A stretch of 64,000 nucleotides of DNA, from the NCBI RefSeq assembly GCF_024362525.1, contig NZ_CP101459.1:434001-498000 (forward strand), read 5' to 3'. Source of the DNA: Natrononativus amylolyticus (lineage in GTDB: Archaea > Halobacteriota > Halobacteria > Halobacteriales > Natrialbaceae). Positions within the stretch are counted from its first letter, which is position 1; every line of letters begins with the position of its first letter. Below the pieces are notes generated by a model that saw nothing but the letters and a program-made list of their open reading frames with translations, was not told the DNA's origin and made no database searches. The position numbers were made by a program, and so were the translations under genes. This document shows positions 1 to 64,000 of the stretch, in pieces.

Positions 1-917
1 TCGAGGATCGCCTCGAGGGCCTCGCGGTTGTCGACCCGGTCGGCGTTGGTCGTGAACCGATCGTCCTCGAGGAGGTCGGGGCGCTCGAGGGCATCACACA
101 GGTTCGACCAGAGCTTCTCGGAGGCCGCGGCGACGACGACGTAGCCGTCCGCCGTCGGAAACGCCTGGTAGGGAACGATCGTAGGGTGTCTGCTGCCCAT
201 CCGGCCCGGGGACTCCCCCGTCGCGAAGTAGCTACTGGCCATGTACGACATCCAGGCGACCTGTCCGTCGAAGAGGCTGACGTCGATCTTCTGGCCGCCC
301 GCATCGGCGAACGCCCGGCGAAAGAGCGCGGCCAGGATCGCCTGGGTAGCGTACATCCCCGCGCCGATGTCGGCGACGGCGACGCCGACACGAACCGGCG
401 GGCCGTCCTCGGGGCCGGTGATACTCATCAGGCCGCTTTCGGCCTGCATGATCAGGTCGTAGGCCGGTTTCTCGGCGTACGGCCCCCACTCACCGTAGCC
501 CGACAGCGCGCAGTAGACGAGGTCCGGATTGTCCGCGCTGAGGTCCTCGTAGCCGAGTCCCCACTCCTCGAGCGTGCCCACCCGGAAGTTCTCGACGAAG
601 ACGTCGGCGTCCGCGATCAGCGACCGAAGGACGTCCCGTCCCCGGTCGCGCTTGAGGTTGAGCGTGATCGAGCGCTTGTTGCGGTTGACGCTGGCGTAGT
701 AGGCGCTCACGCCGTCGTCGCCCGCGCCGAACTGCGGGGGATACCAGCCGCGGGTCTGATCGCCGACGCCCGGCCGCTCGACTTTGATCACGTCCGCGCC
801 GAGGTCCGCCAGCTGCATCGTACAGAACGGCCCGACGAGGACCTGCGAGGCGTCGACGACGGTGACGCCCTCGAGCGGCCCCTCCTGCGTTTCCGACTCG
901 CGTGCTTCTCCGACCAT
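1..917 (-). CDS. CaiB/BaiF family III CoA-transferase, 3' end cut by window edge
   Basis: Reading the minus strand from an ATG at 917 gives MVGEARESETQEGPLEGVTV, then a typical family III N-terminus with LADLGADVIKVERP near residue 45 and NRNKRSITLNLK near residue 85. The reading frame is still open at base 1, so the C-terminus lies outside the window. These enzymes move CoA between acyl-CoA and a free acid using a catalytic Asp; the Asp in the segment YDLIMQAESG is the likely one. It starts 27 bp after the glutaryl-CoA dehydrogenase gene on the same strand. This suggests the role of the SUGCT-type succinyl-CoA:glutarate CoA-transferase, activating glutarate for the dehydrogenase. The family is clear; the substrate is inferred from context only. 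Confidence 0.9.
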   Translation of the reverse strand, partial: MVGEARESETQEGPLEGVTVVDASQVLVGPFCTMQLADLGADVIKVERPGVGDQTRGWYPPQFGAGDDGVSAYYASVNRNKRSITLNLKRDRGRDVLRSLIADADVFVENFRVGTLEEWGLGYEDLSADNPDLVYCALSGYGEWGPYAEKPAYDLIMQAESGLMSITGPEDGPPVRVGVAVADIGAGMYATQAILAALFRRAFADAGGQKIDVSLFDGQVAWMSYMASSYFATGESPGRMGSRHPTIVPYQAFPTADGYVVVAAASEKLWSNLCDALERPDLLEDDRFTTNADRVDNREALEAIL

Positions 918-944
918 CTATCGAGTATCGTGACCGCTCATGTA

Positions 945-2111
945 TTAGTCATACGCCGGGATGCCGGTGAGGTCGTGACCGAGGACGAGGGTGTGGATGT
1001 CGTGGGTGCCCTCGTAGGTGTAGACGGTCTCCATGTTGGCCATGTGGCGCATCGGCGAGTAATCCGTCGTGATGCCGTTGCCGCCGAGCATCTCGCGGGC
1101 GACGCGCGACTGGTCGCGAGCCATCCGGACGTTGTTGCGTTTGGCCATCGAGACGTGCTGGGGCCGGAGGTCGCCGCGCTCTTTGAGTTCCGCGAGGCGG
1201 TACGCCAGCAGCTGTGCGAGGGTGATCTGGGTCGCCATCTCCGCGAGTTTGTCCTGCTGGAGCTGGAACCGGCCGATCGGCCCGCCGAACTGCTCTCGGT
1301 CTTTGGCGTACTGGCGGGCCTCCTCGAAGCAGTCTCGAGCCGCGCCCACCGCACCCCAGGCGATGCCGTACCGGGCCTGCGTTAAACAGGAGAGCGGCCC
1401 CTTCATCCCCTCGACGCCCGGCAGCACATTCTCTTCTGGAATCCGCACGTCGTTGAGGCCGATCTCGCCGGTGATCGAGGCGCGAAGCGAGAGCTTCTCG
1501 GTGATCTTGTTCGTCGAAACGCCGTCGCGGTCGGTCTCGACGAGGAAGCCTCGAACCGGGTTATCGTCGGCGGAGCGATCTCTGGCCCAGACGACGGCCA
1601 CATCGGAGATGGGGGAGTTGGTGATCCAGGTCTTCGAGCCGTTGAGCACGAAGCCATCCGCGTCGCGCTCGGCGTGCGTTTCCATCCCCGAGGGGTTCGA
1701 ACCGTGCTGGGGCTCCGTGAGGCCGAAGCAGCCCACGGCCTCGCCCTCCCCCAGCTTGGGGAGCCACTCTTCTTTCTGGTCCTCGCTACCGTAGGCGTGG
1801 ATCGGGTACATGACCAGCGCGCCCTGCACGGAGGCCATTGATCTCAGTCCCGAGTCGCAGGCCTCGAGTTCCTGCATCAACAACCCGTAGGCGGTCTCGG
1901 AGACGCCCGGCGAGCCGTAGCCCTCGAGGTTCGGCGCGTAAAATCCCATCTCGCCCATCTCGGGGATCAGCTCGGTGGGGAAGGTGCCGTTCTCGTAGTG
2001 GTCGCCGATATCGGGGCGCACCCGTTCGTCGACGAACTCGCGAGCCGTATCCCGGATCAGCCGCTCTTCTTCCTCGAGGTCGCCCTCGAGCGAGACGTAA
2101 TCGAGGCTCAT
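945..2111 (-). CDS. Glutaryl-CoA dehydrogenase-like acyl-CoA dehydrogenase
   Basis: A 388-aa FAD acyl-CoA dehydrogenase, the usual length. It has the N-terminal helical domain, a middle beta domain ([15 protein letters not shown], then [12 protein letters not shown]) and the C-terminal helical domain. The segment [13 protein letters not shown] holds the catalytic Glu at residue 367, in the C-terminal position used by glutaryl-CoA dehydrogenases, which convert glutaryl-CoA to crotonyl-CoA plus CO2. The start is [10 protein letters not shown]. Its ATG overlaps the stop of the upstream aminotransferase as ATGA, which implies translational coupling and rules out the longer in-frame extension upstream. 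Together with the downstream CoA-transferase this forms a glutarate-degrading operon. Another short-chain acyl-CoA substrate is possible but less likely given this motif. Confidence 0.9.
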
Positions 2112-3463
2112 CGGTCCCCGTCGACGGCGCTTTCGATCGCCGAACAGATCACGTCCATGCCCACCTCGGCCTGGCGGTCGGTAAGGACGAGCGGCGGGAT
2201 CAGCCGCAGGACGTTCCCGTAACGGCCCGCGCTCCAGACGAGGACGCCGTTCTCGTAGCATCGCCGCTGGATATCCTGGACGAGATCCTTCGCCGGGCCG
2301 TCGTCGTCGACGAACTCCACGCCGACGAACAGGCCCTCGCCGCGAACGTCGCTAATCTCCTCGACGTCGGCGGCGGCCTCCTCGAGGCGGCCACGGATCT
2401 CCTCGCCGAGTCGGCGGGCGTGAGCGAGGAGGTCGTTCTCCTCGATGTACTCGATCGCCCGGAGGCCGCCGACCATCGCCGGGACGTTGCCGCGGAACGT
2501 GCCGACGTGTCCGCCCGGCCCCCACGTGTCGAGTTCGTCGCGGTACAGCATCGCGCCGATCGGCAGGCCGGTGCCGCCGAGGGCTTTCGCCATCGTGATC
2601 GCGTCGGGCGTGACGTCGAAGTGATCGGAGGCGAACCACTCGCCGGTTCGACCGAGCCCGGTCTGAATCTCGTCGACGATCAGGAGCGCGTCGTTGTCGT
2701 CGGCGATGTCGCGCAGGCCCTGCAGGAAGTCCGCCGGCGGGACGACCACGCCACCTTCGCCCTGGATCGGTTCGACCCAGATACCGGCCGGCGACTGGTG
2801 GCCCCCGTAGGGGTTCTCGAACTTCCGCTGGACCGCGTCGAGCGCCCGGTCGGTGTCGACGTCGTTCGACGGGGCCGGGTACGGGACGTGAACCGCGTCC
2901 GGGAGCAGCGGTCCGTATCCCTCCTTGTACTTCTTGCCGGCGGTGAGGCTGAGCGCCCCGGCGGTCGTCCCGTGATACGATCCCTCGAAGGCGAGGAGGC
3001 CGTGTCGGCCCGTGTTGTGCTTTGCGAGTTTGATCGACCCCTCGATGGCGTCGCTGCCGCTCGGCCCGCCGAAGATCACTCGACTGTTGCCGCTGAGGTC
3101 GCCGGGTGCGATGGCGTCGAGTTTCTCGATCAGGTCGAGGCGCGCCTCCGTCGGGAAGTCGATCGTGTGGGTGTAGCGGTCGAGTTGTTCGTGGACGCCC
3201 TCGAGGACGTACGGGTTCGAGTGGCCGACGTTCAGCACGCCGATCCCCGCGAAGAAGTCGAGAAAGGTGTTCCCGTCGGCGTCGCGAACGGTCGCCCCCT
3301 TCGCTTCCTCGAGGGCGATCGGGACGCGGCGCGGGTACGCGACCGCGTTGCTGTCGACCGCCCGCTGGCGCTCGAGTAAGGCCTCCGAGTTCGGCCCCGG
3401 AACGCGGTCCACGTCCGGCTCTTCGGCGAAGTGCAGGTCTTCGATTGCAGGTCCGGTTGCCAT
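2108..3463 (-). CDS. Class III (omega) aminotransferase, 4-aminobutyrate/5-aminovalerate type
   Basis: A 451-aa PLP-dependent fold-type I enzyme. Visible are [18 protein letters not shown] in the cofactor region, [20 protein letters not shown] with the Asp that contacts the pyridine nitrogen, and [17 protein letters not shown] with the Schiff-base Lys. Omega-aminotransferases of this class convert GABA, 5-aminovalerate or similar amines to semialdehydes. It is the first gene of a three-gene operon with glutaryl-CoA dehydrogenase and a CoA-transferase, so 5-aminovalerate to glutarate semialdehyde is an attractive role. The start [10 protein letters not shown] (3463) is preferred over an in-frame ATG eight codons upstream because a TATATAT box lies about 26 nt before it. 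No semialdehyde dehydrogenase is present in the window. Confidence 0.88.
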
Positions 3464-3485
3464 ACGGTTGCATTCGCACCATCGC

Positions 3486-3493
3486 ATATATAT
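3486..3493 (-). promoter_or_regulatory. TATA box of the aminotransferase-GCDH-CoA-transferase operon
   Basis: An ATATATAT run centred about 26 nt upstream of the ATG at 3463 on the minus strand, the spacing expected for a leaderless haloarchaeal transcript. It is the only strong AT run in the 186 bp between this gene and the next. Confidence 0.6.
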
Positions 3494-3649
3494 CGTTCTA
3501 CCTCTAACTATGGCACGAATTTTCGACTTTCGTCCAACAGGGTGGACGCGTTTGAATCAATCTGCGAGGGGACCATCTGTGGAACACAAGGGAAAATCCC
3601 CTCCCCGGGGAGATTCACGGTCGTTGTCGGCACCGGCTCCAGCCGGCCG

Positions 3650-4909
3650 TTATCCGCCCCCGGACTCGAGGTATCGGCGCGCGGTTTCGGCGACGAGTTC
3701 CGTCCCCGCCAGTACGTCGGGCCAGTGGATCATCTCGTTCGGGAAGTGCGCCTGCTCGATGCTCCCGGGTCCGAAGACGACGCTCGGTATCCCGGCGTCG
3801 ATGTAGAACCGCGAATCGGCGCAGTACGTCTGTCCGATCGGGTCCGTCTCACCGCGGCCGGCGTCGCGGAGCGTCCCCCGGAGAGTCTCGACGATCGGTT
3901 CGCCGGGGTCGATCGCCGAGGGCTCGAAGTGGATGCCGCGGCGCTCGAACCGCGGCGGGTGTGCGCGCAGCCACTCGCTGTCCGCAGTGACTTCCTCGAG
4001 CCGTTCCCGGAAGGCCGCCTCGACGTCCGCCGCGGACTCGTCGGGCAGGTAGCCGACGCGAACCTCAGCGAGGAGACGAGAGGGCACGCTCGAGGCCCAC
4101 GTTCCGGCGTCGACCGTGCCGACGTTGACGGGGCAGTTCACCGGATAGTCGTACAGCGGGTGATCGAGGCGGTCGTGGCGCTCGGCCTCGAGCGATCGGA
4201 ACGCCTGACACACCGCCTCGAAGTGCGGGAGCACCGACTCGCCGTTCCAGCGACTCGCGGCGTGGGCCGAGCGCCCCGAAATCTCCAGTTCGGCGATGAA
4301 CACTCCCGCGGTCGCGACGACGACCTCGAACTCGGTCGGTTCGGCGACCAGCGCGGCGTCGCGGTCGAACGGATAGGGGTTCTCGAGGGCGGCCATCGGT
4401 GCGCCGATGCCGCCCTCCTCCTCGCCAGTGACGCTCTCGACGACGATTCGGCCGTCGAGGTCCGTCCGTGCCTCGTCGTGGAGGGCGCGGGCGGCGAAGA
4501 CGAGCATCGCGAGCTGGCTCTTCATGTCCGCTGCGCCGCGGGCGGCGAGCGAGTCGCCGTTCCAGGTCGGTTCGAACGGGTCCGACTCCCAGGCGGGACG
4601 GTCGACGGGAACGACGTCGACGTGCCCGTTCAGAACGAGGGTCGGACCCGCCTCCGGATCGCCGAATTCGAGGACGCCGCCGACGCTCGGGCGGTCCGCC
4701 GCGTCGATCTCGTCCGCGTCGGGGAACGGCTCGAGGGTCGCCAGCCGCGCCGCGTCCGCCTCCCAGGTGTAGGTCTCGAACCCCAGTTCCTCGAGTCGGT
4801 CTCGAAACCACGTCTGGGCCGGCTGTTCGTTCCCGCTGGTCGACTCGAACCGTATGAGTTCCTCGACGAACTCGCGCTGGTCGTCCTCGTATTCGGGCGC
4901 AACTCCCAT
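3650..4909 (-). CDS. M20 family deacylase (ArgE/DapE type)
   Basis: A 419-aa di-zinc amidohydrolase. The metal-site segments are visible: LVLNGHVDVVP (His and Asp), RGAADMKSQLAML (bridging Asp) and SVTGEEEGGIGAP (Glu pair, including the general base). A lid/dimerisation domain follows (GRSAHAASRWNGESV). ArgE/DapE relatives remove acetyl, succinyl or other acyl groups from amino acids. It is one of three M20 enzymes flanking the polyamine transporter genes. It starts at MGVAPEYEDD, with an AT-rich box around 4932-4941, and is divergent from the ThDP enzyme at 5072. It is probably transcribed alone, because 186 bp and a separate promoter follow it. The exact substrate cannot be read from sequence. 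Confidence 0.88.
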   Translation of the reverse strand: MGVAPEYEDDQREFVEELIRFESTSGNEQPAQTWFRDRLEELGFETYTWEADAARLATLEPFPDADEIDAADRPSVGGVLEFGDPEAGPTLVLNGHVDVVPVDRPAWESDPFEPTWNGDSLAARGAADMKSQLAMLVFAARALHDEARTDLDGRIVVESVTGEEEGGIGAPMAALENPYPFDRDAALVAEPTEFEVVVATAGVFIAELEISGRSAHAASRWNGESVLPHFEAVCQAFRSLEAERHDRLDHPLYDYPVNCPVNVGTVDAGTWASSVPSRLLAEVRVGYLPDESAADVEAAFRERLEEVTADSEWLRAHPPRFERRGIHFEPSAIDPGEPIVETLRGTLRDAGRGETDPIGQTYCADSRFYIDAGIPSVVFGPGSIEQAHFPNEMIHWPDVLAGTELVAETARRYLESGGG

Positions 4910-5061
4910 AGGCCGGGCTATCCTTCTGGCGCTAAATTATTTCTCATATTTTTCTGATATGTGGTTTGGATGACTCGGGTACAGGGCGTGAGCGGGTGCG
5001 TTCACAGCAACTTTACATCATATCAATAATAGAATAGAAATCTTCATATGCCTCGTCTTGA

Positions 5062-5074
5062 CATACGGCGTATG
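5062..5074. promoter_or_regulatory. Palindrome CATAC-ggc-GTATG over the ThDP-gene start
   Basis: A perfect 5+5 bp inverted repeat with a 3-bp centre that overlaps the presumed transcription and translation start at 5072. It may be an operator, but a single copy this short could arise by chance. Confidence 0.25.
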
Positions 5075-6736
5075 CCAGCAACTGGTGCGGATCTCTTTGC
5101 CGACGCGCTCGAGACCTACGGCGTGACGCACGTGTTCGGAAACCCGGGGACGACCGAGATACCGCTGCTCGAGGCGCTCGGCGAGTCGGATCTGGAGTAC
5201 GTGATGGCGCTTCACGAGGACATCGCGGTCGGGATGGCCGGCGGCTACGCCAGCACCCGCCGGTATCACGCCCACGGCGACCCGGAGGTCTGCCCGCTCG
5301 GCGTCGCCAACCTCCACATCGCGCCGGGAACGGCCCACGGGCTCGGAAACCTCTACGCCGCACACATCGGCGGCGCGCCGCTGCTCGTCACCGCCGGAAA
5401 CCACGCGACGGAGCAACAACACGAGGAGCCGCTCCTCCACGGCGACCTCCAGCAGCTGACCAGGGAATTCACGAAGTGGACCGCCGAGGTACAGGACGTG
5501 AAGGCGCTCCCGACGATGCTTCGGCGGGCGGTACGGGTCGCGCTCACCCCGCCGACGGGGCCGGTGTTTCTCAGCCTGCCGATCGACGTGATGACCGCCG
5601 AGACCGACCTGGAGCCCGAACCGCTCGGTCGCGTTCCCTCCGGTGGCGCCGGCGACCAGGTCGCTATCGAACGGGCGGCCGACGCGCTCGAGGCGGCCGA
5701 GGAGCCGGTGATGGTCGTCGGGGACGGGATCGCCCGCAGCGGGCCGGCGGCCGTCGAGGCGACAGTCGAACTGGCCGAGACGACCGGTGCCCGCGTTCAC
5801 GGCGAGATCCTGCTGGCCGAGGTGCCGTTCCCGATGGGTCACCCGCAGTACGTCTCTCACCTCCCGGAGTCGGTCGACGCGGTACAGGCCTTGCTCGAGA
5901 CCGACACCGTCGTCTTCGTCGGCTGTTCGACCAACGTCGCGATGATGCCTCACGAGGACCCGCTCGTGGACCCGTCGACGACGACGATTCACATCGGCGA
6001 CGATCCCTGGGAGCTCGGCAAGAACGAACCGGCCGACGTGAGCGTGATCGGAGATCCCGGCGAGATCGTCGCCGGCGTTCGACGGCAGCTCGAGGCGGAT
6101 GCGATAACGCCCGACCTCGAGGCGCACGAGCCGGTTCGAGAGTGGGTGAACGAGGAGGTGCTCGTCTCGGAGACCGACGCCGGGGACGGTCGCTCGAAGG
6201 TCGATCTGATCGAGACGCTGGCCGAGACGATTCCCGGTGCTCGCGTCGTCGACGAGAGCGTCACCACCCGCTACGCGCTGCTCTCGCGGTGGCCACTCGA
6301 ACACGGCCAGTACGTCGGCAACAAGTCGGGCGGGCTCGGCTACGGCCTTCCCGCCGCGGTCGGCGCCGCCGTCGCCGAGGGGGAAGCGTCGTCGTCCCGT
6401 CCGGTGGTCGGCCTCGTGGGAGACGGATCGTACCTATACTATCCGCACACGCTGTACACGGCCTCGCGCTACGACATCGACCTGACCGTCGTCGTCTCGA
6501 ACAACTACACCTACCGGATCCTCAAGGAGAACACGGTCGCGCTCCTCGGGGGGAGCATCGAGGACTACCTGTTCCCGGGAATGACGTTCGATCCCCCGGT
6601 CGACTTCGCGCTCAACGCCCGGAGCCACGGTGCGACGGCCCAGCAGGTCGGCCCCGACGACGATCTCGTCGCCGCGCTCGAGTCGGCGACCGATCACGCG
6701 GGACCCGTCGTCCTCGACGTCACCGTCCAGGATTGA
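5072..6736 (+). CDS. Thiamine-diphosphate-dependent enzyme, benzoylformate decarboxylase-like
   Basis: A 554-aa enzyme with the three ThDP-fold domains: PYR (residues ~5-170), central (~190-325) and PP (~370-554). Near the N-terminus are VFGNPGTTEIPLLEAL and LHEDIAVGMAGGYA, which carries the conserved cofactor-activating Glu (residue 49). The C-terminal domain has the ThDP/Mg signature, GDGSYLYYP followed by VVVSNN. Overall layout resembles MdlC-type 2-oxoacid decarboxylases more than acetolactate synthases, and the FAD-binding features of the latter are not obvious. The start MPATGADLF is favoured because a TTCATATG box lies about 27 nt upstream; an in-frame ATG at 5048 is the alternative. 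It faces away from the M20 gene and precedes the transporter operon by about 90 bp. Its role in the cluster is unknown. Confidence 0.85.
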   Translation: MPATGADLFADALETYGVTHVFGNPGTTEIPLLEALGESDLEYVMALHEDIAVGMAGGYASTRRYHAHGDPEVCPLGVANLHIAPGTAHGLGNLYAAHIGGAPLLVTAGNHATEQQHEEPLLHGDLQQLTREFTKWTAEVQDVKALPTMLRRAVRVALTPPTGPVFLSLPIDVMTAETDLEPEPLGRVPSGGAGDQVAIERAADALEAAEEPVMVVGDGIARSGPAAVEATVELAETTGARVHGEILLAEVPFPMGHPQYVSHLPESVDAVQALLETDTVVFVGCSTNVAMMPHEDPLVDPSTTTIHIGDDPWELGKNEPADVSVIGDPGEIVAGVRRQLEADAITPDLEAHEPVREWVNEEVLVSETDAGDGRSKVDLIETLAETIPGARVVDESVTTRYALLSRWPLEHGQYVGNKSGGLGYGLPAAVGAAVAEGEASSSRPVVGLVGDGSYLYYPHTLYTASRYDIDLTVVVSNNYTYRILKENTVALLGGSIEDYLFPGMTFDPPVDFALNARSHGATAQQVGPDDDLVAALESATDHAGPVVLDVTVQD

Positions 6737-6794
6737 ACGCAGTCTAATATTATCGTTAAACTTAGAATTTGGCGTTATTGCCCCTCCTACGGTA

Positions 6795-6804
6795 GTTTTA
6801 TATG
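6795..6804 (+). promoter_or_regulatory. TATA box of the potDABC operon
   Basis: TTTTATATGC centred about 27 nt upstream of the potD ATG at 6827, in an otherwise gene-free 90-bp spacer. This is the clearest promoter for the transporter and deacetylase genes. Confidence 0.6.
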
Positions 6805-6826
6805 CAACTGGTTAGTTTGATCCGCT

Positions 6827-7969
6827 ATGCCTGACGATGGCTATCACAAGAGCCGCCGAACGCTCCTCAAGGCCGTTGGAGCGGGGGGAATCGCTGCTCT
6901 CTCTGGGTGTCTGGGAGACGACGACGATACGGAGTACGTCCGCCCGATCGATATCGAGTCGTTTCCGCCGGAGGAGTACGAGTCATCGGTGAACGTCTGG
7001 AACTGGTACACAGACTGGGTCGACTGGCACACCGAGCCGTTCCAGGAGAGTTACGAGGGGATCGACCAGGTGAACGCGCAGGCGTACTCGGGTCCGAGCG
7101 AGTGGTACTCTCGCCTCGAGGCCGGCAACGACGAGATCGACACCATCTCGGCGACAAACGAGTGGGTCGTCCGTGCGATGAACAACGACTACCTCGAGCC
7201 GCTCCCGGTCGACCGGATGGAGGCCTGGGACGTCCTGACGCCGCTCGCTCGGGAGGACGCCGAGGAACACTACAGTATGGACGGCGAGATCTACGCCATC
7301 CCAGAAGCGGTCGTGATGCAGCCATCGCTGACGTACAACGAAGAGTACTTCGACAGCCCGCCGGACTCCTGGAGCATCCTCTGGGACGAGGAACTCGAGG
7401 GGATGATGTTCATGGAGGACTGGGCCGAGGTGTCCTGCCGGATCGCCGCCCTCTACACCGGCCAGGATCCGAACGACCCGGACGACTTCGACGAGATCGA
7501 GGAAGTCCTCGTCCAGCAGCGGGACCTGAACGTCACCTACTGGAACGAGTTCTCCTCGGCGATGGAGATGTTCGTCAACGAGGAGATCGTCGTCGGACCG
7601 CTCCGGGACGGCCGGACGTGGATGGCGCGATTCCTCAACGACGCCCCGATCAACTACGCGGTTCCGGACGAGGGAATGATGTACACCTACGACAACTTCG
7701 TCATCCCCGAGGGGGCCCCCAACCCGCGAGCGGCCGCCGCCTGGATCGACCACGGCGGGCAGGTCTCCTCGAGGGTCCAGCTGTTCGCCGAGATGGGGTA
7801 CGTGCCGCCGATCGAAAACCTCGAAACGGAGCTGACGGAGGTCGTCTCCGAGGAGGAAGCGGCGTTCGCGGATTGGCTCGACCCCGACGAACTCATCTTC
7901 ATCGAGCCCCTCGAGGAGGAGGTCCTCGATCGGTACGACGAGATCTGGACGACGGTCGTCGCCGGCTAA
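6827..7969 (+). CDS. potD: Polyamine-type ABC transporter substrate-binding lipoprotein (PotD-like)
   Basis: A 380-aa periplasmic-binding-protein fold of the spermidine/putrescine class (VWNWYTDWVD near the N-terminus, PEAVVMQPSLTYNEEYFD in the first lobe). The N-terminus has a Tat signal, S-R-R-T-L-L-K at residues 9-15, and a lipobox LSGC with Cys28, so it is exported folded and lipid-anchored outside the membrane. Many acidic and aromatic residues line the protein, as expected for binding cationic amines. It opens an operon with the ATPase (18-bp gap) and two permeases. TTTTATATG about 27 nt upstream of the ATG marks a leaderless promoter. Substrate could be putrescine, spermidine, cadaverine or acetylated forms; context favours N-acetylated amines. 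Confidence 0.88.
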   Translation: MPDDGYHKSRRTLLKAVGAGGIAALSGCLGDDDDTEYVRPIDIESFPPEEYESSVNVWNWYTDWVDWHTEPFQESYEGIDQVNAQAYSGPSEWYSRLEAGNDEIDTISATNEWVVRAMNNDYLEPLPVDRMEAWDVLTPLAREDAEEHYSMDGEIYAIPEAVVMQPSLTYNEEYFDSPPDSWSILWDEELEGMMFMEDWAEVSCRIAALYTGQDPNDPDDFDEIEEVLVQQRDLNVTYWNEFSSAMEMFVNEEIVVGPLRDGRTWMARFLNDAPINYAVPDEGMMYTYDNFVIPEGAPNPRAAAAWIDHGGQVSSRVQLFAEMGYVPPIENLETELTEVVSEEEAAFADWLDPDELIFIEPLEEEVLDRYDEIWTTVVAG

Positions 7970-7987
7970 GCCGATATTTCTTGAACT

Positions 7988-9070
7988 ATGTCCGTTTTAC
8001 ACGTCGAAAACGTTCGGAAGGAGTACGGAGAGGTACTGGCAGTGGAGAACGCCTCGTTCGCGGTCGAAGACGGCGAGTTCGTCTCGATACTGGGGCCGAG
8101 CGGCTCCGGAAAGTCGACGATGCTCCGGATGATCTCCGGGTTCGAAACGCCGACCAGCGGCGAGATTCGTATCAACGGAGAGAACGTCGTCGGCGTCCCG
8201 TCGTTCGAGCGGGACACCAACATGGTGTTCCAGAACCTCGCGCTGTTCCCGCACCTGACCGTCGCCGAGAACATCGCCTTCGGACTCAAGCGCCGCGGCG
8301 TCGACAAGCAGGACCGAGCGAAGCGCGTCGAGGAGATCCTCGAGGTCGTCGAACTCGCCGGCTACGGTGACCGGGAGATCGACCAGCTCAGCGGCGGCGA
8401 ACAGCAGCGGATCGCGCTCGCTCGAGCGGTCGTCAACGAGCCGTCGATCATCCTCCTCGACGAGCCGCTGGCCTCGCTGGACCGCAAACTCCGCCAGCAC
8501 ATGAAGTTCGAACTCCAGCGGATCCAGGAGGAGACCGGGATCACCTTCCTCTACGTCACCCACGACCAGGAGGTCGCGATGTCGATCTCCGACCGGATGG
8601 TCGTCCTCAACGAGGGCCAGATAGAACAGAAGGGGACGGTGAAGGACATCTACGAGCGGCCGGCGACCCGCTTCGTCGCGCAGTTCATGGGCGACGTCAA
8701 CGTCGTCTCGGGGACGGTCGCCAGCCGCACCAACGGAACCGTCGAACTCGACGTCGGCGGCTCGTCGCTCGACGTCCCCGCCACCGCACTCGAGACCGAG
8801 ATCGACGCCGGCGACACGCTCGACCTCGGTATCAGGCCGACGCACATCGACCTCGAGGCGCCGTCGGCGAACGGAAACCTCACCGGAACGGTCGAGAACC
8901 GGCTGTACTCCGGCGATACGACGGTGTACACCGTCGACGTCGACGGAACGGTGTTCAACGTCGAAACGACGAACGGCGAGTTCGACGTCGACGATAGCGT
9001 CGCCCTCGTCTGGGAGCCCGAACGGACGTTCATGTTCAAAAACGGAGCCAACGTCGCGTACGAGGGATGA
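7988..9070 (+). CDS. potA: Polyamine-type ABC transporter ATP-binding protein (PotA-like)
   Basis: A 360-aa ABC ATPase with Walker A GPSGSGKST (residues ~36-44), Q-loop VFQNLALFP, signature LSGGEQQR, Walker B IILLDEPLASLD and H-loop YVTHDQ. The C-terminal third (~240-360) is a TOBE domain as found in PotA/MalK-type ATPases. It energises uptake through the two permeases that follow. It lies 18 bp after the binding protein and 4 bp before the first permease, so it is co-transcribed. Everything needed for a working ATPase is intact. Confidence 0.93.
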   Translation: MSVLHVENVRKEYGEVLAVENASFAVEDGEFVSILGPSGSGKSTMLRMISGFETPTSGEIRINGENVVGVPSFERDTNMVFQNLALFPHLTVAENIAFGLKRRGVDKQDRAKRVEEILEVVELAGYGDREIDQLSGGEQQRIALARAVVNEPSIILLDEPLASLDRKLRQHMKFELQRIQEETGITFLYVTHDQEVAMSISDRMVVLNEGQIEQKGTVKDIYERPATRFVAQFMGDVNVVSGTVASRTNGTVELDVGGSSLDVPATALETEIDAGDTLDLGIRPTHIDLEAPSANGNLTGTVENRLYSGDTTVYTVDVDGTVFNVETTNGEFDVDDSVALVWEPERTFMFKNGANVAYEG

Positions 9071-9074
9071 GTCG

Positions 9075-10004
9075 ATGACCACTTCCTCACCGCCGGCCTC
9101 GGGTGTCCGCGGCCGTTCCCGCCAGCTCGTGCAAAACCTCCTCGCACAGCTTCGCGACAGGCCGCGGCTTCGGACGCTGATACTGGCGGGTATCCCCGCG
9201 CTGACGCTCCTGCTGTTTTTCGTCTTCCCGCTGCTGTTCATGGTCTGGCTCTCGGTGCTGGACGGGATGCCGCCGGCGTCGTTCACGCTCGATAACTACG
9301 TGACCCTCGTCACGACCGATCTCTATCTGCGGGTCGTCTGGCGCACGACGGTGCTGACGGTCCAGACGACGGCGATCGTCGTCGTGTTCGGGTACACGCT
9401 CGCGTACAGCATGGCGAGGTTCTCGAAGCGGACGACGCTCCTGTTGTTGCTCGTCATCCTCCCGTTCTGGACGAACTACATCGTCAGGATGTACGCGCTG
9501 ATCAACATCTTCAGCCGGGACGGCATGATCGACTGGGTGCAACTCGCCCTCGGTCTGGCACAGGAGCCGAGCGGGATCATGTACACGCACACCGCGGTTC
9601 TGCTGGGGCTTACCTACGTGTGGCTCCCGCTAGCGACGCTGCCGTTCTACGCGTCGCTCGCGAACATGGACGACAACCTGATCGAAGCCGCCAAGGACCT
9701 CGGAGCGGGCCCGATCGAGACGTTCTTCACCGTCACGCTGCCGATGACGAAAAACGGCGTGATCGGCGGCGTCGTTCTCGTTTCGATCCCGACGTTCGGT
9801 GCGTTCGTGACGCCGACGCTGCTCGGGGGGACCGATCAGTTGATGATCGGGATGGTCATCGAGAACCAGTTCACCGAGTCGTTCAACTGGCCGTTCGGAT
9901 CGGCGCTCAGCGTCCTCGTATCGCTGTTCGTCGTCCTGATGTTGCTGATCGGCGTCAAACTCGGCGCCGGCGACGTCGTTACGCGACAGGGTGATTCCCG
10001 ATGA
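9075..10004 (+). CDS. potB: Polyamine-type ABC transporter permease (PotB-like)
   Basis: A 309-aa membrane protein with a cytoplasmic N-terminal stretch of about 40 residues and six predicted membrane helices. The ATPase-contacting EAA loop is visible as LIEAAKDLGAGPIETFFTV, followed by the conserved LP. This is the PotB class of inner-membrane subunits. Its stop overlaps the start of the next permease as ATGA, so the two are translated together and likely form the heterodimeric channel. Confidence 0.92.
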   Translation: MTTSSPPASGVRGRSRQLVQNLLAQLRDRPRLRTLILAGIPALTLLLFFVFPLLFMVWLSVLDGMPPASFTLDNYVTLVTTDLYLRVVWRTTVLTVQTTAIVVVFGYTLAYSMARFSKRTTLLLLLVILPFWTNYIVRMYALINIFSRDGMIDWVQLALGLAQEPSGIMYTHTAVLLGLTYVWLPLATLPFYASLANMDDNLIEAAKDLGAGPIETFFTVTLPMTKNGVIGGVVLVSIPTFGAFVTPTLLGGTDQLMIGMVIENQFTESFNWPFGSALSVLVSLFVVLMLLIGVKLGAGDVVTRQGDSR

Positions 10005-10819
10005 TTCCAGCCACTATCGAACGCTTCGCAGACCGGTACGGCCGACAGATCGCGCTGGCGCTGATGTGGCTCGTCATCGCGTTGCTGTGGATCCCGATCG
10101 GCGTCGTCACGCTGATGTCGTTCGCGGCCGACCGCGCGCTCGCGTTCCCGCCGGACGAGTTCACGCTTCACTGGTACGGCGAGTTCCTGAACAACGACGC
10201 GGCTATCGGCGCTGTCGTGACCTCGCTGCAGGTGAGCGTCATCGCGACGATCCTCACGGTCACGCTCGCGACGATCCTCGCGTACGCGATCGCGAAGTAC
10301 GACTTCCCCGGGAAGGGGCTGTTGCAGCTGGCGGTCACGCTGCCGATCATCGTCCCGCTCGTCGTCGTCGGGGTCGCGCTGGTCCTCTTCTTCGGCTTCG
10401 TGAACATCGGGACCGGCTTCTGGAGCGTCGTCATCGCACACGTGATCCGGACGATCCCGTTCGCGGCGCTCATCATAATCCCGACGATGCTGCGCTTCGA
10501 CGAGACCCTCGAGGAGGCCGCACAGGACCTCGGCGCGGACGAACTCGACACGTTCCTGAACGTGCGACTGCCGAACATCCTTCCCGGCGTGGTCGCCGGC
10601 GGCCTGCTGGCGTTTACGATCTCGTTCAACGAGTTCGTCTACACCTACTTCGTCCGGGACACGACGACGGAAACGCTCCCGGTGTACCTGTGGAACCAGA
10701 TCCGGTTCGAGGCGTCTCCAGAGGTCAACGTCATCAGCGTCGTGTTCCTCCTGGTCGCCGTCAGCATGATCCTGCTGGCGATGGCCATCACGAACGTCCG
10801 GCGAATCACACTAAGATAA
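10001..10819 (+). CDS. potC: Polyamine-type ABC transporter permease (PotC-like)
   Basis: A 272-aa permease with six predicted helices and an EAA loop, LEEAAQDLGADELDTFLNV followed by RLP. PotC-like proteins pair with PotB; the ATGA overlap with the gene before supports this. The conserved C-terminal half ends in NVRRITLR, a typical cytoplasmic tail. Only 44 bp separate it from the amidohydrolase downstream on the same strand, so uptake and deacetylation are likely co-expressed. Confidence 0.92.
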   Translation: MIPATIERFADRYGRQIALALMWLVIALLWIPIGVVTLMSFAADRALAFPPDEFTLHWYGEFLNNDAAIGAVVTSLQVSVIATILTVTLATILAYAIAKYDFPGKGLLQLAVTLPIIVPLVVVGVALVLFFGFVNIGTGFWSVVIAHVIRTIPFAALIIIPTMLRFDETLEEAAQDLGADELDTFLNVRLPNILPGVVAGGLLAFTISFNEFVYTYFVRDTTTETLPVYLWNQIRFEASPEVNVISVVFLLVAVSMILLAMAITNVRRITLR

Positions 10820-10863
10820 CCTACCCACGCTCCGACTTTCACAGCACTCACACTCTCCGACCT

Positions 10864-11997
10864 ATGACCGACCCGACCCCACTGACCGTCTACTGGCATC
10901 ACACGACCTGCGACCACGAACCCCCTCGAGGCGCGTTCAAACTGCCCGCGGCGGACTTCCTGGCGGTCGACGAACACCACCCCGACCGCCCCGCTCGAGT
11001 CCGGAACGTAAAGCGGATCGTCGAGTCGGGGTTCGGGCCGGACGCTGCGTTCAGGAGCGTCGACCCCGCATCGCGGGCGGCGATCGAGCGCGTCCACGAC
11101 CCGGAGTACGTCTCGTGGCTCGAGGAGTTCTGTGCTGCGGGCGGCGGCTACGTCGACGGGACGACGACGGCCGCGAACGAGGCCACCTACGAGGCGGCGC
11201 GACACGCCGCCGGCGCGGCGCTCGAGGCGGCCGATCACGCACTCGAGGGGCGAACCGGCGTTCCGTACGCGCTCGCTCGTCCCAGCGGTCACCACGCCCA
11301 GACCGACCGTGCGGACGGCTTTTGCTTTCTCAACAGCGCGGCGATCGCCGCCGAGCACGCACTCGAGGGCGAACTCGAGCGCGTCGCGATCGTCGACTGG
11401 GACGTCCACCACGGCAACGGAACCCAGGAGGTGTTCGAAGACCGCGACGACGTGTTGCTCGTCAGCATCCACAACGACCACGGCGCCTGGGACCCGACGT
11501 ACCACCCGCAGACGGGCGGACTCGAGGAGGTCGGCGTCGCCGACGGCGAAGGGTTCACCGTCAACGTACCGGTACCGCCGGGAACCGGCGACGACGGCTA
11601 CGAGCGCGTTTTCGACCGGCTCGTCGAACCGATCGTCGCCGAGTACGATCCCGACCTGCTCGTCTACAGCGCCGGCCAGGACGCCGGCCCCTCGGATCCG
11701 CTCGGGCGAAACGTCGTCACTCGAGCCGGCTTTCGGACGCTCGGTCAGCGAGCCCGGCGGCTCGCCGAGGCGGTAACCGACGGCCGGTTCGTCCTCCTCC
11801 AGGAGGGCGGCTACCAGATCAGCCACCTCGCGTTCGCGACGCTCGGCGTTCTCGAGGGCGCCACTGGCCGGACCGTCGACCTCGAGGGGTACGGCACCGG
11901 GGATCCGTTCGCGTGGCTCGAGGAGACGATCGAACCGCTCGAGGCGGCGCTCGAGGCGGCCTGTAAACACCACAGCGAGCACTGGAATATCCAATGA
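10864..11997 (+). CDS. Histone-deacetylase-family acetylpolyamine amidohydrolase
   Basis: A 377-aa arginase/deacetylase-fold enzyme. All catalytic elements of the zinc deacetylase family are visible: the His dyad in RPSGHHAQ (143-144), metal ligands Asp180 and His182 in DWDVHHGNGT, the third ligand Asp273 in AGQDAG, and the catalytic Tyr317 in EGGY. Bacterial relatives (AphA type) hydrolyse N-acetylputrescine, N-acetylcadaverine and acetylspermidine; in Pseudomonas such genes also sit beside Pot-like transporters. The start MTDPTPLTVY is the first sensible ATG after potC; a longer in-frame extension would overlap two transporter genes and has no coding character. Placement directly after potDABC argues for a small-molecule substrate rather than protein deacetylation. 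Confidence 0.88.
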   Translation: MTDPTPLTVYWHHTTCDHEPPRGAFKLPAADFLAVDEHHPDRPARVRNVKRIVESGFGPDAAFRSVDPASRAAIERVHDPEYVSWLEEFCAAGGGYVDGTTTAANEATYEAARHAAGAALEAADHALEGRTGVPYALARPSGHHAQTDRADGFCFLNSAAIAAEHALEGELERVAIVDWDVHHGNGTQEVFEDRDDVLLVSIHNDHGAWDPTYHPQTGGLEEVGVADGEGFTVNVPVPPGTGDDGYERVFDRLVEPIVAEYDPDLLVYSAGQDAGPSDPLGRNVVTRAGFRTLGQRARRLAEAVTDGRFVLLQEGGYQISHLAFATLGVLEGATGRTVDLEGYGTGDPFAWLEETIEPLEAALEAACKHHSEHWNIQ

Positions 11998-12122
11998 TTC
12001 GCGGAGCCCTCTAGATATCGTTCCACCTGCGACCCGAATCTGGCCCGGTGTGCGATAATATAACGTCTTATTCGGATTGACCATCAGGGGAATTTATACT
12101 GTGTCGTGCCATGTGTGTGTAC

Positions 12123-13445
12123 ATGGCATCCGAACAGCCAGAGATCGCCGCATCGCCGTCCGCACTTCCCATTCCTCACTGGTACGATTCGGAGAGCGAC
12201 GTCCCGACGCTCGTCGAGGGGTCCGGAGTCACCGTCGTCGACGAATCGGGGACCGAGTACCTCGATTTCCAGTCCCAGCTGTACTGCGTCAACGCTGGCC
12301 ACGACAACCAGCGGATCATCGACGGAATCACCGAGCAACTGGAGCGCATCCCGTACGTCTCCTCGGGCCGGCACAACGACACCCGGAACGAACTGGCGGC
12401 GCGGCTGCTCGAGGTCGCCCCGGACTCGATGTCGAAGACCGTGTTCTCGATCTCCGGCAGCGAGGCCAACGAGACCGCGGTCATGCTCGCTCGAGAGTAC
12501 ACCGATGCGCCGACGGTCCTCACGCGCTGGCGCTCCTATCACGGCGCGACGTACGGAACCGCCAGTCTGACCGGGGACACCGACACCCACACGGCCATCC
12601 AGGCCCACGCGGCGACGACCGGAAACGCCAAGTTCCTCCCGCCGATCCCGGCGGCGTTCGACGGCGCGACCGGCGAGGAACTCGCGGAGAAGGCGGCCGC
12701 CCACCTCGAGTTCGTGATCCGAAACGAGGGTCCCGACTCGATCGCCGCGATTCTCACGGAGATCGTCGCCGGCTCGAGCGGCGGCTACACCGCACCGCCC
12801 GGCTACTTCGAGCGCGTGCGAGAGCTCTGTGATACGTACGACATCCTCCTGATCGCCGACGAGGTGATCACCGGCTTCGGGCGGTGTGGCGAGTGGTTCG
12901 GCGTCCAGACGGAGGAGATCGAACCGGACCTGCTCACGTTCGCGAAGGGCGTCACGGGTTCGTACGTCCCGCTCGGCGGCGTGATGCTCACCGACGAACT
13001 CTCCGAGCACTTCGAGTCGGAGGGGTTCCCGGTCGGCCAGACCTTTGCAGGGCATCCGCTGGGGTGTGCTGCCGGACTCGCTGCGATCGACGTCTACGAG
13101 ACCGAACTGCTCGCGAACGCACGATCCGTCGCGCCTCGCCTCGAGTCCCGCCTCGGCGCGCTCGAGGACCGGTTCGAGGTCGTGACGTCGGTCCACGGCC
13201 GCGGCTTGCTCTGGGGCGTCGAGTTCGCAGATCCCGAGACAGGCCGTCCGTTCGTCGATCCGCGAACGACCGACGACGACAACCCGGTCAAAAAAGTCCT
13301 CAAGCAGACTGCAGACGACGGTGTGCTGTACGGTCTGGGCCGTCCGGGCATCCAGCTCGTCGTCGCCCCGCCGCTGTGCGTGAGCGAGTCCGAGATCGAC
13401 GACGCCGTCGACGCGCTCGAGGCGGCGATCGAAAGCGAGTTCTGA
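12123..13445 (+). CDS. Class III aminotransferase
   Basis: A 440-aa PLP enzyme, second of this class in the window. It carries SISGSEANETAVMLAREY (cofactor phosphate region), LLIADEVITGFGRCGEWFG (pyridine-binding Asp) and LLTFAKGVTGSYVPLGGVML with the Schiff-base Lys. Relatives act on putrescine, taurine, beta-alanine or 4-aminobutyrate with pyruvate or 2-oxoglutarate. The start MASEQPEIAA is chosen over an ATG four codons upstream because AATTTATACT lies about 26 nt before it. It follows the acetylpolyamine amidohydrolase by 125 bp with its own promoter, so it probably deaminates the freed amine. It is convergent with the carbamoylase, with only 6 bp between stops. Confidence 0.88.
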   Translation: MASEQPEIAASPSALPIPHWYDSESDVPTLVEGSGVTVVDESGTEYLDFQSQLYCVNAGHDNQRIIDGITEQLERIPYVSSGRHNDTRNELAARLLEVAPDSMSKTVFSISGSEANETAVMLAREYTDAPTVLTRWRSYHGATYGTASLTGDTDTHTAIQAHAATTGNAKFLPPIPAAFDGATGEELAEKAAAHLEFVIRNEGPDSIAAILTEIVAGSSGGYTAPPGYFERVRELCDTYDILLIADEVITGFGRCGEWFGVQTEEIEPDLLTFAKGVTGSYVPLGGVMLTDELSEHFESEGFPVGQTFAGHPLGCAAGLAAIDVYETELLANARSVAPRLESRLGALEDRFEVVTSVHGRGLLWGVEFADPETGRPFVDPRTTDDDNPVKKVLKQTADDGVLYGLGRPGIQLVVAPPLCVSESEIDDAVDALEAAIESEF

Positions 13446-13451
13446 GCGGCG

Positions 13452-14678
13452 CTACGCCGCCAGCCGGCGGGTCGTTTCGGCGAACACCTTCGCCCCCTCG
13501 AGGACGTCCTCCCACTCGGTGTACTCGGCCTCGTTGTGCGTCTTTCCGTCGACGCTCGGCACGAACAGCATGCCCGTCTCCGTGATCTCGTTTACGTAGG
13601 AGGCGTCGTGTCCCGCGCCGCTGACGATCTCGCGATGGGGGGCGTCTACCGCCGCGGCGGCCTCGAGCGCGACCTCTCGGACGGTTTCGGAGAATTCGGT
13701 GTGGGGTATCCGCCAGATCTCCTCGAGGTCGAACTCGGTCCCCTCGCGCCGGCACGCGTTCTCGAGTTCCCGCTCGGCGTGTGAGACCAGTTCGCCGACG
13801 ACCTCGTCGTCGTAGCTTCGCACGTCGATCGTGAGCGTCACCGCCGAGGGGATGACGTTGATCGACCCCGGCGAGACCTCGAGTTCGCCGACCGTCGTGA
13901 CGACGTCGTCGGCTACCCGGCCCGACAGCCGGCGAACGGCGGTGACAACGTCCGCGGCCGCGACGAGCGCGTCGCGGCGGGAGTGCATCGGTGACGGGCC
14001 GGCGTGATCCGAATCCCCGTAGATCGTCGCCTCGAGCCACGACATGCCGTACACGCCCTCGACGATGCCGACCGAGAGGCCGTCCTCCTCGAGTTTCGGC
14101 CCCTGCTCGATGTGTAACTCGAGATAGGCGTGATACTCCTCGCGCGGCTCGCACGGCTCGTTCCCCCGGTAGCCGATCTCCTCGAGCGCCTCTTCGACGG
14201 TCACGCCCTCTGCGTCGGTCCGGTCCAGCGTTTCTTCGACGTCGAACTCGCCGGTGAACGTTCCGCTCCCCATCAGCGCCGGTTTGAACCGGGCGCCCTC
14301 CTCGTTCGTCCAGTTGACGATCTCGATCGGACGCCGGTGGTCGACTCCCTCGTCCTCGAGCGCCCTGAGCGTCTCGAGCGCGAGGAGCACGCCGAGTTGG
14401 CCGTCGAACCGGCCGCCGAAGGGCTGGGAGTCCAGGTGCGAGCCGATCAACACCGGGGCGGCGCTCGAGTCGGTTCCTTCCCGCCGTCCGAAGACGTTGC
14501 CGATCTCGTCGATTCGAACGTCGACGTCCAGGGCCTCGAGGTCGGTGACGAACGCGTCTCGAACCTCCCTGTCGGCGTCGGTGAGGGCGAGCCGGTGCAG
14601 ACCGTCGTTCTCGGTTCGTCCGATCTGTGAGTATCGTTCGAACGTTTCCTCGAGCCGGTTCGTGTCAATAGTGACCAT
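13452..14678 (-). CDS. M20 family N-carbamoyl-amino-acid amidohydrolase (hydantoinase/carbamoylase type)
   Basis: A 408-aa metalloenzyme of the AmaB/HyuC/allantoate amidohydrolase branch. Diagnostic segments are LIGSHLDSQPFGGRFDGQLG (metal His and Asp), IVNWTNEEGARFKPALMGSG (Glu pair) and LELHIEQGPKLEEDG (metal His). Related enzymes hydrolyse N-carbamoyl-L-amino acids, beta-ureidopropionate or allantoate, and some also cleave N-acetyl or N-formyl amino acids. It sits tail-to-tail with the second aminotransferase and diverges from the GNAT gene. The start MVTIDTNRLE fits the family. Substrate is undetermined; a link to ureido or acyl intermediates of amine catabolism is inference. Confidence 0.87.
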   Translation of the reverse strand: MVTIDTNRLEETFERYSQIGRTENDGLHRLALTDADREVRDAFVTDLEALDVDVRIDEIGNVFGRREGTDSSAAPVLIGSHLDSQPFGGRFDGQLGVLLALETLRALEDEGVDHRRPIEIVNWTNEEGARFKPALMGSGTFTGEFDVEETLDRTDAEGVTVEEALEEIGYRGNEPCEPREEYHAYLELHIEQGPKLEEDGLSVGIVEGVYGMSWLEATIYGDSDHAGPSPMHSRRDALVAAADVVTAVRRLSGRVADDVVTTVGELEVSPGSINVIPSAVTLTIDVRSYDDEVVGELVSHAERELENACRREGTEFDLEEIWRIPHTEFSETVREVALEAAAAVDAPHREIVSGAGHDASYVNEITETGMLFVPSVDGKTHNEAEYTEWEDVLEGAKVFAETTRRLAA

Positions 14679-14839
14679 GGTGACAGTCTACGTGAAGTGG
14701 TGGTTAAACCCATCGGTCGCGTTCGACTCGTTCGCCACTACTGGAATTGAACACAGCTTTTCGGATCCGAATAGCGACCTCGTTCAATATATCGGCCGAA
14801 TACAGGAACTCTTTTAACGGATAGCTCTGATGTAGTGGT

Positions 14840-15286
14840 ATGTCTGAACATGGCACGTCGGAGGCGACCGTTCGAGAGCTGTCAGCTGAGAAGGAGTGGC
14901 AGGAGGCGTACCCGATCCTTCGGGAGCTCCGGTCGCATCTCGAGCCGGCGGAGATGGAACGACGACACCGGCAGATGCGCGACGAGGGATACCGTCTGTT
15001 CGGCCGGTACGCCGCCGGCGACCTCGTTTCGGTCGCCGGCGTCACGCTCGGGACGAACTTCTATCTCGGCCCGCACTGCTTCGTCCACGACCTGATCACG
15101 ACCGAACGGCAGCGGTCGAAGGGCCACGGCGCCGCCCTCTTATCGTACGTCCACGACTGGTCTCGAGAGCAGGGGTGTGAGACGGTCGAACTGGAGTCGG
15201 GCCTCTGGCGCGAGGCGGCTCACGAGTTTTACGAAGACCTCGGCTACGAACGGTACTGCTACTCGTTCAAGTACGAACTCGACTGA
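14840..15286 (+). CDS. GNAT family N-acetyltransferase
   Basis: A 148-aa acetyltransferase of normal GNAT length. The acetyl-CoA-binding motif A is visible as RSKGHGAALLSYV (R-x-x-G-x-G pattern) after the strand FVHDLITT, and motif B as HEFYEDLGYERYCYSF near the C-terminus. The substrate amine cannot be read from the sequence. A transferase beside an acetylpolyamine deacetylase suggests amine acetylation, but this is only proximity. A TTAACGG stretch lies upstream around 14814-14820. Transcribed alone, with 110 bp before the next gene. Confidence 0.85.
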   Translation: MSEHGTSEATVRELSAEKEWQEAYPILRELRSHLEPAEMERRHRQMRDEGYRLFGRYAAGDLVSVAGVTLGTNFYLGPHCFVHDLITTERQRSKGHGAALLSYVHDWSREQGCETVELESGLWREAAHEFYEDLGYERYCYSFKYELD

Positions 15287-15396
15287 CGATTCCTCGAGGG
15301 AAATCCAAATATCGAGCCGACTTCGATCTGTGTGCCAAATCTCGGGAGGATCTCTGCAAAACACTTAACCGATAGTTGTGCGACAGTCGTTCACGT

Positions 15397-16686
15397 ATGA
15401 CGAGCCACGCAGCACTCTCCGATGCGATCCGGTCCAGCGAGGACGAACTCGTCTCGCTGACCGAGCGCCTCGTCGAGGCGAAGTCCGTCACCGGGAACGA
15501 ACGACCGGCACAGCGCGTCGTCGCGGACTACCTCGAGGCGCTCGACCTCGAACCCGACGTCTGGGAGCCGGACCCGGAAAGTCTCCGGGACCACGAGGCG
15601 GCCTTCGAGACCTCGTCGTTCGCCGAGTACGGCTACGAGGGCCGTCCGAACGTCGCGACCCGGCTCGAGGGCGGTGACGGCCGGACGCTCACCGTCGGCG
15701 GTCACGTCGACGTCGTGGACGTAACTGCCGCCGAGTGGGAGCGCGAGCCGTGGACGGTCACTCGGGAGGGCGATACGCTGTACGGCCGTGGCGTCGCCGA
15801 CATGAAAGGCGGCATCGCGGCGGTGTTGATCGCCATCGAAGCGATTCGAGAGGTGGGAATCGACCTCGGCGGAGACCTACTCTTCCAGAGCGTCATCGAG
15901 GAGGAAGACGGCGGCGTCGGGGGGACGCTCTCGGCCCTCGAGCGGGGGTACGTCCCCGACGCGGCCATCATCGCGGAACCGTTCGACGTGCCTAACCTCT
16001 GTATCGCCAGCGCCGGCGTGATGTACTTTCGTGTGACCGTTCCGGGAAAGAGCGCTCACGCCGCGTGGGGACACGAGGGCGTCAACGCGATCGGCAACGC
16101 GGCGACGGTATACGAGGCGCTCGAGGATCTCGACGCGGAGCGGAAGGCTCGAATCGACTACCCGCCGGCGTACCGGGCCGATCCGTCGCTCGAGGGCAAC
16201 GTGACGAACCTGAACGTCGGGACCATCGAAGCCGGCGACTGGCCGTCGACGGTTCCCAGCGAGGCAGTTCTCCAGGGCCGGATCGGCTGGCCGCCGGGCG
16301 AGAGCCGACTCGAGGTCCGCGAGCAGATCGAGTCGGTCCTCGAGTCCGTCGCCGCCGCCGACGACTGGCTGGCGGCCAATCCACCCGAAATCGAGTGGTT
16401 CGGCTGGCAGGCGGAGCCACACGAGACGGCTACCGACGCGGAGATCGTTCGCACCGCGGCGTCGAACGCCGAAGCGGTGACCGGCGAAACCGGGACGTTC
16501 GTCGGCGGAAACGCCGGCCTCGACGAACGGTTCTTCGAACTCTACTACGACGCGCCCGCCGTGTCCGTCGGCCCGGTGGGCCACAACCTCCACGGTGCCG
16601 ACGAGCACACGACCGTCGAGTCGCTGCTCGAAGCCAGCGAGACGATCGCCCACAGCATCGTCGACTACCTCGGAACGACGGACTGA
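15397..16686 (+). CDS. M20 family deacylase (ArgE/DapE type)
   Basis: A 429-aa di-zinc hydrolase, third of its superfamily here. Metal-site segments are TLTVGGHVDVVDV, YGRGVADMKGGIAAV and SVIEEEDGGVGGTL, with a lid domain containing PGKSAHAAWGHEGVN and the C-terminal metal His in GPVGHNLHGADEHT. The N-terminus includes an extra segment between residues ~50 and ~85 compared with short DapE proteins, as in ArgE/DapE family deacylases. The start MTSHAALSDA is supported by an AACACTTAACC box about 30 nt upstream. It closes the amine-catabolic island. Likely removes an acyl group from an amino-acid-like intermediate; the acyl group is unknown. Confidence 0.87.
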   Translation: MTSHAALSDAIRSSEDELVSLTERLVEAKSVTGNERPAQRVVADYLEALDLEPDVWEPDPESLRDHEAAFETSSFAEYGYEGRPNVATRLEGGDGRTLTVGGHVDVVDVTAAEWEREPWTVTREGDTLYGRGVADMKGGIAAVLIAIEAIREVGIDLGGDLLFQSVIEEEDGGVGGTLSALERGYVPDAAIIAEPFDVPNLCIASAGVMYFRVTVPGKSAHAAWGHEGVNAIGNAATVYEALEDLDAERKARIDYPPAYRADPSLEGNVTNLNVGTIEAGDWPSTVPSEAVLQGRIGWPPGESRLEVREQIESVLESVAAADDWLAANPPEIEWFGWQAEPHETATDAEIVRTAASNAEAVTGETGTFVGGNAGLDERFFELYYDAPAVSVGPVGHNLHGADEHTTVESLLEASETIAHSIVDYLGTTD

Positions 16687-16805
16687 CGTCCTCTCCTGGT
16701 TCGAGTCGGTCCGTGGAGAGAACGTTCGGGGAGCGCCACATCTCGAGTGAACGTCCAGTGAGGGTGAACCAAGAGCTATCCACCTGAGAAGACTACGTAC
16801 GAGTA

Positions 16806-17951
16806 ATGATCGAGTTCGTACGGGTTCCCCTGCAAATCAGCGACGTAGCCCTCGGCGTGAGCGCGCTCGTCCTCCTGGTCGCCATCGTCACCGTCTGGCA
16901 GATGGTGACGTTCATCGACGCCTACGACCGCGGAGCGCTCACCGTCTTCGGCGAGTATCGAAAACTCCTCGAACCGGGACTCAACATCGTTCCGCCGTTC
17001 GTCTCTCGAATTCACCGGTTCGACGTTCGAACGCAGACGATCGACGTCCCCTCTCAGGAGGCGATCACGCGGGACAACTCGCCCGTCACCGCTGACGCCG
17101 TCATCTACATCAGGGTGATGGACGCCAAGCGCGCGTTCCTCGAGGTCGACGACTACGAACGGGCGGTCTCGAACCTCGCCCAGACGACCCTCCGAGCCGT
17201 TCTCGGGGATATGGAACTCGACGATACGCTCAGCCGTCGCGACCAGATCAACGCCCGGATCCGCACCGAACTCGACGAACCGACCGACGAGTGGGGGATC
17301 CGCATCGAAGCCGTCGAGGTCCGTGAGGTGACGCCCTCGCGGGACGTCAAGGGGGCGATGGAACAGCAGACCTCCGCCGAGCGGAGCCGCCGCGCCATGA
17401 TCCTCGAGGCACAGGGTGAACGCCGCAGCGCCGTCGAGCGAGCCGAGGGTGACAAGCAGTCGAACATCATCCGCGCCCAGGGTGAAAAGCAGAGCCAGAT
17501 CCTCGAGGCCCAGGGCGAGTCAATTTCGACCGTCTTGCGCGCCCGCGCTGCAGAGTCGATGGGCGAGCGTGCGATCGTCGACAGGGGAATGGACACGCTG
17601 ACCGAAATCGGTCGAGGGAACGCGACGACGTTCGTCCTTCCACAGGAACTCTCCTCGACGGTCGGCCGCTACGGCAAGCACCTCTCGGGAAGCGACGTGA
17701 GAGCGGGCGATGACGTCCTCCAGAGCCTCGAGTTCGACGCGGACACCCGCGAACTCATCGGACTCGACGACATCAGCGAGATCATCGGCGAGATCGAGCG
17801 AACCGAACTGGACGTCGAGGCGATGGAGCGGGAAGCCCAGGCGATCCAGGAGGGCGAAGCCGTCGCCAGCGAACACCCCTCGAGACCGGACGATCGCTCG
17901 GATGAGGGCGATCGCCCCGTCTCGAGTGACGACTCTGGGACCGAGCGGTGA
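16806..17951 (+). CDS. SPFH/Band 7 (stomatin-prohibitin) membrane protein
   Basis: A 381-aa protein with one N-terminal membrane helix (residues ~12-38) followed by the SPFH domain (FGEYRKLLEPGLNIVPPFV, DVPSQEAITRDNSPVTADAV). A long coiled-coil region with repeated AEGDKQ/AQGEKQ heptads runs from about 185 to 245. The C-terminal ~100 residues are acidic and probably disordered. Stomatin-like proteins assemble into membrane-bound rings that organise microdomains and often associate with proteases. No NfeD or protease partner lies next to it. Transcribed alone on the plus strand, with the histidine kinase following after 163 bp. Confidence 0.92.
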   Translation: MIEFVRVPLQISDVALGVSALVLLVAIVTVWQMVTFIDAYDRGALTVFGEYRKLLEPGLNIVPPFVSRIHRFDVRTQTIDVPSQEAITRDNSPVTADAVIYIRVMDAKRAFLEVDDYERAVSNLAQTTLRAVLGDMELDDTLSRRDQINARIRTELDEPTDEWGIRIEAVEVREVTPSRDVKGAMEQQTSAERSRRAMILEAQGERRSAVERAEGDKQSNIIRAQGEKQSQILEAQGESISTVLRARAAESMGERAIVDRGMDTLTEIGRGNATTFVLPQELSSTVGRYGKHLSGSDVRAGDDVLQSLEFDADTRELIGLDDISEIIGEIERTELDVEAMEREAQAIQEGEAVASEHPSRPDDRSDEGDRPVSSDDSGTER

Positions 17952-18114
17952 CTCCGATTTCGACGTCCCTATCGAAGAAAACGTGTGGTCCCCGAGCGTC
18001 GGTCCGGTTTCGTTCACGACGCGGCTCGACGTCGGTTGTACCAACTGATTACCGTGAGAGGGTACATGGGGGCGAACACGTACCACGGATTGCGACAGAC
18101 TGAAGTATCAAAAG

Positions 18115-19227
18115 GTGGTTGAAGAATCAAGTATTCCATTTATATCTCATCCGAATCCCCTCGACGGAAGCCGCCTCATCTCCGCGCTGGGGAGTGGCTA
18201 TCTCGTCGTGGGGAGTCTCGTTGCGTTCTCTCAGACTCCCGGCGAATCGGTGGGAGATCTGCTGATTATCATGCTCTTGACCGCCGGTCCCGGGTTCATG
18301 CTTCTTACGGGCGGGTACTGCCTTCCGCGAATGGCCGTTAGCCCCGAGTTCTACGGTCGGATCGGCGACTGGTGTCTCCTCGGCAGCGGTAGTATGACCG
18401 GACTCGTCCTTCTCATCGAACTCACGGTCGGGTTGACCAACGTCGGTACAACCGTTCTAATTCTGTCTGCGGTTGCGAGTGCCGCCGGCTTCTGGGTCGG
18501 TCTCTACGACGCACAGGGTAAAACGCGAGCGACGGAAACCGCCCGGCGAAACCGCGATCTCGAGCGTCAGAACAAGCAACTCGAGAGCGTCGCCCGCATG
18601 CTCGCCCACGAACTTCGAAATCCGCTCGCGATCGCTCAGGTGTACTTCGGGCAGTCGTATCCGGAGAACGAAACCGCCGCTGCCGAGGTTCGACGCGCTC
18701 ACGACCGGCTCGAGGAGATGATCGACATCCTCCTCGTCACCGTGCGCAGCTCCGAGGTGTCGCTTTCGAGCGAGACGATCTCACTCGGCGAGCAGGCAGA
18801 TTCCGTCTGGAGGGAGTGTACACCGACGAAAGACGCGGCGACGCTCGTTATCGATACCGACAGGCTGATCGTGGGGGATACGGTACACATCCGACGATTG
18901 CTGGCGAACCTCTTTCAGAACAGCCTCGAGCACGCTGCCACCGACGGCGATCTCGTCGTTCGAATCGGACCGCTGGAGGACGGGTTCTTCGTCGAGGACA
19001 ACGGTTCCGGGATACCCGAGGCCGACCGAGATCGAGTCACTGAGGCCGGGTATACGACGAAACCGGACGGGACCGGTCTCGGACTCACGTACGTCCCCCA
19101 CCTCGCGGAGCTGTACGAGTGGGACGTCTCCATCACTTCGAGCGACGACGGCGGAATGCGCTTCGAGTTTACGGGGACCGGTCTCGAGACGGTCGCGGAG
19201 GCACACTCTGAGGGAATCGGCCCCTGA
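18115..19227 (+). CDS. Membrane sensor histidine kinase
   Basis: A 370-aa kinase starting at GTG. Four hydrophobic segments cover residues ~22-130 and form the sensor with almost no external domain. A short coiled coil leads to the HisKA domain with the phospho-acceptor His165 in MLAHELRNPL. The HATPase_c domain follows with the N box NLFQNSLEHA, G1 box VEDNGSGIP and G2 box GTGLGLTYV. It autophosphorylates and donates phosphate to a response regulator, but no regulator gene is adjacent, as is common for haloarchaeal orphan kinases. The stimulus is unknown; a signal sensed within the membrane is likely given the topology. Confidence 0.9.
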   Translation: MVEESSIPFISHPNPLDGSRLISALGSGYLVVGSLVAFSQTPGESVGDLLIIMLLTAGPGFMLLTGGYCLPRMAVSPEFYGRIGDWCLLGSGSMTGLVLLIELTVGLTNVGTTVLILSAVASAAGFWVGLYDAQGKTRATETARRNRDLERQNKQLESVARMLAHELRNPLAIAQVYFGQSYPENETAAAEVRRAHDRLEEMIDILLVTVRSSEVSLSSETISLGEQADSVWRECTPTKDAATLVIDTDRLIVGDTVHIRRLLANLFQNSLEHAATDGDLVVRIGPLEDGFFVEDNGSGIPEADRDRVTEAGYTTKPDGTGLGLTYVPHLAELYEWDVSITSSDDGGMRFEFTGTGLETVAEAHSEGIGP

Positions 19228-19311
19228 GTCTCGACGGTGGGCTGTCGAGCGACGGCGGAGTCAGCGCCGTCGAGGCCGCCCTGCTCAGACTCGAGCGGGC
19301 GGCTCGATGAG

Positions 19312-19491
19312 CTAGTAATCGCGGGCCAGGGCGTCCCAGAGACGGTCGATCTCTGCTAACGACTGGGTGCCTGCGATGCGTCTCTGGAACTCGAGGCAGT
19401 CTTCCACAGGGAGGGACCCCTGGACGGTCGCTTCCGTGACGACCTCGGCGAGCACGGTTTGTTGATAGGTGAGGGGGGAGGAATCTGTCAC
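19312..19491 (-). CDS. Small conserved-looking protein, 59 aa, unknown function
   Basis: Minus-strand reading from a GTG at 19491 gives MTDSSPLTYQQTVLAEVVTE at the start and LAEIDRLWDALARDY at the end. An in-frame stop lies just upstream, so the GTG is the only likely start. The protein is mostly helical and acidic with two hydrophobic helix faces, one Cys and no motif I recognise. Codon choice matches real haloarchaeal genes. It occupies most of the spacer between the histidine kinase and the MFS gene. It could be a small regulatory or protein-binding factor; function unknown. Confidence 0.6.
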   Translation of the reverse strand: MTDSSPLTYQQTVLAEVVTEATVQGSLPVEDCLEFQRRIAGTQSLAEIDRLWDALARDY

Positions 19492-19662
19492 GCCGTACTA
19501 CCCACCGTACCACGGCGTAGTGGTTGTGGAACCGGTAACATCTGGCTCGAAGGACGGACGTCCGGCTCCTCTTTCACGAGATAGTTATCGTACAGTGTGG
19601 TGTTGGAGGACCCTGGATCGTTGAACCTCACGGGACACGTGAACGCGGGCACGTGACAGGAA

Positions 19663-20835
19663 TCAGTAACCCAGACCGAGCGCTCGATTCGCAGCGAGGG
19701 CGAGAAACGAGACGAAAAAGAGCGCCCCGAGCGTCCCGAAGGCGACGCCCCATCCGAAGAGGTCGGCGGTGAGACCGACGCCGACGGAGCCGAGCGCACC
19801 GAGAACCGTGTAGACGGTTCTGACGAGCCCGAACCCCGTGCCGCGTTCTTCGACGGGCAGGGCGTCCATAAACCGCGGGTCGATCGCCGAGAAGAAACTC
19901 GAGCTGATCCCGGTCAGGGTGATTCCGACGGCCATCACGGCCAGCCCGGGGTCGAGAATAACGAGAGGCAATCCGACGGCTCCGGCGAGCATCGCCCCGG
20001 CGATCGCCGCGTCCCGCCCGTATGCGTCCGATGCGCGGCCGATGGCGATCTGGCTGCCCGCCCTGACGACGAAAAACGCCGAGAACGCGATGCCGGCCGC
20101 GGTCGGCGTGTAGTCGTGAAATGCGATGAGAAACGCCGGGAAAAACGACAGGAGCCCCTGAGCGACGTACGTTCCGGCGATCGCGATAGAGAGGGGGAAC
20201 GCGATCGACGGTCTGGTGACGAGGCCGACGAGCGAGCTCACCTGCAGGCTTTCTCGCAGCGGAACGTCCGGTCGTTGCGGTTCGGTCGGGCGAACCGTCC
20301 AGACGAACAGGACGAAAATCGGCACGCCGACGAGCGCGGTGAGCGCGACCGCGGGTCGCCAGCCGTACCGAACGCCGACCCACGCCGCCATCACCGGTGC
20401 GAGAAGTCCCGCCAGCGGTCCGCCGATCGAGTGAATCCCGATCGCGGTACCCATGTCGTCGAAGGTTCTGGACAGCAGCGTCGTCGCGACCGCGTAGTGA
20501 AGGCCGGCGACACCGCCGAGGACGACCGCCGCGAGCACGAACGCCGCGTACAGCGGTGCCAGCGCGAGCAGCACGCTCATCACCGAGGTACCGCCGACGG
20601 CGATGAGGATGAGCAGCCGTTCTCCGTACCGGTCGGCGAGAACGCCGCTCGGAAACTGCGCGAACCCGTAGGCGAGCCACATCCCCGTCAGCGCGACGCC
20701 CATGAGTGTGTTCGTGATGCCGAAGTCGTCGGTGATGAGGTAGACGACCGGGCTGATCGCCAGTCGACCGAAGTAGGTGACGAAGAACGCCAGCATACAC
20801 AGCAGGAGAACGGTGTGGCGGTACTGCCAGTTCAT
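19663..20835 (-). CDS. MFS transporter
   Basis: A 390-aa, 12-helix major facilitator. The loop 2-3 signature is visible as GVLADRYGERLLILIAVGG, and a long cytoplasmic loop separates the two six-helix halves (VRPTEPQRPDVPLRES). The start MNWQYRHTVLLL is chosen because it places the first helix at the N-terminus, as in close haloarchaeal relatives; ATGs at 20874 and 20943 are alternatives that add a basic, unconserved tail. Substrate unknown. It is divergent from the methyltransferase gene. The segment SVMSVLLALAPLYAAFVLAA is an ordinary membrane helix, not a separate gene. Confidence 0.86.
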   Translation of the reverse strand: MNWQYRHTVLLLCMLAFFVTYFGRLAISPVVYLITDDFGITNTLMGVALTGMWLAYGFAQFPSGVLADRYGERLLILIAVGGTSVMSVLLALAPLYAAFVLAAVVLGGVAGLHYAVATTLLSRTFDDMGTAIGIHSIGGPLAGLLAPVMAAWVGVRYGWRPAVALTALVGVPIFVLFVWTVRPTEPQRPDVPLRESLQVSSLVGLVTRPSIAFPLSIAIAGTYVAQGLLSFFPAFLIAFHDYTPTAAGIAFSAFFVVRAGSQIAIGRASDAYGRDAAIAGAMLAGAVGLPLVILDPGLAVMAVGITLTGISSSFFSAIDPRFMDALPVEERGTGFGLVRTVYTVLGALGSVGVGLTADLFGWGVAFGTLGALFFVSFLALAANRALGLGY

Positions 20836-20980
20836 GAGGGAGCGTTCGTATGATCGACTCGAGCGCGTCCGCATCAGGGTAGCGTTTCCGGTGAGACGTG
20901 CGTGATCGTGATCGCCGGAACGGGACTCGTCCGGAGCGGCCACCCCACCGGTTGCGGGGAACCGTCGAAGAGCACTGTCT

Positions 20981-20987
20981 TTATATG
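20981..20987 (+). promoter_or_regulatory. TATA box of the methyltransferase gene
   Basis: TTATATG preceded by TCT lies about 27 nt upstream of the ATG at 21011. This is a textbook leaderless haloarchaeal promoter and decides the start of the next gene. Confidence 0.6.
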
Positions 20988-21010
20988 GCGACCTGGGTTC
21001 CGTGAGAACA

Positions 21011-21727
21011 ATGGACGAGAAACGAGATGGGCAGCGTATCCGCCGGGCGTACGACTCGCTGGCGGCCGGCTACGATCGGCAGGGTGAGACGAAGCCGGCG
21101 AACGCGTTTCTCGAGCGACCGGCGACGCTCTCGTTACTGCCCGACGTCCGGGACAGCCGCGTCCTCGACGCCGGGTGCGGTGCGGGCCATCTCACCCGCG
21201 AACTCCGCGAGCGCGGCGCGGACGTCGTCGGGCTCGACGTGAGCGGGGAGATGCTCGCGTACGCTCGCAGGCGCGCCCCCGACGCGGCGTTCCTCCGGGC
21301 CGACCTTCAGCGAGGACTTCCGTTCGGTGCCGAGTCGTTCGACGGGATCGCCAGCTCGTTGGCGTTCCACTACGTTCGCGACTGGGAGGCACTGTTTCGC
21401 GACCTCCGCAGGGTCCTCGAACGCGATGGCTGGCTCGTCTTCTCGGTCCAACACCCCCACGCGGACTTCGAAGAGTACGACGACGCCGAGAACTATCACA
21501 CGACGGAGCGGGTTTCCGCGGACTGGGAGTCGTTCGGCGACACGGTGACGGTTCCCGCGTACCGGCGACCGCTGGCCGCAACGATACAACCCGCACTCGA
21601 GGCGGGGTTCCGCCTCGATCGGCTGGTCGAACCGACTCCGACGGACGACTATCGGCGGGTGGATCCAGACCGCTACGAGTACGAGGCGACACGACCGAAT
21701 TTTCTGTGCCTTCGGTTCCGATCGTGA
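21011..21727 (+). CDS. Class I SAM-dependent methyltransferase
   Basis: A 238-aa Rossmann-fold methyltransferase. Motif I, which binds SAM, is VLDAGCGAGHLTREL (residues ~54-68), the acidic ribose-binding residue follows in VVGLDVSGEMLAYA, and motif IV is ASSLAFHYVRDWEALFRDLR. The Methyltransf_11 pattern suggests a small-molecule or quinone-type substrate. The ATG at 21011 is preferred over a GTG at 21002 because of the TATA spacing. Methyl acceptor unknown. Monocistronic. Confidence 0.88.
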   Translation: MDEKRDGQRIRRAYDSLAAGYDRQGETKPANAFLERPATLSLLPDVRDSRVLDAGCGAGHLTRELRERGADVVGLDVSGEMLAYARRRAPDAAFLRADLQRGLPFGAESFDGIASSLAFHYVRDWEALFRDLRRVLERDGWLVFSVQHPHADFEEYDDAENYHTTERVSADWESFGDTVTVPAYRRPLAATIQPALEAGFRLDRLVEPTPTDDYRRVDPDRYEYEATRPNFLCLRFRS

Positions 21728-21822
21728 GCCGATCGTTGTCGTTTTGAGTCCCGGTTCGAGTCGGTCACTTGCCGTTTCGAGTTCCGGTTCGAGCCGATCG
21801 TTGCCGTTTCGAGTCCCAGTCT
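21726..21822 (+). repeat. Three imperfect tandem repeats of about 32-33 bp
   Basis: Units begin at 21726, 21758 and 21791. Each starts GAGYCGRTC and ends in a GAGTYCCRGT-type segment. The first overlaps the methyltransferase stop codon and the last ends about 65 bp before the small membrane protein gene. They differ at several positions. Probably a slippage product, although it could bind a regulator. Confidence 0.6.
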
Positions 21823-21887
21823 GCGTCAACCTCGGCCCGAGAAACAGCAAGCCCAACGCCTACACCCTCGAGTGCGGTACCGACAAT

Positions 21888-22034
21888 ATGGTCAGAATTT
21901 CGACGATCGTGATCGTGCTGGCGATAGTCCTCGCGATTGGACTCATCCCGATCCCCGTCATCCCCGGCGTCGGGTTGCTCGTTGGGATCTCGGGGATCAT
22001 CATCGGAATCGTTCTCCGGGTACTCGGCTACTGA
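21888..22034 (+). CDS. Small hydrophobic membrane protein, 48 aa
   Basis: ATG at 21888 opens a 48-codon frame, MVRISTIVIVLAIVLAIGLI at the start and GIIIGIVLRVLGY at the end. Nearly the whole chain is hydrophobic, with two short helices separated by a PIPVIPGVG turn that would form a membrane hairpin. Small proteins with this layout are common in haloarchaeal genomes. No catalytic residue or known motif is visible, so function is not assigned. A CGACAATATGG context at the start lacks a clear TATA box, so expression is less certain than for neighbours. Confidence 0.6.
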   Translation: MVRISTIVIVLAIVLAIGLIPIPVIPGVGLLVGISGIIIGIVLRVLGY

Positions 22035-22120
22035 TCGCCCTCGAAACGATCGGTGTGTCCCGGCACTCTCGAGCCGACCGATGTGTCCCTACGTTCGCAC
22101 TCGAGCGGCCGCCGTGACCC

Positions 22121-22714
22121 TCAGAACTGCCGCTCGAAGTCGATCGGGTCAGAGACGGTGTAGTACGGCCCGCCCAGTCGGCCGACGGTGTCGAGCTTCC
22201 GCGAGTCGATCCTGTCGTCCGTCAGGACCTCCTCGGAGACGTGGTAGTACCGGACGTCGCCGAGAATCATGAGTTTCTCGTACACCTCGATCGCGTCGTA
22301 CAGCGTACACTCCATCGTGACGACGGCGTCGGCTACCCGGGGCGGATCGATCCGGTGACACGGCGCCCGCTCGACGTCGGCGAGGTCGAACTCGCTTTCG
22401 TCCGCGGGGACGCTCGCGGACGTCCGGTCCATTCGCTCGAGAAGCGGTTCGGTAACGACGTTGACGGCGAACTGCTCGGTCTCGAGTGCGTTCCGGGCCG
22501 TGTCTTTCACCCGCCCCGATGCCTCACTCGGCGAGTTGAACATCACGACAGGCTGGCTCGAGCCGACGTAGTTGTACGAACTGAATGGTGCGAGGTTCTC
22601 GTTGCCGTCACCGTCGACGGTGCTGATCCAGGCGATCGGGCGCGGTGTGACGGCGCTCTTGATGAGCCGAGCGTTTTCGGCGGGCTCGAGGTCGTCGGAG
22701 TTGAATGCAGGCAT
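22121..22714 (-). CDS. Flavin reductase family (FMN-binding split-barrel) protein
   Basis: A 197-aa protein of the flavin reductase/DIM6-NTAB family. The conserved SAVTPRPIAWISTVD near residue 20 and NLAPFSSYNYVGSSQPVVMF (~39-58) form the FMN site, and RVKDTARNALETEQFAVNVV follows. Members reduce or bind FMN, often supplying a monooxygenase. The start MPAFNSDDLE follows a short TATA-poor leader; a longer in-frame extension upstream is basic and runs over the PAC2 gene promoter, so it was dropped. Divergent from the PAC2 gene. The partner oxygenase is not evident in this window. Confidence 0.86.
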   Translation of the reverse strand: MPAFNSDDLEPAENARLIKSAVTPRPIAWISTVDGDGNENLAPFSSYNYVGSSQPVVMFNSPSEASGRVKDTARNALETEQFAVNVVTEPLLERMDRTSASVPADESEFDLADVERAPCHRIDPPRVADAVVTMECTLYDAIEVYEKLMILGDVRYYHVSEEVLTDDRIDSRKLDTVGRLGGPYYTVSDPIDFERQF

Positions 22715-22833
22715 CGTAGCTGGATACTGATTCGGTTCCCGCCGCTTAAGCGTTCGTACCACCTCCATCCGTGAACGCCGCCAGTACCGAACCCGAGGTA
22801 ACGAATTTGATGACCGACGGCCAACGGGACGGT

Positions 22834-23574
22834 ATGTCAGAGGAGGTCGCACTCGACATCGAAACGTCCGAACCGCTGCAATCGACACTTATACTGGCGT
22901 TTCCCGGTCCGGGAATGGCCGGCGTTTCTGCAAACCAGTACCTCATCGAGCAGCTGGAACTCGTCGAAACGGGCCACATCCAGGCGGAGGGTCTCCCGTC
23001 GATCACGCCGTACGAAAACGGCCGACCGTACCACCACACGCGACTCTTTTCGGAGCCGGAGATTCCGTGTACGTTTCTGACGAGCGAACTCCCGATACCG
23101 CTCCAGCTCTCGGAGCCCTTCGGCCGTATCCTCCTCGAGTGGCTCGATGAAAGCACCGTCGACGAGGTTACGCTGTTGACGGCGATTCCGGGACTGGACT
23201 CGAATCGGGACCTGTTCTACGTCGCTTCGGACGACTACTACGACCGCCGCCTAGACGGAACCGACGTCTCGCCGCTCAAAGGTGGGTTCCTGACGGGTGT
23301 CAACGCGAGCCTGATCGCTCGAGCGATCGATACGTCGCTTCGCGTCGGCGTTCTCTCGACGCCAGTCAACCCACGACACCCCCTCGACGGCGAGGCGGCG
23401 CTCCGTCTGGTCAACGGGATGAACGAACTGTACGACTTCGAGGCGGACACGACGCAACTCCGGGACTTCGCCGATCGAACGCGCGAGCATTACGAGCAAC
23501 TGGCGACACGGGTCCAGGCACAGCAGCAGCCGAGTGGTCGCCGGCCACTCACCGAAGATTATGGATTTATGTAG
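22834..23574 (+). CDS. PAC2 family protein (proteasome-assembly-chaperone-like)
   Basis: A 246-aa PAC2-domain protein. The family signature appears early as LAFPGPGMAGVSANQYLI and again as LLTAIPGLDSNRDLFYVA, with LKGGFLTGVNASLI in the middle. Archaeal PAC2 proteins resemble eukaryotic 20S proteasome assembly chaperones and some ATP-grasp-associated proteins; the exact role in archaea is not settled. The start MSEEVALDIE is chosen over ATGs at 22771 and 22810 because GAATTTGATG lies about 28 nt upstream. The C-terminal tail (RVQAQQQPSGRRPLTEDYGFM region) is flexible. Monocistronic. Confidence 0.88.
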   Translation: MSEEVALDIETSEPLQSTLILAFPGPGMAGVSANQYLIEQLELVETGHIQAEGLPSITPYENGRPYHHTRLFSEPEIPCTFLTSELPIPLQLSEPFGRILLEWLDESTVDEVTLLTAIPGLDSNRDLFYVASDDYYDRRLDGTDVSPLKGGFLTGVNASLIARAIDTSLRVGVLSTPVNPRHPLDGEAALRLVNGMNELYDFEADTTQLRDFADRTREHYEQLATRVQAQQQPSGRRPLTEDYGFM

Positions 23575-23785
23575 GTTCTGGCCGTTCTCACAGCGTGCGA
23601 ACTATTGGCCAGTAGCCGTCTCCACGCCGTTGGCACCGGGTTATCACCCGCGACGGAGGTGTCCCCGATGCAGCCAGTGGGCCGGAGGAACGCGACTCGA
23701 TGGCCCGTAGCGAGGTCGAGTTCGACACGTTCACTTTCACCGGGGTTGGCTGGGATATTTGTCGGTTCGACTCTCGAGTACGAGC

Positions 23786-23950
23786 ATGAACGGACCGTCA
23801 CTAGTCCGATGGTTGAGGGGATCGTTCCTCCGGCGTTCGGCGGTCGAGACGATCCACGAGTGTCGGCGCTGTGGAACGACCGTCGAGCAGTGTACGCGTT
23901 CGTGCCCGTCGTGTGATGCTGACGAGATCGTTAGTTACGACCTCCAGTGA
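23786..23950 (+). CDS. Zinc-ribbon micro-protein, 54 aa
   Basis: A 54-aa protein starting MNGPSLVRWLRG. A basic, amphipathic N-terminal half is followed by a four-Cys zinc ribbon: CRRC, then CPSC about 11 residues later. It belongs to the large set of haloarchaeal one-domain CPxCG-type zinc-finger micro-proteins, several of which affect motility, biofilm or stress in Haloferax by published deletion work. Whether this one binds nucleic acid or protein is unknown. The last three codons overlap the first 25-bp direct repeat next to the replication origin, so the gene is the left neighbour of oriC. Confidence 0.7.
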   Translation: MNGPSLVRWLRGSFLRRSAVETIHECRRCGTTVEQCTRSCPSCDADEIVSYDLQ

Positions 23951-23996
23951 ATCGGTAGCTACAGATCTCGGGTGAATCGGTAGCCACGGATCCCGG
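23947..23996 (+). repeat. Two adjacent 25-bp direct repeats left of the origin
   Basis: Copies at 23947-23971 and 23972-23996 read GTGAATCGGTAGCYACRGAT followed by CYCGG, differing at three positions. A weaker third copy may precede them within the zinc-ribbon gene. They lie about 65 bp from the inverted ORB and are unlike the ORB sequence, so they may bind a second factor or be iteron-like. Confidence 0.65.
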
Positions 23997-24059
23997 TTTC
24001 GCTGATAGTCTCTCCCGAGTTGGAGGACTGAGTCGGGGGGCAGGGACGAGTATTCTGTC

Positions 24060-24082
24060 ACACCCCTCGGTGCCGCTGTATG
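24060..24082 (-). repeat. Inverted ORB-like repeat (left side of origin)
   Basis: On the minus strand it reads CATACAGCGGCACCGAGGGG followed by TGT, matching the direct copies on the right at most positions. It is the only copy in this orientation and bounds the AT-rich region on the left. Confidence 0.8.
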
Positions 24083-24430
24083 AGGATGGAGAGAGTGCCC
24101 CATACGGGAATTCGATAGAGGTTCTGATAGTTGATGAATAATCGATGGATGGGTGATGGAAAGATGATGGATTGGTGGCAGATGTTTCGAGATCTATGGC
24201 TTTAGAAGGCATCCTCGGGTGACTGAATTTATTCTCACATTATCTAACATAAGGTACTATGAGTTAAATATAAATACTCTAGGTGCGAAAACCCCAACAA
24301 GTGAATTGATCGCAGTAGCGAGCAACGCGTGTTGATCGCGGGTTCGCTGGTGCGTCGAAGCTCGTTACCCGTATTCCCATGGCTGAGAGGCCCGCAACTT
24401 GTCCCGAGAGCAACCATCCAGCCCCGTCGC

Positions 24431-24453
24431 TATACAGCGGCACTCCGGGGTGT
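24431..24453 (+). repeat. ORB-like repeat 1
   Basis: TATACAGCGGCACTCCGGGG plus TGT: the consensus copy, closest to the AT-rich core on the right. Confidence 0.82.
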
Positions 24454-24463
24454 GTGTCCTCCG

Positions 24464-24485
24464 TTACAGCGGCACTCCGGGGTGT
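24464..24485 (+). repeat. ORB-like repeat 2
   Basis: TTACAGCGGCACTCCGGGGT plus GT, identical to repeat 1 over its core and only 33 bp after it (start to start). Confidence 0.82.
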
Positions 24486-24525
24486 GAACGACTTGTTTCG
24501 GCGTTTGTATCTGCAGTTCTATCGT

Positions 24526-24548
24526 TATACAGCGGCACCGCGGCGTGT
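24526..24548 (+). repeat. ORB-like repeat 3
   Basis: TATACAGCGGCACCGCGGCG plus TGT; varies in the 3' half. Confidence 0.8.
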
Positions 24549-24586
24549 CGAGTCCTCGAGCCGTTTTCGTAATTCTCTTTCCCCGG

Positions 24587-24609
24587 TATACAGCGGCACT
24601 CCGGGGTCC
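24587..24609 (+). repeat. ORB-like repeat 4
   Basis: TATACAGCGGCACTCCGGGG plus TCC; consensus except the last two bases. Confidence 0.8.
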
Positions 24610-24632
24610 CTACTTGTGGTTCGCACGGACCG

Positions 24633-24655
24633 CTTACAGCGGCACCGGGGGGTGT
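24633..24655 (+). repeat. ORB-like repeat 5
   Basis: CTTACAGCGGCACCGGGGGG plus TGT; keeps ACAGCGGCAC and the G-rich end. Confidence 0.8.
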
Positions 24656-24664
24656 TGGGCGGCC

Positions 24665-24687
24665 TATACAGCGGAATCACGGACTCC
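24665..24687 (+). repeat. ORB-like repeat 6 (degenerate)
   Basis: TATACAGCGGAATCACGGAC plus TCC: only the first ten bases match well, so it may be a weak site. Confidence 0.6.
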
Positions 24688-24727
24688 ATATCCGGGTCGT
24701 TGCCTCTGTACGCGGTCACTTCTCTAG

Positions 24728-24750
24728 TATACAGCGGCACTGTGGTGGAA
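24728..24750 (+). repeat. ORB-like repeat 7, at the orc1 promoter
   Basis: TATACAGCGGCACTGTGGTG plus GAA. It ends immediately before the TTAAGT box of orc1, so bound Orc1 would occlude its own promoter. Confidence 0.72.
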
Positions 24751-24752
24751 AG

Positions 24753-24762
24753 AGTTAAGTCA
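24753..24762 (+). promoter_or_regulatory. TATA-like box of orc1/cdc6
   Basis: GTTAAGTCAG centred about 30 nt upstream of the ATG at 24789 and directly after ORB 7. Confidence 0.45.
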
Positions 24763-24788
24763 GTTTCACGTGATTCTCACGCCACACA

Positions 24789-25991
24789 ATGCCGGACGGT
24801 CACGATTACTTCTCCCAGGAAAACGCCATCTTTCGCAACAAAGACCTCCTCCAGGTCTCACACCTCCCTGATGGGGATCGCATCATCGGCCGCGAACAGG
24901 AGCTCTCGAACCTCGCGGGTGCGATCCAGCCGGCGCTCACCGGAAGCACCCCGAACAACGTCCTCGTATACGGAAAAACCGGGACCGGGAAGTCCCTCTG
25001 TTCGAAGTTCATCACGAACCAGGCCATCTCTCGAGCGGCGGAGAACGACGTCACGATCGGCGTCGCGTACGTCGACTGCCTCCAGGAATCCACCGAGACG
25101 CAGGCGGTACAGTCGCTTGCACACCAGCTCAACGACAGGACGGAGACGTCAATCTCGATCCCCCATTCGGGGCTGAGCACGTCCGAGTACTATCGGCGAC
25201 TCTGGCGGATCATCGACGAACGGTTCGACGCGGCGCTCGTCATCCTCGACGAGGTCGACAAGATGGAGGACGACGACATCCTCATGCAGCTCTCGCGCGC
25301 CGTCGAGTCCGGAAAGCTCTCCTCGAGTACGATCGGAACGATCGGCATCTCGAACAAGATCCGGTACAAGGAGTCGCTCGACGAGCGCATCAAATCGAGC
25401 CTCTGTGAGCGGGAGTACGTCTTTCCACCGTACGACGCGACGCAGATTCAGGAGATCCTCCACTCCCGGTCGGACGCGTTTCACGACGGCGTCATCGAGG
25501 ACAGCGTTATCCCGCGTGTGGCTGCGCTGGCCGCTCGCGAGCACGGCGACGCGCGAAAGGCGATCGACATCCTCCGGTTCGCCGGCGAGATCGCCGAAGA
25601 GAAGACCCTCGACACCGTCTCCGAGACCTGCGTCAATCAGGCCCACGAGCGCGAGGAAACGAGCCGACTGGCCGAACTCATCTCGAAATCGCCGAGTCAC
25701 GCCAAACTCGTCCTCGAGGCGATGGCGCTGCTGGCCAAACAACCCGACCGCACCGACGACGCCGTCCAGACGACGGAGGTATACGACCTCTACAAGCGTC
25801 TCTGTGACCGTGACGACTCGTCGCACCTCAAACTCCGCCGGGTGCGGGACATCCTGTCCGAACTCGAGTTTCTCTCGATTATCGAACAGGAGCGCAAGTG
25901 GGCCGGCAAGGGAAAGGGCAACTACATGGAGAACCGTCTCGTCGACGATCCGGACGTGATCATCGCAGCCTGTGAGGAGTCGAGTCGATGA
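24789..25991 (+). CDS. orc1/cdc6: Orc1/Cdc6 family replication initiator
   Basis: A 400-aa AAA+ initiator, the usual length. It has Walker A VYGKTGTGKS (residues ~56-65), Walker B VILDEVDK, sensor 1 near GTIGISNKI, sensor 2 with the HGDARKAIDILRFA helix, and a C-terminal winged-helix domain (~300-395; LRRVRDILSELEFLSIIEQE). It binds ORB repeats and loads MCM helicase. It lies directly right of the ORB array, the usual pairing of initiator and cognate origin. ORB 7 abuts its promoter, which suggests autoregulation. The gene stops at 25991, and a transposon hairpin begins 6 bp later, so its 3' end marks an insertion boundary. Nothing essential appears to be lost. Confidence 0.96.
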   Translation: MPDGHDYFSQENAIFRNKDLLQVSHLPDGDRIIGREQELSNLAGAIQPALTGSTPNNVLVYGKTGTGKSLCSKFITNQAISRAAENDVTIGVAYVDCLQESTETQAVQSLAHQLNDRTETSISIPHSGLSTSEYYRRLWRIIDERFDAALVILDEVDKMEDDDILMQLSRAVESGKLSSSTIGTIGISNKIRYKESLDERIKSSLCEREYVFPPYDATQIQEILHSRSDAFHDGVIEDSVIPRVAALAAREHGDARKAIDILRFAGEIAEEKTLDTVSETCVNQAHEREETSRLAELISKSPSHAKLVLEAMALLAKQPDRTDDAVQTTEVYDLYKRLCDRDDSSHLKLRRVRDILSELEFLSIIEQERKWAGKGKGNYMENRLVDDPDVIIAACEESSR

Positions 25992-25997
25992 CATCCT

Positions 25998-26017
25998 CCT
26001 CGCCGTTCACGGCGAGG
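25998..26017. repeat. Perfect hairpin at the tnpB 3' side (candidate right end / omega-RNA end)
   Basis: CCTCGCCG-ttca-CGGCGAGG: an 8-bp perfect stem with a 4-nt loop, 24 bp past the tnpB stop. In IS200/605 elements the right end carries a subterminal hairpin and the guide-RNA scaffold of TnpB ends there. Here the flank is the 3' end of orc1. Confidence 0.65.
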
Positions 26018-26040
26018 TTTCCTCGCGCTGGGGGTATCGT

Positions 26041-27315
26041 TTACCGACCCACGGAGGCAACTTGCGGGTTCGTATGCTCCTCGTTGGGAACTGAGCGTGG
26101 TGACTCTGACCAGTTGTGGTCGTCCCACTTGAGGCATACAGGCCGTGCCATCGACCGTGTTACCGTCGTCTGCCGTCTCAAGAACGTCTCCGACGCTGTG
26201 AGGTCAGCGTGCCCCTCGAAGCCACACGGACACGTCAGCGTGTCGCAGTGGCGCGTCGTCCCCTCTGTCGAACCACAGTTCGGACACTCTTGACTCGTCC
26301 ACGCCTCAGACCGTACTTCCACCGAGATACCATATTCCTCGGCGGTACACGCCAGCCGGTTCACGAACGCTCTGAACGCCCAGAAGTTGTGCGTCTTCGC
26401 GTTCGCCTCCACCGACCAGTGCGTGTTAAGTACGTCCGTCAACGCCCCCACGTACACCGTCGAAACACCTTCTTTGTACAGGCGTTCGATGAGGTCACGG
26501 ACAAGCGCGTTTTGGGCGTGGTCACGTCGCTTGGTTCGTCGGTCGTACAGGCGGCGGATGCGGTGACTACTGTATCGACCGTTCTCCAACAGTGATTGGA
26601 GACGAGCGATTTCTCGTGTTGTTTCGCGGAATCGCTCGAACAGCTCGCGTCCTTCGTACAGGTATTGCTGGCCGGTTGTGGTTGTGCAGGCGACGAGGTT
26701 GTTCGCACCGATGTCCAGAGCGGCTTCTTCCGAAGCCAGTGGGTGTGCCAGCCGAGAATCGTCGATAGTGACTGGCTGAAAGGCCCTGAACGTCTGTGCT
26801 TGCTCGTCGTAGAACAACTCCAACCGACCCTGCTTCTCGTACTCCTTCCAGTTGGGGTCGCCTCGGACTTCGAGCCGGAGACGTTCGTGGTGTCCAAGAC
26901 CATACTTGTCTTTCAGGTCTTTGCCGACGAGAATTTCGAGGCGGGAATATTCGCCCCATTTGACGGAGTACGAGGTGTTTCGGATGTACGTGCGGAGTTC
27001 ACGCCCGTCTTCTGCGTTGCCCCAGAAGCCGGGTTTGCCGTTGGCCTCGCCTTTCTTTTTGAGACTGAAGAACGAGTTCCATGCTTCGCGGTTCTTGCGT
27101 TCGATTTGCTGAACCGTCGAAGCCCCGAGAACACCGCCGTAGCGTCCGCGATACTCACTGATTTCCCATACGTCGCCGTCAGGGTCAGCGTAGTTCTCGC
27201 GGCGCTCGTAGTTGATTTCGTTCCAGAGAGCGGCAGAAGCGTCCAACAGGCGTCGAAGTAACTCCTCGTCCTCCTTGGACTGTGGAACCACGTCGAACGT
27301 GTTGGCTCGCTTCAT
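26041..27315 (-). CDS. tnpB: TnpB-family (OrfB) RNA-guided nuclease-like protein of IS200/IS605
   Basis: A 424-aa OrfB/TnpB protein starting [11 protein letters not shown]. The RuvC-like core is split as usual: RuvC-I Asp201 in [10 protein letters not shown], the RuvC-II region [15 protein letters not shown], a zinc ribbon with CPNC (344-347) and CPC (362-364), and RuvC-III Asp371 in [13 protein letters not shown]. TnpB proteins are RNA-guided DNA endonucleases that use RNA from the element's 3' end. The usual RuvC-II acidic residue (E in an E-D-L motif) is not seen; the aligned residues are Gly-Ala-Leu. Activity is therefore doubtful unless another Glu (for example in WSVEANAK) substitutes. 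No tnpA adjacent. Length is complete, with no frameshift. Confidence 0.9.
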
Positions 27316-27338
27316 CAACTACTGGTTGTACCCGAACA

Positions 27339-27350
27339 CACATAAATGTG
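27339..27350. promoter_or_regulatory. Palindromic TATA element shared by tnpB and the divergent micro-gene
   Basis: CACA-TAAA-TGTG lies about 29 nt from the tnpB ATG (27315) and about 25 nt from the ATG at 27369. One TATA-like box could therefore drive both genes. It also lies inside a wider inverted repeat, AACACAC (27335-27341) and GTGTGTT (27357-27363), which could be an operator. Confidence 0.5.
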
Positions 27351-27368
27351 GGGTTCGTGTGTTACTGT

Positions 27369-27506
27369 ATGGTCGAAGTCCGAATTGAGTTTGATGACGA
27401 GGAACAGTACGAACGGTTAAAAGAGTTGAAGAAACACCGTGGGTTAACGTGGAAGGGGTTGCTCCTCGAAGGCGAGAAGAAAGTCAGAGAGGATACCCCG
27501 GAATAA
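27369..27506 (+). CDS. 45-aa protein paired divergently with tnpB
   Basis: ATG at 27369 opens MVEVRIEFDDEEQYERLKEL, ending GEKKVREDTPE. A beta strand (VRIEFDDEEQ) followed by two helices (YERLKELKKHRG and TWKGLLLEGEKK) resembles a ribbon-helix-helix DNA-binding fold, as in small antitoxins and CopG repressors. The assignment is structural inference only. It shares its promoter with tnpB and ends before the second hairpin of the element, so it is probably part of the transposon, perhaps a repressor of tnpB. It has no toxin-like neighbour. Confidence 0.65.
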   Translation: MVEVRIEFDDEEQYERLKELKKHRGLTWKGLLLEGEKKVREDTPE

Positions 27507-27546
27507 GCGTCGAACGTGGTTTGTGACGTGGAGTGTCGGATTCACG

Positions 27547-27564
27547 CCCACCGTGAACGGCGGG
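27547..27564. repeat. Imperfect hairpin near the left end of the tnpB element
   Basis: CCCACCG-tgaa-CGGCGGG: a 7-bp stem with one mismatch and a loop that is the complement of the ttca loop at 25998-26017. The similarity of core (CCG, 4-nt loop, CGG) to the other hairpin suggests it is the other end. Confidence 0.4.
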
Positions 27565-27570
27565 ACTCTC

Positions 27571-28066
27571 TCCTTGATTCAGGTAGTTCGAGTCGGCTCC
27601 ACAAGCATAACGATCCTGACTCTCTTCCTCCCATAGGGTATTCAGATATGGAACAATACCGCGCCAACTCTTTCTATCGGAGCAGCACGTGAGCGCGGTA
27701 ATCGTGACTTGGTCCCGTCAGGTATCCGGCGACGGAATCGGACGTTCGCCGACCGCAGTACTCTCCACATTGCCCACCGTCTCATTCCACCACTCGCCGC
27801 TCTTGCGGTGGGATGCGAAACGACTTCCGCACGAATCGTCTCGCTGCGTTCGACGGGTACATCGAACGCCGTTCGGCCCGTCGAAACTACTACCGATACT
27901 CGATATGGGATTTCGAGAAATATGCAATAGAACACCGTCCCACTCCAGTATACTCTATCACCTGACAATCTACAGACGGTCTGTAACCGTCCCGGCGTCG
28001 GCGATTCGACTCCATCTTCTCCAGAGAAAAATCAGACTGAGTGTCAGTGCCTAGCCTCGAGACGGA
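27571..28066. other. Gene-poor spacer with one possible small frame
   Basis: No well-supported gene. A 50-codon plus-strand frame at 27813-27965 starts MRNDFRTNRLAAFDGYIERR and ends YAIEHRPTPVYSIT. It has a natural residue mix but no TATA box, no partner and no motif I recognise; it could be the tail of a decayed gene. The rest of the spacer, between the TnpB element and a decayed DUF1028 gene, has no other recognisable content. Lower GC than its surroundings in places, consistent with decay or transfer. Confidence 0.35.
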
Positions 28067-28470
28067 TCACCGCTCTGTTCCCGTCTCGGTATCGCCGGGG
28101 TACCGCTGTAGCTCTGCCTCGGGGTACCGGGTCGCCCACTCGCTCCCGCCTGCCGTCGCAACGTCGTGGATGCGAGCGAGTTCTTCGACCGCGTTTTCGT
28201 GCTCGTCCACTCTGAGGTCGTGTGCGAGGTGCGGTTCGATGGGATCGAACACCGCGAGTGCGCTGCTCTGTGCGTGAACGCCGCGTTTGTCACCGCCGGC
28301 GTCCGCCCCCGCCTCGAGCGCCGACGCCGTGTATCTGGCGCATCGGCGCGTACGGATCCGCCGCGAGCAGTTTCTCTATCGTCTCGCGGATCGGCTCGCC
28401 GGCCTCGAGCGCCCGAACGGTCTGCACGCCGCGGGGTGTACTGGTCGTATTCTGGTCACTCTCGAGAACC
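28067..28470 (-). pseudogene. Decayed DUF1028 (Ntn-hydrolase-like) gene
   Basis: Two minus-strand fragments in different frames resemble DUF1028 proteins. The 5' part (about 28470 to 28290) encodes TPRGVQTVRALEAGEP and LLAADPYAPMRQIHGV, which fit the region around RQxxGVD in that family. The 3' part (about 28330 to 28067) encodes ALEAGADAGGDKRGVHAQSS and DLRVDEHENAVEEL, matching the family's C-terminal GGDxRG...QSAAL and LRVDDH signatures. The roughly 100 residues normally between them are missing and the junction is frameshifted. The N-terminal residues are also absent. Intact members are proposed Ntn-type hydrolases. A GTG at 28252 could start a 61-aa peptide, but it would be only the C-terminus. 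Confidence 0.6.
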
Positions 28471-28506
28471 GGACGTAACTCCCCGAACGGCCGCTACTCA
28501 CGCGTT

Positions 28507-28520
28507 GTCCAAATGCGAAC
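28507..28520 (+). promoter_or_regulatory. IclR operator candidate, copy 1
   Basis: Contains TCCAAATGCGAAC, 12 of 13 bases identical to copy 2, about 140 bp upstream of the IclR gene. Confidence 0.5.
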
Positions 28521-28610
28521 AAGCTGGCCCCGTCTTACGGGGACACACCGTGCAGCCGGTGCACTGGCGCGTGTTTACGCCCCACCGGGTCCGTCGACAT
28601 CGCGGCGCGT

Positions 28611-28624
28611 TTCCCAAATGCGAA
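28611..28624 (+). promoter_or_regulatory. IclR operator candidate, copy 2 (at the IclR promoter)
   Basis: TTCCCAAATGCGAA, a pseudo-palindrome of form TTCnCAnnTGnGAA. It ends 31 nt before the ATG at 28656, covering the promoter position, which suggests autoregulation. Confidence 0.55.
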
Positions 28625-28655
28625 CGACTCTGTGGCGTGCGAACGAGGGACTCGT

Positions 28656-29456
28656 ATGGACGCCGACCGGAACCGATCCGCCCGAACCCTCGAGACGGTT
28701 GCGAGAGCCTGCGACGTGATCGAAGCCCTCGATAGCCTCGACGGCGCCGGCGTAACGGAACTGGCGACGCACCTGGATATTTCGAAGAGCTCCGCGCACT
28801 CGTATCTCAACACGCTTCGCGAGAAGCGACTGGTCGTCAAACGCGGCGACGCGTACCACCTCAGCCTGGAGTTTCTCTACCTCGGGAAGTCCGTTTGCCA
28901 CCGTCACGTCCTCTTCGAACACGGCAAGGGCGTAATCGAACGCCTCGCTCGAGAGAGCGGGGAGTACGCCCACCTGATGTGCGAACAGCACGGCCTCGAG
29001 CGGAACATCTACAAGGTGAAAGGCGAGAACGCCGTCGGCGACGACTACCACACGACCAAGGAGCGAAAGCCGGATTCTCTCCACTTCACGGCGAGCGGGA
29101 AGGCTTTGCTCGCGCCCCTTCCGGACCATCGGGTTCGCGAGATCGTCGACGCCTACGGGCTCGTTCGCAAGACCGAGAACACCATCACCGACCCGGACGC
29201 GCTGCTCGAGGAGCTCCAGCGCGTCAGAGAGCGAGGGTTCGCGGTCAACGACGAGGAGGAGATCAAGGGAATCCGTGCCATCGGCGCACCGATACGGAGC
29301 GCAGACGGCGACGTACTCGGTGCGATCAGCGTCTCCGGGCCGACGAGCCGGCTCAACGGCGACTACTACGCGAACGAGCTTCCGCACATGGTGATGGAAA
29401 GTACGAACGTGACGGAAGCCAGCATCAATATGTCGGACGCAACCCGAACGCTGTAA
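28656..29456 (+). CDS. IclR family transcriptional regulator
   Basis: A 266-aa regulator with an N-terminal winged helix-turn-helix (residues ~15-70; ATHLDISKSSAHSYLNTLRE is the recognition region) and a C-terminal GAF-like effector domain (~90-255; TASGKALLAPLPDHRVREIV, then GIRAIGAPIRSADGDVLGAI). Haloarchaeal IclR proteins control sugar, aromatic or amine catabolism. Three copies of a TTCnCAnnTGnGAA motif flank the gene, two upstream and one inverted downstream. The start MDADRNRSART is preferred over a GTG or ATG eight codons upstream because the operator would otherwise overlap the leader. The target genes are not obvious; the adjacent DUF1028 gene may have been one before decay. Confidence 0.9.
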   Translation: MDADRNRSARTLETVARACDVIEALDSLDGAGVTELATHLDISKSSAHSYLNTLREKRLVVKRGDAYHLSLEFLYLGKSVCHRHVLFEHGKGVIERLARESGEYAHLMCEQHGLERNIYKVKGENAVGDDYHTTKERKPDSLHFTASGKALLAPLPDHRVREIVDAYGLVRKTENTITDPDALLEELQRVRERGFAVNDEEEIKGIRAIGAPIRSADGDVLGAISVSGPTSRLNGDYYANELPHMVMESTNVTEASINMSDATRTL

Positions 29457-29530
29457 CGGTCGGGAACTCACTTGGCGTTACACAGCTATGGATGTGATTC
29501 TAGCCCGGACTCGAGGGCCTATTCTTCTCG

Positions 29531-29544
29531 TTCGCATTTGGGGA
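29531..29544 (-). promoter_or_regulatory. IclR operator candidate, copy 3 (inverted, downstream)
   Basis: TTCGCATTTGGGGA on the plus strand, 13 of 14 bases matching the reverse complement of copy 2, 75 bp after the IclR stop. Confidence 0.5.
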
Positions 29545-30022
29545 ACGATCGGTCTCGGTTAGCACGTGAATAGTCACTCCTACTCTCTGTTGGTATTTCG
29601 ATAACAGAACAATATAGATCGACTAAATTCTCTCTAATTCCTCTATATTATATTTCTCTCATTCCGTAGGGAGTATGGAGAAGATGGTTTAAACGCGGGT
29701 AAATGTTATAAGTTCGGATCTCTGGTTCGTTGACCCTACCTCCGAGATCTGGAGACCGGACCCGCTACTGGTATGTTCAAAATTGCGATCACCTTACAAG
29801 ATCGATGCGGTTCTGTTATTCGATCTTCTGAAACTGGTATTAGATATTTTGGATACTGTTGAAACAACCATTTGAAACACTTGTTTGTAGCCATTGGTTG
29901 AAACACTCGTTGATCTCGCGATAACTCGCTTGGGCTCTCGAGCGGGGACGGGCGCCGCCACTGCGTTCGCTCGTCTACAGAAAAAGCAGGCCGAGTGCCT
30001 CGGGGCTTGACCCCGAGGCGGT
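29545..30022. other. AT-rich gene-free island
   Basis: About 480 bp with no convincing gene. Its left two-thirds are far more AT-rich than the flanks (TCTATATTATATTTCTC near 29640, TATTAGATATTTTGGATAC near 29840). Two direct repeats with TTGAAACACT-GTT cores lie at about 29868-29885 and 29891-29911, with a third partial TTGAAACA just before. The right end contains a dispersed repeat (see 29974) and a perfect hairpin, GCCTCGGGG-cttga-CCCCGAGGC (about 29997-30019). It looks like residue of a mobile element. Confidence 0.5.
29974..30010 (+). repeat. Dispersed repeat, copy 1 (second copy near 62646)
   Basis: Begins TCTACAGAAAAAGCAGGCCG and continues AGTGCCTCGGGGCTTGA. A second copy at 62646-62681 shares TCTACAGAAAAAGCA, GCCGAGT and the GCTTGA end. 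The gaps differ slightly. Such a shared block 32 kb apart suggests remnants of the same mobile-element terminus. Confidence 0.55.
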
Positions 30023-30178
30023 TCACGCGTCCTCCTCGCTCCAGGCGATGCCGAGTGCAACGCCGATTCCGACCCCAATGGCGATTCCAGCCCCGATATT
30101 GTCCATTCCGACGCCGAAAGCGAGTCCGATTCCGATACCGACTGCCACACCGATCGCCACCTTCCCTTCGTCAGTCAT
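30023..30178 (-). CDS. Glycine-rich small membrane protein, 51 aa
   Basis: Minus-strand ATG at 30178 opens MTDEGKVAIGVAVGIGIGLA and ends GIAWSEEDA. After a short charged start the chain is almost all Gly, Val, Ile and Ala, with small residues spaced every two to four positions (GVAVGIGIGLAFGVG, GAGIAIGVGIGVALG). This is a glycine-zipper pattern typical of tightly packed transmembrane hairpins. Related micro-proteins are common in haloarchaea and have no known function. Acidic C-terminus EEDA faces the cytoplasm or exterior. A hairpin, possibly a terminator, follows the stop codon on the minus strand. Confidence 0.72.
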   Translation of the reverse strand: MTDEGKVAIGVAVGIGIGLAFGVGMDNIGAGIAIGVGIGVALGIAWSEEDA

Positions 30179-30360
30179 ACTTCCACTGTGTCTCCCGATA
30201 CGATCACTGTATCCCCCGAACTGGGCTACGACCGGGCCGGCGATTTCGTGGCGTCGGACCTCGAGGCGATGAGCGGCGGATCCGCCGTCGAGGCGCTCCG
30301 GGTCGGTGGAACAGCGGCGTCCGGGAGAGACTTATAGTGCCCGCGAGCAGTCACATTCGT

Positions 30361-30828
30361 ATGGGCGACAGGCTTCAGCGGTTCGTGGCCGAGGATCTGT
30401 GGTTGCTGATCGCCGTCGTGACGTTCGCGATTCTCAGCCTCGTCGGTCTCGCCGGCCTCGAGGCGCTCGCGGGCGCGATCGCGATCGTCGGCTGGTTCCT
30501 GCTGACGCCGATCTTCCTCTTCTGGGGCGAAGAGATCGCCGACTGGCTGTTCGAAGAACGCGAACCAGAACGCACGCACAACGAGTCCGAGGGCGCGCTC
30601 GACGAACTGAAGCGCCGGTATGCCGAAGGAGAGATCGACGATGCAGAGTTCGAACACCGGCTCAACCGGCTCCTGGAGGTCGACGACGCTCTCGAGGGCG
30701 TCTTCGCGTCCGACCCCGGGAGCGACGATGGAATCGCTGCTCGAGACCGCCAGCGCGATTCGCCGACGGAGAAGCCAGAGCGCGACGACACTACCGCGGA
30801 GGACACGCGCGAACGGGAACTGAACTGA
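30361..30828 (+). CDS. SHOCT-domain membrane protein
   Basis: A 155-aa protein. Two predicted membrane helices (residues ~14-60; LWLLIAVVTFAILSLVGLAG and LAGAIAIVGWFLLTPIFLFW) precede a SHOCT motif (~80-112; ALDELKRRYAEGEIDDAEFE then HRLNRLLEV). The C-terminal 40 residues are charged and disordered. SHOCT domains are short oligomerisation or regulation modules found at the ends of membrane proteins. The ATG at 30361 is the natural start; the frame is open upstream only through non-coding sequence. Very common family in haloarchaea. Transcribed alone, convergent with the BCCT gene. Confidence 0.88.
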   Translation: MGDRLQRFVAEDLWLLIAVVTFAILSLVGLAGLEALAGAIAIVGWFLLTPIFLFWGEEIADWLFEEREPERTHNESEGALDELKRRYAEGEIDDAEFEHRLNRLLEVDDALEGVFASDPGSDDGIAARDRQRDSPTEKPERDDTTAEDTRERELN

Positions 30829-30859
30829 GCGGCTCTCGCCGAGGCGCTACCGCGGGATT

Positions 30860-32491
30860 TCAGTCGTCGTCATCACCCGCCTGGGCTCGGCCGCCGACGT
30901 TCGGTGTGCGATCCGCGGACCCGATCATCACCGTCTCCTCCTGGAGCAGTATGCGGCCGTATCTCGAGCTGAAGTGTTTGATCAGCCCGAGCATCGCGAG
31001 CAGACAAACGAACGCGAACGGACCGCCGGTGATGATCGCCGCCTGCTGAAGGGCGTCGACGCCGCCGAGGATCATGAGGATCGCGGCGGTCATCCCGAGG
31101 ACGACGCCCCAGAAGATCCGGTTGATGTTCGAGGGTTGGGCCTTCCCGCCGGTGGTCATCATCGAGACGGCGAGCGTCGAGGAGTCCGCCGAGGTGATGA
31201 AGAAGGTGGTAACGAGGATCATGAACGCGATCATGAACACCGTTCCGAGCGGGAACGCCTCGAAGAGGATGAAGCCGGTGACCTCCGCGCCTTGCTCGAA
31301 CGCCATTACCTGACTGAAGTCGGCGATCCCTTCGTGCTGGAAGTACAGCGCGGTGCCGCCGAGGGAGACGAACCACGGGATGGTCGCCGCGGAGGTCGCG
31401 ACGATGCCGGTAAAGGCGACCTCGCGCACGGATCGACCCCGGGAAATGCGCGCGATGAACAGCCCGGCGAACGGCGACCACGAGAGCGCCCACGCCCAGT
31501 AGAAGACCGTCCAGTCGTTCATCCACTGAGTTCCGCCTTCCTCGCCGGCGCCGGTGTAGAGGCTCATCGAGATGAAATCGGTGACCATTCCGCTGATAGC
31601 CTGCGTACCGATCAAGACCAGAAAGAGCGTCGGACCGACGACGAACGCCGCGACCAGCAGGATCGCGAACAGAATCATGTTGAAGTTCGAGAGCCGCCGG
31701 ATCCCGCGGTCGACGCCGAGCACCATCGAGATGGTGAACAGCATCGTCATCGTCGTTACGACGAGGAGGATACCCGCGTCGCCGAGGTTGATCCCCCACT
31801 GGAAATCGAGGCCGGTGACGAACTGGCTGCCGATGAACCCCAGCGAGGTCGCGACGCCGCCGATCGTCGCGAACACCGCGAGGATGTCGATGACCTTGGC
31901 GGTCGGTCCGTCGAGGTTGTCCTTTCCGATGAGCGGCGTGAGCGCCGAGGAGACGCGCAGGGGCACTCCTTCGTAGTTGTACGCGAAGTAGCCGATGGCG
32001 ATCCCCATGATGGTGAACACCGCCAGCTGGGGCAGCGCCCAGTGGAACAGCGTCTGCTGGACTGCGATACTCATCGCTTCACTCGAACCGCCGGAGACGT
32101 CGAACAGCGGTGACGGGCTGTCGTAGTAAAACAGCGCCTCGGTCGGCCCCCAGAAGACGACGCCGGCGGCGAACCCCGCGGAGTACAGCATCGCGAAAAA
32201 CGAGAAGAAGCTGTACTCCGGCGGGTCGTCGCCGAATCGGATCCTCCCCCACGGCCCGACGATCAGAAACAGCAGAAAGACGACGATCAGAAAGACGATC
32301 ACCAGCAACACCCAGTTGAGGTACTCGAGAAAGAGCGTGTTCAGGCCGGCGATCGCCCACTCGACGGTGTTTCGACTGATGAAAAACGTCGCGATTACGC
32401 CGACGGTGAGCAACGCCCCGAACAGGAACACGATCGGATCCAGCTCCTCGCGGAACCGGCCGAGGGCACCGAGTTCGCCGTCGTTAGACAT
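30860..32491 (-). CDS. BCCT family betaine/carnitine/choline transporter
   Basis: A 543-aa sodium-coupled transporter with twelve membrane helices. The family's Trp-rich signature is visible as WTVFYWAWALSWSPFAGLFI, followed by ARISRGRSVREV. The N-terminal portion contains MLYSAGFAAGVVFWGPTEAL, the Gly-rich helix 3 segment. Members import quaternary ammonium compounds such as glycine betaine for osmoprotection or catabolism. The start MSNDGELGAL is preferred to an upstream in-frame start because the extra 22 residues are basic and unlike the family. The short acidic C-terminal tail lacks the long osmosensing extension of BetP. Confidence 0.93.
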   Translation of the reverse strand: MSNDGELGALGRFREELDPIVFLFGALLTVGVIATFFISRNTVEWAIAGLNTLFLEYLNWVLLVIVFLIVVFLLFLIVGPWGRIRFGDDPPEYSFFSFFAMLYSAGFAAGVVFWGPTEALFYYDSPSPLFDVSGGSSEAMSIAVQQTLFHWALPQLAVFTIMGIAIGYFAYNYEGVPLRVSSALTPLIGKDNLDGPTAKVIDILAVFATIGGVATSLGFIGSQFVTGLDFQWGINLGDAGILLVVTTMTMLFTISMVLGVDRGIRRLSNFNMILFAILLVAAFVVGPTLFLVLIGTQAISGMVTDFISMSLYTGAGEEGGTQWMNDWTVFYWAWALSWSPFAGLFIARISRGRSVREVAFTGIVATSAATIPWFVSLGGTALYFQHEGIADFSQVMAFEQGAEVTGFILFEAFPLGTVFMIAFMILVTTFFITSADSSTLAVSMMTTGGKAQPSNINRIFWGVVLGMTAAILMILGGVDALQQAAIITGGPFAFVCLLAMLGLIKHFSSRYGRILLQEETVMIGSADRTPNVGGRAQAGDDDD

Positions 32492-32828
32492 CGACCTCAC
32501 CCCGTCGAGCGCCTTCGCTTCCCGTTGCTTTCCGTTCGATTCGCCACCGATCACCACCGATCATCAGATCGTTTCGGATCATGTCAATTGTTACCGCAAA
32601 CCATGAAATGCGGCGGAGAAGCTTAACGCTTGCCGGCTTCGAGAGTACGGAAAACGGTAGTTGTAGGCGGCTGCTGGACCGTTCCGTACGCAGGACGGAC
32701 GGGAGACGGCTCGCGGTTCAGCCAACGCCGCTCGTCCGCAGGTCACGTCGGCACCGACCCCTCTCGAGGATATCCATGGGATCTCGGCGCTCGCCAGATT
32801 TTATGCGGTCTGACTCGCAAAGGGACGT
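32492..32828. other. Intergenic spacer between BCCT gene and zinc-motif gene
   Basis: Holds divergent promoters (AT-rich stretch at 32560-32610 with TCATGTCAATTGTTACC). I see no coding region, RNA or strong repeat. Confidence 0.4.
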
Positions 32829-33062
32829 ATGGACGATATCGACTTCGACGAACTCGTCTCGTCGCTGACGCCCCGGGAGGAAAACGCGGCGATCAAGACC
32901 TACCAGAACACGGTTGCGGTCGCCTGCCCCGCCTGCGGGGTGGAGTTCGACGACCTCGTCGTCTGCAAGGACAACCCGACGAGTCTGAACCTCTCGAGAC
33001 AGTTGGACCTGTGTGTCGGCTCGTCCGACGGGCAGGCGGTCATCTTCACGCACAAAAAGTGA
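32829..33062 (+). CDS. Small cysteine-motif protein, 77 aa
   Basis: A 77-aa acidic protein. It begins MDDIDFDELVSSLTPREENA and has CPAC (residues ~33-36), followed by single Cys in VVCKD and LDLCVG. Four cysteines in this arrangement could form a structural zinc site. Haloarchaeal homologues exist, some annotated near archaellum genes ('flagella cluster protein'), but no such genes are here. ATTTTATGCG about 26-30 nt upstream supports the ATG. Function unassigned. Convergent with the M14 peptidase gene, 15 bp between stops. Confidence 0.75.
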   Translation: MDDIDFDELVSSLTPREENAAIKTYQNTVAVACPACGVEFDDLVVCKDNPTSLNLSRQLDLCVGSSDGQAVIFTHKK

Positions 33063-33077
33063 CGGCGGGCGGCCCCG

Positions 33078-35900
33078 CTAGCGGAGTTCGCCCCAGACGC
33101 CGACCAGTTCGTCGTTCACGTACCGGTGCTGTTCGAAGCCGAGAGCGTTACAGATCAGCGTGTGTCCCATGAACGAGACGGCGTAGTCGGACATCCCGAA
33201 CGGGTGTAGCTCGCGCTGGTTGGCGACGGGAAGGACGGATCCGAGCACGTTGATCTCGGCGTCACCCGCAGAGAGCGTCCCCGCAGCGACGCCGGCACCG
33301 CCCATCGTGCCCGCAATTTCGCCACCGGCGCTTTCGAACGCGTCCTCGTCGATGACCGTTCCGGGGGAGTCTGGACCGGTGGTGTAGCCGACCTGCGACC
33401 CCTTCCACATCTCGAGCTGGAGCTCTCGGATGTCGGTCAGCAGGTGGTGATCGAAGTCGCGGTCTTCCAGGTTCGCGATCGGAACCTCGATCTGTTCGAA
33501 GTCGCCCTCGGAGAGCGCGGCCGCGTCGCCGACCTCGAGATCCGCCAGCAGGGTAACTCCGGTGTCGGTGAGCAACAGGTCGCCGCCCGCCTCGACGAAC
33601 TCCTCGACAGCCGCGAGGAACGCGGGATCGTCGCGGCCGAAGTCGCCGGAGATCACCAGTTTGTCGTAGCGGCGTTCACCCGAGCGGCCGCGCATCAGTC
33701 GCCCGACTCGCACGTGGTGGGCGCTGATCCCCTCCATCGAGCCGTCCTCGACGAACGGCGCCAGGTCATCGAAGAACTGCATCGGGTTGACGCTGTACTC
33801 GGCCTGGGAGTAGCCGAACGCGTCCTCGGGGTCGGGGTGTTCCTCGTCGGTTTCGACGGTGGTGAAGTCGACCTCGAGTTCGCCGTCGCCGTCGAACTCG
33901 AGCGACCAGTCGCCGTCGGCGGGCGCCGGGACGTAGAAGCTGGTCTGGCCGGTCATACAGCAGGCGTCCTCCTCGAGTTCGGAGACGTCGACCTCGTCGA
34001 CGACCTGACCGGCGGGGTTCACCAGTTTGACGACCCCGTTGTCGACGCCGTGGGCGTGGAAGTGTACCGACAGCGAGTGCGTTCGCGGCCCGGAGGTCGT
34101 ACTCGCGCGGCCGTCCGGACCGGGCTGGACGGTGCCGTGGCGGCGCTGGACTTCGGTCGCGCGCTCTCGTCCGGGGCCGCGACCTCGGCCGGGGCTCTCG
34201 TCGGTGTGCGAGAGGTCCGCCGACGTGCGCGTCAACTCGTCGGCGGTGACGTACGCGGTGTCGTTGCCGCCGGTGACGACCGTCGCATTCGTGTCTGCGG
34301 CGCACATCTCGGCGAACTCGCGCATCGAGATGTGGTACGCCTGGGCGAGGTGGCGTTCGACGTACGGCCGCCAGAACTCGAAGTCGCGGTAGCCGAGTTC
34401 CGGTGCGACGGTTACGGCGCCGAGACCCCCGTCCTCCTCGGACTGGCCCGCCCAGCCGAGCAACGCCCCGGTGACGTTGTAGCCGATCGAGTCGTAGATC
34501 GTCCCCCAGTTGAAGAACTCCTGGGCGCCGGAGCCCCAGCCCCCGGTGTCCTGTTGGGCGCGGTCGAGGTCGTCGCGGATGGCGTCGATGCTCCCCCAGT
34601 GGCCGTACATCCCGTCGTTGATCTGCCTGTTCACCTCGTCCAGGTTGTGGGTGCCGTCGTGGTCGTAGGCGGCGTTCGACTCGAGGTTCAACACGAGCGA
34701 CGGGTTGAACCCCATCATGTGGTAGTCACAGACGTACTCGACGTTGTCGTACTCGCGCAGGAACTCGACGGTCGCCATCGCGTCGGGCACCACGTCGTCG
34801 TAGCCGACGTCGTATCCGGGACGGACGTCGGGCGCGCGGTCGGGTTCGGCCGGCCAGAACGACGGGTCGGCCCAGCCGATCGTCGCGTACTGGCGGTTGG
34901 TGTCCAGCCCCGAGGCGTTTCCGCGCGCGTGGGAGAGACTGTTGCCGATGTGTGGCTTGCGGACGATCCAGCCGTCCGGGTTGATGTAGACGAACGAGAT
35001 GACGATATCGTCGAGCAGCGGGTTGAACTCCTCGGACTCGCCCTTCGCCGCCTGCTCGAGGATCCGACTCCCCGACTCCCGGCCGGCCTGCTCGTTGGCG
35101 TGAATCCCGACGATGAACACCGCCTTGTCCTTCTCCTCGAACGCGTCGCGGTCCTGGACGTCGTTGGTCAGCTCCGCGACGTAGATGTCGCGCTGGTCTG
35201 CGTCCTCGCCCGTCACGTGGTTCTCGTGTCCCGGCCCGTGGCCGATGCGTTCGACGTTCACCATGTCCGGGTACTCGGCCTCGAGGTGGTCGAGCGCCTG
35301 CCCGGCTTCGCCGTGGGAGATGAAGTCGCGGGCGTCCTCGACGCGCGGGAAGACGTCGAACTCCTCGACGTACTCCGGGTAGACGTCGTACTCGCCGTAG
35401 GGTTCCTCGAGCGCCCAGAACGGGTTCGCACCCGGCGAGAACTCGACGAACTCGACCTCGAACTCGTCGAGGGCGTCCTGCAGCTCGTCGGCGGTGAGCC
35501 AGCCGTGGGCTGCCGGCGTCGGCTCCTCACGGTAGACGACCTTCGTCGCGCGCAAGTTCTCGTCGATATCCCAGTCGGGTTCTCCGAACTCGTCGTAAAA
35601 CGCGGTGACCGCGTCGACGGTCTCGAACTCGAAAACCAGTGAAACCTCGTAGTCCTGCGGGGTTGCGTTGGCTGCGTACGCCGCCTTCTCGGTGACCCGG
35701 TCGTCCGACACCTGTGCCGTTACCGTGCTGGGTAACGCCAGCGCCGCGCCGGTCGCGGCGGCAATGGACAGGAACGTCCGGCGACCGACTGTGCCGCCCT
35801 CGAAGGCGCTGTCCTCGAGTTCAACGGCGTCGTCGTAGGTGTAACGGTCGGGCTCGTCTGCGCTCTGTGGTGGTCGTTCGTGGTGGTGATTGCTCCTCAT
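33078..35900 (-). CDS. Secreted M14 family zinc carboxypeptidase, 940 aa
   Basis: A large exported metallopeptidase. The N-terminus carries a Tat signal, G-R-R-T-F-L-S (about residues 39-45), followed by a hydrophobic stretch ending ALPSTVTAQ. A prodomain (~80-190) precedes the M14 catalytic domain with HxxE zinc ligands His267 and Glu270 in VGIHANEQAGRES and a third His394 in CDYHMMGFN. The region after about 590 is a long beta-rich extension, including VKLVNPAGQVVDEVDVSEL and a GATase-like part, DKLVISGDFGRDDPAFLAAV. M14 enzymes with this layout release C-terminal amino acids from peptides outside the cell. Start MRSNHHHERP is the first suitable ATG. The gene stands alone. Confidence 0.9.
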   Translation of the reverse strand: MRSNHHHERPPQSADEPDRYTYDDAVELEDSAFEGGTVGRRTFLSIAAATGAALALPSTVTAQVSDDRVTEKAAYAANATPQDYEVSLVFEFETVDAVTAFYDEFGEPDWDIDENLRATKVVYREEPTPAAHGWLTADELQDALDEFEVEFVEFSPGANPFWALEEPYGEYDVYPEYVEEFDVFPRVEDARDFISHGEAGQALDHLEAEYPDMVNVERIGHGPGHENHVTGEDADQRDIYVAELTNDVQDRDAFEEKDKAVFIVGIHANEQAGRESGSRILEQAAKGESEEFNPLLDDIVISFVYINPDGWIVRKPHIGNSLSHARGNASGLDTNRQYATIGWADPSFWPAEPDRAPDVRPGYDVGYDDVVPDAMATVEFLREYDNVEYVCDYHMMGFNPSLVLNLESNAAYDHDGTHNLDEVNRQINDGMYGHWGSIDAIRDDLDRAQQDTGGWGSGAQEFFNWGTIYDSIGYNVTGALLGWAGQSEEDGGLGAVTVAPELGYRDFEFWRPYVERHLAQAYHISMREFAEMCAADTNATVVTGGNDTAYVTADELTRTSADLSHTDESPGRGRGPGRERATEVQRRHGTVQPGPDGRASTTSGPRTHSLSVHFHAHGVDNGVVKLVNPAGQVVDEVDVSELEEDACCMTGQTSFYVPAPADGDWSLEFDGDGELEVDFTTVETDEEHPDPEDAFGYSQAEYSVNPMQFFDDLAPFVEDGSMEGISAHHVRVGRLMRGRSGERRYDKLVISGDFGRDDPAFLAAVEEFVEAGGDLLLTDTGVTLLADLEVGDAAALSEGDFEQIEVPIANLEDRDFDHHLLTDIRELQLEMWKGSQVGYTTGPDSPGTVIDEDAFESAGGEIAGTMGGAGVAAGTLSAGDAEINVLGSVLPVANQRELHPFGMSDYAVSFMGHTLICNALGFEQHRYVNDELVGVWGELR

Positions 35901-36146
35901 GATCTCTGAACGTGGTAGCGAACCACACAGTCGGGTGAGCACCACTGTCATATGTCCGTGATTGGTTTTTTCAGAAAATACAACTCACCACAACGGATAT
36001 TACCAACGCGTGTATCTAGCTAGAGTTGGTCTCGAGCGAATATACAGCAATATAGACGGTTCCGAATCTCTCTTCCTTTCGACTCTGACGCCCTCCCGAC
36101 GTCTCTAATAAGAAAGCTTATGCCAGAATACCGGGGTCCTCGGGGT

Positions 36147-36440
36147 ATGCCAACCGAAGACACCCTTCCTAACCTCGTGACGATCGTCGGCCGCGGCGTC
36201 CCCTCGAACTACGAACTCAGCGTCGAAGGGAGAATACGGATGGTCGGCGCGAACCCGGCCGAAGAGGCGACGATCGTCTCCGACCGGGCCGCCGAGGGAA
36301 CGATCGACACCGGCGTTCAGCGATTCCGGTTCTCCGGCGAGCTCGCGAACGTCCGCCTCGTCGACTGGAACGGCGCCTCCCCCCCGGAGTCGCCGGACAC
36401 CCCGACCGTCCACATCGACTACAACGTTCCCGACCGCTAG
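36147..36440 (+). CDS. Hypothetical protein, 97 aa
   Basis: Starts MPTEDTLPNLVTIVGRGVPS. It is predominantly beta, with a regular alternation VTIVGRG, YELSVEGRIRMVG, FRFSGELANVRL and VHIDYNVP. No Cys, membrane segment or signal peptide, so it is cytoplasmic. I do not recognise the family. The start is supported by AAGCTTATGC about 30 nt upstream; an ATG at 36120 would give nine more residues. Not obviously in an operon; the MFS gene begins 101 bp later. Confidence 0.7.
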   Translation: MPTEDTLPNLVTIVGRGVPSNYELSVEGRIRMVGANPAEEATIVSDRAAEGTIDTGVQRFRFSGELANVRLVDWNGASPPESPDTPTVHIDYNVPDR

Positions 36441-36541
36441 GTTGTGGGTCTCACTCGAGAGGCGCTCGTCTCCGTTCGTTCGTGATTGTAACCGTTGGTA
36501 TCGCGGAGACCACCGACGCGTTCCGGAATCCTTGAGGTCTC

Positions 36542-37717
36542 GTGTCGGAAAGAGCGACTGTGACTCGCGCACGGCTCTTCGCCTCTCTCTGCGGACTGGT
36601 CTTTTTCATCAATCTCGCGAGAATCGTCTTCGCGCCGCTTCTCGACGTCTTTATCGCCGAGTTCGGGATCGGTGAAGCGACGGCCGGCCTCATCGTCACG
36701 CTCGCGTGGATCGGGAGCGCCGCGCCGCGATTGCCCACGGGATGGTTGCTCACGAAGGTGCCGCGCCACCACGTCGTACTCGCGTCGGGAACGATCCTCG
36801 CGATCTCCTCGGCTATCGCGGCGACTGCGATGACGGTCTCTCACCTCATGGTCGGTGCGTTTCTCATGGGGATCGCCTCCGGGGTGTACTTCGTCTCGGC
36901 GAACCCGCTGTTGAGCGAACTGTACCCGAAACGGATCGGCCGCGTCATCGGCATCCACGGCGCCGCCAGTCAGGTCGCGGCGGTGATCGCTGCCCCGTTC
37001 GTCGCCGTCTCGCTCTTCGTCGACTGGCGGCTGGCGCTGTGGGCGATCGCGATCGGTGCGGCGGTGATCACGGTCTACACCTGGCTCGCCGCGCGCAGTA
37101 CCGAGATGCCCACGGCCGGACAGGCCGACCGCGACTTCGTCGCGGGCGCACTCTCGGAGTGGCGGCTCATCGTCACGGCCCTGGCGATCGTCGGCGCAGC
37201 GTCGTTCGTCTGGCAGGGGCTGTTCAACTTCTACGAACTGTACATGCAGTCGAAGGGCCTCTCCGGGTGGGAAGCGAGTGCGATGCTCACCATCGTCTTC
37301 GCCGCAGGCGTTCCCGCGTTCTTCTTCGGCGGTGATCTGGCCGACCGGTTCCCGCACATACCCTACCTGCTCGGGATCGTCGGCGCGTTCTCGGTGAGCG
37401 TTCTGTTGCTGACGATGGTCGAAGGACTGCTCGCGCTGATCGTCGTCACCACGATCGTCGGCGTCGTCATCCACGCGCTGTTCCCGGCCATCGATACGTA
37501 CCTCCTCGATACGCTGCCGGACGCCACGCGCGGCAGCGCCTACGCCGTCTTCAGTTCGACGTGGATGTTGATGCAGGCGCTCGGTTCGTCCGCCGTCGGT
37601 TCGCTCATCGAACAGGGGTACACGTACGACTCGGTGTTCGGAAGCGCCGCGATACTACTCGGTGCGACGATCGTCGTTCTCGTGGCTCTCGAGCGAGCGG
37701 GTCGACTGCCGGGCTAA
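36542..37717 (+). CDS. MFS transporter
   Basis: A 391-aa, 12-helix major facilitator starting at GTG. The two six-helix halves are joined by a loop around residues 185-205. The loop 2-3 segment RLPTGWLLTKVPRHHVVLAS and the helix 4 motif GIASGVYFVSANPLLSELYP are typical. The second half has FFFGGDLADRFPHIPYLLGI, the repeated loop 8-9 signature. Substrate unknown. An upstream in-frame ATG is absent, so the GTG is accepted. Convergent with the coiled-coil gene, 17 bp apart. Confidence 0.9.
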   Translation: MSERATVTRARLFASLCGLVFFINLARIVFAPLLDVFIAEFGIGEATAGLIVTLAWIGSAAPRLPTGWLLTKVPRHHVVLASGTILAISSAIAATAMTVSHLMVGAFLMGIASGVYFVSANPLLSELYPKRIGRVIGIHGAASQVAAVIAAPFVAVSLFVDWRLALWAIAIGAAVITVYTWLAARSTEMPTAGQADRDFVAGALSEWRLIVTALAIVGAASFVWQGLFNFYELYMQSKGLSGWEASAMLTIVFAAGVPAFFFGGDLADRFPHIPYLLGIVGAFSVSVLLLTMVEGLLALIVVTTIVGVVIHALFPAIDTYLLDTLPDATRGSAYAVFSSTWMLMQALGSSAVGSLIEQGYTYDSVFGSAAILLGATIVVLVALERAGRLPG

Positions 37718-37734
37718 CTCTCCGCCGCCCGTCA

Positions 37735-38088
37735 TCAGCGGGTGAGCCACCCGCTCAGTAGACGGCCGAGTCGCTGCCGCACGCTGGATCGGTCCGCCTC
37801 GACTGTACGCTCGAGTTCCCGGTACGCCTCGTCTTTCTCGGCGATGATCTGCTCGTACGTCTCGGTGACCTGTCGTAGCTGTTGGTTTTTGTACTCGAGG
37901 AGCTCCTCTCGGGAGGGCTCGTCGCGTCGGCCGCCACGATACTCGATGGCGACCGACGCTGCCGTCGGTTCGCACCGTTTCGGTTCGTCGGCGGGACGGT
38001 CCCGGTCTCGGGTGCGGTCGGATGTGGGGGTTCTCGAGTCGGGAGTACCGCGCTCGAGCGTGTCGGCGGCACCGGTGTTAGGTGGCAT
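37735..38088 (-). CDS. Hypothetical coiled-coil protein, 117 aa
   Basis: The N-terminal 55 residues are polar and disordered (MPPNTGAADTLERGTPDSRT). A coiled coil covers about residues 58-98, LLEYKNQQLRQVTETYEQII followed by AEKDEAYRELERTVEAD. The end, RLGRLLSGWLTR, is a short amphipathic helix. No domain I recognise. Similar haloarchaeal small proteins occur, but no function is known. Codon choice is normal for a gene, and the opposite strand lacks one. Confidence is moderate because the start is uncertain. Confidence 0.6.
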   Translation of the reverse strand: MPPNTGAADTLERGTPDSRTPTSDRTRDRDRPADEPKRCEPTAASVAIEYRGGRRDEPSREELLEYKNQQLRQVTETYEQIIAEKDEAYRELERTVEADRSSVRQRLGRLLSGWLTR

Positions 38089-38514
38089 CTGTCGAGGGAG
38101 TGAGTGTGTACGTCTTTCTCGCAGATAAAGCTCAGTCAGTCAGAAGTCAGACGACGCCCCGTCTGCTGATCGGTCGCGTGAGACCGTTCGAAACGACGTG
38201 GGAAGCGTTTCCCACCACCTACCATCCACCCCCTACATTCTACGTGTATATAGTAACTCGTCAGACACGGTTCTCGGGTGCCCCCGGGGCACCGACAGCA
38301 CTCGTGAGCCGAAGAGTAGCCGATGGTGGTAACAATTGCCGTCAAATATCGGGTGGATATTGTGTTGGGTGTTGACAAAGTTCATGTGCTCTGAGGATCG
38401 TTTCTCACTTGCGGGGAGAGTCCGTTGCACCCTACGTTCCCTGCACGGCTGCTGGGGGCTTCCGTGTCTTACCCCAGCTTTCGAGAACGCCGAGTTGCAA
38501 CCGCGGTGGACGAA
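38089..38514. other. Gene-free spacer with a palindrome
   Basis: No convincing gene. It contains a 7+7 bp inverted repeat with a 4-bp centre, GTGGGAA-gcgt-TTCCCAC, at 38198-38215, plus an AT-rich patch around 38240 (GTATATAGTAACTC). No gene lies close enough downstream on the plus strand for an obvious operator role. The right end is the 3' flank of the DedA gene. Confidence 0.4.
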
Positions 38515-39174
38515 TCACACGACGAGTGCAACGCCGGCGATGGCCGCGCCCACGTAAACCGCGTGGTAGAGCAGCGTCGCCGTCGAAACGTGCAGCGTGT
38601 ATCGCGCCGTCGAGTACGAACTCACGGCCGCGGGAATCGCGATGAGTCCGCGACTCCAGGGAACGACGTTCGTGGCGAACACCGCCGCCCCACCGTACCG
38701 GTCGAACCACTGGTCGAGACGGCGATACCGATCCGACTGTTCGTCGACCTCGACGTACGGCAGTCGCTCGAGAAACGAGCGGTCGTAGCGCCTGACGCCG
38801 AGGTAGATCACCAGTTGGCCGAGGATGTGTGCGACGGTGACGAGGAGGACGATCGTTACCGCCTCGGATAGGCTGACCCTCGTTGCGATCACGTATCCAG
38901 GGAGGAACACGCTCGTTGGAAAGATCTTGCCGATGAGGGCGCCTTTCAGTACGAAGACGGCGAACAGGGCGGGGAGCCCAACCGTCTGAAGCGCAGTTTG
39001 CATGACGTCGACGAGTGCCGTTAACGGAGTGTGCATGGGGACCAGGTCGTGGATTTGCGGGAGGGGAGGTACCGTCGCCGAGACTCCCGACGAACCTGGT
39101 TCGTCGGTCGGTCGGCGGCGGTCGTTCAGCAGTCGTGGTGACGGTTCGATGCCGAATACCGTTTTGCTTACCAT
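38515..39174 (-). CDS. DedA family (VTT-domain) membrane protein
   Basis: A 219-aa integral membrane protein of the DedA/SNARE-associated type, which may flip or move phospholipids. Typical segments are KIFPTSVFLPGYVIATRVSL, then VAHILGQLVIYLGVRRYDRS and FDRYGGAAVFATNVVPWSRG, where F-x-R-F-x-P-x-x-R-x-x in the family is here partly altered. The start MVSKTVFGIE is decided by AAAATATATG about 27 nt upstream, which rules out the frame opening at 39192. Divergent from the DUF1611 gene. Confidence 0.86.
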   Translation of the reverse strand: MVSKTVFGIEPSPRLLNDRRRPTDEPGSSGVSATVPPLPQIHDLVPMHTPLTALVDVMQTALQTVGLPALFAVFVLKGALIGKIFPTSVFLPGYVIATRVSLSEAVTIVLLVTVAHILGQLVIYLGVRRYDRSFLERLPYVEVDEQSDRYRRLDQWFDRYGGAAVFATNVVPWSRGLIAIPAAVSSYSTARYTLHVSTATLLYHAVYVGAAIAGVALVV

Positions 39175-39328
39175 CCAGTTGTTGGTCAACACACATATAT
39201 TTTCTTAATCTATCACGACGTCACGACAGTGCGCTCCACTGTTGTCTCGTCGATTCTGATCAGTTTTCCGCCGACTGCCTCGAAGCGAAACTGGTATCGT
39301 TTTTTCCCTGGCCACGAAAGGGGCGGGT

Positions 39329-40372
39329 ATGAACCTTCGAGATGCCTTCGATACACCGGTATCGGCGATCGTCCTCGCGGAGGGGGAGTTCGGTACAACC
39401 GGCGGTAAAACGGCAAACGGCGTCGTGATGCACAGCGAGATCTTCGAGACCGCGGCCGTCGTCGACTCCGCGCAGGCCGGGTCGACGACCGATGCGGTGC
39501 TCGCGCGACCGGACGTCCCGTCGGTTCCGATCGTCGACTCGACGGAGGCGGCGCTCTCGGAAGCGCCGGAGGCCGAGGCGCTGGTGATCGGCGTCGCCCC
39601 CGCCGGCGGCGACCTCCCCGAGTCGTGGATCGACGACATCCGGACGGCGATGCGGGCGGGGTGTGACGTCGTCTCGGGCCTGCACGTCTTCCTCTCCGAC
39701 CGTGAGGAGTGGGCCGAACTCGCCGAGGAGTGCGGCGTTCGCCTCTTCGACGTGCGAAAGCCCCCTGAGGAGGACGCGCTTCGCGTCGGCGACGGCCGCG
39801 TCGACGACGTCGACGCCGACATCGTCGTGACGATGGGAACCGACTGTGCGGTCGGCAAGCGGACGACGACGTTCGAACTGTACCGCGCCGCCCGCGAGGC
39901 CGGTCTCGATGCGGGGTGGGTCGCGACCGGGCAAACCGGCATCATGGTCGGCGCTCACCGGGGGGTCGTGATCGACCGCGTGCCCGCGGACTTCACCGCC
40001 GGCGTCGTCGAGGATCTCGTCGTCGCCGTCGCCGAGGATCACGACATCGTCTTCGTCGAGGGCCAGGCCGCACTCACCCACCGCGCGTACTCGGGTGTGA
40101 CGCTCTCGGTTCTCCACGGCGCCTGGCCCGACGCCGTCGTGCTGGTCGACGATCCCGACCGGGACGAGCGGACCCACTTCGACGGCTGGCCGATCGCCGG
40201 CGTCGACAGCGAGATCGAAGCGATCGAGCACCTCTCGGAGGCGACCGTCGCCGCGCTCTCGACGTGGGGTGACGCCGACGACGTCGGCGCCGATTCCGAC
40301 GTCCCGGTGGCGAACGTGTACGACGCTGACGGCCCGGAAACGCTGCTCGAGGCGGTTCGTACGGCGATTTGA
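39329..40372 (+). CDS. DUF1611 family protein (DgcN-like N-acetyltransferase)
   Basis: A 347-aa protein with a DUF1611_N domain (residues ~1-120) and the DUF1611 P-loop-like domain (~160-345). The signature VTMGTDCAVGKRTTTFEL lies at about residues 167-184, and TGQTGIMVGAHRGVVIDRVP follows. In halophilic archaea and marine bacteria a DUF1611 protein, DgcN, acetylates D-glutamate in a pathway with the epimerase-like DgcA. No DgcA gene is next door here, although it usually accompanies DgcN. Function by homology only. Divergent from DedA. A start at 39329 is the first ATG. Confidence 0.83.
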   Translation: MNLRDAFDTPVSAIVLAEGEFGTTGGKTANGVVMHSEIFETAAVVDSAQAGSTTDAVLARPDVPSVPIVDSTEAALSEAPEAEALVIGVAPAGGDLPESWIDDIRTAMRAGCDVVSGLHVFLSDREEWAELAEECGVRLFDVRKPPEEDALRVGDGRVDDVDADIVVTMGTDCAVGKRTTTFELYRAAREAGLDAGWVATGQTGIMVGAHRGVVIDRVPADFTAGVVEDLVVAVAEDHDIVFVEGQAALTHRAYSGVTLSVLHGAWPDAVVLVDDPDRDERTHFDGWPIAGVDSEIEAIEHLSEATVAALSTWGDADDVGADSDVPVANVYDADGPETLLEAVRTAI

Positions 40373-40448
40373 ACGGGCCTGAGCTGTACCGGTCTTCGTC
40401 TCAAACTCCGTCACCGCGACGCTACGACAAAAAAGGGTATCGGGTCGC

Positions 40449-43400
40449 CTAGCCGAAGACGACGGAGATGACTCCGGAGGCGGCCGGCGGGATCACGGCG
40501 TTCCCGATGTCGATCGGCGGGATCACGGCGTGATTGTCGTCTTCGATCTCGATCTGTGCGTCGTCGGTCTCCTGGAGCGTCGACACCGAGTACTGGTAGG
40601 TTCCGGGCTCGGTGTCGGCGTCGATCGCGTGCGTCAGCGTGACGGTTTCGGACTCGCCACCCTCGAGGGTGATCGTCTGCATCGAGTCCGGACCGACGAC
40701 TTCACGGAGTTCTTCGGGTGGATACTCGTCGACTTCCTCGGCGGCACCGTCCCAGAAGAGGAAGATCGTCTGCTCGTCGGTCTCGTCGCCGGTGTTGGTG
40801 ATCGTGGCGTCGACGGCGAGGTCGTCGCCCGCCTGGGCGGACTCGGGGCCGTCGATCTCGCTGACTTCGAAGTACGCCGGTTCGGGATCGGCGGCGGCTT
40901 CGATGGTGATCGGCGCTGTTTCGACCTCGTCCGCGGAGACGCCGTGGAGCGAGTCGCCGGTCTCTTCGTCCTCGGGGATCTGGTAGGTGAACTCGACGGT
41001 CGTCGATTCACCGCCCTCGAGGGTCACCGTCTGCGCCTGTTCGGGTTCGTAGTCGATGACGTCGGTGCCGAAGTCGGTTCCGGGCGGGAAGTAGAACACC
41101 GTGCGGGTGTCTTCCTGCTCGCCGACGTTCGTGACCGTCGCGCTGACGGTGATCTCCTCGCCCTGCGCGGCGGAGTCCGGCGCTTCGAGATCGCTCACCT
41201 CGAAGTAGGTGCCGAGGGTGAGGTTCTCGGTGGTCGTCTCGCCTGGGTCGACGTCGACGAACGAGATGTGTGAGTCGTCGTAGCCGTCGGCGACCGCGCG
41301 CAGCGCGTGCGTGCCGGGGGTGACGTCCTCGATCTCGTAGTAGCCGTCGTCGTCGGTCGTCACGTTGAACGCGCCGTCGTCGGCGTCGAGGACGTGGGCG
41401 CCCTCGATGGGAACGCCGGCGGCGTTGGTGACGTAGCCGTCGATTGCACCGTCGGTGCGGTCGACCTCGAAGTCGACGCCCTCGACGTGTTCGCCGGGGC
41501 CGACGGAGACGATCTCGTCGGGCTGGTAGCCCGGCGGCACGTCCGCGACGTTCACGACGTACGTCCCTGGCGTGAGGTTCTCGAGGGTGTACGCGCCGTC
41601 GGCGTCGGTGGTCGCCTCGTAGACCTCCCCGACGTCGTTTTCGGCGACGATCGTGACGTTCTCGACGGGTGCGCCGTCGTCGCTGGCGGTCACCTCGCCG
41701 CTGATGGCGCCGGATTCGGTCTCGGCGTCGAGCCAGAAGTCCTGGGTGACGGTGTCGCCTTCGGGCACCTCGACGGTGTCGGTCTGGTCCTCGTAGCCGT
41801 CTGCGGTGACGGTGATCTCGTACTCGCCGGCGGGAACACCTTCGAGGGCGTACGCGCCGTCGTCGTCGGTGACGTCAGCGTACGTCTCGTTGTTCGCCTC
41901 GAGTTCGACGGTCGCGTTCTCGATCGGGTCGCCCGTGTCGTCGGCGTAGACCGTCCCGACGACGTCGCCGGTCGTCGCGTCTTCGATCGTCACCGGTGCG
42001 AGATCCTGGTCGTCCTCGCTGGCGACGATGTGGCTCGCGTCGCCGGCTTCTGCGTCTGCCGGCACGGTGTACGTGAAGGTGAGGTCCGCGCTCTCGCCCG
42101 GCTCGAGTTCGACGTACTCCGAGCTCTCGATCGCCTCGGCGTCGTGGGTGACGCTGCCGGTCGTCGCGTACTCGACGGCGTTGGCGAACAGCTGGTTACC
42201 GTCGTCGGTGAACGACTCCTCGTCGGTGAAGAAGTCACGGGCGATGGCCGTCGCCAGCACCTCCGTGCCGTCGTCGCTCACGGCGATCGACGGTCCTTCG
42301 TGGACGCCGTCGTCGCCGGCGGAGAAGTCGGCGTCCGCCAGCACGGTGCCGTCGTAGTCGTCGAACCACGCGCCCCACGTAGTGGAGCCCGAGTACACTT
42401 CGACGGTGTCACCCGCCGAGCCGACGCCCGCGAAGATCGGGTGATCCTCGTGGACGTCGATCGTGACGGGTTCGCCGTCGGTTGCGGTCGCGTCTTCGTC
42501 GCGCTCGCCGGGGTTCTCGCGCACGTTGTGCAGGCGGTAGACGCCGTCGGCGTACGCCTGGGCCGTGCCGCCCTGGTAGGAGTCCAGGTAGACTGCGCCC
42601 TGGTCGTCCTCGAGCGCGTCGAGGAAGTCCTCGGCGAGGTCGTCGCTGCCGAGACGCTGGACGACGAACGTGTCGTACTCGTCCATCGAGTCGAGCAGTT
42701 CGTCGGCCTCGAGTAGGTCGACCTCGTAGGCGTCCTCGTCGAGATGCGCCTCGAGGACGTCGACGAGCGCGCCGTCGTGGTAGTTCTCCTCGTCGACGAC
42801 GGCGACGTCGCCGCCGGCGGCGCCGAGGTCGTAGACGATCTCCTGGCCGTCCGGCGCGTCGCCGGTGTTCTCGACGGTGGCGTTCACGTCGTAGGTATCG
42901 CCGATACTCACCGTCTCGGGCGCGTCGGTGATCTCGACGTCGAACTGTGCCTCGAGGATCGTGACGGTGGTCGTCTGCGAGTCGTCCTCGGTGAAGACGC
43001 CGTGGTCGTACGTGCCTTCGCCGATGTCACTCGTGTCGAGGGTGAACTCGACGGTCGTCTCCTCGCCGGGGTCGAGCGTGACGTTCTCGGTGTGGACCGG
43101 CTCGTCCAGGTCGTCGAAGCGGTACTCGACGGTCTGGGTGTCGTCGGTGTTACCCGTGTTCTCGACGTCGGCGCTCACCTCGATCTCCTCGCCCCGGTCG
43201 GCCTCGTCGGGGGCCTCGAGGTTCGAGACGTCGAAGTGCGCCGAGACGATCGTCAACTCGTCCGTGTCGGAGTCGTCCTCTGAGTAGACGCCGTAGTGAT
43301 ACTCACCGGGTTCGAAGTCGCTCGTGTCGACTTCGAAGGTGATCGTCGTCTCCGCCGGGTGGTCGACCGGATCGTCGACGCCGGGGGCGGCCATGTCGAC

Positions 43401-45305
43401 GACTTCGGTGGCGACGGGTTCGCCCTCGCCCAGGTCGTCGGCACTGTCGTTCATGTAGAGGGCGATCTCCTGGATCGCACCCTCCTCGCCGAGGTTCTCG
43501 AGATCGACCGTGACCTCGAGCTCGTCGCCCTGGTCGACCTCGTCGGGACCGTCGAGGTTCGAGACGGCGATCTCGCCCTCGTCGAGGTTGCCCTGGACCT
43601 TGTACTGCAGCAGGTTGAGGTCGGTCGTGGTGATCTCGCCGTCGCGGTTCATGTCGCCGAGGTCCTCGTTGAAGTTCTCGGGCTCCATGTCCTGGAGGTA
43701 CTGCTGCATCAACTGGACGTCCTGGACGTTGACCGTCTCGTCCTGGTTGACGTCCCCGAGGTCGTACTCGAGGGCGCCGACGCCGACTTCGTCGACGGCG
43801 GCGTAGGCGTCGATGATGCCGTAGCCGTAGCGGACGTCCTTTTCGTCACCGGGTTCGTCCCAGTCGTCGGGTTTCCAGGCGGTCTCCTCGAGGGTGTCCT
43901 GGATCTCCTCGGCGGTGAGGTCGTCGTTGGCCGAGAGCATCAGCGCGATGGTGCCCGCGACGTGCGGGGCGGCCATCGAAGTGCCCGAGAGTGTGTCGTA
44001 CTCGTCGTCGGGCATCGCGCTCAGGACGTCCTCGCCGGGGGCGGAGACGTCCGGTTTGATCCACTCGTCGGGCCAGTCGGGGTCCGGGTTGTCCCAGTTG
44101 TCGCCCGCGATGGTGTTGCCGCTCGAGAAGTCGGTGATGTCGCCGTTCTCGTCGGAGGCGCCGATCGAGAACGAGTCGTAGATGTTCGCGGGCGAGCCCA
44201 CGCAGCCCTCCCCGGAGTTACCCGAGGAGGTGACCGCGAGGACGTCGAGATCGTGGGCGTTCTGGATGACCGGGATCCAGGCGTCCTCGTAGACGGGGCC
44301 GAACAGGCCGCAGCCGGCGCCGAAGCTCATGCTGACGACGTCTGTGTCCATCTCCTCGACGACGTACTCGAAGCCGGCGATCGTGTCCGAGTCGGCGCCG
44401 GAGCCGCCCGGCAACACGAGCGCGTGCTGGAGATCGACGTTCGGCGCGACCCCGTAGGCGGGAACGTCGCCGTCGGCGGGGGCGTTCGCCCCTACCGTGC
44501 CGCCGACGTGGGTGCCGTGGTAGTGGGTGTCGTAGGGTTCGGAGTCCTCGACGGGCTCACCGTCGGGGCCGATCTCGACCCAGCCACCCGGGTACGTCGG
44601 GTCGTCAGCGTCCTCGGTGTAGAGGTCGAGGTCCTGGTGGCTGACGTCGAAGCCGGTGTCGAGGACGGCGACTTTGACGTCCTCGCCCTGGGTCCCGAAG
44701 TCGTCCCAGGTGTCGGAGGCGTTGATCTGCTCTAACCCGTAGGTGAACTCACCGTCCTGAAAGATGCCGGGCGTCTCTTCTTCCTCGTCACCGACCGGCT
44801 CCGGAATCGTGTACTCCGGCCGGATTTGGATGGTGTGGACCCCCTCGATCGCCGAGAGCTCCTCGATGTCGACGGTGTCGGCGTCGACTTCGGCCCGGAT
44901 CGCGTTGGTGATCCAGTAGGTGTTGACGAGTTCGATGCCCTCGATGGCGGCGATCTCCTGGCGAGCGGTCGCCTGTGACTCCTCGGCGTACTCCTGGAGC
45001 TGGGCGATTGCGCGCTCGCGGTCGTCTGCGACGCCCTCGTCGTACTGATCGAAGATCAAGTAGACTTGCTCGGTCCCCTCCGCTTCCTCGAGGGCCGGGT
45101 CGACGTGTGTCTCGGTTTCCGACGTCTCCGCGTCGGTGCTCTCTTGCTGTACGGCTGGTTCGACATCGGGCGCCGGTTGCTGAGCCTCGATGTCTGCGTC
45201 TGCATCTGCGCTAGCGGTGACGCCGCCGGTCCCCATCGCAACGACCGACAGCACCATCACGAGCGCGAGGAGTGCAGCTCGAATCTGATCGCGTGTATCT
45301 GCCAT
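40449..45305 (-). CDS. Giant secreted multidomain subtilisin-like protease (S8), 1618 aa
   Basis: A signal sequence (residues 1-31; LLALVMVLSVVAMGTGGVTA) is followed by an acidic linker, an I9-like propeptide (~80-165) and the S8 catalytic domain (~195-505). The triad is Asp216 (AVLDTGFD), His266 (GTHVGG) and Ser443 (GTSMAAPHVAG), with the oxyanion Asn363. Next are a type I dockerin (~514-576; two loops DVNQDETVNVQD and DMNRDGEITTTD), CARDB-like beta domains (~580-810, 1400-1600), an inserted flavodoxin-like ThuA/GATase-type region (~850-1060) and three carboxypeptidase-regulatory-like domains (~1130-1390). There is no PGF-CTERM sorting signal. It ends NAVIPPAASGVISVVFG. It is probably released or held by its repeats. 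It has its own promoter. Confidence 0.92.
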   Translation of the reverse strand: MADTRDQIRAALLALVMVLSVVAMGTGGVTASADADADIEAQQPAPDVEPAVQQESTDAETSETETHVDPALEEAEGTEQVYLIFDQYDEGVADDRERAIAQLQEYAEESQATARQEIAAIEGIELVNTYWITNAIRAEVDADTVDIEELSAIEGVHTIQIRPEYTIPEPVGDEEEETPGIFQDGEFTYGLEQINASDTWDDFGTQGEDVKVAVLDTGFDVSHQDLDLYTEDADDPTYPGGWVEIGPDGEPVEDSEPYDTHYHGTHVGGTVGANAPADGDVPAYGVAPNVDLQHALVLPGGSGADSDTIAGFEYVVEEMDTDVVSMSFGAGCGLFGPVYEDAWIPVIQNAHDLDVLAVTSSGNSGEGCVGSPANIYDSFSIGASDENGDITDFSSGNTIAGDNWDNPDPDWPDEWIKPDVSAPGEDVLSAMPDDEYDTLSGTSMAAPHVAGTIALMLSANDDLTAEEIQDTLEETAWKPDDWDEPGDEKDVRYGYGIIDAYAAVDEVGVGALEYDLGDVNQDETVNVQDVQLMQQYLQDMEPENFNEDLGDMNRDGEITTTDLNLLQYKVQGNLDEGEIAVSNLDGPDEVDQGDELEVTVDLENLGEEGAIQEIALYMNDSADDLGEGEPVATEVVDMAAPGVDDPVDHPAETTITFEVDTSDFEPGEYHYGVYSEDDSDTDELTIVSAHFDVSNLEAPDEADRGEEIEVSADVENTGNTDDTQTVEYRFDDLDEPVHTENVTLDPGEETTVEFTLDTSDIGEGTYDHGVFTEDDSQTTTVTILEAQFDVEITDAPETVSIGDTYDVNATVENTGDAPDGQEIVYDLGAAGGDVAVVDEENYHDGALVDVLEAHLDEDAYEVDLLEADELLDSMDEYDTFVVQRLGSDDLAEDFLDALEDDQGAVYLDSYQGGTAQAYADGVYRLHNVRENPGERDEDATATDGEPVTIDVHEDHPIFAGVGSAGDTVEVYSGSTTWGAWFDDYDGTVLADADFSAGDDGVHEGPSIAVSDDGTEVLATAIARDFFTDEESFTDDGNQLFANAVEYATTGSVTHDAEAIESSEYVELEPGESADLTFTYTVPADAEAGDASHIVASEDDQDLAPVTIEDATTGDVVGTVYADDTGDPIENATVELEANNETYADVTDDDGAYALEGVPAGEYEITVTADGYEDQTDTVEVPEGDTVTQDFWLDAETESGAISGEVTASDDGAPVENVTIVAENDVGEVYEATTDADGAYTLENLTPGTYVVNVADVPPGYQPDEIVSVGPGEHVEGVDFEVDRTDGAIDGYVTNAAGVPIEGAHVLDADDGAFNVTTDDDGYYEIEDVTPGTHALRAVADGYDDSHISFVDVDPGETTTENLTLGTYFEVSDLEAPDSAAQGEEITVSATVTNVGEQEDTRTVFYFPPGTDFGTDVIDYEPEQAQTVTLEGGESTTVEFTYQIPEDEETGDSLHGVSADEVETAPITIEAAADPEPAYFEVSEIDGPESAQAGDDLAVDATITNTGDETDEQTIFLFWDGAAEEVDEYPPEELREVVGPDSMQTITLEGGESETVTLTHAIDADTEPGTYQYSVSTLQETDDAQIEIEDDNHAVIPPIDIGNAVIPPAASGVISVVFG

Positions 45306-45503
45306 AGATGTTTCTGGTGGTGTGATATGTGTTTGCCTCTACCCGCCTTACGTCAGGTAAAGATCCGCTGTCCCCTGCTTACCGAACTATGTTACCTTTG
45401 TGTCATGCTCCCATGGATCGACCATGTATGTCAGTATAATAAACTTACGCTCACCGGAAATAATCACTGGGAATTATTCATTCTAGTGACCAATGGATAC
45501 TAG

Positions 45504-45613
45504 ATGTCTGACTGCTCGAGCGCCAGTGGCTCGAGACCCCCCCAGTACTCGATACACCGATACCGTTTGACGGTGTCCCCTACGAGCCGGACGGCCTGCT
45601 TCGGGGCGAGAGT
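45504..45613 (-). other. Coding-like remnant in frame after the CynX-type gene stop
   Basis: Directly after the TGA stop (45614-45616) of the MFS gene the same frame stays open for 36 codons, encoding TLAPKQAVRLVGDTVKRYRC and then IEYWGGLEPLALEQSDI before a TAG. The residue mix looks like real protein, but there is no start codon. It may be a remnant of a deleted gene or a lost C-terminal extension. Nothing else lies in the 300-bp spacer to 45305. Confidence 0.3.
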
Positions 45614-46825
45614 TCACCCCAGGCCGGGGTTTCGATCCGGCCGAAACCGAACGCTCAGCACCAGTGCAAGGACGATGAACGCGGTGAGTCCGCCGAACGG
45701 GACGGTGAACCCACCGTACAGGTCACGGAGCAAGCCGACCGCGAACGGGGCCGCACCGCCGATGACGTATCCGCCCGCGATGGCGACGGCGCTGAGTCGA
45801 CTCGTCGCTTCGCTGCTCGCGGTGTAGTCGACTGGGAGCATCAACATGAGCGTGAACCACGCGCCGACGCCGAACCCGAGCGACGCAGCCCAGAACCACG
45901 GGGCGACGTCCGGGACGGCCGTTACTCCCACGGTGCCGACGAGCGCGAGCGCGATCACGGGACCGAGCCAGTGGCGTCGGTCTGCGGTTCGGTCGCCGGC
46001 GATCGTGATCAAAAGCATTCCACCGAGGCCGGCGACGATGAACACCGTCAGGATCAACCCCGCCGCCGTTTCCGACCACCCTAACGCGATGTACCGCGGC
46101 GGGAGCCACGTCAGCATCGAGTAGTACAGCGCCGTGTTGAACACGTAAAACAGCGTGAGCGTCCAGACAAAGGGGTGTCGCCACAGACCTTGTGACCTGG
46201 TCGGATGGGACGTCGCCGAGGCGTTCGACGGTGGCGGATTTCGGGTAAGACCGCGGCGGACCGGCCGCCATGCGAGCAGCGCCATGCCCGCGAGAACCGC
46301 CCACACTGCCAGTGCACCGGGCCAGGAGTCGAGTACTCGCTCGAGCGGAACCGTCGTCCCCGAGGCCAGCGTCGCGCCGACGGTGAGGCTCACCGTGTAC
46401 AGGCCGGTTCCGAAGGCGACGCGCTCCGGAAAGTACAGTTTCACGATCGGCGGCAACAGCGCCTGCGTGATCCCGATGCCGATGCCGACGAGCAGCGTCG
46501 TCACGAGCAGCACCGACAGCAACTCGCCGCCGAGACGGGCCGCGGTCCCGAGTCCGATCAGGACCACCCCTAAGCGAACGCCGCCCCCGTATCCGAGTCG
46601 GGAGACGACCAGCGGCACCGACAGCGCGAAGACGCCGATGAGCATCACGGGCACCGTCGTCAGCAGGCTGACCGCCGCGCTGCTCAACTCGAGGCTCGTC
46701 CGGATCACGTCGAGTAGCGGAGCGACGGAGACGATCGCCGGTCGAAGGTTCAGCGAGACCAGGACGATCCCGAGGATGATCAGCCACGTCGACGTCCGTC
46801 TGTCCGACGATGGCACTCCGGTCAT
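45614..46825 (-). CDS. CynX/NimT-family MFS transporter
   Basis: A 403-aa 12-helix transporter. The CynX/NimT signature VSLNLRPAIVSVAPLLDVI lies in helix 1, followed by SLLTTVPVMLIGVFALSVPL. The loop after helix 6 is long and Pro/Ser-rich (RNPPPSNASATSHPTRSQG). Family members include the cyanate transporter CynX and a 2-nitroimidazole exporter; most have unknown substrates. The start MTGVPSSDRR is preferred over more upstream starts that would add a basic tail. No cyanase gene is present. It diverges from nothing close; the next gene on the same strand ends 215 bp upstream. Confidence 0.86.
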   Translation of the reverse strand: MTGVPSSDRRTSTWLIILGIVLVSLNLRPAIVSVAPLLDVIRTSLELSSAAVSLLTTVPVMLIGVFALSVPLVVSRLGYGGGVRLGVVLIGLGTAARLGGELLSVLLVTTLLVGIGIGITQALLPPIVKLYFPERVAFGTGLYTVSLTVGATLASGTTVPLERVLDSWPGALAVWAVLAGMALLAWRPVRRGLTRNPPPSNASATSHPTRSQGLWRHPFVWTLTLFYVFNTALYYSMLTWLPPRYIALGWSETAAGLILTVFIVAGLGGMLLITIAGDRTADRRHWLGPVIALALVGTVGVTAVPDVAPWFWAASLGFGVGAWFTLMLMLPVDYTASSEATSRLSAVAIAGGYVIGGAAPFAVGLLRDLYGGFTVPFGGLTAFIVLALVLSVRFRPDRNPGLG

Positions 46826-47040
46826 CGGGCGAGTTGTCGCCGTCGACCGCGGTCGGCTCGAGGAATGTCGAACACCAAGGGAGGGATGTAGACGTTGGTA
46901 CAAGAGAGTACCGACTCCGGTGTTCGATGGGGCACGGATGCTCTTTTTCTGTAGTACAACCGATGAGGCAATCGAAGATAGTCGCCGTTTCGATTAGACC
47001 CTTTCATACGGCGATCCGGAAATCCTCTTCGTAGTAGTGG

Positions 47041-48282
47041 TCACTGCTTCGTCCCCGGCAAGCCGAGATGATATAGCCGGTCCGTCAGGGGACGCAAATC
47101 AAGTATTCTCCCTTTCGATGAGAGGCCGGCGGCCATCGCCAGCGCCGTGAACACCATATACGTGTGTGTGATCGAATACGAAATCGAGAACGTAAAGAGA
47201 AGGTATGCGCTGATCAAGCCGAGCGCCAGTACGGGCGCTGTCGGTGTTTCGAAAAACGCGTAAAGGTACTCCACGACCAATATCGAAACACCGGCGAAAA
47301 ACAGTACTCCTGCGATTACGCCACCGGCGAACGCGGCGTGGAGGAAGAGGTTGTGGGGATACGAGTGTACTGAGATCTGATCGAACGCGCCCAGACCGTG
47401 GCCCAACGGTGTACTGAGGATCCTCTCGACGGTTGTGGCGTAGAGTTCGAACCGTCCGAGCGACGTGATGTCGGTGAACAGTGAGGTCATCCGATCGACG
47501 AACAACCGCGAGACAAATCCCAGTCGGATCAACACCAAAAGCGCACCGATACCGATACCGAGGGCTGCCGTCGCTCGAACGAGGGTTCGGACCGCCAGTT
47601 CGCGGGAGCGAGTGAGCGAAATCAGGATCACTGCGAGGACGGTCGCACCAAACAGGCCGACGTACGCACTCCGTCCGTGCTGACTAACGAGCGCCGGAAG
47701 CCCGATCGCTGGCGCTCCAATCAACCCGAATCGCTGCCATCGTGCAAGCGTTACCGTCGGGTGAACGAGATAGCCGATAACGACACACAAGCCCAGCGCA
47801 ATGGGAACGCTGACAGTGTTGTAGTGGTAGACGTCGTGTCCGCGTGGGTCGGCCACGCCGAGAAGCAGGGTCGCACTCACGAACGCTGCCCAAACGACCT
47901 GGAAGGCGAGATAGAGTCGGATTTCGCTGCGTCGGGTAACACCGAGCAGAGCCAGTGTTGTCCCGAGTATCAGCAGTAAGCTTACGACGTTATCGATGCT
48001 CGCTGTCGTTCCAGTTCGTATTCCGAGATACTCCGGGACAACGATCAACACGAACGCGACTCCGATCATCCCTGCTGCGATACCCTGTCGGTCCGTGAGT
48101 TCGTAGCTGCCGCGGGTGAGGCGTAGAGTGAACACTCCCCCGATCAATCCGAATGCGAGGACGTTGATATACGGGCCCTGTACGGTGAATATTTTTACGC
48201 TGGGCGCGTTGATGAACAGGAAGACACCCGCTATGAGAGCCCAAGTGAGCGGTTGGTCGCGCACTGCCCGAGAGAGATGCAC
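47041..48282 (-). CDS. O-antigen ligase/polymerase-like membrane protein (Wzy_C type)
   Basis: A 413-aa membrane protein with ten to twelve helices. The family's conserved extracytoplasmic region is visible, SQHGRSAYVGLFGATVLAVI in the middle and STPLGHGLGAFDQISVHSYP followed by HNLFLHAAFAGG towards the end, including the conserved Arg and His residues. These proteins polymerise or ligate lipid-linked glycans at the outer face of the membrane. It faces away from the plus-strand genes for a ParB-like protein and a flippase, which together look like part of an exopolysaccharide or S-layer glycan locus. Its short C-terminal tail ends in LPGTKQ. Confidence 0.84.
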   Translation of the reverse strand: MHLSRAVRDQPLTWALIAGVFLFINAPSVKIFTVQGPYINVLAFGLIGGVFTLRLTRGSYELTDRQGIAAGMIGVAFVLIVVPEYLGIRTGTTASIDNVVSLLLILGTTLALLGVTRRSEIRLYLAFQVVWAAFVSATLLLGVADPRGHDVYHYNTVSVPIALGLCVVIGYLVHPTVTLARWQRFGLIGAPAIGLPALVSQHGRSAYVGLFGATVLAVILISLTRSRELAVRTLVRATAALGIGIGALLVLIRLGFVSRLFVDRMTSLFTDITSLGRFELYATTVERILSTPLGHGLGAFDQISVHSYPHNLFLHAAFAGGVIAGVLFFAGVSILVVEYLYAFFETPTAPVLALGLISAYLLFTFSISYSITHTYMVFTALAMAAGLSSKGRILDLRPLTDRLYHLGLPGTKQ

Positions 48283-48376
48283 ACGTGAGTGTCTTGGCTG
48301 TGCGTCAATAAAGTAGCGAATGTCGTTTCAGAATCCGGCGATTTATGTGCAATACCAACGATTGACAGTTAACTAA

Positions 48377-49216
48377 ATGATGGCATCTCGGGTTTCTGCG
48401 GTGGTGTTGCCGGCATCAGTGGTGGATGCGATTCAGATTTACCGGCGCCAGGGCGCTCGCGAGTTCGCCTGGCGCGTTGGTGCCAAAGTTCTCGTCGATC
48501 ACCCTTACTCACCGACTGTCGCTCAGGCTGCCGGTGAGGCGTTCTACCGATCGGCACGGACGACGGATATCGAACGCTACGACTCGACGATCGATCCGTA
48601 CGAACTCCACCCCGTCAATCCCGCCGACATAACACATCTCACCGGGCGGGCGTATCCGCCGTGGAAGGGATGGCGAACCCGGGTCGGGTCGGTGAGGGGG
48701 GGTGAGTGGGATTGTCCCCCCTCGCTCGAGGAACTTCCGATGAGTCCGCTGTATCGAGGTTCTGATCCGGCGTTCTACTATCGTCCGCGTTTCGAGGAGA
48801 CGCCGTTACACCGGGCGCTCGTCGCACGCTTCGAAGACAAAACGCCCTGGACGGAAATCGAGTTAATCCAGCAGTTTATCTCGAGTCTCGAGGCCGGCGA
48901 ATGTGACTCCGTCTGGAATGGCTGTTCATCTCGAGACGACATCCTTCGAAAAGGGGCGAATCTCGATCGGTTATTCGCATCGATTCGCGACACGGGGTAC
49001 CGAACACAGGCTGATCTCGCCTCGGGACGGCAACGGTGGTTTCTTTCGAACCTCGGAAACGAGATCCGCGTCGACGTGGGTCGCACCGGCGAGTTCCTGT
49101 TCGTCGAGGGCCGTCATCGACTCTCGATTGCGAAGATTCTCGACCTCGAGTCCGTTCCCGTCCTCATCTCGGTTCGTCACAGACGGTGGGTCGAATCGAC
49201 CTTCGGAGATCAATAG
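48377..49216 (+). CDS. ParB-like domain protein in a polysaccharide locus
   Basis: A 279-aa soluble protein. The N-terminal two-thirds lack a known domain but contain HPYSPTVAQAAGEAFYRSAR and GGEWDCPPSLEELPMSPLYR. The C-terminal portion (about 225-270) matches a ParB/Srx-like nuclease fold, VDVGRTGEFLFVEGRHRLSI followed by AKILDLESVPVLISVRH, with the conserved G-R-H-R. In haloarchaea and bacteria similar proteins sit in cell-surface glycan loci, where their biochemical role is not known. It precedes the flippase gene by 32 bp, so the two are co-transcribed. No ParA partner is here, so a partition role is unlikely. Confidence 0.75.
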   Translation: MMASRVSAVVLPASVVDAIQIYRRQGAREFAWRVGAKVLVDHPYSPTVAQAAGEAFYRSARTTDIERYDSTIDPYELHPVNPADITHLTGRAYPPWKGWRTRVGSVRGGEWDCPPSLEELPMSPLYRGSDPAFYYRPRFEETPLHRALVARFEDKTPWTEIELIQQFISSLEAGECDSVWNGCSSRDDILRKGANLDRLFASIRDTGYRTQADLASGRQRWFLSNLGNEIRVDVGRTGEFLFVEGRHRLSIAKILDLESVPVLISVRHRRWVESTFGDQ

Positions 49217-49248
49217 ATACATAGCGCCCTCTCGGCTGGTATCAGTAG

Positions 49249-50715
49249 ATGTCGCTCTCTGAGAAGATCGCGTCGGGATTTCGAGCGGACCTTCTCACTC
49301 GAATCGTTCAGGTTCTCGCCGGCGGCCTCTTGACCGTTGCACTCGCGCGATTACTCGGCGCAGACGCCTACGGGCTGTTGTTCTTTGCGATCTCCTTTTT
49401 CTCGATGGTCACTCTCTTAGGGAACCTCGGAACCGCCCGATCAGCAGCCCGGTACATCAGCGAATACGAACAGACAGACACCTCCCAGATTCGCCACATC
49501 CTTCGCTATGCGGCGTTCATCAATGCGGTTACGATCGGGATCGTCTCGATCGTCCTCGTCGTGTTCCGCTCCGAGATAGCCGTCCTCCTCGATGAGCCAG
49601 GCCTCGAGCCGTTTCTTGTCCTCGGTGTCGCGTACGTCGTTTCCGCCGGTATTCTGGGTTTTTCGCGTCGAACACTGCAGGGGTTTCGTCGAATCGAACA
49701 CAGTGCCCTCACCACGGGTCTCGATGGTATTGCACGGCCGGTTCTCGCGATCGGTGCGGTCCTCTTGGGATTCAACGCCATCGGTGCGTTCGTGGGGTAC
49801 ATCTTGAGTGCAATGCTGGCTGGGATAGTCGGCGTCATCTTGCTGGTTCGCTCTGCGGGACGGTATGAGCTCGCAACGTCCGTCGATCCCGGACTCGGCC
49901 GGCGGATTCTCGAGTACTCACTCCCACTCTCGCTTACGACCAGCAGCGACGTGCTCATCAAACACGTCGATACGGTTCTGATCGGCGCGCTCCTGACGCC
50001 GTTTGCGGTCAGCCAGTACGTCGTTGGCAAACAGATCATCCACTTCGCTCAGAAACCAGCGGAGTCGCTCGGCTTCACTGTCGCCCCCCGTTTCTCAGAA
50101 CAGTGTGCCAAAGGGAACCGCGAGAAAGCATCCGAACTGTACGCGACCTCCTTGCGGAACGTGTTTCTCCTGTACATCCCTGCTGCACTCGGATTGATCG
50201 CCGTCGCCGGTCCACTGGTGGTAACGGTATTCGGTGCCGAGTACGCCGGCGGTGAAATAGTTGTCCAGCTCCTCGCTATTTATCTCGTCGCTCAGACGGT
50301 CACGTTCGTGACCAGCAGCGGGCTCGATTATCTCGGGAAGGCAAAACTGCGCGCGATCGTTAAAGGCGGTGTCGCACTGGTGAACTTCGGGTTGAACCTC
50401 CTGTTGATCCCGCGATACGGCGTTGCGGGTGCGGCGGTGGCGACTGCGGGCTCCTATAGCGTCTATGCGGCCCTCAACGTGTTTCTAATGAATCGAGAGC
50501 TCTCGATTCCCTGGCAGCGAGTCGCGTTCAACGTCGCTCACATTACGGCGGTGTCGGGTGCGATGTTCGTCGTAATTTTCCCCCTCTCGAGACAGATATC
50601 GGGACTCGTCTCACTGATCAGTGTCGTCGCTCTCGGTGTCGGTATCTGGGGTGGGTTGTGCCTTCTCACCGGGCTCGTTGAGCCCGATAATCTCCGTACT
50701 GCAGTCGGTCGCTAA
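49249..50715 (+). CDS. Wzx-like polysaccharide flippase
   Basis: A 488-aa MATE/MOP-superfamily membrane protein with 14 predicted helices, the expected length for Wzx/PST exporters. The N-terminal FRADLLTRIVQVLAGGLLTV then LLGADAYGLLFFAISFFSMV is typical, as is LLIPRYGVAGAAVATAGSYS near residue 385. It moves lipid-linked saccharide units across the membrane. It follows the ParB-like gene on the same strand (32 bp), and the ATP-grasp gene is convergent with it. No glycosyltransferase is found within the module, so the repeat-unit biosynthesis genes must be elsewhere. Confidence 0.9.
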   Translation: MSLSEKIASGFRADLLTRIVQVLAGGLLTVALARLLGADAYGLLFFAISFFSMVTLLGNLGTARSAARYISEYEQTDTSQIRHILRYAAFINAVTIGIVSIVLVVFRSEIAVLLDEPGLEPFLVLGVAYVVSAGILGFSRRTLQGFRRIEHSALTTGLDGIARPVLAIGAVLLGFNAIGAFVGYILSAMLAGIVGVILLVRSAGRYELATSVDPGLGRRILEYSLPLSLTTSSDVLIKHVDTVLIGALLTPFAVSQYVVGKQIIHFAQKPAESLGFTVAPRFSEQCAKGNREKASELYATSLRNVFLLYIPAALGLIAVAGPLVVTVFGAEYAGGEIVVQLLAIYLVAQTVTFVTSSGLDYLGKAKLRAIVKGGVALVNFGLNLLLIPRYGVAGAAVATAGSYSVYAALNVFLMNRELSIPWQRVAFNVAHITAVSGAMFVVIFPLSRQISGLVSLISVVALGVGIWGGLCLLTGLVEPDNLRTAVGR

Positions 50716-50759
50716 TACACTAGTCGACCGTGACGCCCCGAAGCCGTCCCACTTCGGTC

Positions 50760-51854
50760 CTAGATGACCCCGTGATAGTCGAAGAACTCCCGAACACGTG
50801 TGTCCGTGAGAAACGGCTCGTGAATCTGCATCATCTCGTGTGTCGGGCGGATGTTTCCCTCGAGTACCGCATAGCCGTCCTCGGTGATGACGATATCCCA
50901 CCCGACCAGCGGCAGTTGCTGGAGGTGTGCTGCTATCGTCGTAATCTCCTCACGGAGACGGTCCCACCGTGGGATCGATATCCCGGTGATCGGAGCGCCA
51001 GTTTCGGGGTGGTCCTCGAGCCATCGAATCCCAGATGCCGTGTTCTGTGCGGCAGTGGTCATCGTTCCGGTTTCGATGTCGACATGGGCTGAAATCCCAC
51101 CCTTGTCCCAGTTGTCGACCGGTGCTGACGCCGCAACCCCGAACCGATGGATCGCTCGTGCTACGAACGGTTCCTGGGTTGTGACGTCGCGGAGGGTTAT
51201 CACTCGAATCGTATTCGTCGCGTCCGGGAAGATCGTCTCGGCGTACTCTGCCTGGTCGACGAACTCGTTGACCAGATAGGTCGTCTGCGAGCCAAATTGA
51301 TCGACCAGTGTAGTCAGTGACAGTTCCCTCCCGTTTACGACTGGGCCGTCGTCCGATCGTTCGAGAACGTACACGTTAGCACCTCCGACACCCGTAACCG
51401 GCTTGCACACGAGTCTCTCGTGACGGTGGAGCTGTTCTCGAAGCCAACCGACACAGTCGTCGGTGAGAACCGCTCCCGTTTCCGCTCGAACCGTCCCGTT
51501 GTGGATCACGCCATACACCGTCGGAATGGCGTCTTCGTAGCGGTCAGTGAGTATCTGGTGGAACGTGAGCTTGTTCATCGCGATTGCAGCATCCGAACCG
51601 GCTAACTGCCCCGGCGAGACCGCCCCCGAAAAATCGGGCAGATACGCGGACAAGTCGTACCGCTCGAGGTCGTAGTCTCGTGTCCGCGTCGAATGGAATC
51701 CGTTTCTGATCAGCGAGAGTCGCTGTGTATAGGGAATCCCGGCTGTCGGTTTCTGGCGCTCCCTGTACGCGAACCCCGCGAGCTGGGTGGCGATTACGGT
51801 CCACTTCTCGATAACCGACGCCACACGATGGTAGTTCCGTCGTAGTGGATCCAT
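50760..51854 (-). CDS. ATP-grasp protein of the sugar-transfer-associated type
   Basis: A 364-aa ATP-grasp enzyme. The nucleotide-binding elements are visible: LVCKPVTGVGGANVYVLERS (Lys and Gly-rich loop), VNEFVDQAEYAETIFPDATN, and the Mg site DIVITEDGYAVLEGNIRPT with the Glu-Gly-Asn. Related proteins (ATPgrasp_ST class) occur in capsule and teichuronic-type loci and presumably attach an amino acid or acyl group to a sugar; the chemistry is not established. The start MDPLRRNYHR is chosen because TTTATCAG lies about 27 nt upstream. An ATG 11 codons upstream (51887) is also possible. Convergent with the flippase gene. Confidence 0.82.
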   Translation of the reverse strand: MDPLRRNYHRVASVIEKWTVIATQLAGFAYRERQKPTAGIPYTQRLSLIRNGFHSTRTRDYDLERYDLSAYLPDFSGAVSPGQLAGSDAAIAMNKLTFHQILTDRYEDAIPTVYGVIHNGTVRAETGAVLTDDCVGWLREQLHRHERLVCKPVTGVGGANVYVLERSDDGPVVNGRELSLTTLVDQFGSQTTYLVNEFVDQAEYAETIFPDATNTIRVITLRDVTTQEPFVARAIHRFGVAASAPVDNWDKGGISAHVDIETGTMTTAAQNTASGIRWLEDHPETGAPITGISIPRWDRLREEITTIAAHLQQLPLVGWDIVITEDGYAVLEGNIRPTHEMMQIHEPFLTDTRVREFFDYHGVI

Positions 51855-52042
51855 TGACAGTCTCAGTATCGGAAGGCTGATAAACATCACGATTAACTTG
51901 TATATTCGTGTGCTAGTAGTTCGCCGGACGAACTCGCGGCCAGTACCCAATTATAGCCGAACCGGAAGTCCGTCGGCTGAGAGGTCTCGCGCGGTGCTGA
52001 TCGGTAGTTCACACACTGATGATTCATCTACGGGGATGGCGA

Positions 52043-52357
52043 TCACTCGTCGATGCTGATTTTCGTCTCCGTGACCCGTACCGCGTCCGCCTCCGCCCGG
52101 CGTTCTCGGTACCAGGTGTCGATCTCTTCGGCGATGATCTCGCCGATCTGCTCGCCGACTCGCCCCACGAGCGGGGAGGCGAACGCGATCACGAGCGTCG
52201 CGACGATCGGTTCGGCACCCGTCGTCTCCGCGGCCGGCGCCTCGAGAGTCGCGCGTTCGATCCCCTCGAACTCGGCTTCGAGGCGGTCGCGGAGGTGCTC
52301 GAGAAACGCCCGGTCGGGCGCCTCCACGCGAACTCGTTCGACTGCGAGTTCAGTCAT
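52043..52357 (-). CDS. Hypothetical protein, 104 aa
   Basis: A 104-aa acidic protein, starting MTELAVERVRVEAPDRAFLE. The first half has beta-alpha-beta character (AVERVRVEAPDRAFLEHLRD, then LEAEFEGIERATLEAP). The second half is a helix (VGRVGEQIGEIIAEEIDTWY) followed by a strand. No metal site, membrane segment or recognised motif. Found between the ATP-grasp gene and an aldo/keto reductase, 107 bp from the latter on the same strand. Codon choice is typical of a real gene. Function unknown. Confidence 0.7.
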   Translation of the reverse strand: MTELAVERVRVEAPDRAFLEHLRDRLEAEFEGIERATLEAPAAETTGAEPIVATLVIAFASPLVGRVGEQIGEIIAEEIDTWYRERRAEADAVRVTETKISIDE

Positions 52358-52464
52358 GCATCCGTGAACATGCTCGAGACTGATAAGCGCTCACCACTGT
52401 GCCGTCACGACCGTTGCGGTCCGACACCGGCGAGCGGCTTCTCGTTCGAACCCGCGTGGCGCCA

Positions 52465-53280
52465 CTACAGCTCGAGCTGCTCTGCGAGGTCGTCCGAAAG
52501 GCCTCCCTGCAGGTCGAAGATCTCGCGCATCTCGTCGCTTGAGAGTTCGAAATCGAAGACGTCGAAGTTCTCGCGGATGTGGTCGCCCGAAGACGACATC
52601 GGGATCGGTGCGACCAGCGGCTGCTGGAGCAGCCACCTGAGTGCCACCTGCGGGGCGGTTTTGTCGTAGTGGTCGCCGATCTCCTCGAGCGTCTCGTCAC
52701 CCACGACGTCGCCAATGGCGAGCGGACTGTACGCGGTGAGCACGATGTCCTCCTCGAGACAGAACGCGAGGAGATCTGCCTGTGACTCGTAGGGGTGGTA
52801 CTTGACCTGATTCGTCAGGATCGGCGCTTCCGAGTGTGCGATCGCCTCCCTGGTCTGGTCGACCGAGAAGTTGCTGACGCCGATGTGCCGGACGGCCTCC
52901 TGGCCCTGCAGTTCGTTCATCGCACGCAGGGTCTCCTCGTGGTCGACGGCGTCGTTGGGCGCGTGGATCAACAACAGATCGACGTACTCGGTGCCGAGAC
53001 GCTCGAGACTCTCCGCCGTCGACTCGAGGACCGCCTCGCGGTTGCGGTTCCCCTCGGCGAGTTTCGTGGTGACGAACAGGTCCTCGCGGTCGACGTCGGC
53101 GTCTGCGATCGCGTCGCCGACGGCTTCCTCGCTGCCGTACGTCTGGGCGGTGTCGAGGTGACGGTAGCCGGCCTCGAGAGCCGTTTCGACGGCCCGATAC
53201 CGTTCGTCGTAGCTATCCATCCGTGCGGTGCCGAAGCCGAGCGCCGGGACGTCCGTTCCATCGACGGTCACGTACTCCAT
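52465..53280 (-). CDS. Aldo/keto reductase
   Basis: A 271-aa TIM-barrel NADPH-dependent oxidoreductase. The catalytic tetrad is present: Asp43 and Tyr48 in HLDTAQTYGSE, Lys73 in VTTKLAEGN and His106 in LLLIHAPND. The cofactor-phosphate loop is seen as LVAPIPMSSSGDHIRENFDV. It reduces aldehydes or ketones of uncertain identity, as in the AKR5 (2,5-diketogluconate reductase-like) group. The start MEYVTVDGTD corresponds to the usual N-terminus; a 24-residue upstream extension lacks family similarity. Transcribed alone. Confidence 0.92.
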   Translation of the reverse strand: MEYVTVDGTDVPALGFGTARMDSYDERYRAVETALEAGYRHLDTAQTYGSEEAVGDAIADADVDREDLFVTTKLAEGNRNREAVLESTAESLERLGTEYVDLLLIHAPNDAVDHEETLRAMNELQGQEAVRHIGVSNFSVDQTREAIAHSEAPILTNQVKYHPYESQADLLAFCLEEDIVLTAYSPLAIGDVVGDETLEEIGDHYDKTAPQVALRWLLQQPLVAPIPMSSSGDHIRENFDVFDFELSSDEMREIFDLQGGLSDDLAEQLEL

Positions 53281-53943
53281 ACGCGGGTGTGCCACCGCCG
53301 GCACGTAAAAACCGATGGCCGGCACCGGCGTGTCGCTTCCCGCTCGAGTCATCCGGGCCGTCGAAATTGCCCGTCACGGCCGCGGTCGGTACGCTGAACT
53401 CGCAGTCGACGGAGACCGCGTTGACCCACCCCACCAGGAACTGTACCGGTTGCGAGACCGTTTATCGGACAGGAGTCCGGGAGTTGACTGCCGGAGAGAG
53501 ATACCGTCTCGATTTCGTGAGGGGGTGCGTTTCGGGCCGCTACTCGAGTTCATACAACTATTGATTCGACCTATTTCTATAACTGATAACCATCGGTGAG
53601 TATGTACGTGACCCGGTCCAACGAGCACGTGCGGCCGGGGTGCCCCTGACGACGAGCCCCCAGCGAGCCTGTCCGGCGCCCTCGTCCCGCCGCCGGACAC
53701 GTCTCACACCGCGACCGAACCGTGCTCATGGTACGGGGGGAGGGTCGTTTTCACCCCCTGCGACGACGGGACCGGACGGTCAGACCCGAGAGGCGCCATC
53801 GATATTATCTGTGTAGATACGTTCATGACCCTCCTCAATCACTTTGGTATCAGAGGGGTAATAAAGAGCGAGTGTGTTCACCCGAACGTTCTTATTCTAT
53901 ATGCTGAAAGTCCTACCAAACTTATACTCATAGAGGTGTTATC
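53281..53943. other. Gene-free spacer, AT-rich at right
   Basis: About 660 bp with no convincing gene on either strand. The only feature is a 15-codon frame at 53601 (MYVTRSNEHVRPGCP), too short to support. The last 120 bp are AT-rich and carry the promoter of the next gene (AAACTTATACTCATAG at about 53918-53933). Confidence 0.4.
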
Positions 53944-54153
53944 ATGAAAACAGATCAAAAAATCGTAAAAATTCAGTATCCGTGTTGCGAGGAGGTATTG
54001 GCCAACGGGTTCAGCGATATCCGATCGATCGCCGACCCCGAAGTGACGCCACAGGGCATCCTGACGCACACGATCTGTCCACATTGCGGAACGCACCTGG
54101 AGGTAATCCTCGAGAAGCCGCCGGCGAGTGCGATCCGACTCGAGGTCGAGTAA
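53944..54153 (+). CDS. Cysteine-rich micro-protein, 69 aa
   Basis: A 69-aa protein, starting MKTDQKIVKIQYPCCEEVLA. It contains adjacent Cys (YPCCEE) near residue 14 and CPHC (residues ~45-48), a probable zinc site. Its Lys-rich start and lower GC are unlike its neighbours, which hints at recent acquisition. Haloarchaeal CPxCG micro-proteins have diverse regulatory effects. TATACT about 22-26 nt upstream marks a leaderless promoter. Transcribed alone, with more than 600 bp of spacer on each side. Confidence 0.68.
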   Translation: MKTDQKIVKIQYPCCEEVLANGFSDIRSIADPEVTPQGILTHTICPHCGTHLEVILEKPPASAIRLEVE

Positions 54154-54854
54154 GAAGCCGATCGCGTCGCTTTCGGGGTAATAGGGAATGCGTGGGAAAA
54201 GGGGTGTGGGGAACCACGACGTGGATCGGTGGTGGTGGTGTCAGTGTCGACCGAGGCTATATGTCACGCGTGCCTCTGATACCCTTTCGGGCACTCGACC
54301 TCAGGAGGCGAGTGTATATTGAAGGTGGGTACGCTCTCGACGTGTTGCCGGGACTTCAGGCGAATTGTAACGAGTGTTTGGCGAATTTCGAACCCTTGCA
54401 CTGGATACTGGTTTCCCGATATCACCGGCTTGTGGGCGTCTACTTCCCGATTGCTATCGTATATACCAGAAATCCAATATGGAGTTTTCCGTTGGCTCTC
54501 CTGTGACCGTCTAGAACGTGCGGAATCGAGTGACTCGCCCGTCGAGAGGAGTCAACGGTCCCGCGAACGGGAGGACAACCACCACCTACTTCCGTTCGAC
54601 TGTGGGTAACGGCACCACGAGTGTAGTCCTCCGGCAGATGTCATTCAGTAACCATCGGTAATGAATGTTACTCTGGAAAAAGAGACTTTGGTAGAACCGC
54701 TGACAGGAAGTCGGTCGCGAGACGACTTCTCTGCGAGATCTACAGGTGGACGACCCCCTCCCACCTGGACACCCATCGGTTTTAGTATTGGACCGATGAT
54801 ACGTTCGGGCAGCAAAATGATTTTACTCGTTCTCGTACAACGCCTTGACCTCGC
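54154..54854. other. Gene-free spacer with a palindrome
   Basis: About 700 bp without a supported gene. A 7+7 bp imperfect inverted repeat, GAAGTCG...CGACTTC, lies at 54707-54729 around TCGCGA. A plus-strand frame from 54661 begins reasonably but only overlaps the following lipoprotein gene in another frame, so I reject it. The GATTTTACTCG stretch near 54820 is the likely lipoprotein promoter. Confidence 0.4.
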
Positions 54855-55814
54855 ATGGCCTCTCGCCTTCGAACGCTCGGGTTCGCCGTGGTCGTCTGTT
54901 GTGTACTCACGGCGGGCTGTGGCGCCCCCGTCGACAACGACACCAACGGATCGGACTCGCCGACCACCGGCGAGTCGACGCTCGTCATCGAGGTCGTCGA
55001 CGACGCCGACGAACCGGTTCCGGACGTTGCGGTCTCCGGAGCGCAGTCCGACGGCGAGGACAACGAGTCGGCGTTCAGCGGTGAGACCGACGATGACGGA
55101 CGCTTCTCGGCCGCCGTCGTCGACACGGACTACGAGATCGAACTCACCCACGAGGCGTACGCCCCGGTCCGCTTCGAGTACAGTCACGACGGCGATTCGG
55201 CGTTCACCGTCAGTCTCACGCCGCTTGAGGACGCCGGAGAGGTCCGCCTGCGGGTCGTCGATCCCGAGACGGGCGATCCGCTGCACGCCGGTGTCGAGAC
55301 GAACGCCACCGACGACCACCCCAATACGACCGACGAGGAGGGTGAGATCCTCCTTGAAGGAGTTTCACCGGGCGAGTACGCCGTGACCGCCACCGAACTT
55401 CCAGCTCGACCGAACCAGACGAACGAGTCGACCGTATTCACCGTCGAGGAGACTCCGGCGGAGATCGACGTCGCCGGCGTACCGCTTCCGGGCGAGTGCC
55501 GGCTCGACGTCGAGATCCGCGACGCCGAGGCCAACGAATCGCTCGGGAACGCAACCGTCGGCGGCAGTCTCGAGCTGTTCAACCACACCGAAACCGCCGC
55601 CCTCCCAACCGTCGAGACCGACGACAACGGGAGTGCGACTCTCGAGGCGGTCTGTGGCTGGTGGGACCTCGACGTCGGCGCCGACGGCTACGAGAACGCG
55701 ACTGAGTCGCTCACCGTCGAGAACGACAGCGACGTGACCGTCGGCCTCGACCCCGACGACAGCTCGAGCGAGAACTCGAGTGCCGACCGTCTGAGCCCGC
55801 CGTGGAGGGCGTAA
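54855..55814 (+). CDS. Secreted lipoprotein with carboxypeptidase-regulatory-like repeats
   Basis: A 319-aa exported protein. The signal ends in a lipobox, LTAGC (Cys22), giving a lipid-anchored protein; the twin-Arg motif is absent, so Sec is likely. Three beta-sandwich repeats follow, in the pattern of CarboxypepD_reg/PEGA domains: LVIEVVDDADEPVPDVAVSG, VRLRVVDPETGDPLHAGVET and LDVEIRDAEANESLGNATVG. The composition is very acidic and rich in Asn-x-Ser/Thr, so N-glycosylation is possible. Likely a surface-binding or structural protein. It ends in a disordered Ser/Glu tail. No enzymatic residues are recognised. Monocistronic. Confidence 0.78.
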   Translation: MASRLRTLGFAVVVCCVLTAGCGAPVDNDTNGSDSPTTGESTLVIEVVDDADEPVPDVAVSGAQSDGEDNESAFSGETDDDGRFSAAVVDTDYEIELTHEAYAPVRFEYSHDGDSAFTVSLTPLEDAGEVRLRVVDPETGDPLHAGVETNATDDHPNTTDEEGEILLEGVSPGEYAVTATELPARPNQTNESTVFTVEETPAEIDVAGVPLPGECRLDVEIRDAEANESLGNATVGGSLELFNHTETAALPTVETDDNGSATLEAVCGWWDLDVGADGYENATESLTVENDSDVTVGLDPDDSSSENSSADRLSPPWRA

Positions 55815-55843
55815 CCGACGTCACGTCGTCGTTCAGGCTCTGC

Positions 55844-56110
55844 TTAGGCGGTGGGGCGGTCCTTCCGTCGACCGATGACGATGTGGTCGCGTATCGAGTC
55901 GACTTCGCCGATCGGGATGTGGACGGTCCCCCGGTCGGTTCGTTCGCAGGTGATGGTGTCGGGTATCGCCTCGCGGCGGGACTCGACGACGAGCGCCAGG
56001 AGCTCGCCGCTTCGCTGGTCGATCGTCACGTCAGTGAGCGAGCCGATCGTCGTTCCGTCGGTCGTCACTACGGACCTGTCCAGCAACTCGCCGCTCAGCA
56101 TCTCGTCCAT
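55844..56110 (-). CDS. PRC-barrel domain protein, 88 aa
   Basis: An 88-aa protein starting MDEMLSGELLDRSVVTTDGT. The PRC-barrel pattern is visible, VVTTDGTTIGSLTDVTIDQR then SGELLALVVESR, and IPIGEVDSIRDHIVIGRR at the end. Small archaeal PRC-barrel proteins bind RNA or proteins, and some act with CdpB-type division proteins in archaea. AAATTTATG about 28 nt upstream of 56110 supports this start over one at 56134. Convergent with the lipoprotein gene. Confidence 0.88.
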   Translation of the reverse strand: MDEMLSGELLDRSVVTTDGTTIGSLTDVTIDQRSGELLALVVESRREAIPDTITCERTDRGTVHIPIGEVDSIRDHIVIGRRKDRPTA

Positions 56111-56335
56111 GGCTATCGGACACACGCCCCACACATAAATTTCTACCTCCTAGTGGGGAAAAATACCATCGAAATAGTCTGCTGTCGCAGAATTGCTCCC
56201 AGACAACCACGTCCCTCGCTGGGATTGGTGAGTCGTGTGCTGTATGTGATGTCGGCCCACGACTGGAGTCGTGAAGTTCCGCTACCGATGTGTCAATGTG
56301 GATGTTGTATACTTGTGGCTAGCGAACGTTAACAC

Positions 56336-56764
56336 ATAGCTGACCAGATCCTGGTTCCGTACGACGGATCACCGCCGTCGAAGAACGCGTTAGAATACAC
56401 CTTCGAAAAGTTCCCCGATGTCGACGTTACTGCCCTCAACGTCGTGCCAGTCCCGGAAGGCTACAGGGAGGTATTTACGGACGTAGACGAGCGGATCCCT
56501 GCTGTAAGCGAAGCCGAAGGGACAGGCCGGACGATCCTCGATGAGGCGATGGACCTCTCGGAGGCGCATGATCGTGAGCTGGCTGCCGAAACCGACACTG
56601 GAACGCCGGAGCACGTAACTATCGAGCATACTGAAGACTCGGCGCACGACATGATCGTTATCGGAAGCCACGGACGAGGGGGAGTGGCGGTTCCTCGAGT
56701 CCGGGAAAGATCGCACCGGCCGTGGAGGTTCGCGCTGGAAGACCTCGCTCAGGACTCCCAGTAG
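56336..56764 (+). pseudogene. Decayed UspA universal stress protein gene
   Basis: The frame ADQILVPYDGSPPSKNALEY is the classic UspA N-terminus, but the codon where ATG should stand (56336-56338) is ATA. A GTATACTTG box about 26 nt upstream is intact. The body reads TALNVVPVPEGYREVFTDVD and IVIGSHGRGG, the ATP-binding G-x-x-G motif. After that the frame changes: it reads VAVPRVRERSHRPWRF, whereas the next frame gives PGKIAPAVEV, as in real UspA ends. So there is one start mutation and one frameshift. A GTG at 56444 could begin a truncated product. It overlaps the TrkH gene end by 16 bp. Confidence 0.7.
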
Positions 56765-58284
56765 GCGACGGTCAGGAGGACGAGAACGGGGAATATCTCG
56801 AGTCGACCGATCCACATGTACAGTACCATCAGGAGTTTCGAACTCGTCGGGAAGTCGCCGTAGCCGCCCATCGGACCGACGACGCCGAACCCCGGGCCGA
56901 TGTTACCGAGCGTGGCGATCACCGCACTCACGAGGTCGAACGTTCCGATTTCGTAGCCGACCAGCGACGTGTCGATCGCGAGAAGCAGAATACCGACGAA
57001 AAACAGCACGAAGTAGAGGATCGTGAAGGCGTAAATACCCCGGACTGCGTCTTCGTCGAGAATTCTTCCGTTCATTCGAACGGGACGAACCGCCTCGGGA
57101 TGGATCGTCGTGAACACTTCACGGCGAAGCGATTTGAGGATCACAAGCCAGCGGAGGACTTTGATGCCGCCGCCGGTTGACCCCGTGCTGCCGCCGATAA
57201 ACATCACGAAGAACAACAGCGCTTTCGCAGGAGTCCCCCACGTATCGAAGTCCATGTTCGCGTACCCCGTCGAGTTCGTGAGCGAGACGATCTGGAAGAC
57301 GGCGTAGCGTGCTGACCGTTCCAGGTTTCCGCCGATCTGGCCCGTTTCTGCGGTCTGTAAACCGGCGTCGAGAAAGAGCATGAGCGTGCCGACGAGAGAG
57401 AGCGTCGTCACCGCCCCGAAGTACAGGCGGAACTCGGTATCACCCAGTAGCGTCCACGGATCGCCGGTAAAGAGGTACCACCAGAGGACGAAGTTGACGC
57501 CCGCGATGAACATGAACGGGATGATCAGCCACTGGACGGCGGGTGAGAACGCCTCGATGCTCCTGGCTTCCGGTGAGAAGCCGCCGGTCGGGAGCGTGGT
57601 AAATCCGTGAGCGAAGGCGTTGTACAGATCCATACCCGGTGCGTAGCCGAGTAGATGCAACCCGTACAGCAACGCGATCAACAGGCCGGTGAACCCGATG
57701 TACGCGAGCCAGAGCACGCGCGCCGTCTCGGCGATGTGCGGCGTGAGTTTCGAGACGCCAGGTCCGGGCGTCTCAGCCTCCATCAACTGCGCCCCACCGA
57801 CGGCCATCTGAGAGAGGATCGCAACGGCGAGGACGATGATTCCCATCCCACCCAGCCACTGGGTCAATTGGCGCCACATCAGAATCGGTCGTGAGTGTGT
57901 CTCGAAAGAGATGTCCTCCATCACTGTTGCACCCGTCGTCGTAAACCCGCTCATACTCTCGAAGAGGGCGTTGACCGGGTGTGCAATCGCACCGTTTCCC
58001 GCGAGAACGTACGGCAGCGCCCCAAAGAATGCCGCGAGCAGCCAGGTGACCGCGACGACGAAAAACGCTTCTCGAGCACCAGGCGCCGGATCGGGATCGA
58101 GTCGGCGGAGGACAAGCCCGGAGCCGGCGGTGAGGACGAGCGAGACGAGAAAGACCCACAGGTCCTCTCCGCCGTACGCCAGCGCAACGACGATGGGAAC
58201 GACGAACGCGAGCGAGAGCAACACCAGAAGCGTTCCGACGAGACTCAGCCCCGCTCGCCAGTCGACGCGGAGATGGTGTCGCAT
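56749..58284 (-). CDS. trkH: TrkH/KtrB-type potassium uptake channel subunit
   Basis: A 511-aa membrane protein of the Trk/Ktr/HKT family with four repeated M1-P-M2 units. Pore Gly residues are recognisable in SMSGFTTTGATVMEDI, HGFTTLPTGGFSPEARSIEA and LTNSTGYANMDFDTWGTP. Members conduct K+ with regulation by cytoplasmic TrkA/KtrA. The gene follows trkA with no gap: trkA stops and trkH begins at adjacent bases, so both are in one operon. For a haloarchaeon with molar internal KCl, this is a main K+ uptake route. Its 3' end overlaps the decayed UspA gene. Confidence 0.95.
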   Translation of the reverse strand: MRHHLRVDWRAGLSLVGTLLVLLSLAFVVPIVVALAYGGEDLWVFLVSLVLTAGSGLVLRRLDPDPAPGAREAFFVVAVTWLLAAFFGALPYVLAGNGAIAHPVNALFESMSGFTTTGATVMEDISFETHSRPILMWRQLTQWLGGMGIIVLAVAILSQMAVGGAQLMEAETPGPGVSKLTPHIAETARVLWLAYIGFTGLLIALLYGLHLLGYAPGMDLYNAFAHGFTTLPTGGFSPEARSIEAFSPAVQWLIIPFMFIAGVNFVLWWYLFTGDPWTLLGDTEFRLYFGAVTTLSLVGTLMLFLDAGLQTAETGQIGGNLERSARYAVFQIVSLTNSTGYANMDFDTWGTPAKALLFFVMFIGGSTGSTGGGIKVLRWLVILKSLRREVFTTIHPEAVRPVRMNGRILDEDAVRGIYAFTILYFVLFFVGILLLAIDTSLVGYEIGTFDLVSAVIATLGNIGPGFGVVGPMGGYGDFPTSSKLLMVLYMWIGRLEIFPVLVLLTVAYWES

Positions 58285-59619
58285 TCAGATCGCCTCGACC
58301 ACCGTATCGAGGGCGGTTGCGTCGACGAAGACCACGACATGGTCGCCCGGTTCGACGACGGTCGTCCCACGGGGTGTGACGAGCGAGCCGTCTCGAGAGA
58401 TCGAGCCGATGACGACGCCGTCCGGCAGGTCCGTCATCGAGTCCATAATCTGCCGTCCCGCGAGCACGCTCTCTTCGTCGATTTCGATCTCGATTACCTC
58501 GGCCCGGTCGTGCTCGAGCATCGCGATTTTCTCGGCTCGATCCGCACGGGTAAATCGGATGATCTCTTCGGCGGTTTCCTCCCGGGGGTTGATCGCCACG
58601 TCGATCCCGACGGCCTCGAAGAGACCGGTGAACTCGAGGTTCTCGATTACGGCAACCGTTCTGTCGACACCCAGTCGTCGCGCTAACAGCGAAATCAGTA
58701 GATTCTGCTCGTCGGCGCCGAGAGTAGCGATGAGAACGTCTGCTTCGTCGATGTGTTCACGCCGGAGGAAGTCGACCTCGGTCGCATCGCTTTCCAGGAC
58801 CGTCGTCCCGGGTAACGCTTCCGCCGCCTCCCGCGCCCGGTCGGGATCCTGTTCGATCAGCCGTGGCTGGTATCCGTGTTCTTCGAACTCGCGAGCGGCT
58901 TGCAGGCCGATCTCGCTGGCACCGACGATCACGATTTCTTCGGTACTCCTGTGGTCCGGTGTGACGATGTCGCTGGCAAGCGCACTGACGGCGTCGGGGC
59001 TTCCGATCACAACGATCCGATCGCCGGTCTGAAGGAGTGTATCGCCCTCTGCGACGATCATGTCATCATCTCGGAAAACGCCCGCGAAGGTGAGTGTGTC
59101 GTACTGGTCTGCCTCGCGAACGGTCAGTCCACCGATTTTGCTATCCGGTCCGATCTCGAACTCGGCCATGCGGACGAGTCCGCTAGCGAAGATATCGACG
59201 TCCTTCGCCGCCGGATGACCGGCCACTCTGAACACCGTCCGCGCGGTCAGCAGATCCGTACAGACCATGAAATCGACACCGAAGGCCCCTTCAGACACCT
59301 CCCACGTCTCGAGTAACGTGCGACGTCTGACCCGCGCGATGGTGAACGCATCGCTCATCGCTTTTGCCGCGCCACAGATGACGACGTTCGACTCGTCGCT
59401 ATCCGTACACGCGATTACGAGGTCCGCCTCGTCGATATCCGCACTCCGCAGTGTTTCGCTTTCGGTCCCGTCGCCGCGAACCGCGAGCACGTCAAAGGAG
59501 TACGTGAGTTCTTCGACGGTGTCGTCGTCTTTGTCGATCACGATAACGTCGTGAGACGCCTGTAAGTTCGACGCGATCGACTGACCAACCTTCCCCGCTC
59601 CGACGATCACGACGCGCAT
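58285..59619 (-). CDS. trkA: TrkA potassium regulatory subunit with two RCK domains
   Basis: A 444-aa soluble protein with two RCK units. The first begins MRVVIVGAGKVGQSIASNLQ with the dinucleotide-binding G-x-G-x-x-G, and the second EEIVIVGASEIGLQAAREFE. Each is followed by a TrkA_C domain, which ends near 215 and 444. It binds NAD(H) or ATP and gates the TrkH channel. The gene starts the Trk operon. Its start has GATCCCTCCTG upstream on the coding strand, a poor Shine-Dalgarno. The Asp/Glu ending the second beta strand is present in both (VIDKDDD and LIEQDPD). Complete. Confidence 0.95.
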   Translation of the reverse strand: MRVVIVGAGKVGQSIASNLQASHDVIVIDKDDDTVEELTYSFDVLAVRGDGTESETLRSADIDEADLVIACTDSDESNVVICGAAKAMSDAFTIARVRRRTLLETWEVSEGAFGVDFMVCTDLLTARTVFRVAGHPAAKDVDIFASGLVRMAEFEIGPDSKIGGLTVREADQYDTLTFAGVFRDDDMIVAEGDTLLQTGDRIVVIGSPDAVSALASDIVTPDHRSTEEIVIVGASEIGLQAAREFEEHGYQPRLIEQDPDRAREAAEALPGTTVLESDATEVDFLRREHIDEADVLIATLGADEQNLLISLLARRLGVDRTVAVIENLEFTGLFEAVGIDVAINPREETAEEIIRFTRADRAEKIAMLEHDRAEVIEIEIDEESVLAGRQIMDSMTDLPDGVVIGSISRDGSLVTPRGTTVVEPGDHVVVFVDATALDTVVEAI

Positions 59620-59682
59620 TGATCCCTCCTGCAGACTGGATGATTGCGACGTATCGGAGAGACGCTTACGTCCATAGCCTGT

Positions 59683-61956
59683 TCACCGTTCTAACCGCTG
59701 TATGACCGCCTGCCGGAACGTCCGTGGTGCCCTGTTCTCTCCGCGTGCCATTATAACCGTTCCATCACTTTCCCGGACGAGCTGTTGTGGAATCGAGCCG
59801 TACAGCGTCTGCGCGACGGTACTCGTTCCCGTCGCACCGACACAGATCGTCTCGTACTCGGCGACTTCTTCGACCAGGGTGTCGCGGACGTCATCGGCGA
59901 CGACGACACGAGGCTCGTATTCGTGCTCCTCGAGATCCGCAGCGATTGCAACCTCGGTGATCACCTCGGTGCCGCGGTCGATCGGGTCGTCGTCAATATC
60001 GCCCTTCGACTGGACGTTGAGGAGCGTTAGCGTGCTTTCAGGGAACGCCCGCCGCAATTCCCCGGCCCGACGAGCGGAGACGGGAGCGTGCGGACCACTG
60101 CCTGCGAGTGTGACGATGTTCCCCGGGCTTTCGCTCGGCTCTTTGACTAACGTCACCTCACACGGGGCCCGCTCGAGGAGTGGATCTATCGTCGAGCCGA
60201 ACAGGACGTCTCGTCTTCGTCGCTCGCCGGCCCAGCCGAGCAAGACGTGATCTGCGTCCTCATCTTCGATGGCCGATAACAGTGCGTTCCCCGCGTTCCG
60301 TCCGACGATCGCGCGGGTTCGGACCGCCACGTCGAGATCGGTCGCGATAGTGCGCGCGTTCTCGAGGAGTATTCGCTGGTTCTCGACTCGTTCCTCCTCG
60401 AATTCGATCTGAGAGGGGGACATCTGTGGGGGCACTTCGATGACGTTGACTGCAACCAGTTCACCCGGCCGGTCGCGGTTTGCAGCACTCGCTGCGGCGT
60501 ACTTGATAAGCTGACGTTCCGTCCGCGGGTTCGAGACCGGAACGATGACTCGATAGGCGTCGTCGACGGCCGACTCGGCGTCACTCGGCGCGACGGCTTC
60601 CCCGATGAGCGTCGTCGAAAGGGCCTTCTCTTTGGCATAGAACGCGTACCAGAGAACGCCAACGACGACGACACCGGCGCCGATCACCTGGACGGTCCAG
60701 TCCATCTGGACCATCACTGCGAGACAGGATAGAAAACCCAGAACCGGGACGGCGGGATAGAGTACCGGTGGAATTTCGAAGTCGGGGTCGTACTCGGCCG
60801 GCTTCGCCCGTCGGAGGACGACGACGGCCACGTGAACGAGGGCGTACGTGATCAGGAACATGAAACTCGCCACGTCGGCGAGCGTGGCGATGGGCAACGG
60901 ACTCGCGATGAGGACGAGGATAACGACCCCCGTTGCGACGATCGCTCGATAGGGGGTCCGGTACCGGTCGTGAATCTCGTTGAGCCAGTTCGTCAGGATC
61001 CGATCGCGCCCCATCGCGTAATTGACGCGGGCCGCCGAGAGAATCGATGCGTTCGCCGAGGAGACGGTCGCCAGAATCGCGCCCGCGATCATTATCAGCG
61101 AGCCCACGACGGAGAGTTCGACGGCGAATCCACCGACTGAAAGCAATCCGAACTGCTCGACTGCCGCAGCGGCCACGTCGGCGACCGGAACCTCCGAGTC
61201 AGCCAGTTCCGGAACCGGGAGAATGCCGGTACTCACGAGCATAACCAGCACGTACAGTATCGTTGGCGTGACAACTGCGGCGATCATCGAGAGTGGAAGG
61301 TTTCGTCCCGGTCGTTTGATCTCTTCCGCGCTGGTGGCGATCACCTCGAAACCGATGAACGTGACGAACACCGTCCCCGCAGTCGCACCGACAGCACCCC
61401 ATCCAGCAGGTGCGAACGGATCGAGAAGACCCGGCTCGAGGTTCACTAACCCGACGGCGATAAACACGAAGATCAGCCCGACGAGGAGGATGACGATCAC
61501 GTTCTGGAGCGATCCCGTCTCTTTGACGCCGCGATAATTGACCGCGACGAGGACGGCGGCCATCGCGAGCCCGGCCAGGATCACGACGAGCGCATCGGAC
61601 GGCTGGTTCGTGAGATACTGACCGAATCCCAGCATGTAAAAGGCCGTCGCGAACATCAATCCGGCCCACATCCCCCAGCCGACGATCGTCCCGAAGAAAC
61701 TCCCCAGCGCGTGATTGACGTAATAGTAGCTTCCACCGGCTTTGGGCATCCCCGTCGCGAGTTCTGAGAGCGAGAGCGCGGCGAGCAGCGCGACCAGTCC
61801 GCCGATGACGAACGAGATCATACTCGCCGGCCCGGCGCTCTCGGCGACGATCCCCGGAAGCACGAAGATTCCGGCACCGATCATCGTTCCCAGGCCCAGC
61901 GTGTACGCCTCGAGAAAGCCCAGATCGCGAGCGAGTTCCGCTCCCTGGTCGCTCAT
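59683..61956 (-). CDS. Amino acid permease fused to two UspA domains
   Basis: A 757-aa protein of the APC superfamily. The N-terminal ~440 residues have 12 helices, with the unwound TM1 motif GLGTMIGAGIFVLPGIVAES and the TM6 region VFVTFIGFEVIATSAEEIKR. The C-terminal 280 residues hold two UspA domains (~485-615 and ~640-745), one with YRVIVPVSNPRTERQLIKYA and one with VGATGTSTVAQTLYGSIPQQ. UspA modules bind ATP or cyclic nucleotides and may gate the permease. The start MSDQGAELAR is preferred over an upstream ATG giving a basic 40-residue tail. Probably imports an amino acid or related solute during stress. It lies 63 bp upstream of trkA on the same strand. Confidence 0.93.
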   Translation of the reverse strand: MSDQGAELARDLGFLEAYTLGLGTMIGAGIFVLPGIVAESAGPASMISFVIGGLVALLAALSLSELATGMPKAGGSYYYVNHALGSFFGTIVGWGMWAGLMFATAFYMLGFGQYLTNQPSDALVVILAGLAMAAVLVAVNYRGVKETGSLQNVIVILLVGLIFVFIAVGLVNLEPGLLDPFAPAGWGAVGATAGTVFVTFIGFEVIATSAEEIKRPGRNLPLSMIAAVVTPTILYVLVMLVSTGILPVPELADSEVPVADVAAAAVEQFGLLSVGGFAVELSVVGSLIMIAGAILATVSSANASILSAARVNYAMGRDRILTNWLNEIHDRYRTPYRAIVATGVVILVLIASPLPIATLADVASFMFLITYALVHVAVVVLRRAKPAEYDPDFEIPPVLYPAVPVLGFLSCLAVMVQMDWTVQVIGAGVVVVGVLWYAFYAKEKALSTTLIGEAVAPSDAESAVDDAYRVIVPVSNPRTERQLIKYAAASAANRDRPGELVAVNVIEVPPQMSPSQIEFEEERVENQRILLENARTIATDLDVAVRTRAIVGRNAGNALLSAIEDEDADHVLLGWAGERRRRDVLFGSTIDPLLERAPCEVTLVKEPSESPGNIVTLAGSGPHAPVSARRAGELRRAFPESTLTLLNVQSKGDIDDDPIDRGTEVITEVAIAADLEEHEYEPRVVVADDVRDTLVEEVAEYETICVGATGTSTVAQTLYGSIPQQLVRESDGTVIMARGENRAPRTFRQAVIQRLER

Positions 61957-62152
61957 TCTCGACCGACCTCGAGGGACAGAAACCAGGGCGAACGGTCGGA
62001 ACTCCCACCTGGGGTCCGGTTCATATCGGCCTCGTACCGTCCTCGGATTTATAATCCTACCGGATCGTTTTTTCACATCGCTAATTTCGACCAGCCCAAT
62101 TTCGTTTCTAGAAATCAGAAAGGTATATCGGTGCGGATACGGAACTCGTCGT

Positions 62153-62635
62153 ATGCCTTCCTCTCACACAGACGACGAGCCGACCGAGGACCGTTCGACC
62201 GCGCTTGGATCGGCACAGCGAATCCTCGTCCCGGTTGCAAACGAAACCGATGCAAAGACGACGTGCGAAGCCATCGAACGGTCTTTCAGCACGGACACCT
62301 CCCTTCACACCGTCCACGTCATCGAGAAAGGCGGCGGTGCCCCCGACAAAGCACCGCTCGAAGCGCGACAGGAACAGGCGCAAGCGATCTTCGATTTCGT
62401 GACCGGGTCCCTCGAGAGCGCGGGCTTCGAGGTGACGACCGAAATTCGATACGGGACGGACGTTATCGACGAAATTCTCGCCGCCGCTGAAGAAACCGCC
62501 GCGGATGCGATTGCGTTCGTGCCTCGAGAGGGCAGTCGCCTCACGCGATTCCTCACAGGAAACAAAACCAAGAGCCTCATCGACAGTGATCGAGTCCCGG
62601 TTATCGTCCTTCCGAATCCCGATGCACAGCCCTGA
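62153..62635 (+). CDS. Universal stress protein (UspA family)
   Basis: A 160-aa single-domain UspA protein starting MPSSHTDDEPTEDRSTALGS, with an acidic 20-residue leader. The core begins RILVPVANETDAKTTCEAIE, and the end has FLTGNKTKSLIDSDRVPVIV. The ATP loop G-x-x-G is not well kept (REGSRLTRFLTGN), so ATP binding is doubtful. AGGTATATCGG about 28 nt upstream gives a leaderless start. Divergent from the amino-acid permease, with which it likely shares stress regulation. A dispersed repeat follows the stop. Confidence 0.88.
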   Translation: MPSSHTDDEPTEDRSTALGSAQRILVPVANETDAKTTCEAIERSFSTDTSLHTVHVIEKGGGAPDKAPLEARQEQAQAIFDFVTGSLESAGFEVTTEIRYGTDVIDEILAAAEETAADAIAFVPREGSRLTRFLTGNKTKSLIDSDRVPVIVLPNPDAQP

Positions 62636-62645
62636 GACCACGCAG

Positions 62646-62681
62646 TCTACAGAAAAAGCATGCCGAGTATCCGGAGCTTGA
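62646..62681 (+). repeat. Dispersed repeat, copy 2 (matches 29974-30010)
   Basis: Begins TCTACAGAAAAAGCATGCCG and ends GAGCTTGACAG. It lies 11 bp after the UspA stop and lacks the perfect hairpin that follows copy 1. Confidence 0.5.
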
Positions 62682-62803
62682 CAGAACGCTCACGACTGAT
62701 GATGCGGATATGCGCTCGAGCTCTGTCTCAAAAACCACACGCAGTGGATTTTTCGGGGCCGATATTGGCATAGATTCTTATTCCGCCCTCGAGAAGCCAC
62801 CGT

Positions 62804-63580
62804 ATGGGCGAACAGAACGGCGGGGCCTATCGTCTCGACGAAATCGATCGACGGATCATTTATTCGCTGATGGTCGACGCTCGAAACACGTCGGCTCCTG
62901 CAATCGCCGAGGACGTCAGCGTTTCCGGAGCAACAATTCGAAACCGGATCGCTCAGCTAGAAGAACACGGCGTTATCGAAGGCTATCACGCAACGATCGA
63001 TTTCGAGCACGCCGACGGCTCACTGATGAATCTGTTTCTCTGTCACGCACCGTTCGGCGACGTCGAAGGAGCCGCTCGAAAGATCGGAACGATACCGGGT
63101 GTGATCAACGTTCGAGAGCTGATGGGTGGGCGGATGAATCTCCACGTTCTCGCTGTTGGGACGAACACGGCTGATCTGCGTCGAATCGGGAGAGAACTCG
63201 AACAGCTGGGCGTCGATATCGAAGACGAGTTCCTCATGCAACAGGAACACGACTTTCCGTACACGCCGTACGGACCGATCGACGGGAGCCGCCGGGAGCC
63301 GCTCGCGGACTACATTAGCCTGACCGGCGGCGCGGAGATCATCGAGATGACCGTCCAGGAGCACGCACCGATCGCGGGACTGACCCTCGAAGAGGCCGCC
63401 CAGGACGACGTGTTCGACAACCAGACACTGGTCATCTCGATCGAACGCGACGACACGGTGATCACTCCACACGGAGATACCGAAATTCGTCCGAACGACG
63501 TCGTCACCGTTTTCTCGCCGAGTGAAGCCGAGAAACCGGCGTTCGAGGGGTTTCACGACTCGGACAATCACCTGAACTGA
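62804..63580 (+). CDS. Lrp/AsnC-type regulator fused to an RCK_C (TrkA_C) domain
   Basis: A 258-aa regulator. Residues ~10-65 form an AsnC winged helix (LDEIDRRIIYSLMVDARNTS and SVSGATIRNRIAQLEEHGVI). The middle (~70-150) resembles the RAM/AsnC effector domain, GVINVRELMGGRMNLHVLAV. The C-terminal domain (~175-250) is a TrkA_C module, IEMTVQEHAPIAGLTLEEAA and ERDDTVITPHGDTEIRPNDV. RCK_C domains bind small ligands in K+ transport proteins. The gene sits beside trkA, trkH and two Usp genes, so control of K+ uptake by a cytoplasmic ligand is likely. TATTGGCATAG-TTCTTATTCC precedes it. Complete. Confidence 0.92.
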   Translation: MGEQNGGAYRLDEIDRRIIYSLMVDARNTSAPAIAEDVSVSGATIRNRIAQLEEHGVIEGYHATIDFEHADGSLMNLFLCHAPFGDVEGAARKIGTIPGVINVRELMGGRMNLHVLAVGTNTADLRRIGRELEQLGVDIEDEFLMQQEHDFPYTPYGPIDGSRREPLADYISLTGGAEIIEMTVQEHAPIAGLTLEEAAQDDVFDNQTLVISIERDDTVITPHGDTEIRPNDVVTVFSPSEAEKPAFEGFHDSDNHLN

Positions 63581-63714
63581 GACTCTCTCGAGGGTGTATT
63601 GCGGAGACTCCTATCCGCACTTTTCGAAAACGAGAACGACGCAGTGGCGCGAAATTCGATGAGAGAACCGAGCACCGCCCACTTTGCGGTATCACCGAAA
63701 TCGCGAGAGACGAT

Positions 63715-64000
63715 TTACGTATCTTCCTTTCTTTCAACCGAGTAGAGATACTGTCGTCCCTCACACGTAATTCGATACTTTCCTCGATCGACCCGCTCTA
63801 AAAGAGAGTGTTCCTCTAATGCGCTCAGTCGGCGATTAACCTCGCCTCTACTATACCCGGTGTTGTATGCGATTATTGCGGGAGTGAGGACGAGGTCAGA
63901 AGTAGAGCAGACCTCGAGAATTCGATCGTCTAGCGGGTTCATCCACTCGGCCCGGGATCGGACACGTTCGGGGTCTGCAACCAGGGCACTGAACCAGTGA
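63715..64000 (-). CDS. Winged-helix DNA-binding protein, 5' end outside the window
   Basis: The C-terminal part of a small wHTH protein (PhiH1-repressor-like). It reads ADPERVRSRAEWMNPLDDRI then LEVCSTSDLVLTPAIIAYNT and YSRGEVNRRLSALEEHSLLE, with RVDRGKYRITCEGRQYLYSV as the wing. The frame stays open to base 64000 with no ATG before it, so the start lies beyond the window. An internal ATG at 63942 would give a 75-aa form, but the residues before it (RAEWM) are usually part of this family. Such proteins are typical small haloarchaeal transcription regulators. Target unknown. Confidence 0.75.
   Translation of the reverse strand, partial: HWFSALVADPERVRSRAEWMNPLDDRILEVCSTSDLVLTPAIIAYNTGYSRGEVNRRLSALEEHSLLERVDRGKYRITCEGRQYLYSVERKEDT

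Follow-up and report, generated by a model that had tools for sequence, protein, structure and literature searches.

A candidate Orc1/Cdc6-paired replication origin with a conserved two-module box array in the Natrialbaceae

Haloarchaeal origins that lie beside an orc gene and hold inverted, G-string-bearing ORBs specific to that Orc are well described (PMC3528665, PMC3936714, PMC4010727), and in Haloarcula hispanica such origins depend on the adjacent cdc6 gene (PMC3936714). The locus from Natrononativus amylolyticus analysed here resembles the origins reported by Wu et al. 2012 (PMC3528665), with which it shares an intergenic position next to orc/cdc6, inverted G-string ORBs, an AT-rich core, and a box tied to its Orc, although the families named there (oriC1, oriCa, and oriCb) appear to be others. 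This survey called 7 of the 11 chromosomal orc genes of H. turkmenica origins. Since this species was surveyed and has the family on its chromosome, the family was very likely already among those predicted in 2012.

Two described origins share particular features with the locus. The origin II of Hla_3512 / Hwa_HQ2959A, with the ORB TAACAGCGGAAACAGTGGGGTGGGGGGGT, has in common with it ACAGCGG and a downstream G-string, although the G-run is longer there (PMC3528665). The second is oriC2-cdc6E of Haloarcula hispanica with its oriC2D (PMC3936714), where, as here, there are more ORBs than initiation needs, with titration as a possible role. In contrast to oriC2D, which is a cluster downstream of cdc6E, no ORB cluster was found downstream of the orc1 gene studied here. 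Two further described origins, oriC4 and oriC5 of Natrinema sp. J7 (PMC5350488), were considered as possible members of this family, but none of the genomes compared fitted their coordinates.

According to the data presented below, the locus is very probably a self-contained Orc1/Cdc6-paired replicator, and sequence comparison gives strong support to its assignment to the Orc1-paired type. An earlier note on this DNA had suggested a less-described origin type. This holds insofar as no experiments on this origin family were found in the literature, but an origin paired with its Orc1 is of a known kind. A literature search with ACAGCGGCAC returned no haloarchaeal-origin paper among the matches listed.

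The box array and the AT-rich core

In the window (the whole stretch of 64,000 nucleotides that was analysed), an orc1/cdc6 gene is preceded by eight boxes with the core TACAGCGG, which are grouped around an AT-rich core; seven of them are direct and one is inverted:

24061 to 24080 (about), minus strand: left inverted ORB, ATACAGCGGCACCGAGGGGTG read on the minus strand; found in 30 of 30 family arrays
24200 to 24320, no strand: AT-rich core, presumed duplex-unwinding element
24433 to 24452, plus strand: ORB R1, module 1, strong box
24465 to 24484, plus strand: ORB R2, module 1, 32 bp after R1
24528 to 24547, plus strand: ORB R3, module 1, 63 bp after R2, without GGGG
24589 to 24608, plus strand: ORB R4, between module 1 and module 2
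24635 to 24654, plus strand: ORB R5, module 2
24667 to 24686, plus strand: ORB R6, module 2, 32 bp after R5; diverged, TACAGCGGAATCACGGAC
24730 to 24749, plus strand: ORB R7, module 2, 63 bp after R6, without GGGG; adjoins the orc1 promoter
24747 to 24759, plus strand: presumed BRE/TATA-like element of orc1, GGAAAGAGTTAAG, with TTAAG at -34 to -30
24789 to 25991, plus strand: orc1/cdc6 initiator gene, 400 aa

As in described haloarchaeal origins, the intergenic region (1214 bp) directly adjoins orc1/cdc6, the boxes combine an ORB with a G-string (TACAGCGG...GGGG), and inverted ORBs flank the AT-rich element. The region contains eight copies of ACAGCGG, while 5000 first-order simulations gave a mean of 0.17 and a maximum of 3. 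The arrangement of one inverted and seven direct repeats before orc1/cdc6 that had been read from the letters is confirmed. This cluster is the densest on the 768-kb contig (eight within 1 kb; the next best has four). Chance or unrelated repeats could be suspected from the 14 copies of TACAGCGGCAC in the 4.0-Mb genome, seven at the orc1 array and seven scattered singly, but the excess over expectation and the conservation described below refute this explanation, which is left with a negligible probability. As for the repeat itself, the eight ACAGCGG boxes stand, but the exact 18-mer given in the earlier note, TACAGCGGCACTCCGGGG, occurs at only three sites (24433, 24465, and 24589). The direct box at 24667 has diverged and reads ACAGCGGAAT, so that ACAGCGGCAC is common to six of the seven direct boxes.

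The AT content peaks at 64% at 24200-24299, in the interval that separates the left box from the right array, versus about 37% for the contig, and part of the core (TATAAATAC ... TTGA-CG) is kept in alignments of several close relatives. The G-run at about 24034-24039, which had been singled out for its position by the left ORB, lies outside this box and on the other strand than the GGGG belonging to the box. Orthologues do not conserve this run, and it was rejected as a functional element. No origin signal emerged from the GC, purine, and keto skews computed along the entire 768-kb contig.

Conservation and two-module layout in the Natrialbaceae

The array was found upstream of orc1 in all 29 named Natrialbaceae orthologues (75-93% identity), each with the left inverted box, so that the absence of the repeats from orthologous genes, proposed earlier as a ground for refutation, was not observed. 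The asymmetry of the array is equally real and conserved, with one box on the left and 5-20 on the right in family arrays. Among the matches listed from 391 genomes of the class, those above 75% identity belong to Natrialbaceae only. The array of Natrarchaeobius chitinivorans has 20 right-hand boxes with a period of about 34 bp, located 60-871 bp upstream of orc1 and mostly reading ACAGCGGAA, not ACAGCGGCA.

Of 101 Natrialbaceae genomes, 45 have both this orc1 and the box pair with 32-bp spacing, 53 have neither, and three have the pair alone. The pair thus accompanies this orc1 in 45 of 45 genomes and is seen in 3 of the 56 that lack the gene (Fisher p 1.6e-25, uncorrected for kinship; the genomes are related and their counts not independent). 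In orc1-bearing genomes, every listed pair shares the strand of orc1 and lies no more than 0.9 kb upstream of it. The three pair-only cases look like decay products. Natronoglomus mannanivorans (L164, also L039) retains an intact eight-box array, while its orc1 lacks about 65 internal codons and has lost the frame, and this interrupted gene was therefore excluded from the Orc1 tree. The locus L162 (5868-7100) holds a lone orphan TACAGCGG pair with a degenerate third box, and the least certain of the three, L163 (3185-3420), has an array of five boxes close to a contig end that no orc1 follows; L162 and L163 are apparent remnants of lost origins.

The right arm consists of two copies of the unit box-32 bp-box-63 bp-box, one beside the AT-rich core and the other reaching up to the orc1 promoter. 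In 29 of 29 arrays the distance from the first to the second right box is 32-34 bp, and the third follows the second after 63-64 bp in 21 of them. The last three boxes repeat this spacing (32-33 and then 63-65 bp) in 28 of 29, the exception (L032) having a misassigned start, and the start of the last box lies 59-62 bp ahead of the ATG. The GGGG is kept in the left box (27/27), the first right box (29/29), and the second (27/29), and is rare in the third box of module 1 (2/21) and in the last box (1/29). Of the four spacers inside the modules, three show a sequence identity of 39-49%, while the 12-bp one separating R1 from R2 reaches 74%, with 25-29% expected by chance. Such low identity at a fixed spacing makes length look more constrained than sequence, shared descent also contributing to the identity. 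The distances from box to box tend to fall on multiples of the helical repeat (R 0.59 at 10.5 bp), an effect driven by the two modules, and the middle boxes show weak helical phasing (p 0.03). No prior description of this conserved layout was found, and the main text of PMC3528665 contains no two-module spacing.

The last box abuts GAacGnTTAAG, an element conserved in the orthologues, with TTAAG at -34 to -30. This position fits that of the TATA box of a leaderless transcript in haloarchaeal promoters, and it is the placement of the box against a TATA-like element that suggests autoregulation of orc1. Many relatives (L012-L037) also hold a promoter-like TATAGAAACTCTTTTnA between R2 and R3, perhaps a second orc1 promoter in those genomes; the window is without it. 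With seven boxes between the core and the gene, and the last one against the promoter, the array might instead be mainly an orc1 operator or an Orc1-titration site where no replication starts; titration by an ORB-rich region has been described downstream of H. hispanica cdc6E (PMC3936714). Nevertheless, an operator has no need of a conserved left inverted ORB and an AT-rich core 286-850 bp away, and this explanation is considered improbable.

Box types and Orc1 lineages

The orc1/cdc6 product matches the Pfam domains Cdc6_lid (1.7e-23) and Cdc6_C (2.5e-19), and the archaeal Orc1 PDB chains 2v1u and 2qby, sequence relatives reported to have been solved with origin DNA. An AlphaFold model built with 15 sequences reached a mean pLDDT of 62, with the wing region under 50, too low for a structural reading of residues 348 and 382.

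Among 20 homologues at 59-68% identity, the box type is TACAGCGG in 16, TACATCGG in three, and GCAACGG in one, while of the 20 at 55-58% identity, 19 have TTCACCGGAAAC and one (57% identity) has TACAGCGG. On the Orc1 tree, a quick tree with some deep forks open and long-branch outgroups, the box type switches three times, and no smaller number of changes would be possible. Box type is thus co-inherited with the Orc1 lineage, and this tree and the co-occurrence in 101 genomes link the ORB sequence to the Orc family. The specificity of the repeat for its initiator, as put forward in the earlier note, holds in that other lineages have other box types, but TACAGCGG is also found with more distant Orc1 homologues. 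Judging from these comparisons, other initiators have the box as well, and its type follows the initiator lineage. The TACAGCGG group has 145 invariant columns, and just two of these, 348 and 382, differ in the TACATCGG group as well as in the TTCACCGG group. Both fall in the winged-helix domain, with a chance overlap of about 0.5, and with so few lineages to compare, they are a lead, not a demonstration.

The oriC1 family joins an oriC1-type Orc to a TTCCA-type ORB. The box core found here differs from that type, and the Orc at C1:35038 of the same genome (543 aa), a possible oriC1-type Orc, is distant on the tree. The oriCa family is marked by an Orc of the NRC-1 orc10 / H. volcanii orc2 family. 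The TTCACCGGAAAC-type origins belong to a sister Orc1 lineage (55-58% identity) and have the same scaffold, T-n-CA-n-CGG-M-A...GGTGTG, but they differ in the box core and their Orc1 falls below the 80% family threshold of Wu et al. One origin of this type is present on contig C3 of the same genome. This lineage is probably oriCb, a family defined by an Orc at least 80% identical and a shared ORB, and given that identity and the TTCACCGGAAAC boxes of the presumed oriCb lineage, the locus would lie outside it.

Genomic setting and proposed mode of action

Ten Cdc6-family matches were found in the genome: six on a 2.98-Mb contig that also bears both 16S genes, three on the 768-kb contig, and one on a 241-kb contig. 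The 768-kb contig may be a secondary replicon; no overlap was seen between its ends. At about 352.6 kb on this contig, three direct TTACATCCGCGA repeats precede another orc gene (L040) and may belong to a second origin. The stop codon of the window's orc1 is closely followed by a TnpB gene (OrfB_IS605, Cas12f1-like TNB domain; 26041-27318, minus strand), and transposase genes are common near haloarchaeal origins (PMC3528665).

Flanking DNA at the orc1 locus is common to most Natrialbaceae, and other flanks are found in Natronobiforma, Saliphagus, Halovivax, Natronococcus pandeyae, and Natrinema versiforme. Five neighbours of the window's orc1 were looked for beside the orthologues and not found there, save for distant IclR-type genes on a Natronosalvus plasmid. 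Close orthologues are located on the chromosome of Haloterrigena turkmenica, near 3.242 Mb, and those of Natronosalvus and Natrinema versiforme are borne by megaplasmids. As orc1 and the array stay joined while flanks differ, at chromosomal and megaplasmid sites, the unit behaves as a cassette.

This setting also bears on whether the origin fires. It might be dormant, paired with its orc by descent and silent in wild-type cells, while another origin replicates the replicon. Dormant origins with normal anatomy have been described in Haloferax mediterranei (PMC4595724) and H. hispanica (PMC3528665). The two further Cdc6-family genes on the contig, one of them with three direct repeats upstream, the translocated context of the cassette beside the TnpB gene, and the broken copies and remnants in relatives are compatible with dormancy. 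On the other hand, orc1 has an unbroken reading frame, full boxes are kept at R1, R2, and the left ORB, and decay would not have maintained the array over dozens of species. Dormancy is therefore regarded as rather unlikely, though deserving of serious consideration.

For an active Orc1-paired replicator, DNA binding, unwinding, firing, and autoregulation can be proposed by analogy with characterised haloarchaeal origins. The 400-aa Orc1 would bind its own TACAGCGGMA-N4-GGGGTG boxes, and would be positioned by the left inverted ORB and right module 1, which flank the AT-rich core; the core would then melt and the MCM helicase would be loaded. Initiation would take place at module 1 and autoregulation at module 2, where Orc1 on the last box, directly upstream of the TATA-like element, probably represses orc1, and the extra boxes would buffer free Orc1. 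A more speculative proposal, held only tentatively, is a two-state circuit in which the same Orc1 assembly fires the origin via the core module and shuts its own gene via the promoter module, together with a readable Orc1-ORB recognition code that would include both natural switches of the sixth box base (G, T, A, or C) and the winged-helix residues 348 and 382.

In haloarchaea, several origins are kept apart through separate initiators, one for each origin. The family described here provides dozens of aligned natural examples with a fixed box geometry, and sister lineages whose boxes differ in a single base, so that origin-initiator specificity and orc1 autoregulation are directly testable in it.

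Follow-up and report, generated by a model that had tools for sequence, protein, structure and literature searches.

Results and Discussion

A four-gene island in the window

The window, i.e. the whole stretch of 64,000 nucleotides that was analysed, contains a block in which Wzy_C-like, ParB-like, Wzx and ATP-grasp genes had been predicted, and all four are indeed present. The genes are listed below, together with three segments of the ParB-like protein.

47041..48282 (-): Wzy_C-like O-antigen polymerase/ligase membrane protein, 413 aa (PF04932, E 6.7e-9; GC3 0.68)
48377..49216 (+): predicted ParB/Srx-fold protein of an archaeal glycan-locus family, uncharacterised, 279 aa (assigned from the AlphaFold2 model, fold matches, family and context)
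48593..48643 (+): residues 73-89, predicted first strand pair of the split ParB/Srx fold (strands 77-80 and 85-88)
48686..48928 (+): approximately residues 104-184, predicted insertion, mostly helical, with G109-x-W111-D112 and W158
49082..49183 (+): residues 236-269, RxG turn, GxHR phosphate-type motif (245-248) and strand ending in R267-H268
49249..50715 (+): Wzx/MOP-family flippase, 488 aa (PF01943, E 1.6e-22)
50760..51950 (-): sugar-transfer-associated ATP-grasp ligase (ATPgrasp_ST), 396 aa (PF14397, E 3.9e-38)

In Pfam searches the polymerase/ligase scores 36.1 bits against a cut-off of 31.7, the flippase 80.7 against 28.2 and the ATP-grasp protein 131.7 against 31.4. The last of these ORFs starts slightly further out than the predicted block end of 51854, at 51950; it was called from a TTG start, and the true start may be further in. 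One more copy of ATPgrasp_ST is found elsewhere in the host genome. The ParB-like gene precedes wzx by 32 bp in the same orientation, and the window Wzx matches the flippases of five syntenic clusters (L079-L083), all of which carry a ParB-like gene too, at 301-322 bits.

The GC3 of the four genes (47041-51950) is 0.66-0.69 versus 0.74-0.91 in ten flanking genes, and because this low value is common to all four, they look like one acquired island in a haloarchaeal genome. The block had been described as free of glycosyltransferases, and a comparison of the window ORFs with five glycosyltransferase references likewise found none. The nearest genes of PF00535 and PF00534 on the replicon are at distances of about 447 kb and about 138 kb, respectively. 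This absence is a trait of the window island alone, and many relatives of the ParB-like gene adjoin glycosyltransferases.

Conserved residues and predicted fold of the ParB-like protein

No Pfam or NCBIfam model matched the ParB-like protein. Its GRHRLSI motif, named already in the original prediction, occupies residues 245-251. Two family alignments, A1 with 39 and A3 with 37 sequences, show which positions are constrained: G109-x-W111-D112 and W158 are invariant in both (39/39 and 37/37), as are R236, R267 and H268, and P82 is near-invariant (37/37 and 37/39). The GxxR phosphate motif, which is Box II of the ParB/Srx superfamily (PMC12704722), is present in 38/39 rows of A1 and 35/37 rows of A3. 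It takes the form GxHR in 33/39 and 30/37 rows, and GERR in 0/39 and 0/37.

The AlphaFold2 model of the protein (pLDDT 87.9) suggests a ParB/sulfiredoxin fold that is split by an insertion of about 100 residues with the invariant GxWD. The N-terminal two-thirds, for which the original prediction had proposed structure prediction, comprise in the model N-terminal helices, the first of the strand pairs of the ParB fold and this insertion. ParB, Srx, SbnI and SerK entries make up 31/35 and 26/35 of the structural matches of two confident models, with low Z-scores (best 5.2 and 4.9); the Foldseek E-values for the model are all above 0.04. The insertion is mostly left without assignment by the structure matches, and we make no claim of a new fold for it.

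Distribution and genomic context of the family

The family is divergent, multi-copy and mainly haloarchaeal. It occurs in 98 of 293 genomes of the host's order, i.e. about one third of those sampled, and none of the libraries searched has a name for it. A scan of genome_contigs with one strict motif returned 27 loci, all archaeal. A viral origin was considered and rejected, as neither viral_contigs nor phages contained a relative.

The pairing of the ParB-like gene with glycan genes exceeds chance, since the link holds across genomes. Twenty-two of 29 family loci, drawn from 10 genomes, lie within 5 kb of a GT2, GT4, Wzx or AglB gene, where random placement gives a mean of 1.91 and a maximum of 7 in 5000 draws. 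AglB is found within 15 kb at 8/29 loci (random expectation 0.29), in 8/10 genomes, at distances of 4.0-12.2 kb from the family member. In 6/29 loci no tested glycan gene lies within 10 kb. From this neighbourhood we conclude that the family is linked with the assembly of glycans and not with plasmid partition.

If the protein were a genuine ParB for plasmid or chromosome partition that sits in the window by chance, this would account for the GRHRL motif, the predicted ParB fold and the location of some family members on megaplasmids. However, the ORFs of 54 loci, window included, contain no ParA-type Walker motif, in line with the original remark that ParA is missing here, and the neighbours are glycan genes. 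PF02195 matched 0/39 members at E<=1 and TIGR00180 0/37 at E<=0.1. No partition context was seen in the family, so that homologues residing mostly in plasmid-partition loci, which had been named as grounds for abandoning the idea of a glycan role, were not found. On context and motifs together we reject this explanation.

Conservation of the neighbourhood with Wzx genes had been suggested as a check; the ParB-like gene does recur near Wzx genes, and a gene set with a window-type Wzx is common to eight loci (L066, L069, L071 and L079-L083). The exact four-gene set, in contrast, is not conserved as a module: only 2/29 loci have ATPgrasp_ST within 5 kb, and among 53 loci the window Wzy_C and ATP-grasp references match near a family gene only in the window itself. 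Paralogues occur as convergent or tandem pairs within a locus; a strict pairing of two paralogue types per locus was rejected, with one of each loop length found in only some multi-copy loci.

The host genome carries four divergent copies, three of them near glycan genes. A pair of copies is situated some 6 kb from AglB, in the company of UGD, GT2 and GT4 genes and on a different replicon from the window copy. The copies belong to different clades, which is expected of enzymes diversified by substrate. The number, divergence and neighbourhood of these copies, the operon-like spacing between family genes and biosynthetic genes in several loci and the lack of a matched HTH in family members all speak against a role in controlling the transcription of glycan clusters. 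Regulatory functions are possible for SbnI and other members of the ParB family (PMC9641203), and still we consider such a role very improbable here.

The neighbours also bring to mind an auxiliary enzyme for transferases of the alkaline-phosphatase superfamily that sulfate or phospho-decorate glycans, e.g. one that prepares the donor. In L079, L080 and L083 the family gene has a phosphodiesterase-type gene at a distance of 34-112 bp (PF01663 was confirmed for L080 and the L071 reference), and PAP2 or CDP-alcohol transferase genes adjoin members in L068, L008, L057 and L084. Moreover, in the AglB cluster of Halobacterium the proteins with an alkaline-phosphatase domain are sulfotransferases for glycans (PMC11980604). 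The phosphodiesterase-type gene is, however, absent in many loci, the window included, and we regard this explanation as improbable, though less so than the regulator. An apparent alkaline-phosphatase neighbour common to 14 loci was discarded, the cluster consisting of GT2 proteins chained by a fused ORF. A wider count of alkaline-phosphatase-type neighbours is likewise left unused, since Pfam-confirmed PF01663 proteins are mixed in it with unassigned ORFs and a self-hit.

Comparison with known systems

It is instructive to compare the family with the free L-serine kinases SbnI and SerK. The predicted fold and the DGxHR-type loop are alike (DGVHR in SbnI, DGHHR in the Pyrococcus SerK-type protein), and no HTH was matched in either. 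SbnI and SerK are also the only ParB-fold NCBIfam models that match any member, with weak scores (2/37, best E 3.6e-4, and 3/37, 0.0047, respectively). There are also differences. Firstly, the family has the GxWD insertion, which SbnI and SerK lack. Secondly, its context is glycan loci, as opposed to siderophore or cysteine synthesis. Thirdly, the position of Asp58, which SbnI needs for its kinase activity according to PMC9641203, is not conserved: the aligned position 244 is Asp in 17/39 and 15/37 members and Glu in the window protein. No equivalent of SbnI Glu20 was identified in the family.

Sulfiredoxin is among the top structural matches and shares the HR pair in the loop. We take the Srx loop to be GCHR with the catalytic Cys; in neither of the two alignments (39 and 37 rows) does any sequence have Cys there, and the family protein is longer than Srx. 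The canonical ParB, Noc and KorB CTPases have the predicted core fold in common with the family, yet canonical ParB has GERR, as seen in Spo0J, and a ParA partner, and neither was found in the family or at its loci.

It is well established that the ParB fold can serve as an NTP switch, and binding of CTP, ATP or GTP is documented for orphan ParB-like proteins (PMC12704722). The protein might be an NTP-binding switch or scaffold without sugar chemistry: as with CTP in ParB clamps, NTP binding would change its shape, and this would gate a complex with a flippase, a polymerase or a glycosyltransferase. The variable kinase Asp agrees with this, and the paralogue pairs could be heterodimers. On the other hand, no HTH or dimerisation domain was matched, GxHR stands where GERR would be expected, and the invariant Trp-Asp insertion and a methyltransferase-like fusion look enzymatic. 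We judge a switch unlikely, albeit the most credible of the alternatives.

Possible role in glycan assembly

The family probably helps to make surface sugars and does not move DNA. In our opinion the best reading, with a probability of roughly 0.45, is that this large, old, mainly haloarchaeal family with a predicted ParB/Srx fold is nucleotide-dependent and acts in surface-glycan assembly, AglB clusters included. Nucleotide-dependent activity, already proposed originally, is plausible from the predicted fold and the GxHR motif. The likeliest role is enzymatic, namely nucleotide-dependent action, perhaps phosphotransfer, on precursors that are glycans or lipid-linked: the invariant W111, D112, W158, R236, R267 and H268, the GxHR motif and the C-terminal methyltransferase-like domain of lokiarchaeal members suggest an enzyme. 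From the established family, context, predicted fold and conserved residues we infer nucleotide binding, chemistry, substrate and order of steps; the catalytic step in particular is put forward conditionally since the Asp essential in SbnI is not conserved. According to the 2025 ParB-fold survey, neither the sequence nor AlphaFold3 allows one to predict which nucleotide such a protein prefers.

More tentatively, and with doubt prevailing, we speculate that the family represents a novel type of ParB/Srx-fold transferase, which would decorate N-glycans or surface polysaccharides of archaea, or their lipid carriers, by nucleotide-dependent transfer of a phospho or related group, GxWD replacing the catalytic pair of SbnI and SerK. 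If true, the ParB fold would gain a role in glycan chemistry. The 2025 survey used the models PF02195 and TIGR00180; the family would lie outside this set and so extend the ParB fold into glycan biology, a context in which the literature searched held no description of it. Archaeal N-glycosylation and surface-polysaccharide clusters contain many genes without an assigned step.

In the mechanism that we propose, NTP (or ADP) would be bound by the split ParB fold, i.e. by the strand pair 77-88, the GxHR loop 245-248 and R267/H268, and the inserted GxWD element would hold the substrate, be it a glycan, a sugar-phosphate or a lipid-linked compound. The likeliest reaction is transfer of a phosphoryl group, or one like it, to this substrate on the cytoplasmic side, with export of the unit by the Wzx flippase to follow.

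As for the island itself, Wzx and Wzy_C occur together as in Wzx/Wzy polysaccharide loci, but the glycosyltransferases of such loci are missing; family members are found near archaeal agl (AglB) N-glycosylation clusters, whereas the window island has neither AglB nor glycosyltransferases. Wzx may export the unit and Wzy_C may polymerise or ligate it, the ATP-grasp ligase may add a carboxylate-linked group, and the sugars of the product would be added by glycosyltransferases elsewhere in the host genome.

The four-gene island

The replicon that carries the window is 768 kb long, in a genome of 3.99 Mb and three contigs, and the named relatives of the window's proteins are haloarchaeal. The genes discussed here are the following:

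47041-48282, minus strand: Wzy_C-like gene
48377-49216, plus strand: ParB-like gene
49249-50715, plus strand: wzx (flippase) gene
50760-51950, minus strand: ATPgrasp_ST gene

Their low GC3 (0.66-0.69, against 0.74-0.91 in ten flanking genes) marks the four genes as a discrete island, and its edges agree with those of the original prediction, which had described a glycan module of polymerase, flippase, ParB-like protein and ATP-grasp protein at 47041-51854, lacking glycosyltransferases and ParA. These absences hold for the window, as no glycosyltransferase was found in it by the test applied, nor was a ParA motif. A gap of 32 bp separates the end of the ParB-like gene from wzx, which has the same orientation, and co-transcription of the pair is therefore probable.

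Some neighbours of the island deserve mention. A 104-aa protein (52043-52357, minus strand) adjoins it and matches EACC1 below threshold (E 0.013). The 1618-aa subtilase at 40449-45305 (minus strand) combines a dockerin type I domain with CARDB and with three stretches of the carboxypeptidase-regulatory-like type. A VTT/DedA protein (38515-39192, minus strand), some 8 kb away from the island, resembles the undecaprenyl-phosphate transporter UptA below the cut-off (E 6e-11) and possibly has a role in lipid-carrier recycling.

Distribution of the ParB-like family

The window ParB-like protein (279 aa) matched no Pfam or NCBIfam model. Relatives were found in 98 of 293 genomes of the host's order (protein search, E<=1e-5), and with a profile, 294 genomes sampled across the phylum yielded 19 that carry the family, 16 of these belonging to the host's order. 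One strict motif, scanned once across a genome collection described as covering 84,980 species, picked out 27 loci, of which 26 are haloarchaeal and the other is lokiarchaeal. Matches occur in 15 of 72,556 plasmid records, all haloarchaeal, where the members are annotated as "hypothetical protein" or unannotated; no relatives were found in the phages and viral contigs searched.

In a tree of 68 rows the subfamilies are deep and poorly resolved, with long branches, and the four copies of the host genome sit in different clades. Convergent pairs of divergent paralogues are common (loci L007, positions 8971-10612, L043, L045, L046 and L088). In one genome, G036, family members and fragments are clustered within 7 kb (C2:416345-423166), which suggests local duplication and decay.

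Genomic context

We estimate the probability that the family has a glycan role at about 0.85; this value, like the gradings of nucleotide binding and phosphotransfer below, is our own. Ten genomes were picked for few contigs and at least three family places in the order-wide search, their neighbours being unseen at the time of choice except in the host genome. Together they contain 50 family places, part of which are fragments; joining places within 10 kb of each other left 29 loci. Wzx was present within 5 kb of 10 loci (random mean 0.52), the glycosyltransferases GT2 of 13 (0.93) and GT4 of 16 (0.88), and any of GT2, GT4, Wzx or the N-glycosylation gene AglB of 22 (1.91), and none of 5000 random draws reached any of these counts. 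For some contigs the test used estimated sizes. ATPgrasp_ST was found within 5 kb of 2/29 loci (random 0.11; 28 of the 5000 draws were as high). AglB lies within 15 kb of eight loci, one apiece in eight genomes, at 4.0-12.2 kb, and at 49 and 142 kb in the remaining two. Six of the 29 loci have no glycan gene of these types within 10 kb.

A second view used reference-protein matches in 53 loci of at least 6 kb. Within 8 kb of the family gene, Wzx was found in 22 loci, GT2 in 20, GT4 in 15, ABC exporter and DUF1616 in 11 each, Gfo/Idh/MocA in 9 and AglB in 10, the last count being biased as L085-L091 were included because the ten-genome test had placed them near AglB. Hand counts in the 27 motif-scan loci (L038-L064), which were not chosen for AglB, gave AglB in 5 and GT2, GT4, GT61, Wzx or AglB in 14. 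When the neighbours called at these loci were tallied by Pfam family (83 and 76 of them), the leading families included GT2, ABC transporters, epimerases, GT4 and Wzx.

Eight loci (L066, L069, L071 and L079-L083) share GT4, a large unassigned protein, the window type of Wzx, an SDR epimerase and the ParB-like gene, so the pairing of the ParB-like gene with this kind of flippase recurs outside the window. Gfo/Idh/MocA is also present in all eight and DUF1616 in seven; the distance between the Gfo/Idh/MocA and ParB-like genes is 7-23 bp in 7/8, and in L082 the ORFs as called overlap. Elsewhere in the host genome, a convergent paralogue pair (C1:2203976-2205611) is flanked by UGD and GT2 to one side and by GT4, GT2 and AglB to the other. 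In L039 (10792-12423) and L044 (10837-12408) the end of the family gene is overlapped by an ORF with a C-terminal GT2 domain and an unassigned N-terminal half.

Predicted fold and conserved residues

AlphaFold2 models were obtained for the window protein (37 sequences; pLDDT 87.9, pTM 0.83) and a second member (32 sequences; 84.2 and 0.84). Structural matches to ParB, Noc, KorB, sulfiredoxin, SbnI and SerK made up 31/35 and 26/35 rows, with best Z of 5.2 and 4.9, respectively. Foldseek E-values were weak (best 0.042), and the assignment to the ParB-type fold is based on the agreement of the match labels, not on score. The matched range extends from about residue 70 to 275, yet only about 77-93 residues are aligned in most rows, so the protein is predicted to have a ParB-type fold interrupted by an insertion.

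Both alignments (39 and 37 rows) show no variation at residues G109, W111, D112, W158, R236, G238, R267 and H268. The loop reads GxHR in 33/39 and 30/37 rows and GxNR in 5/39 and 5/37; GERR, the form found in Spo0J, occurs in none. A P. furiosus SerK-type protein has DGHHR. A profile search aligned the loop weakly to DGVHR of SbnI (E 0.25). Among 37 members, NCBIfam models of SbnI matched two (best E 3.6e-4) and of SerK three (best E 0.0047), the E-values being uncorrected for member number. A PHROGs search with 39 members hit several ParB-like families weakly; among families that carry such a name and have more than one member, the best value was 0.0015. PF02195 hits none of the 39 at E<=1, which would place the family beyond the reach of the survey of the ParB-CTPase fold that used PF02195 at gathering cut-off and TIGR00180 (PMC12704722).

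Possible function

Clusters of agl genes have been described (PMC4335974, PMC5867893), and proteins with an alkaline-phosphatase domain in the AglB cluster of Halobacterium have been shown to be glycan sulfotransferases (PMC11980604). PMC5867893 and PMC11980604 do not contain the word ParB, and no paper on such a family was found among openly accessible papers on ParB and glycans.

The analysis documents the family, its glycan setting, a predicted fold and the conserved residues; the biochemical role goes beyond these. We lean towards the family protein binding an NTP; phosphotransfer seems to us rather doubtful. The protein would bind a nucleotide and act on a substrate that is a sugar, a sugar-phosphate or lipid-linked. 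SbnI requires Glu20 and Asp58 (PMC9641203), and it speaks against an enzyme of the SerK type (PMC5120207) that Asp58 is kept in only 17/39 and 15/37 family rows, the window protein having Glu. The main rival reading is a switch or scaffold role. We favour group transfer as the putative reaction on these grounds: the loop motifs and the insertion contain polar and aromatic residues that are invariant; the loop is like that of SbnI and SerK; phosphate esters are handled by the products of some neighbouring genes; and the family has diversified in the manner of enzymes that differ in substrate. A CDP-alcohol phosphatidyltransferase gene overlaps the family gene in two different genomes (L057, 9833-11433; L084, 8875-10865), and PAP2 phosphatases are close to members in L068 and L008. 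The lokiarchaeal members, a tandem of two (L059, 9788-12500), each carry a fused C-terminal domain that is methyltransferase-like (Methyltransf_23, E 1.4e-4 and 2.7e-5, under Pfam's cut-off), and a UDP-GlcNAc 2-epimerase gene is nearby.
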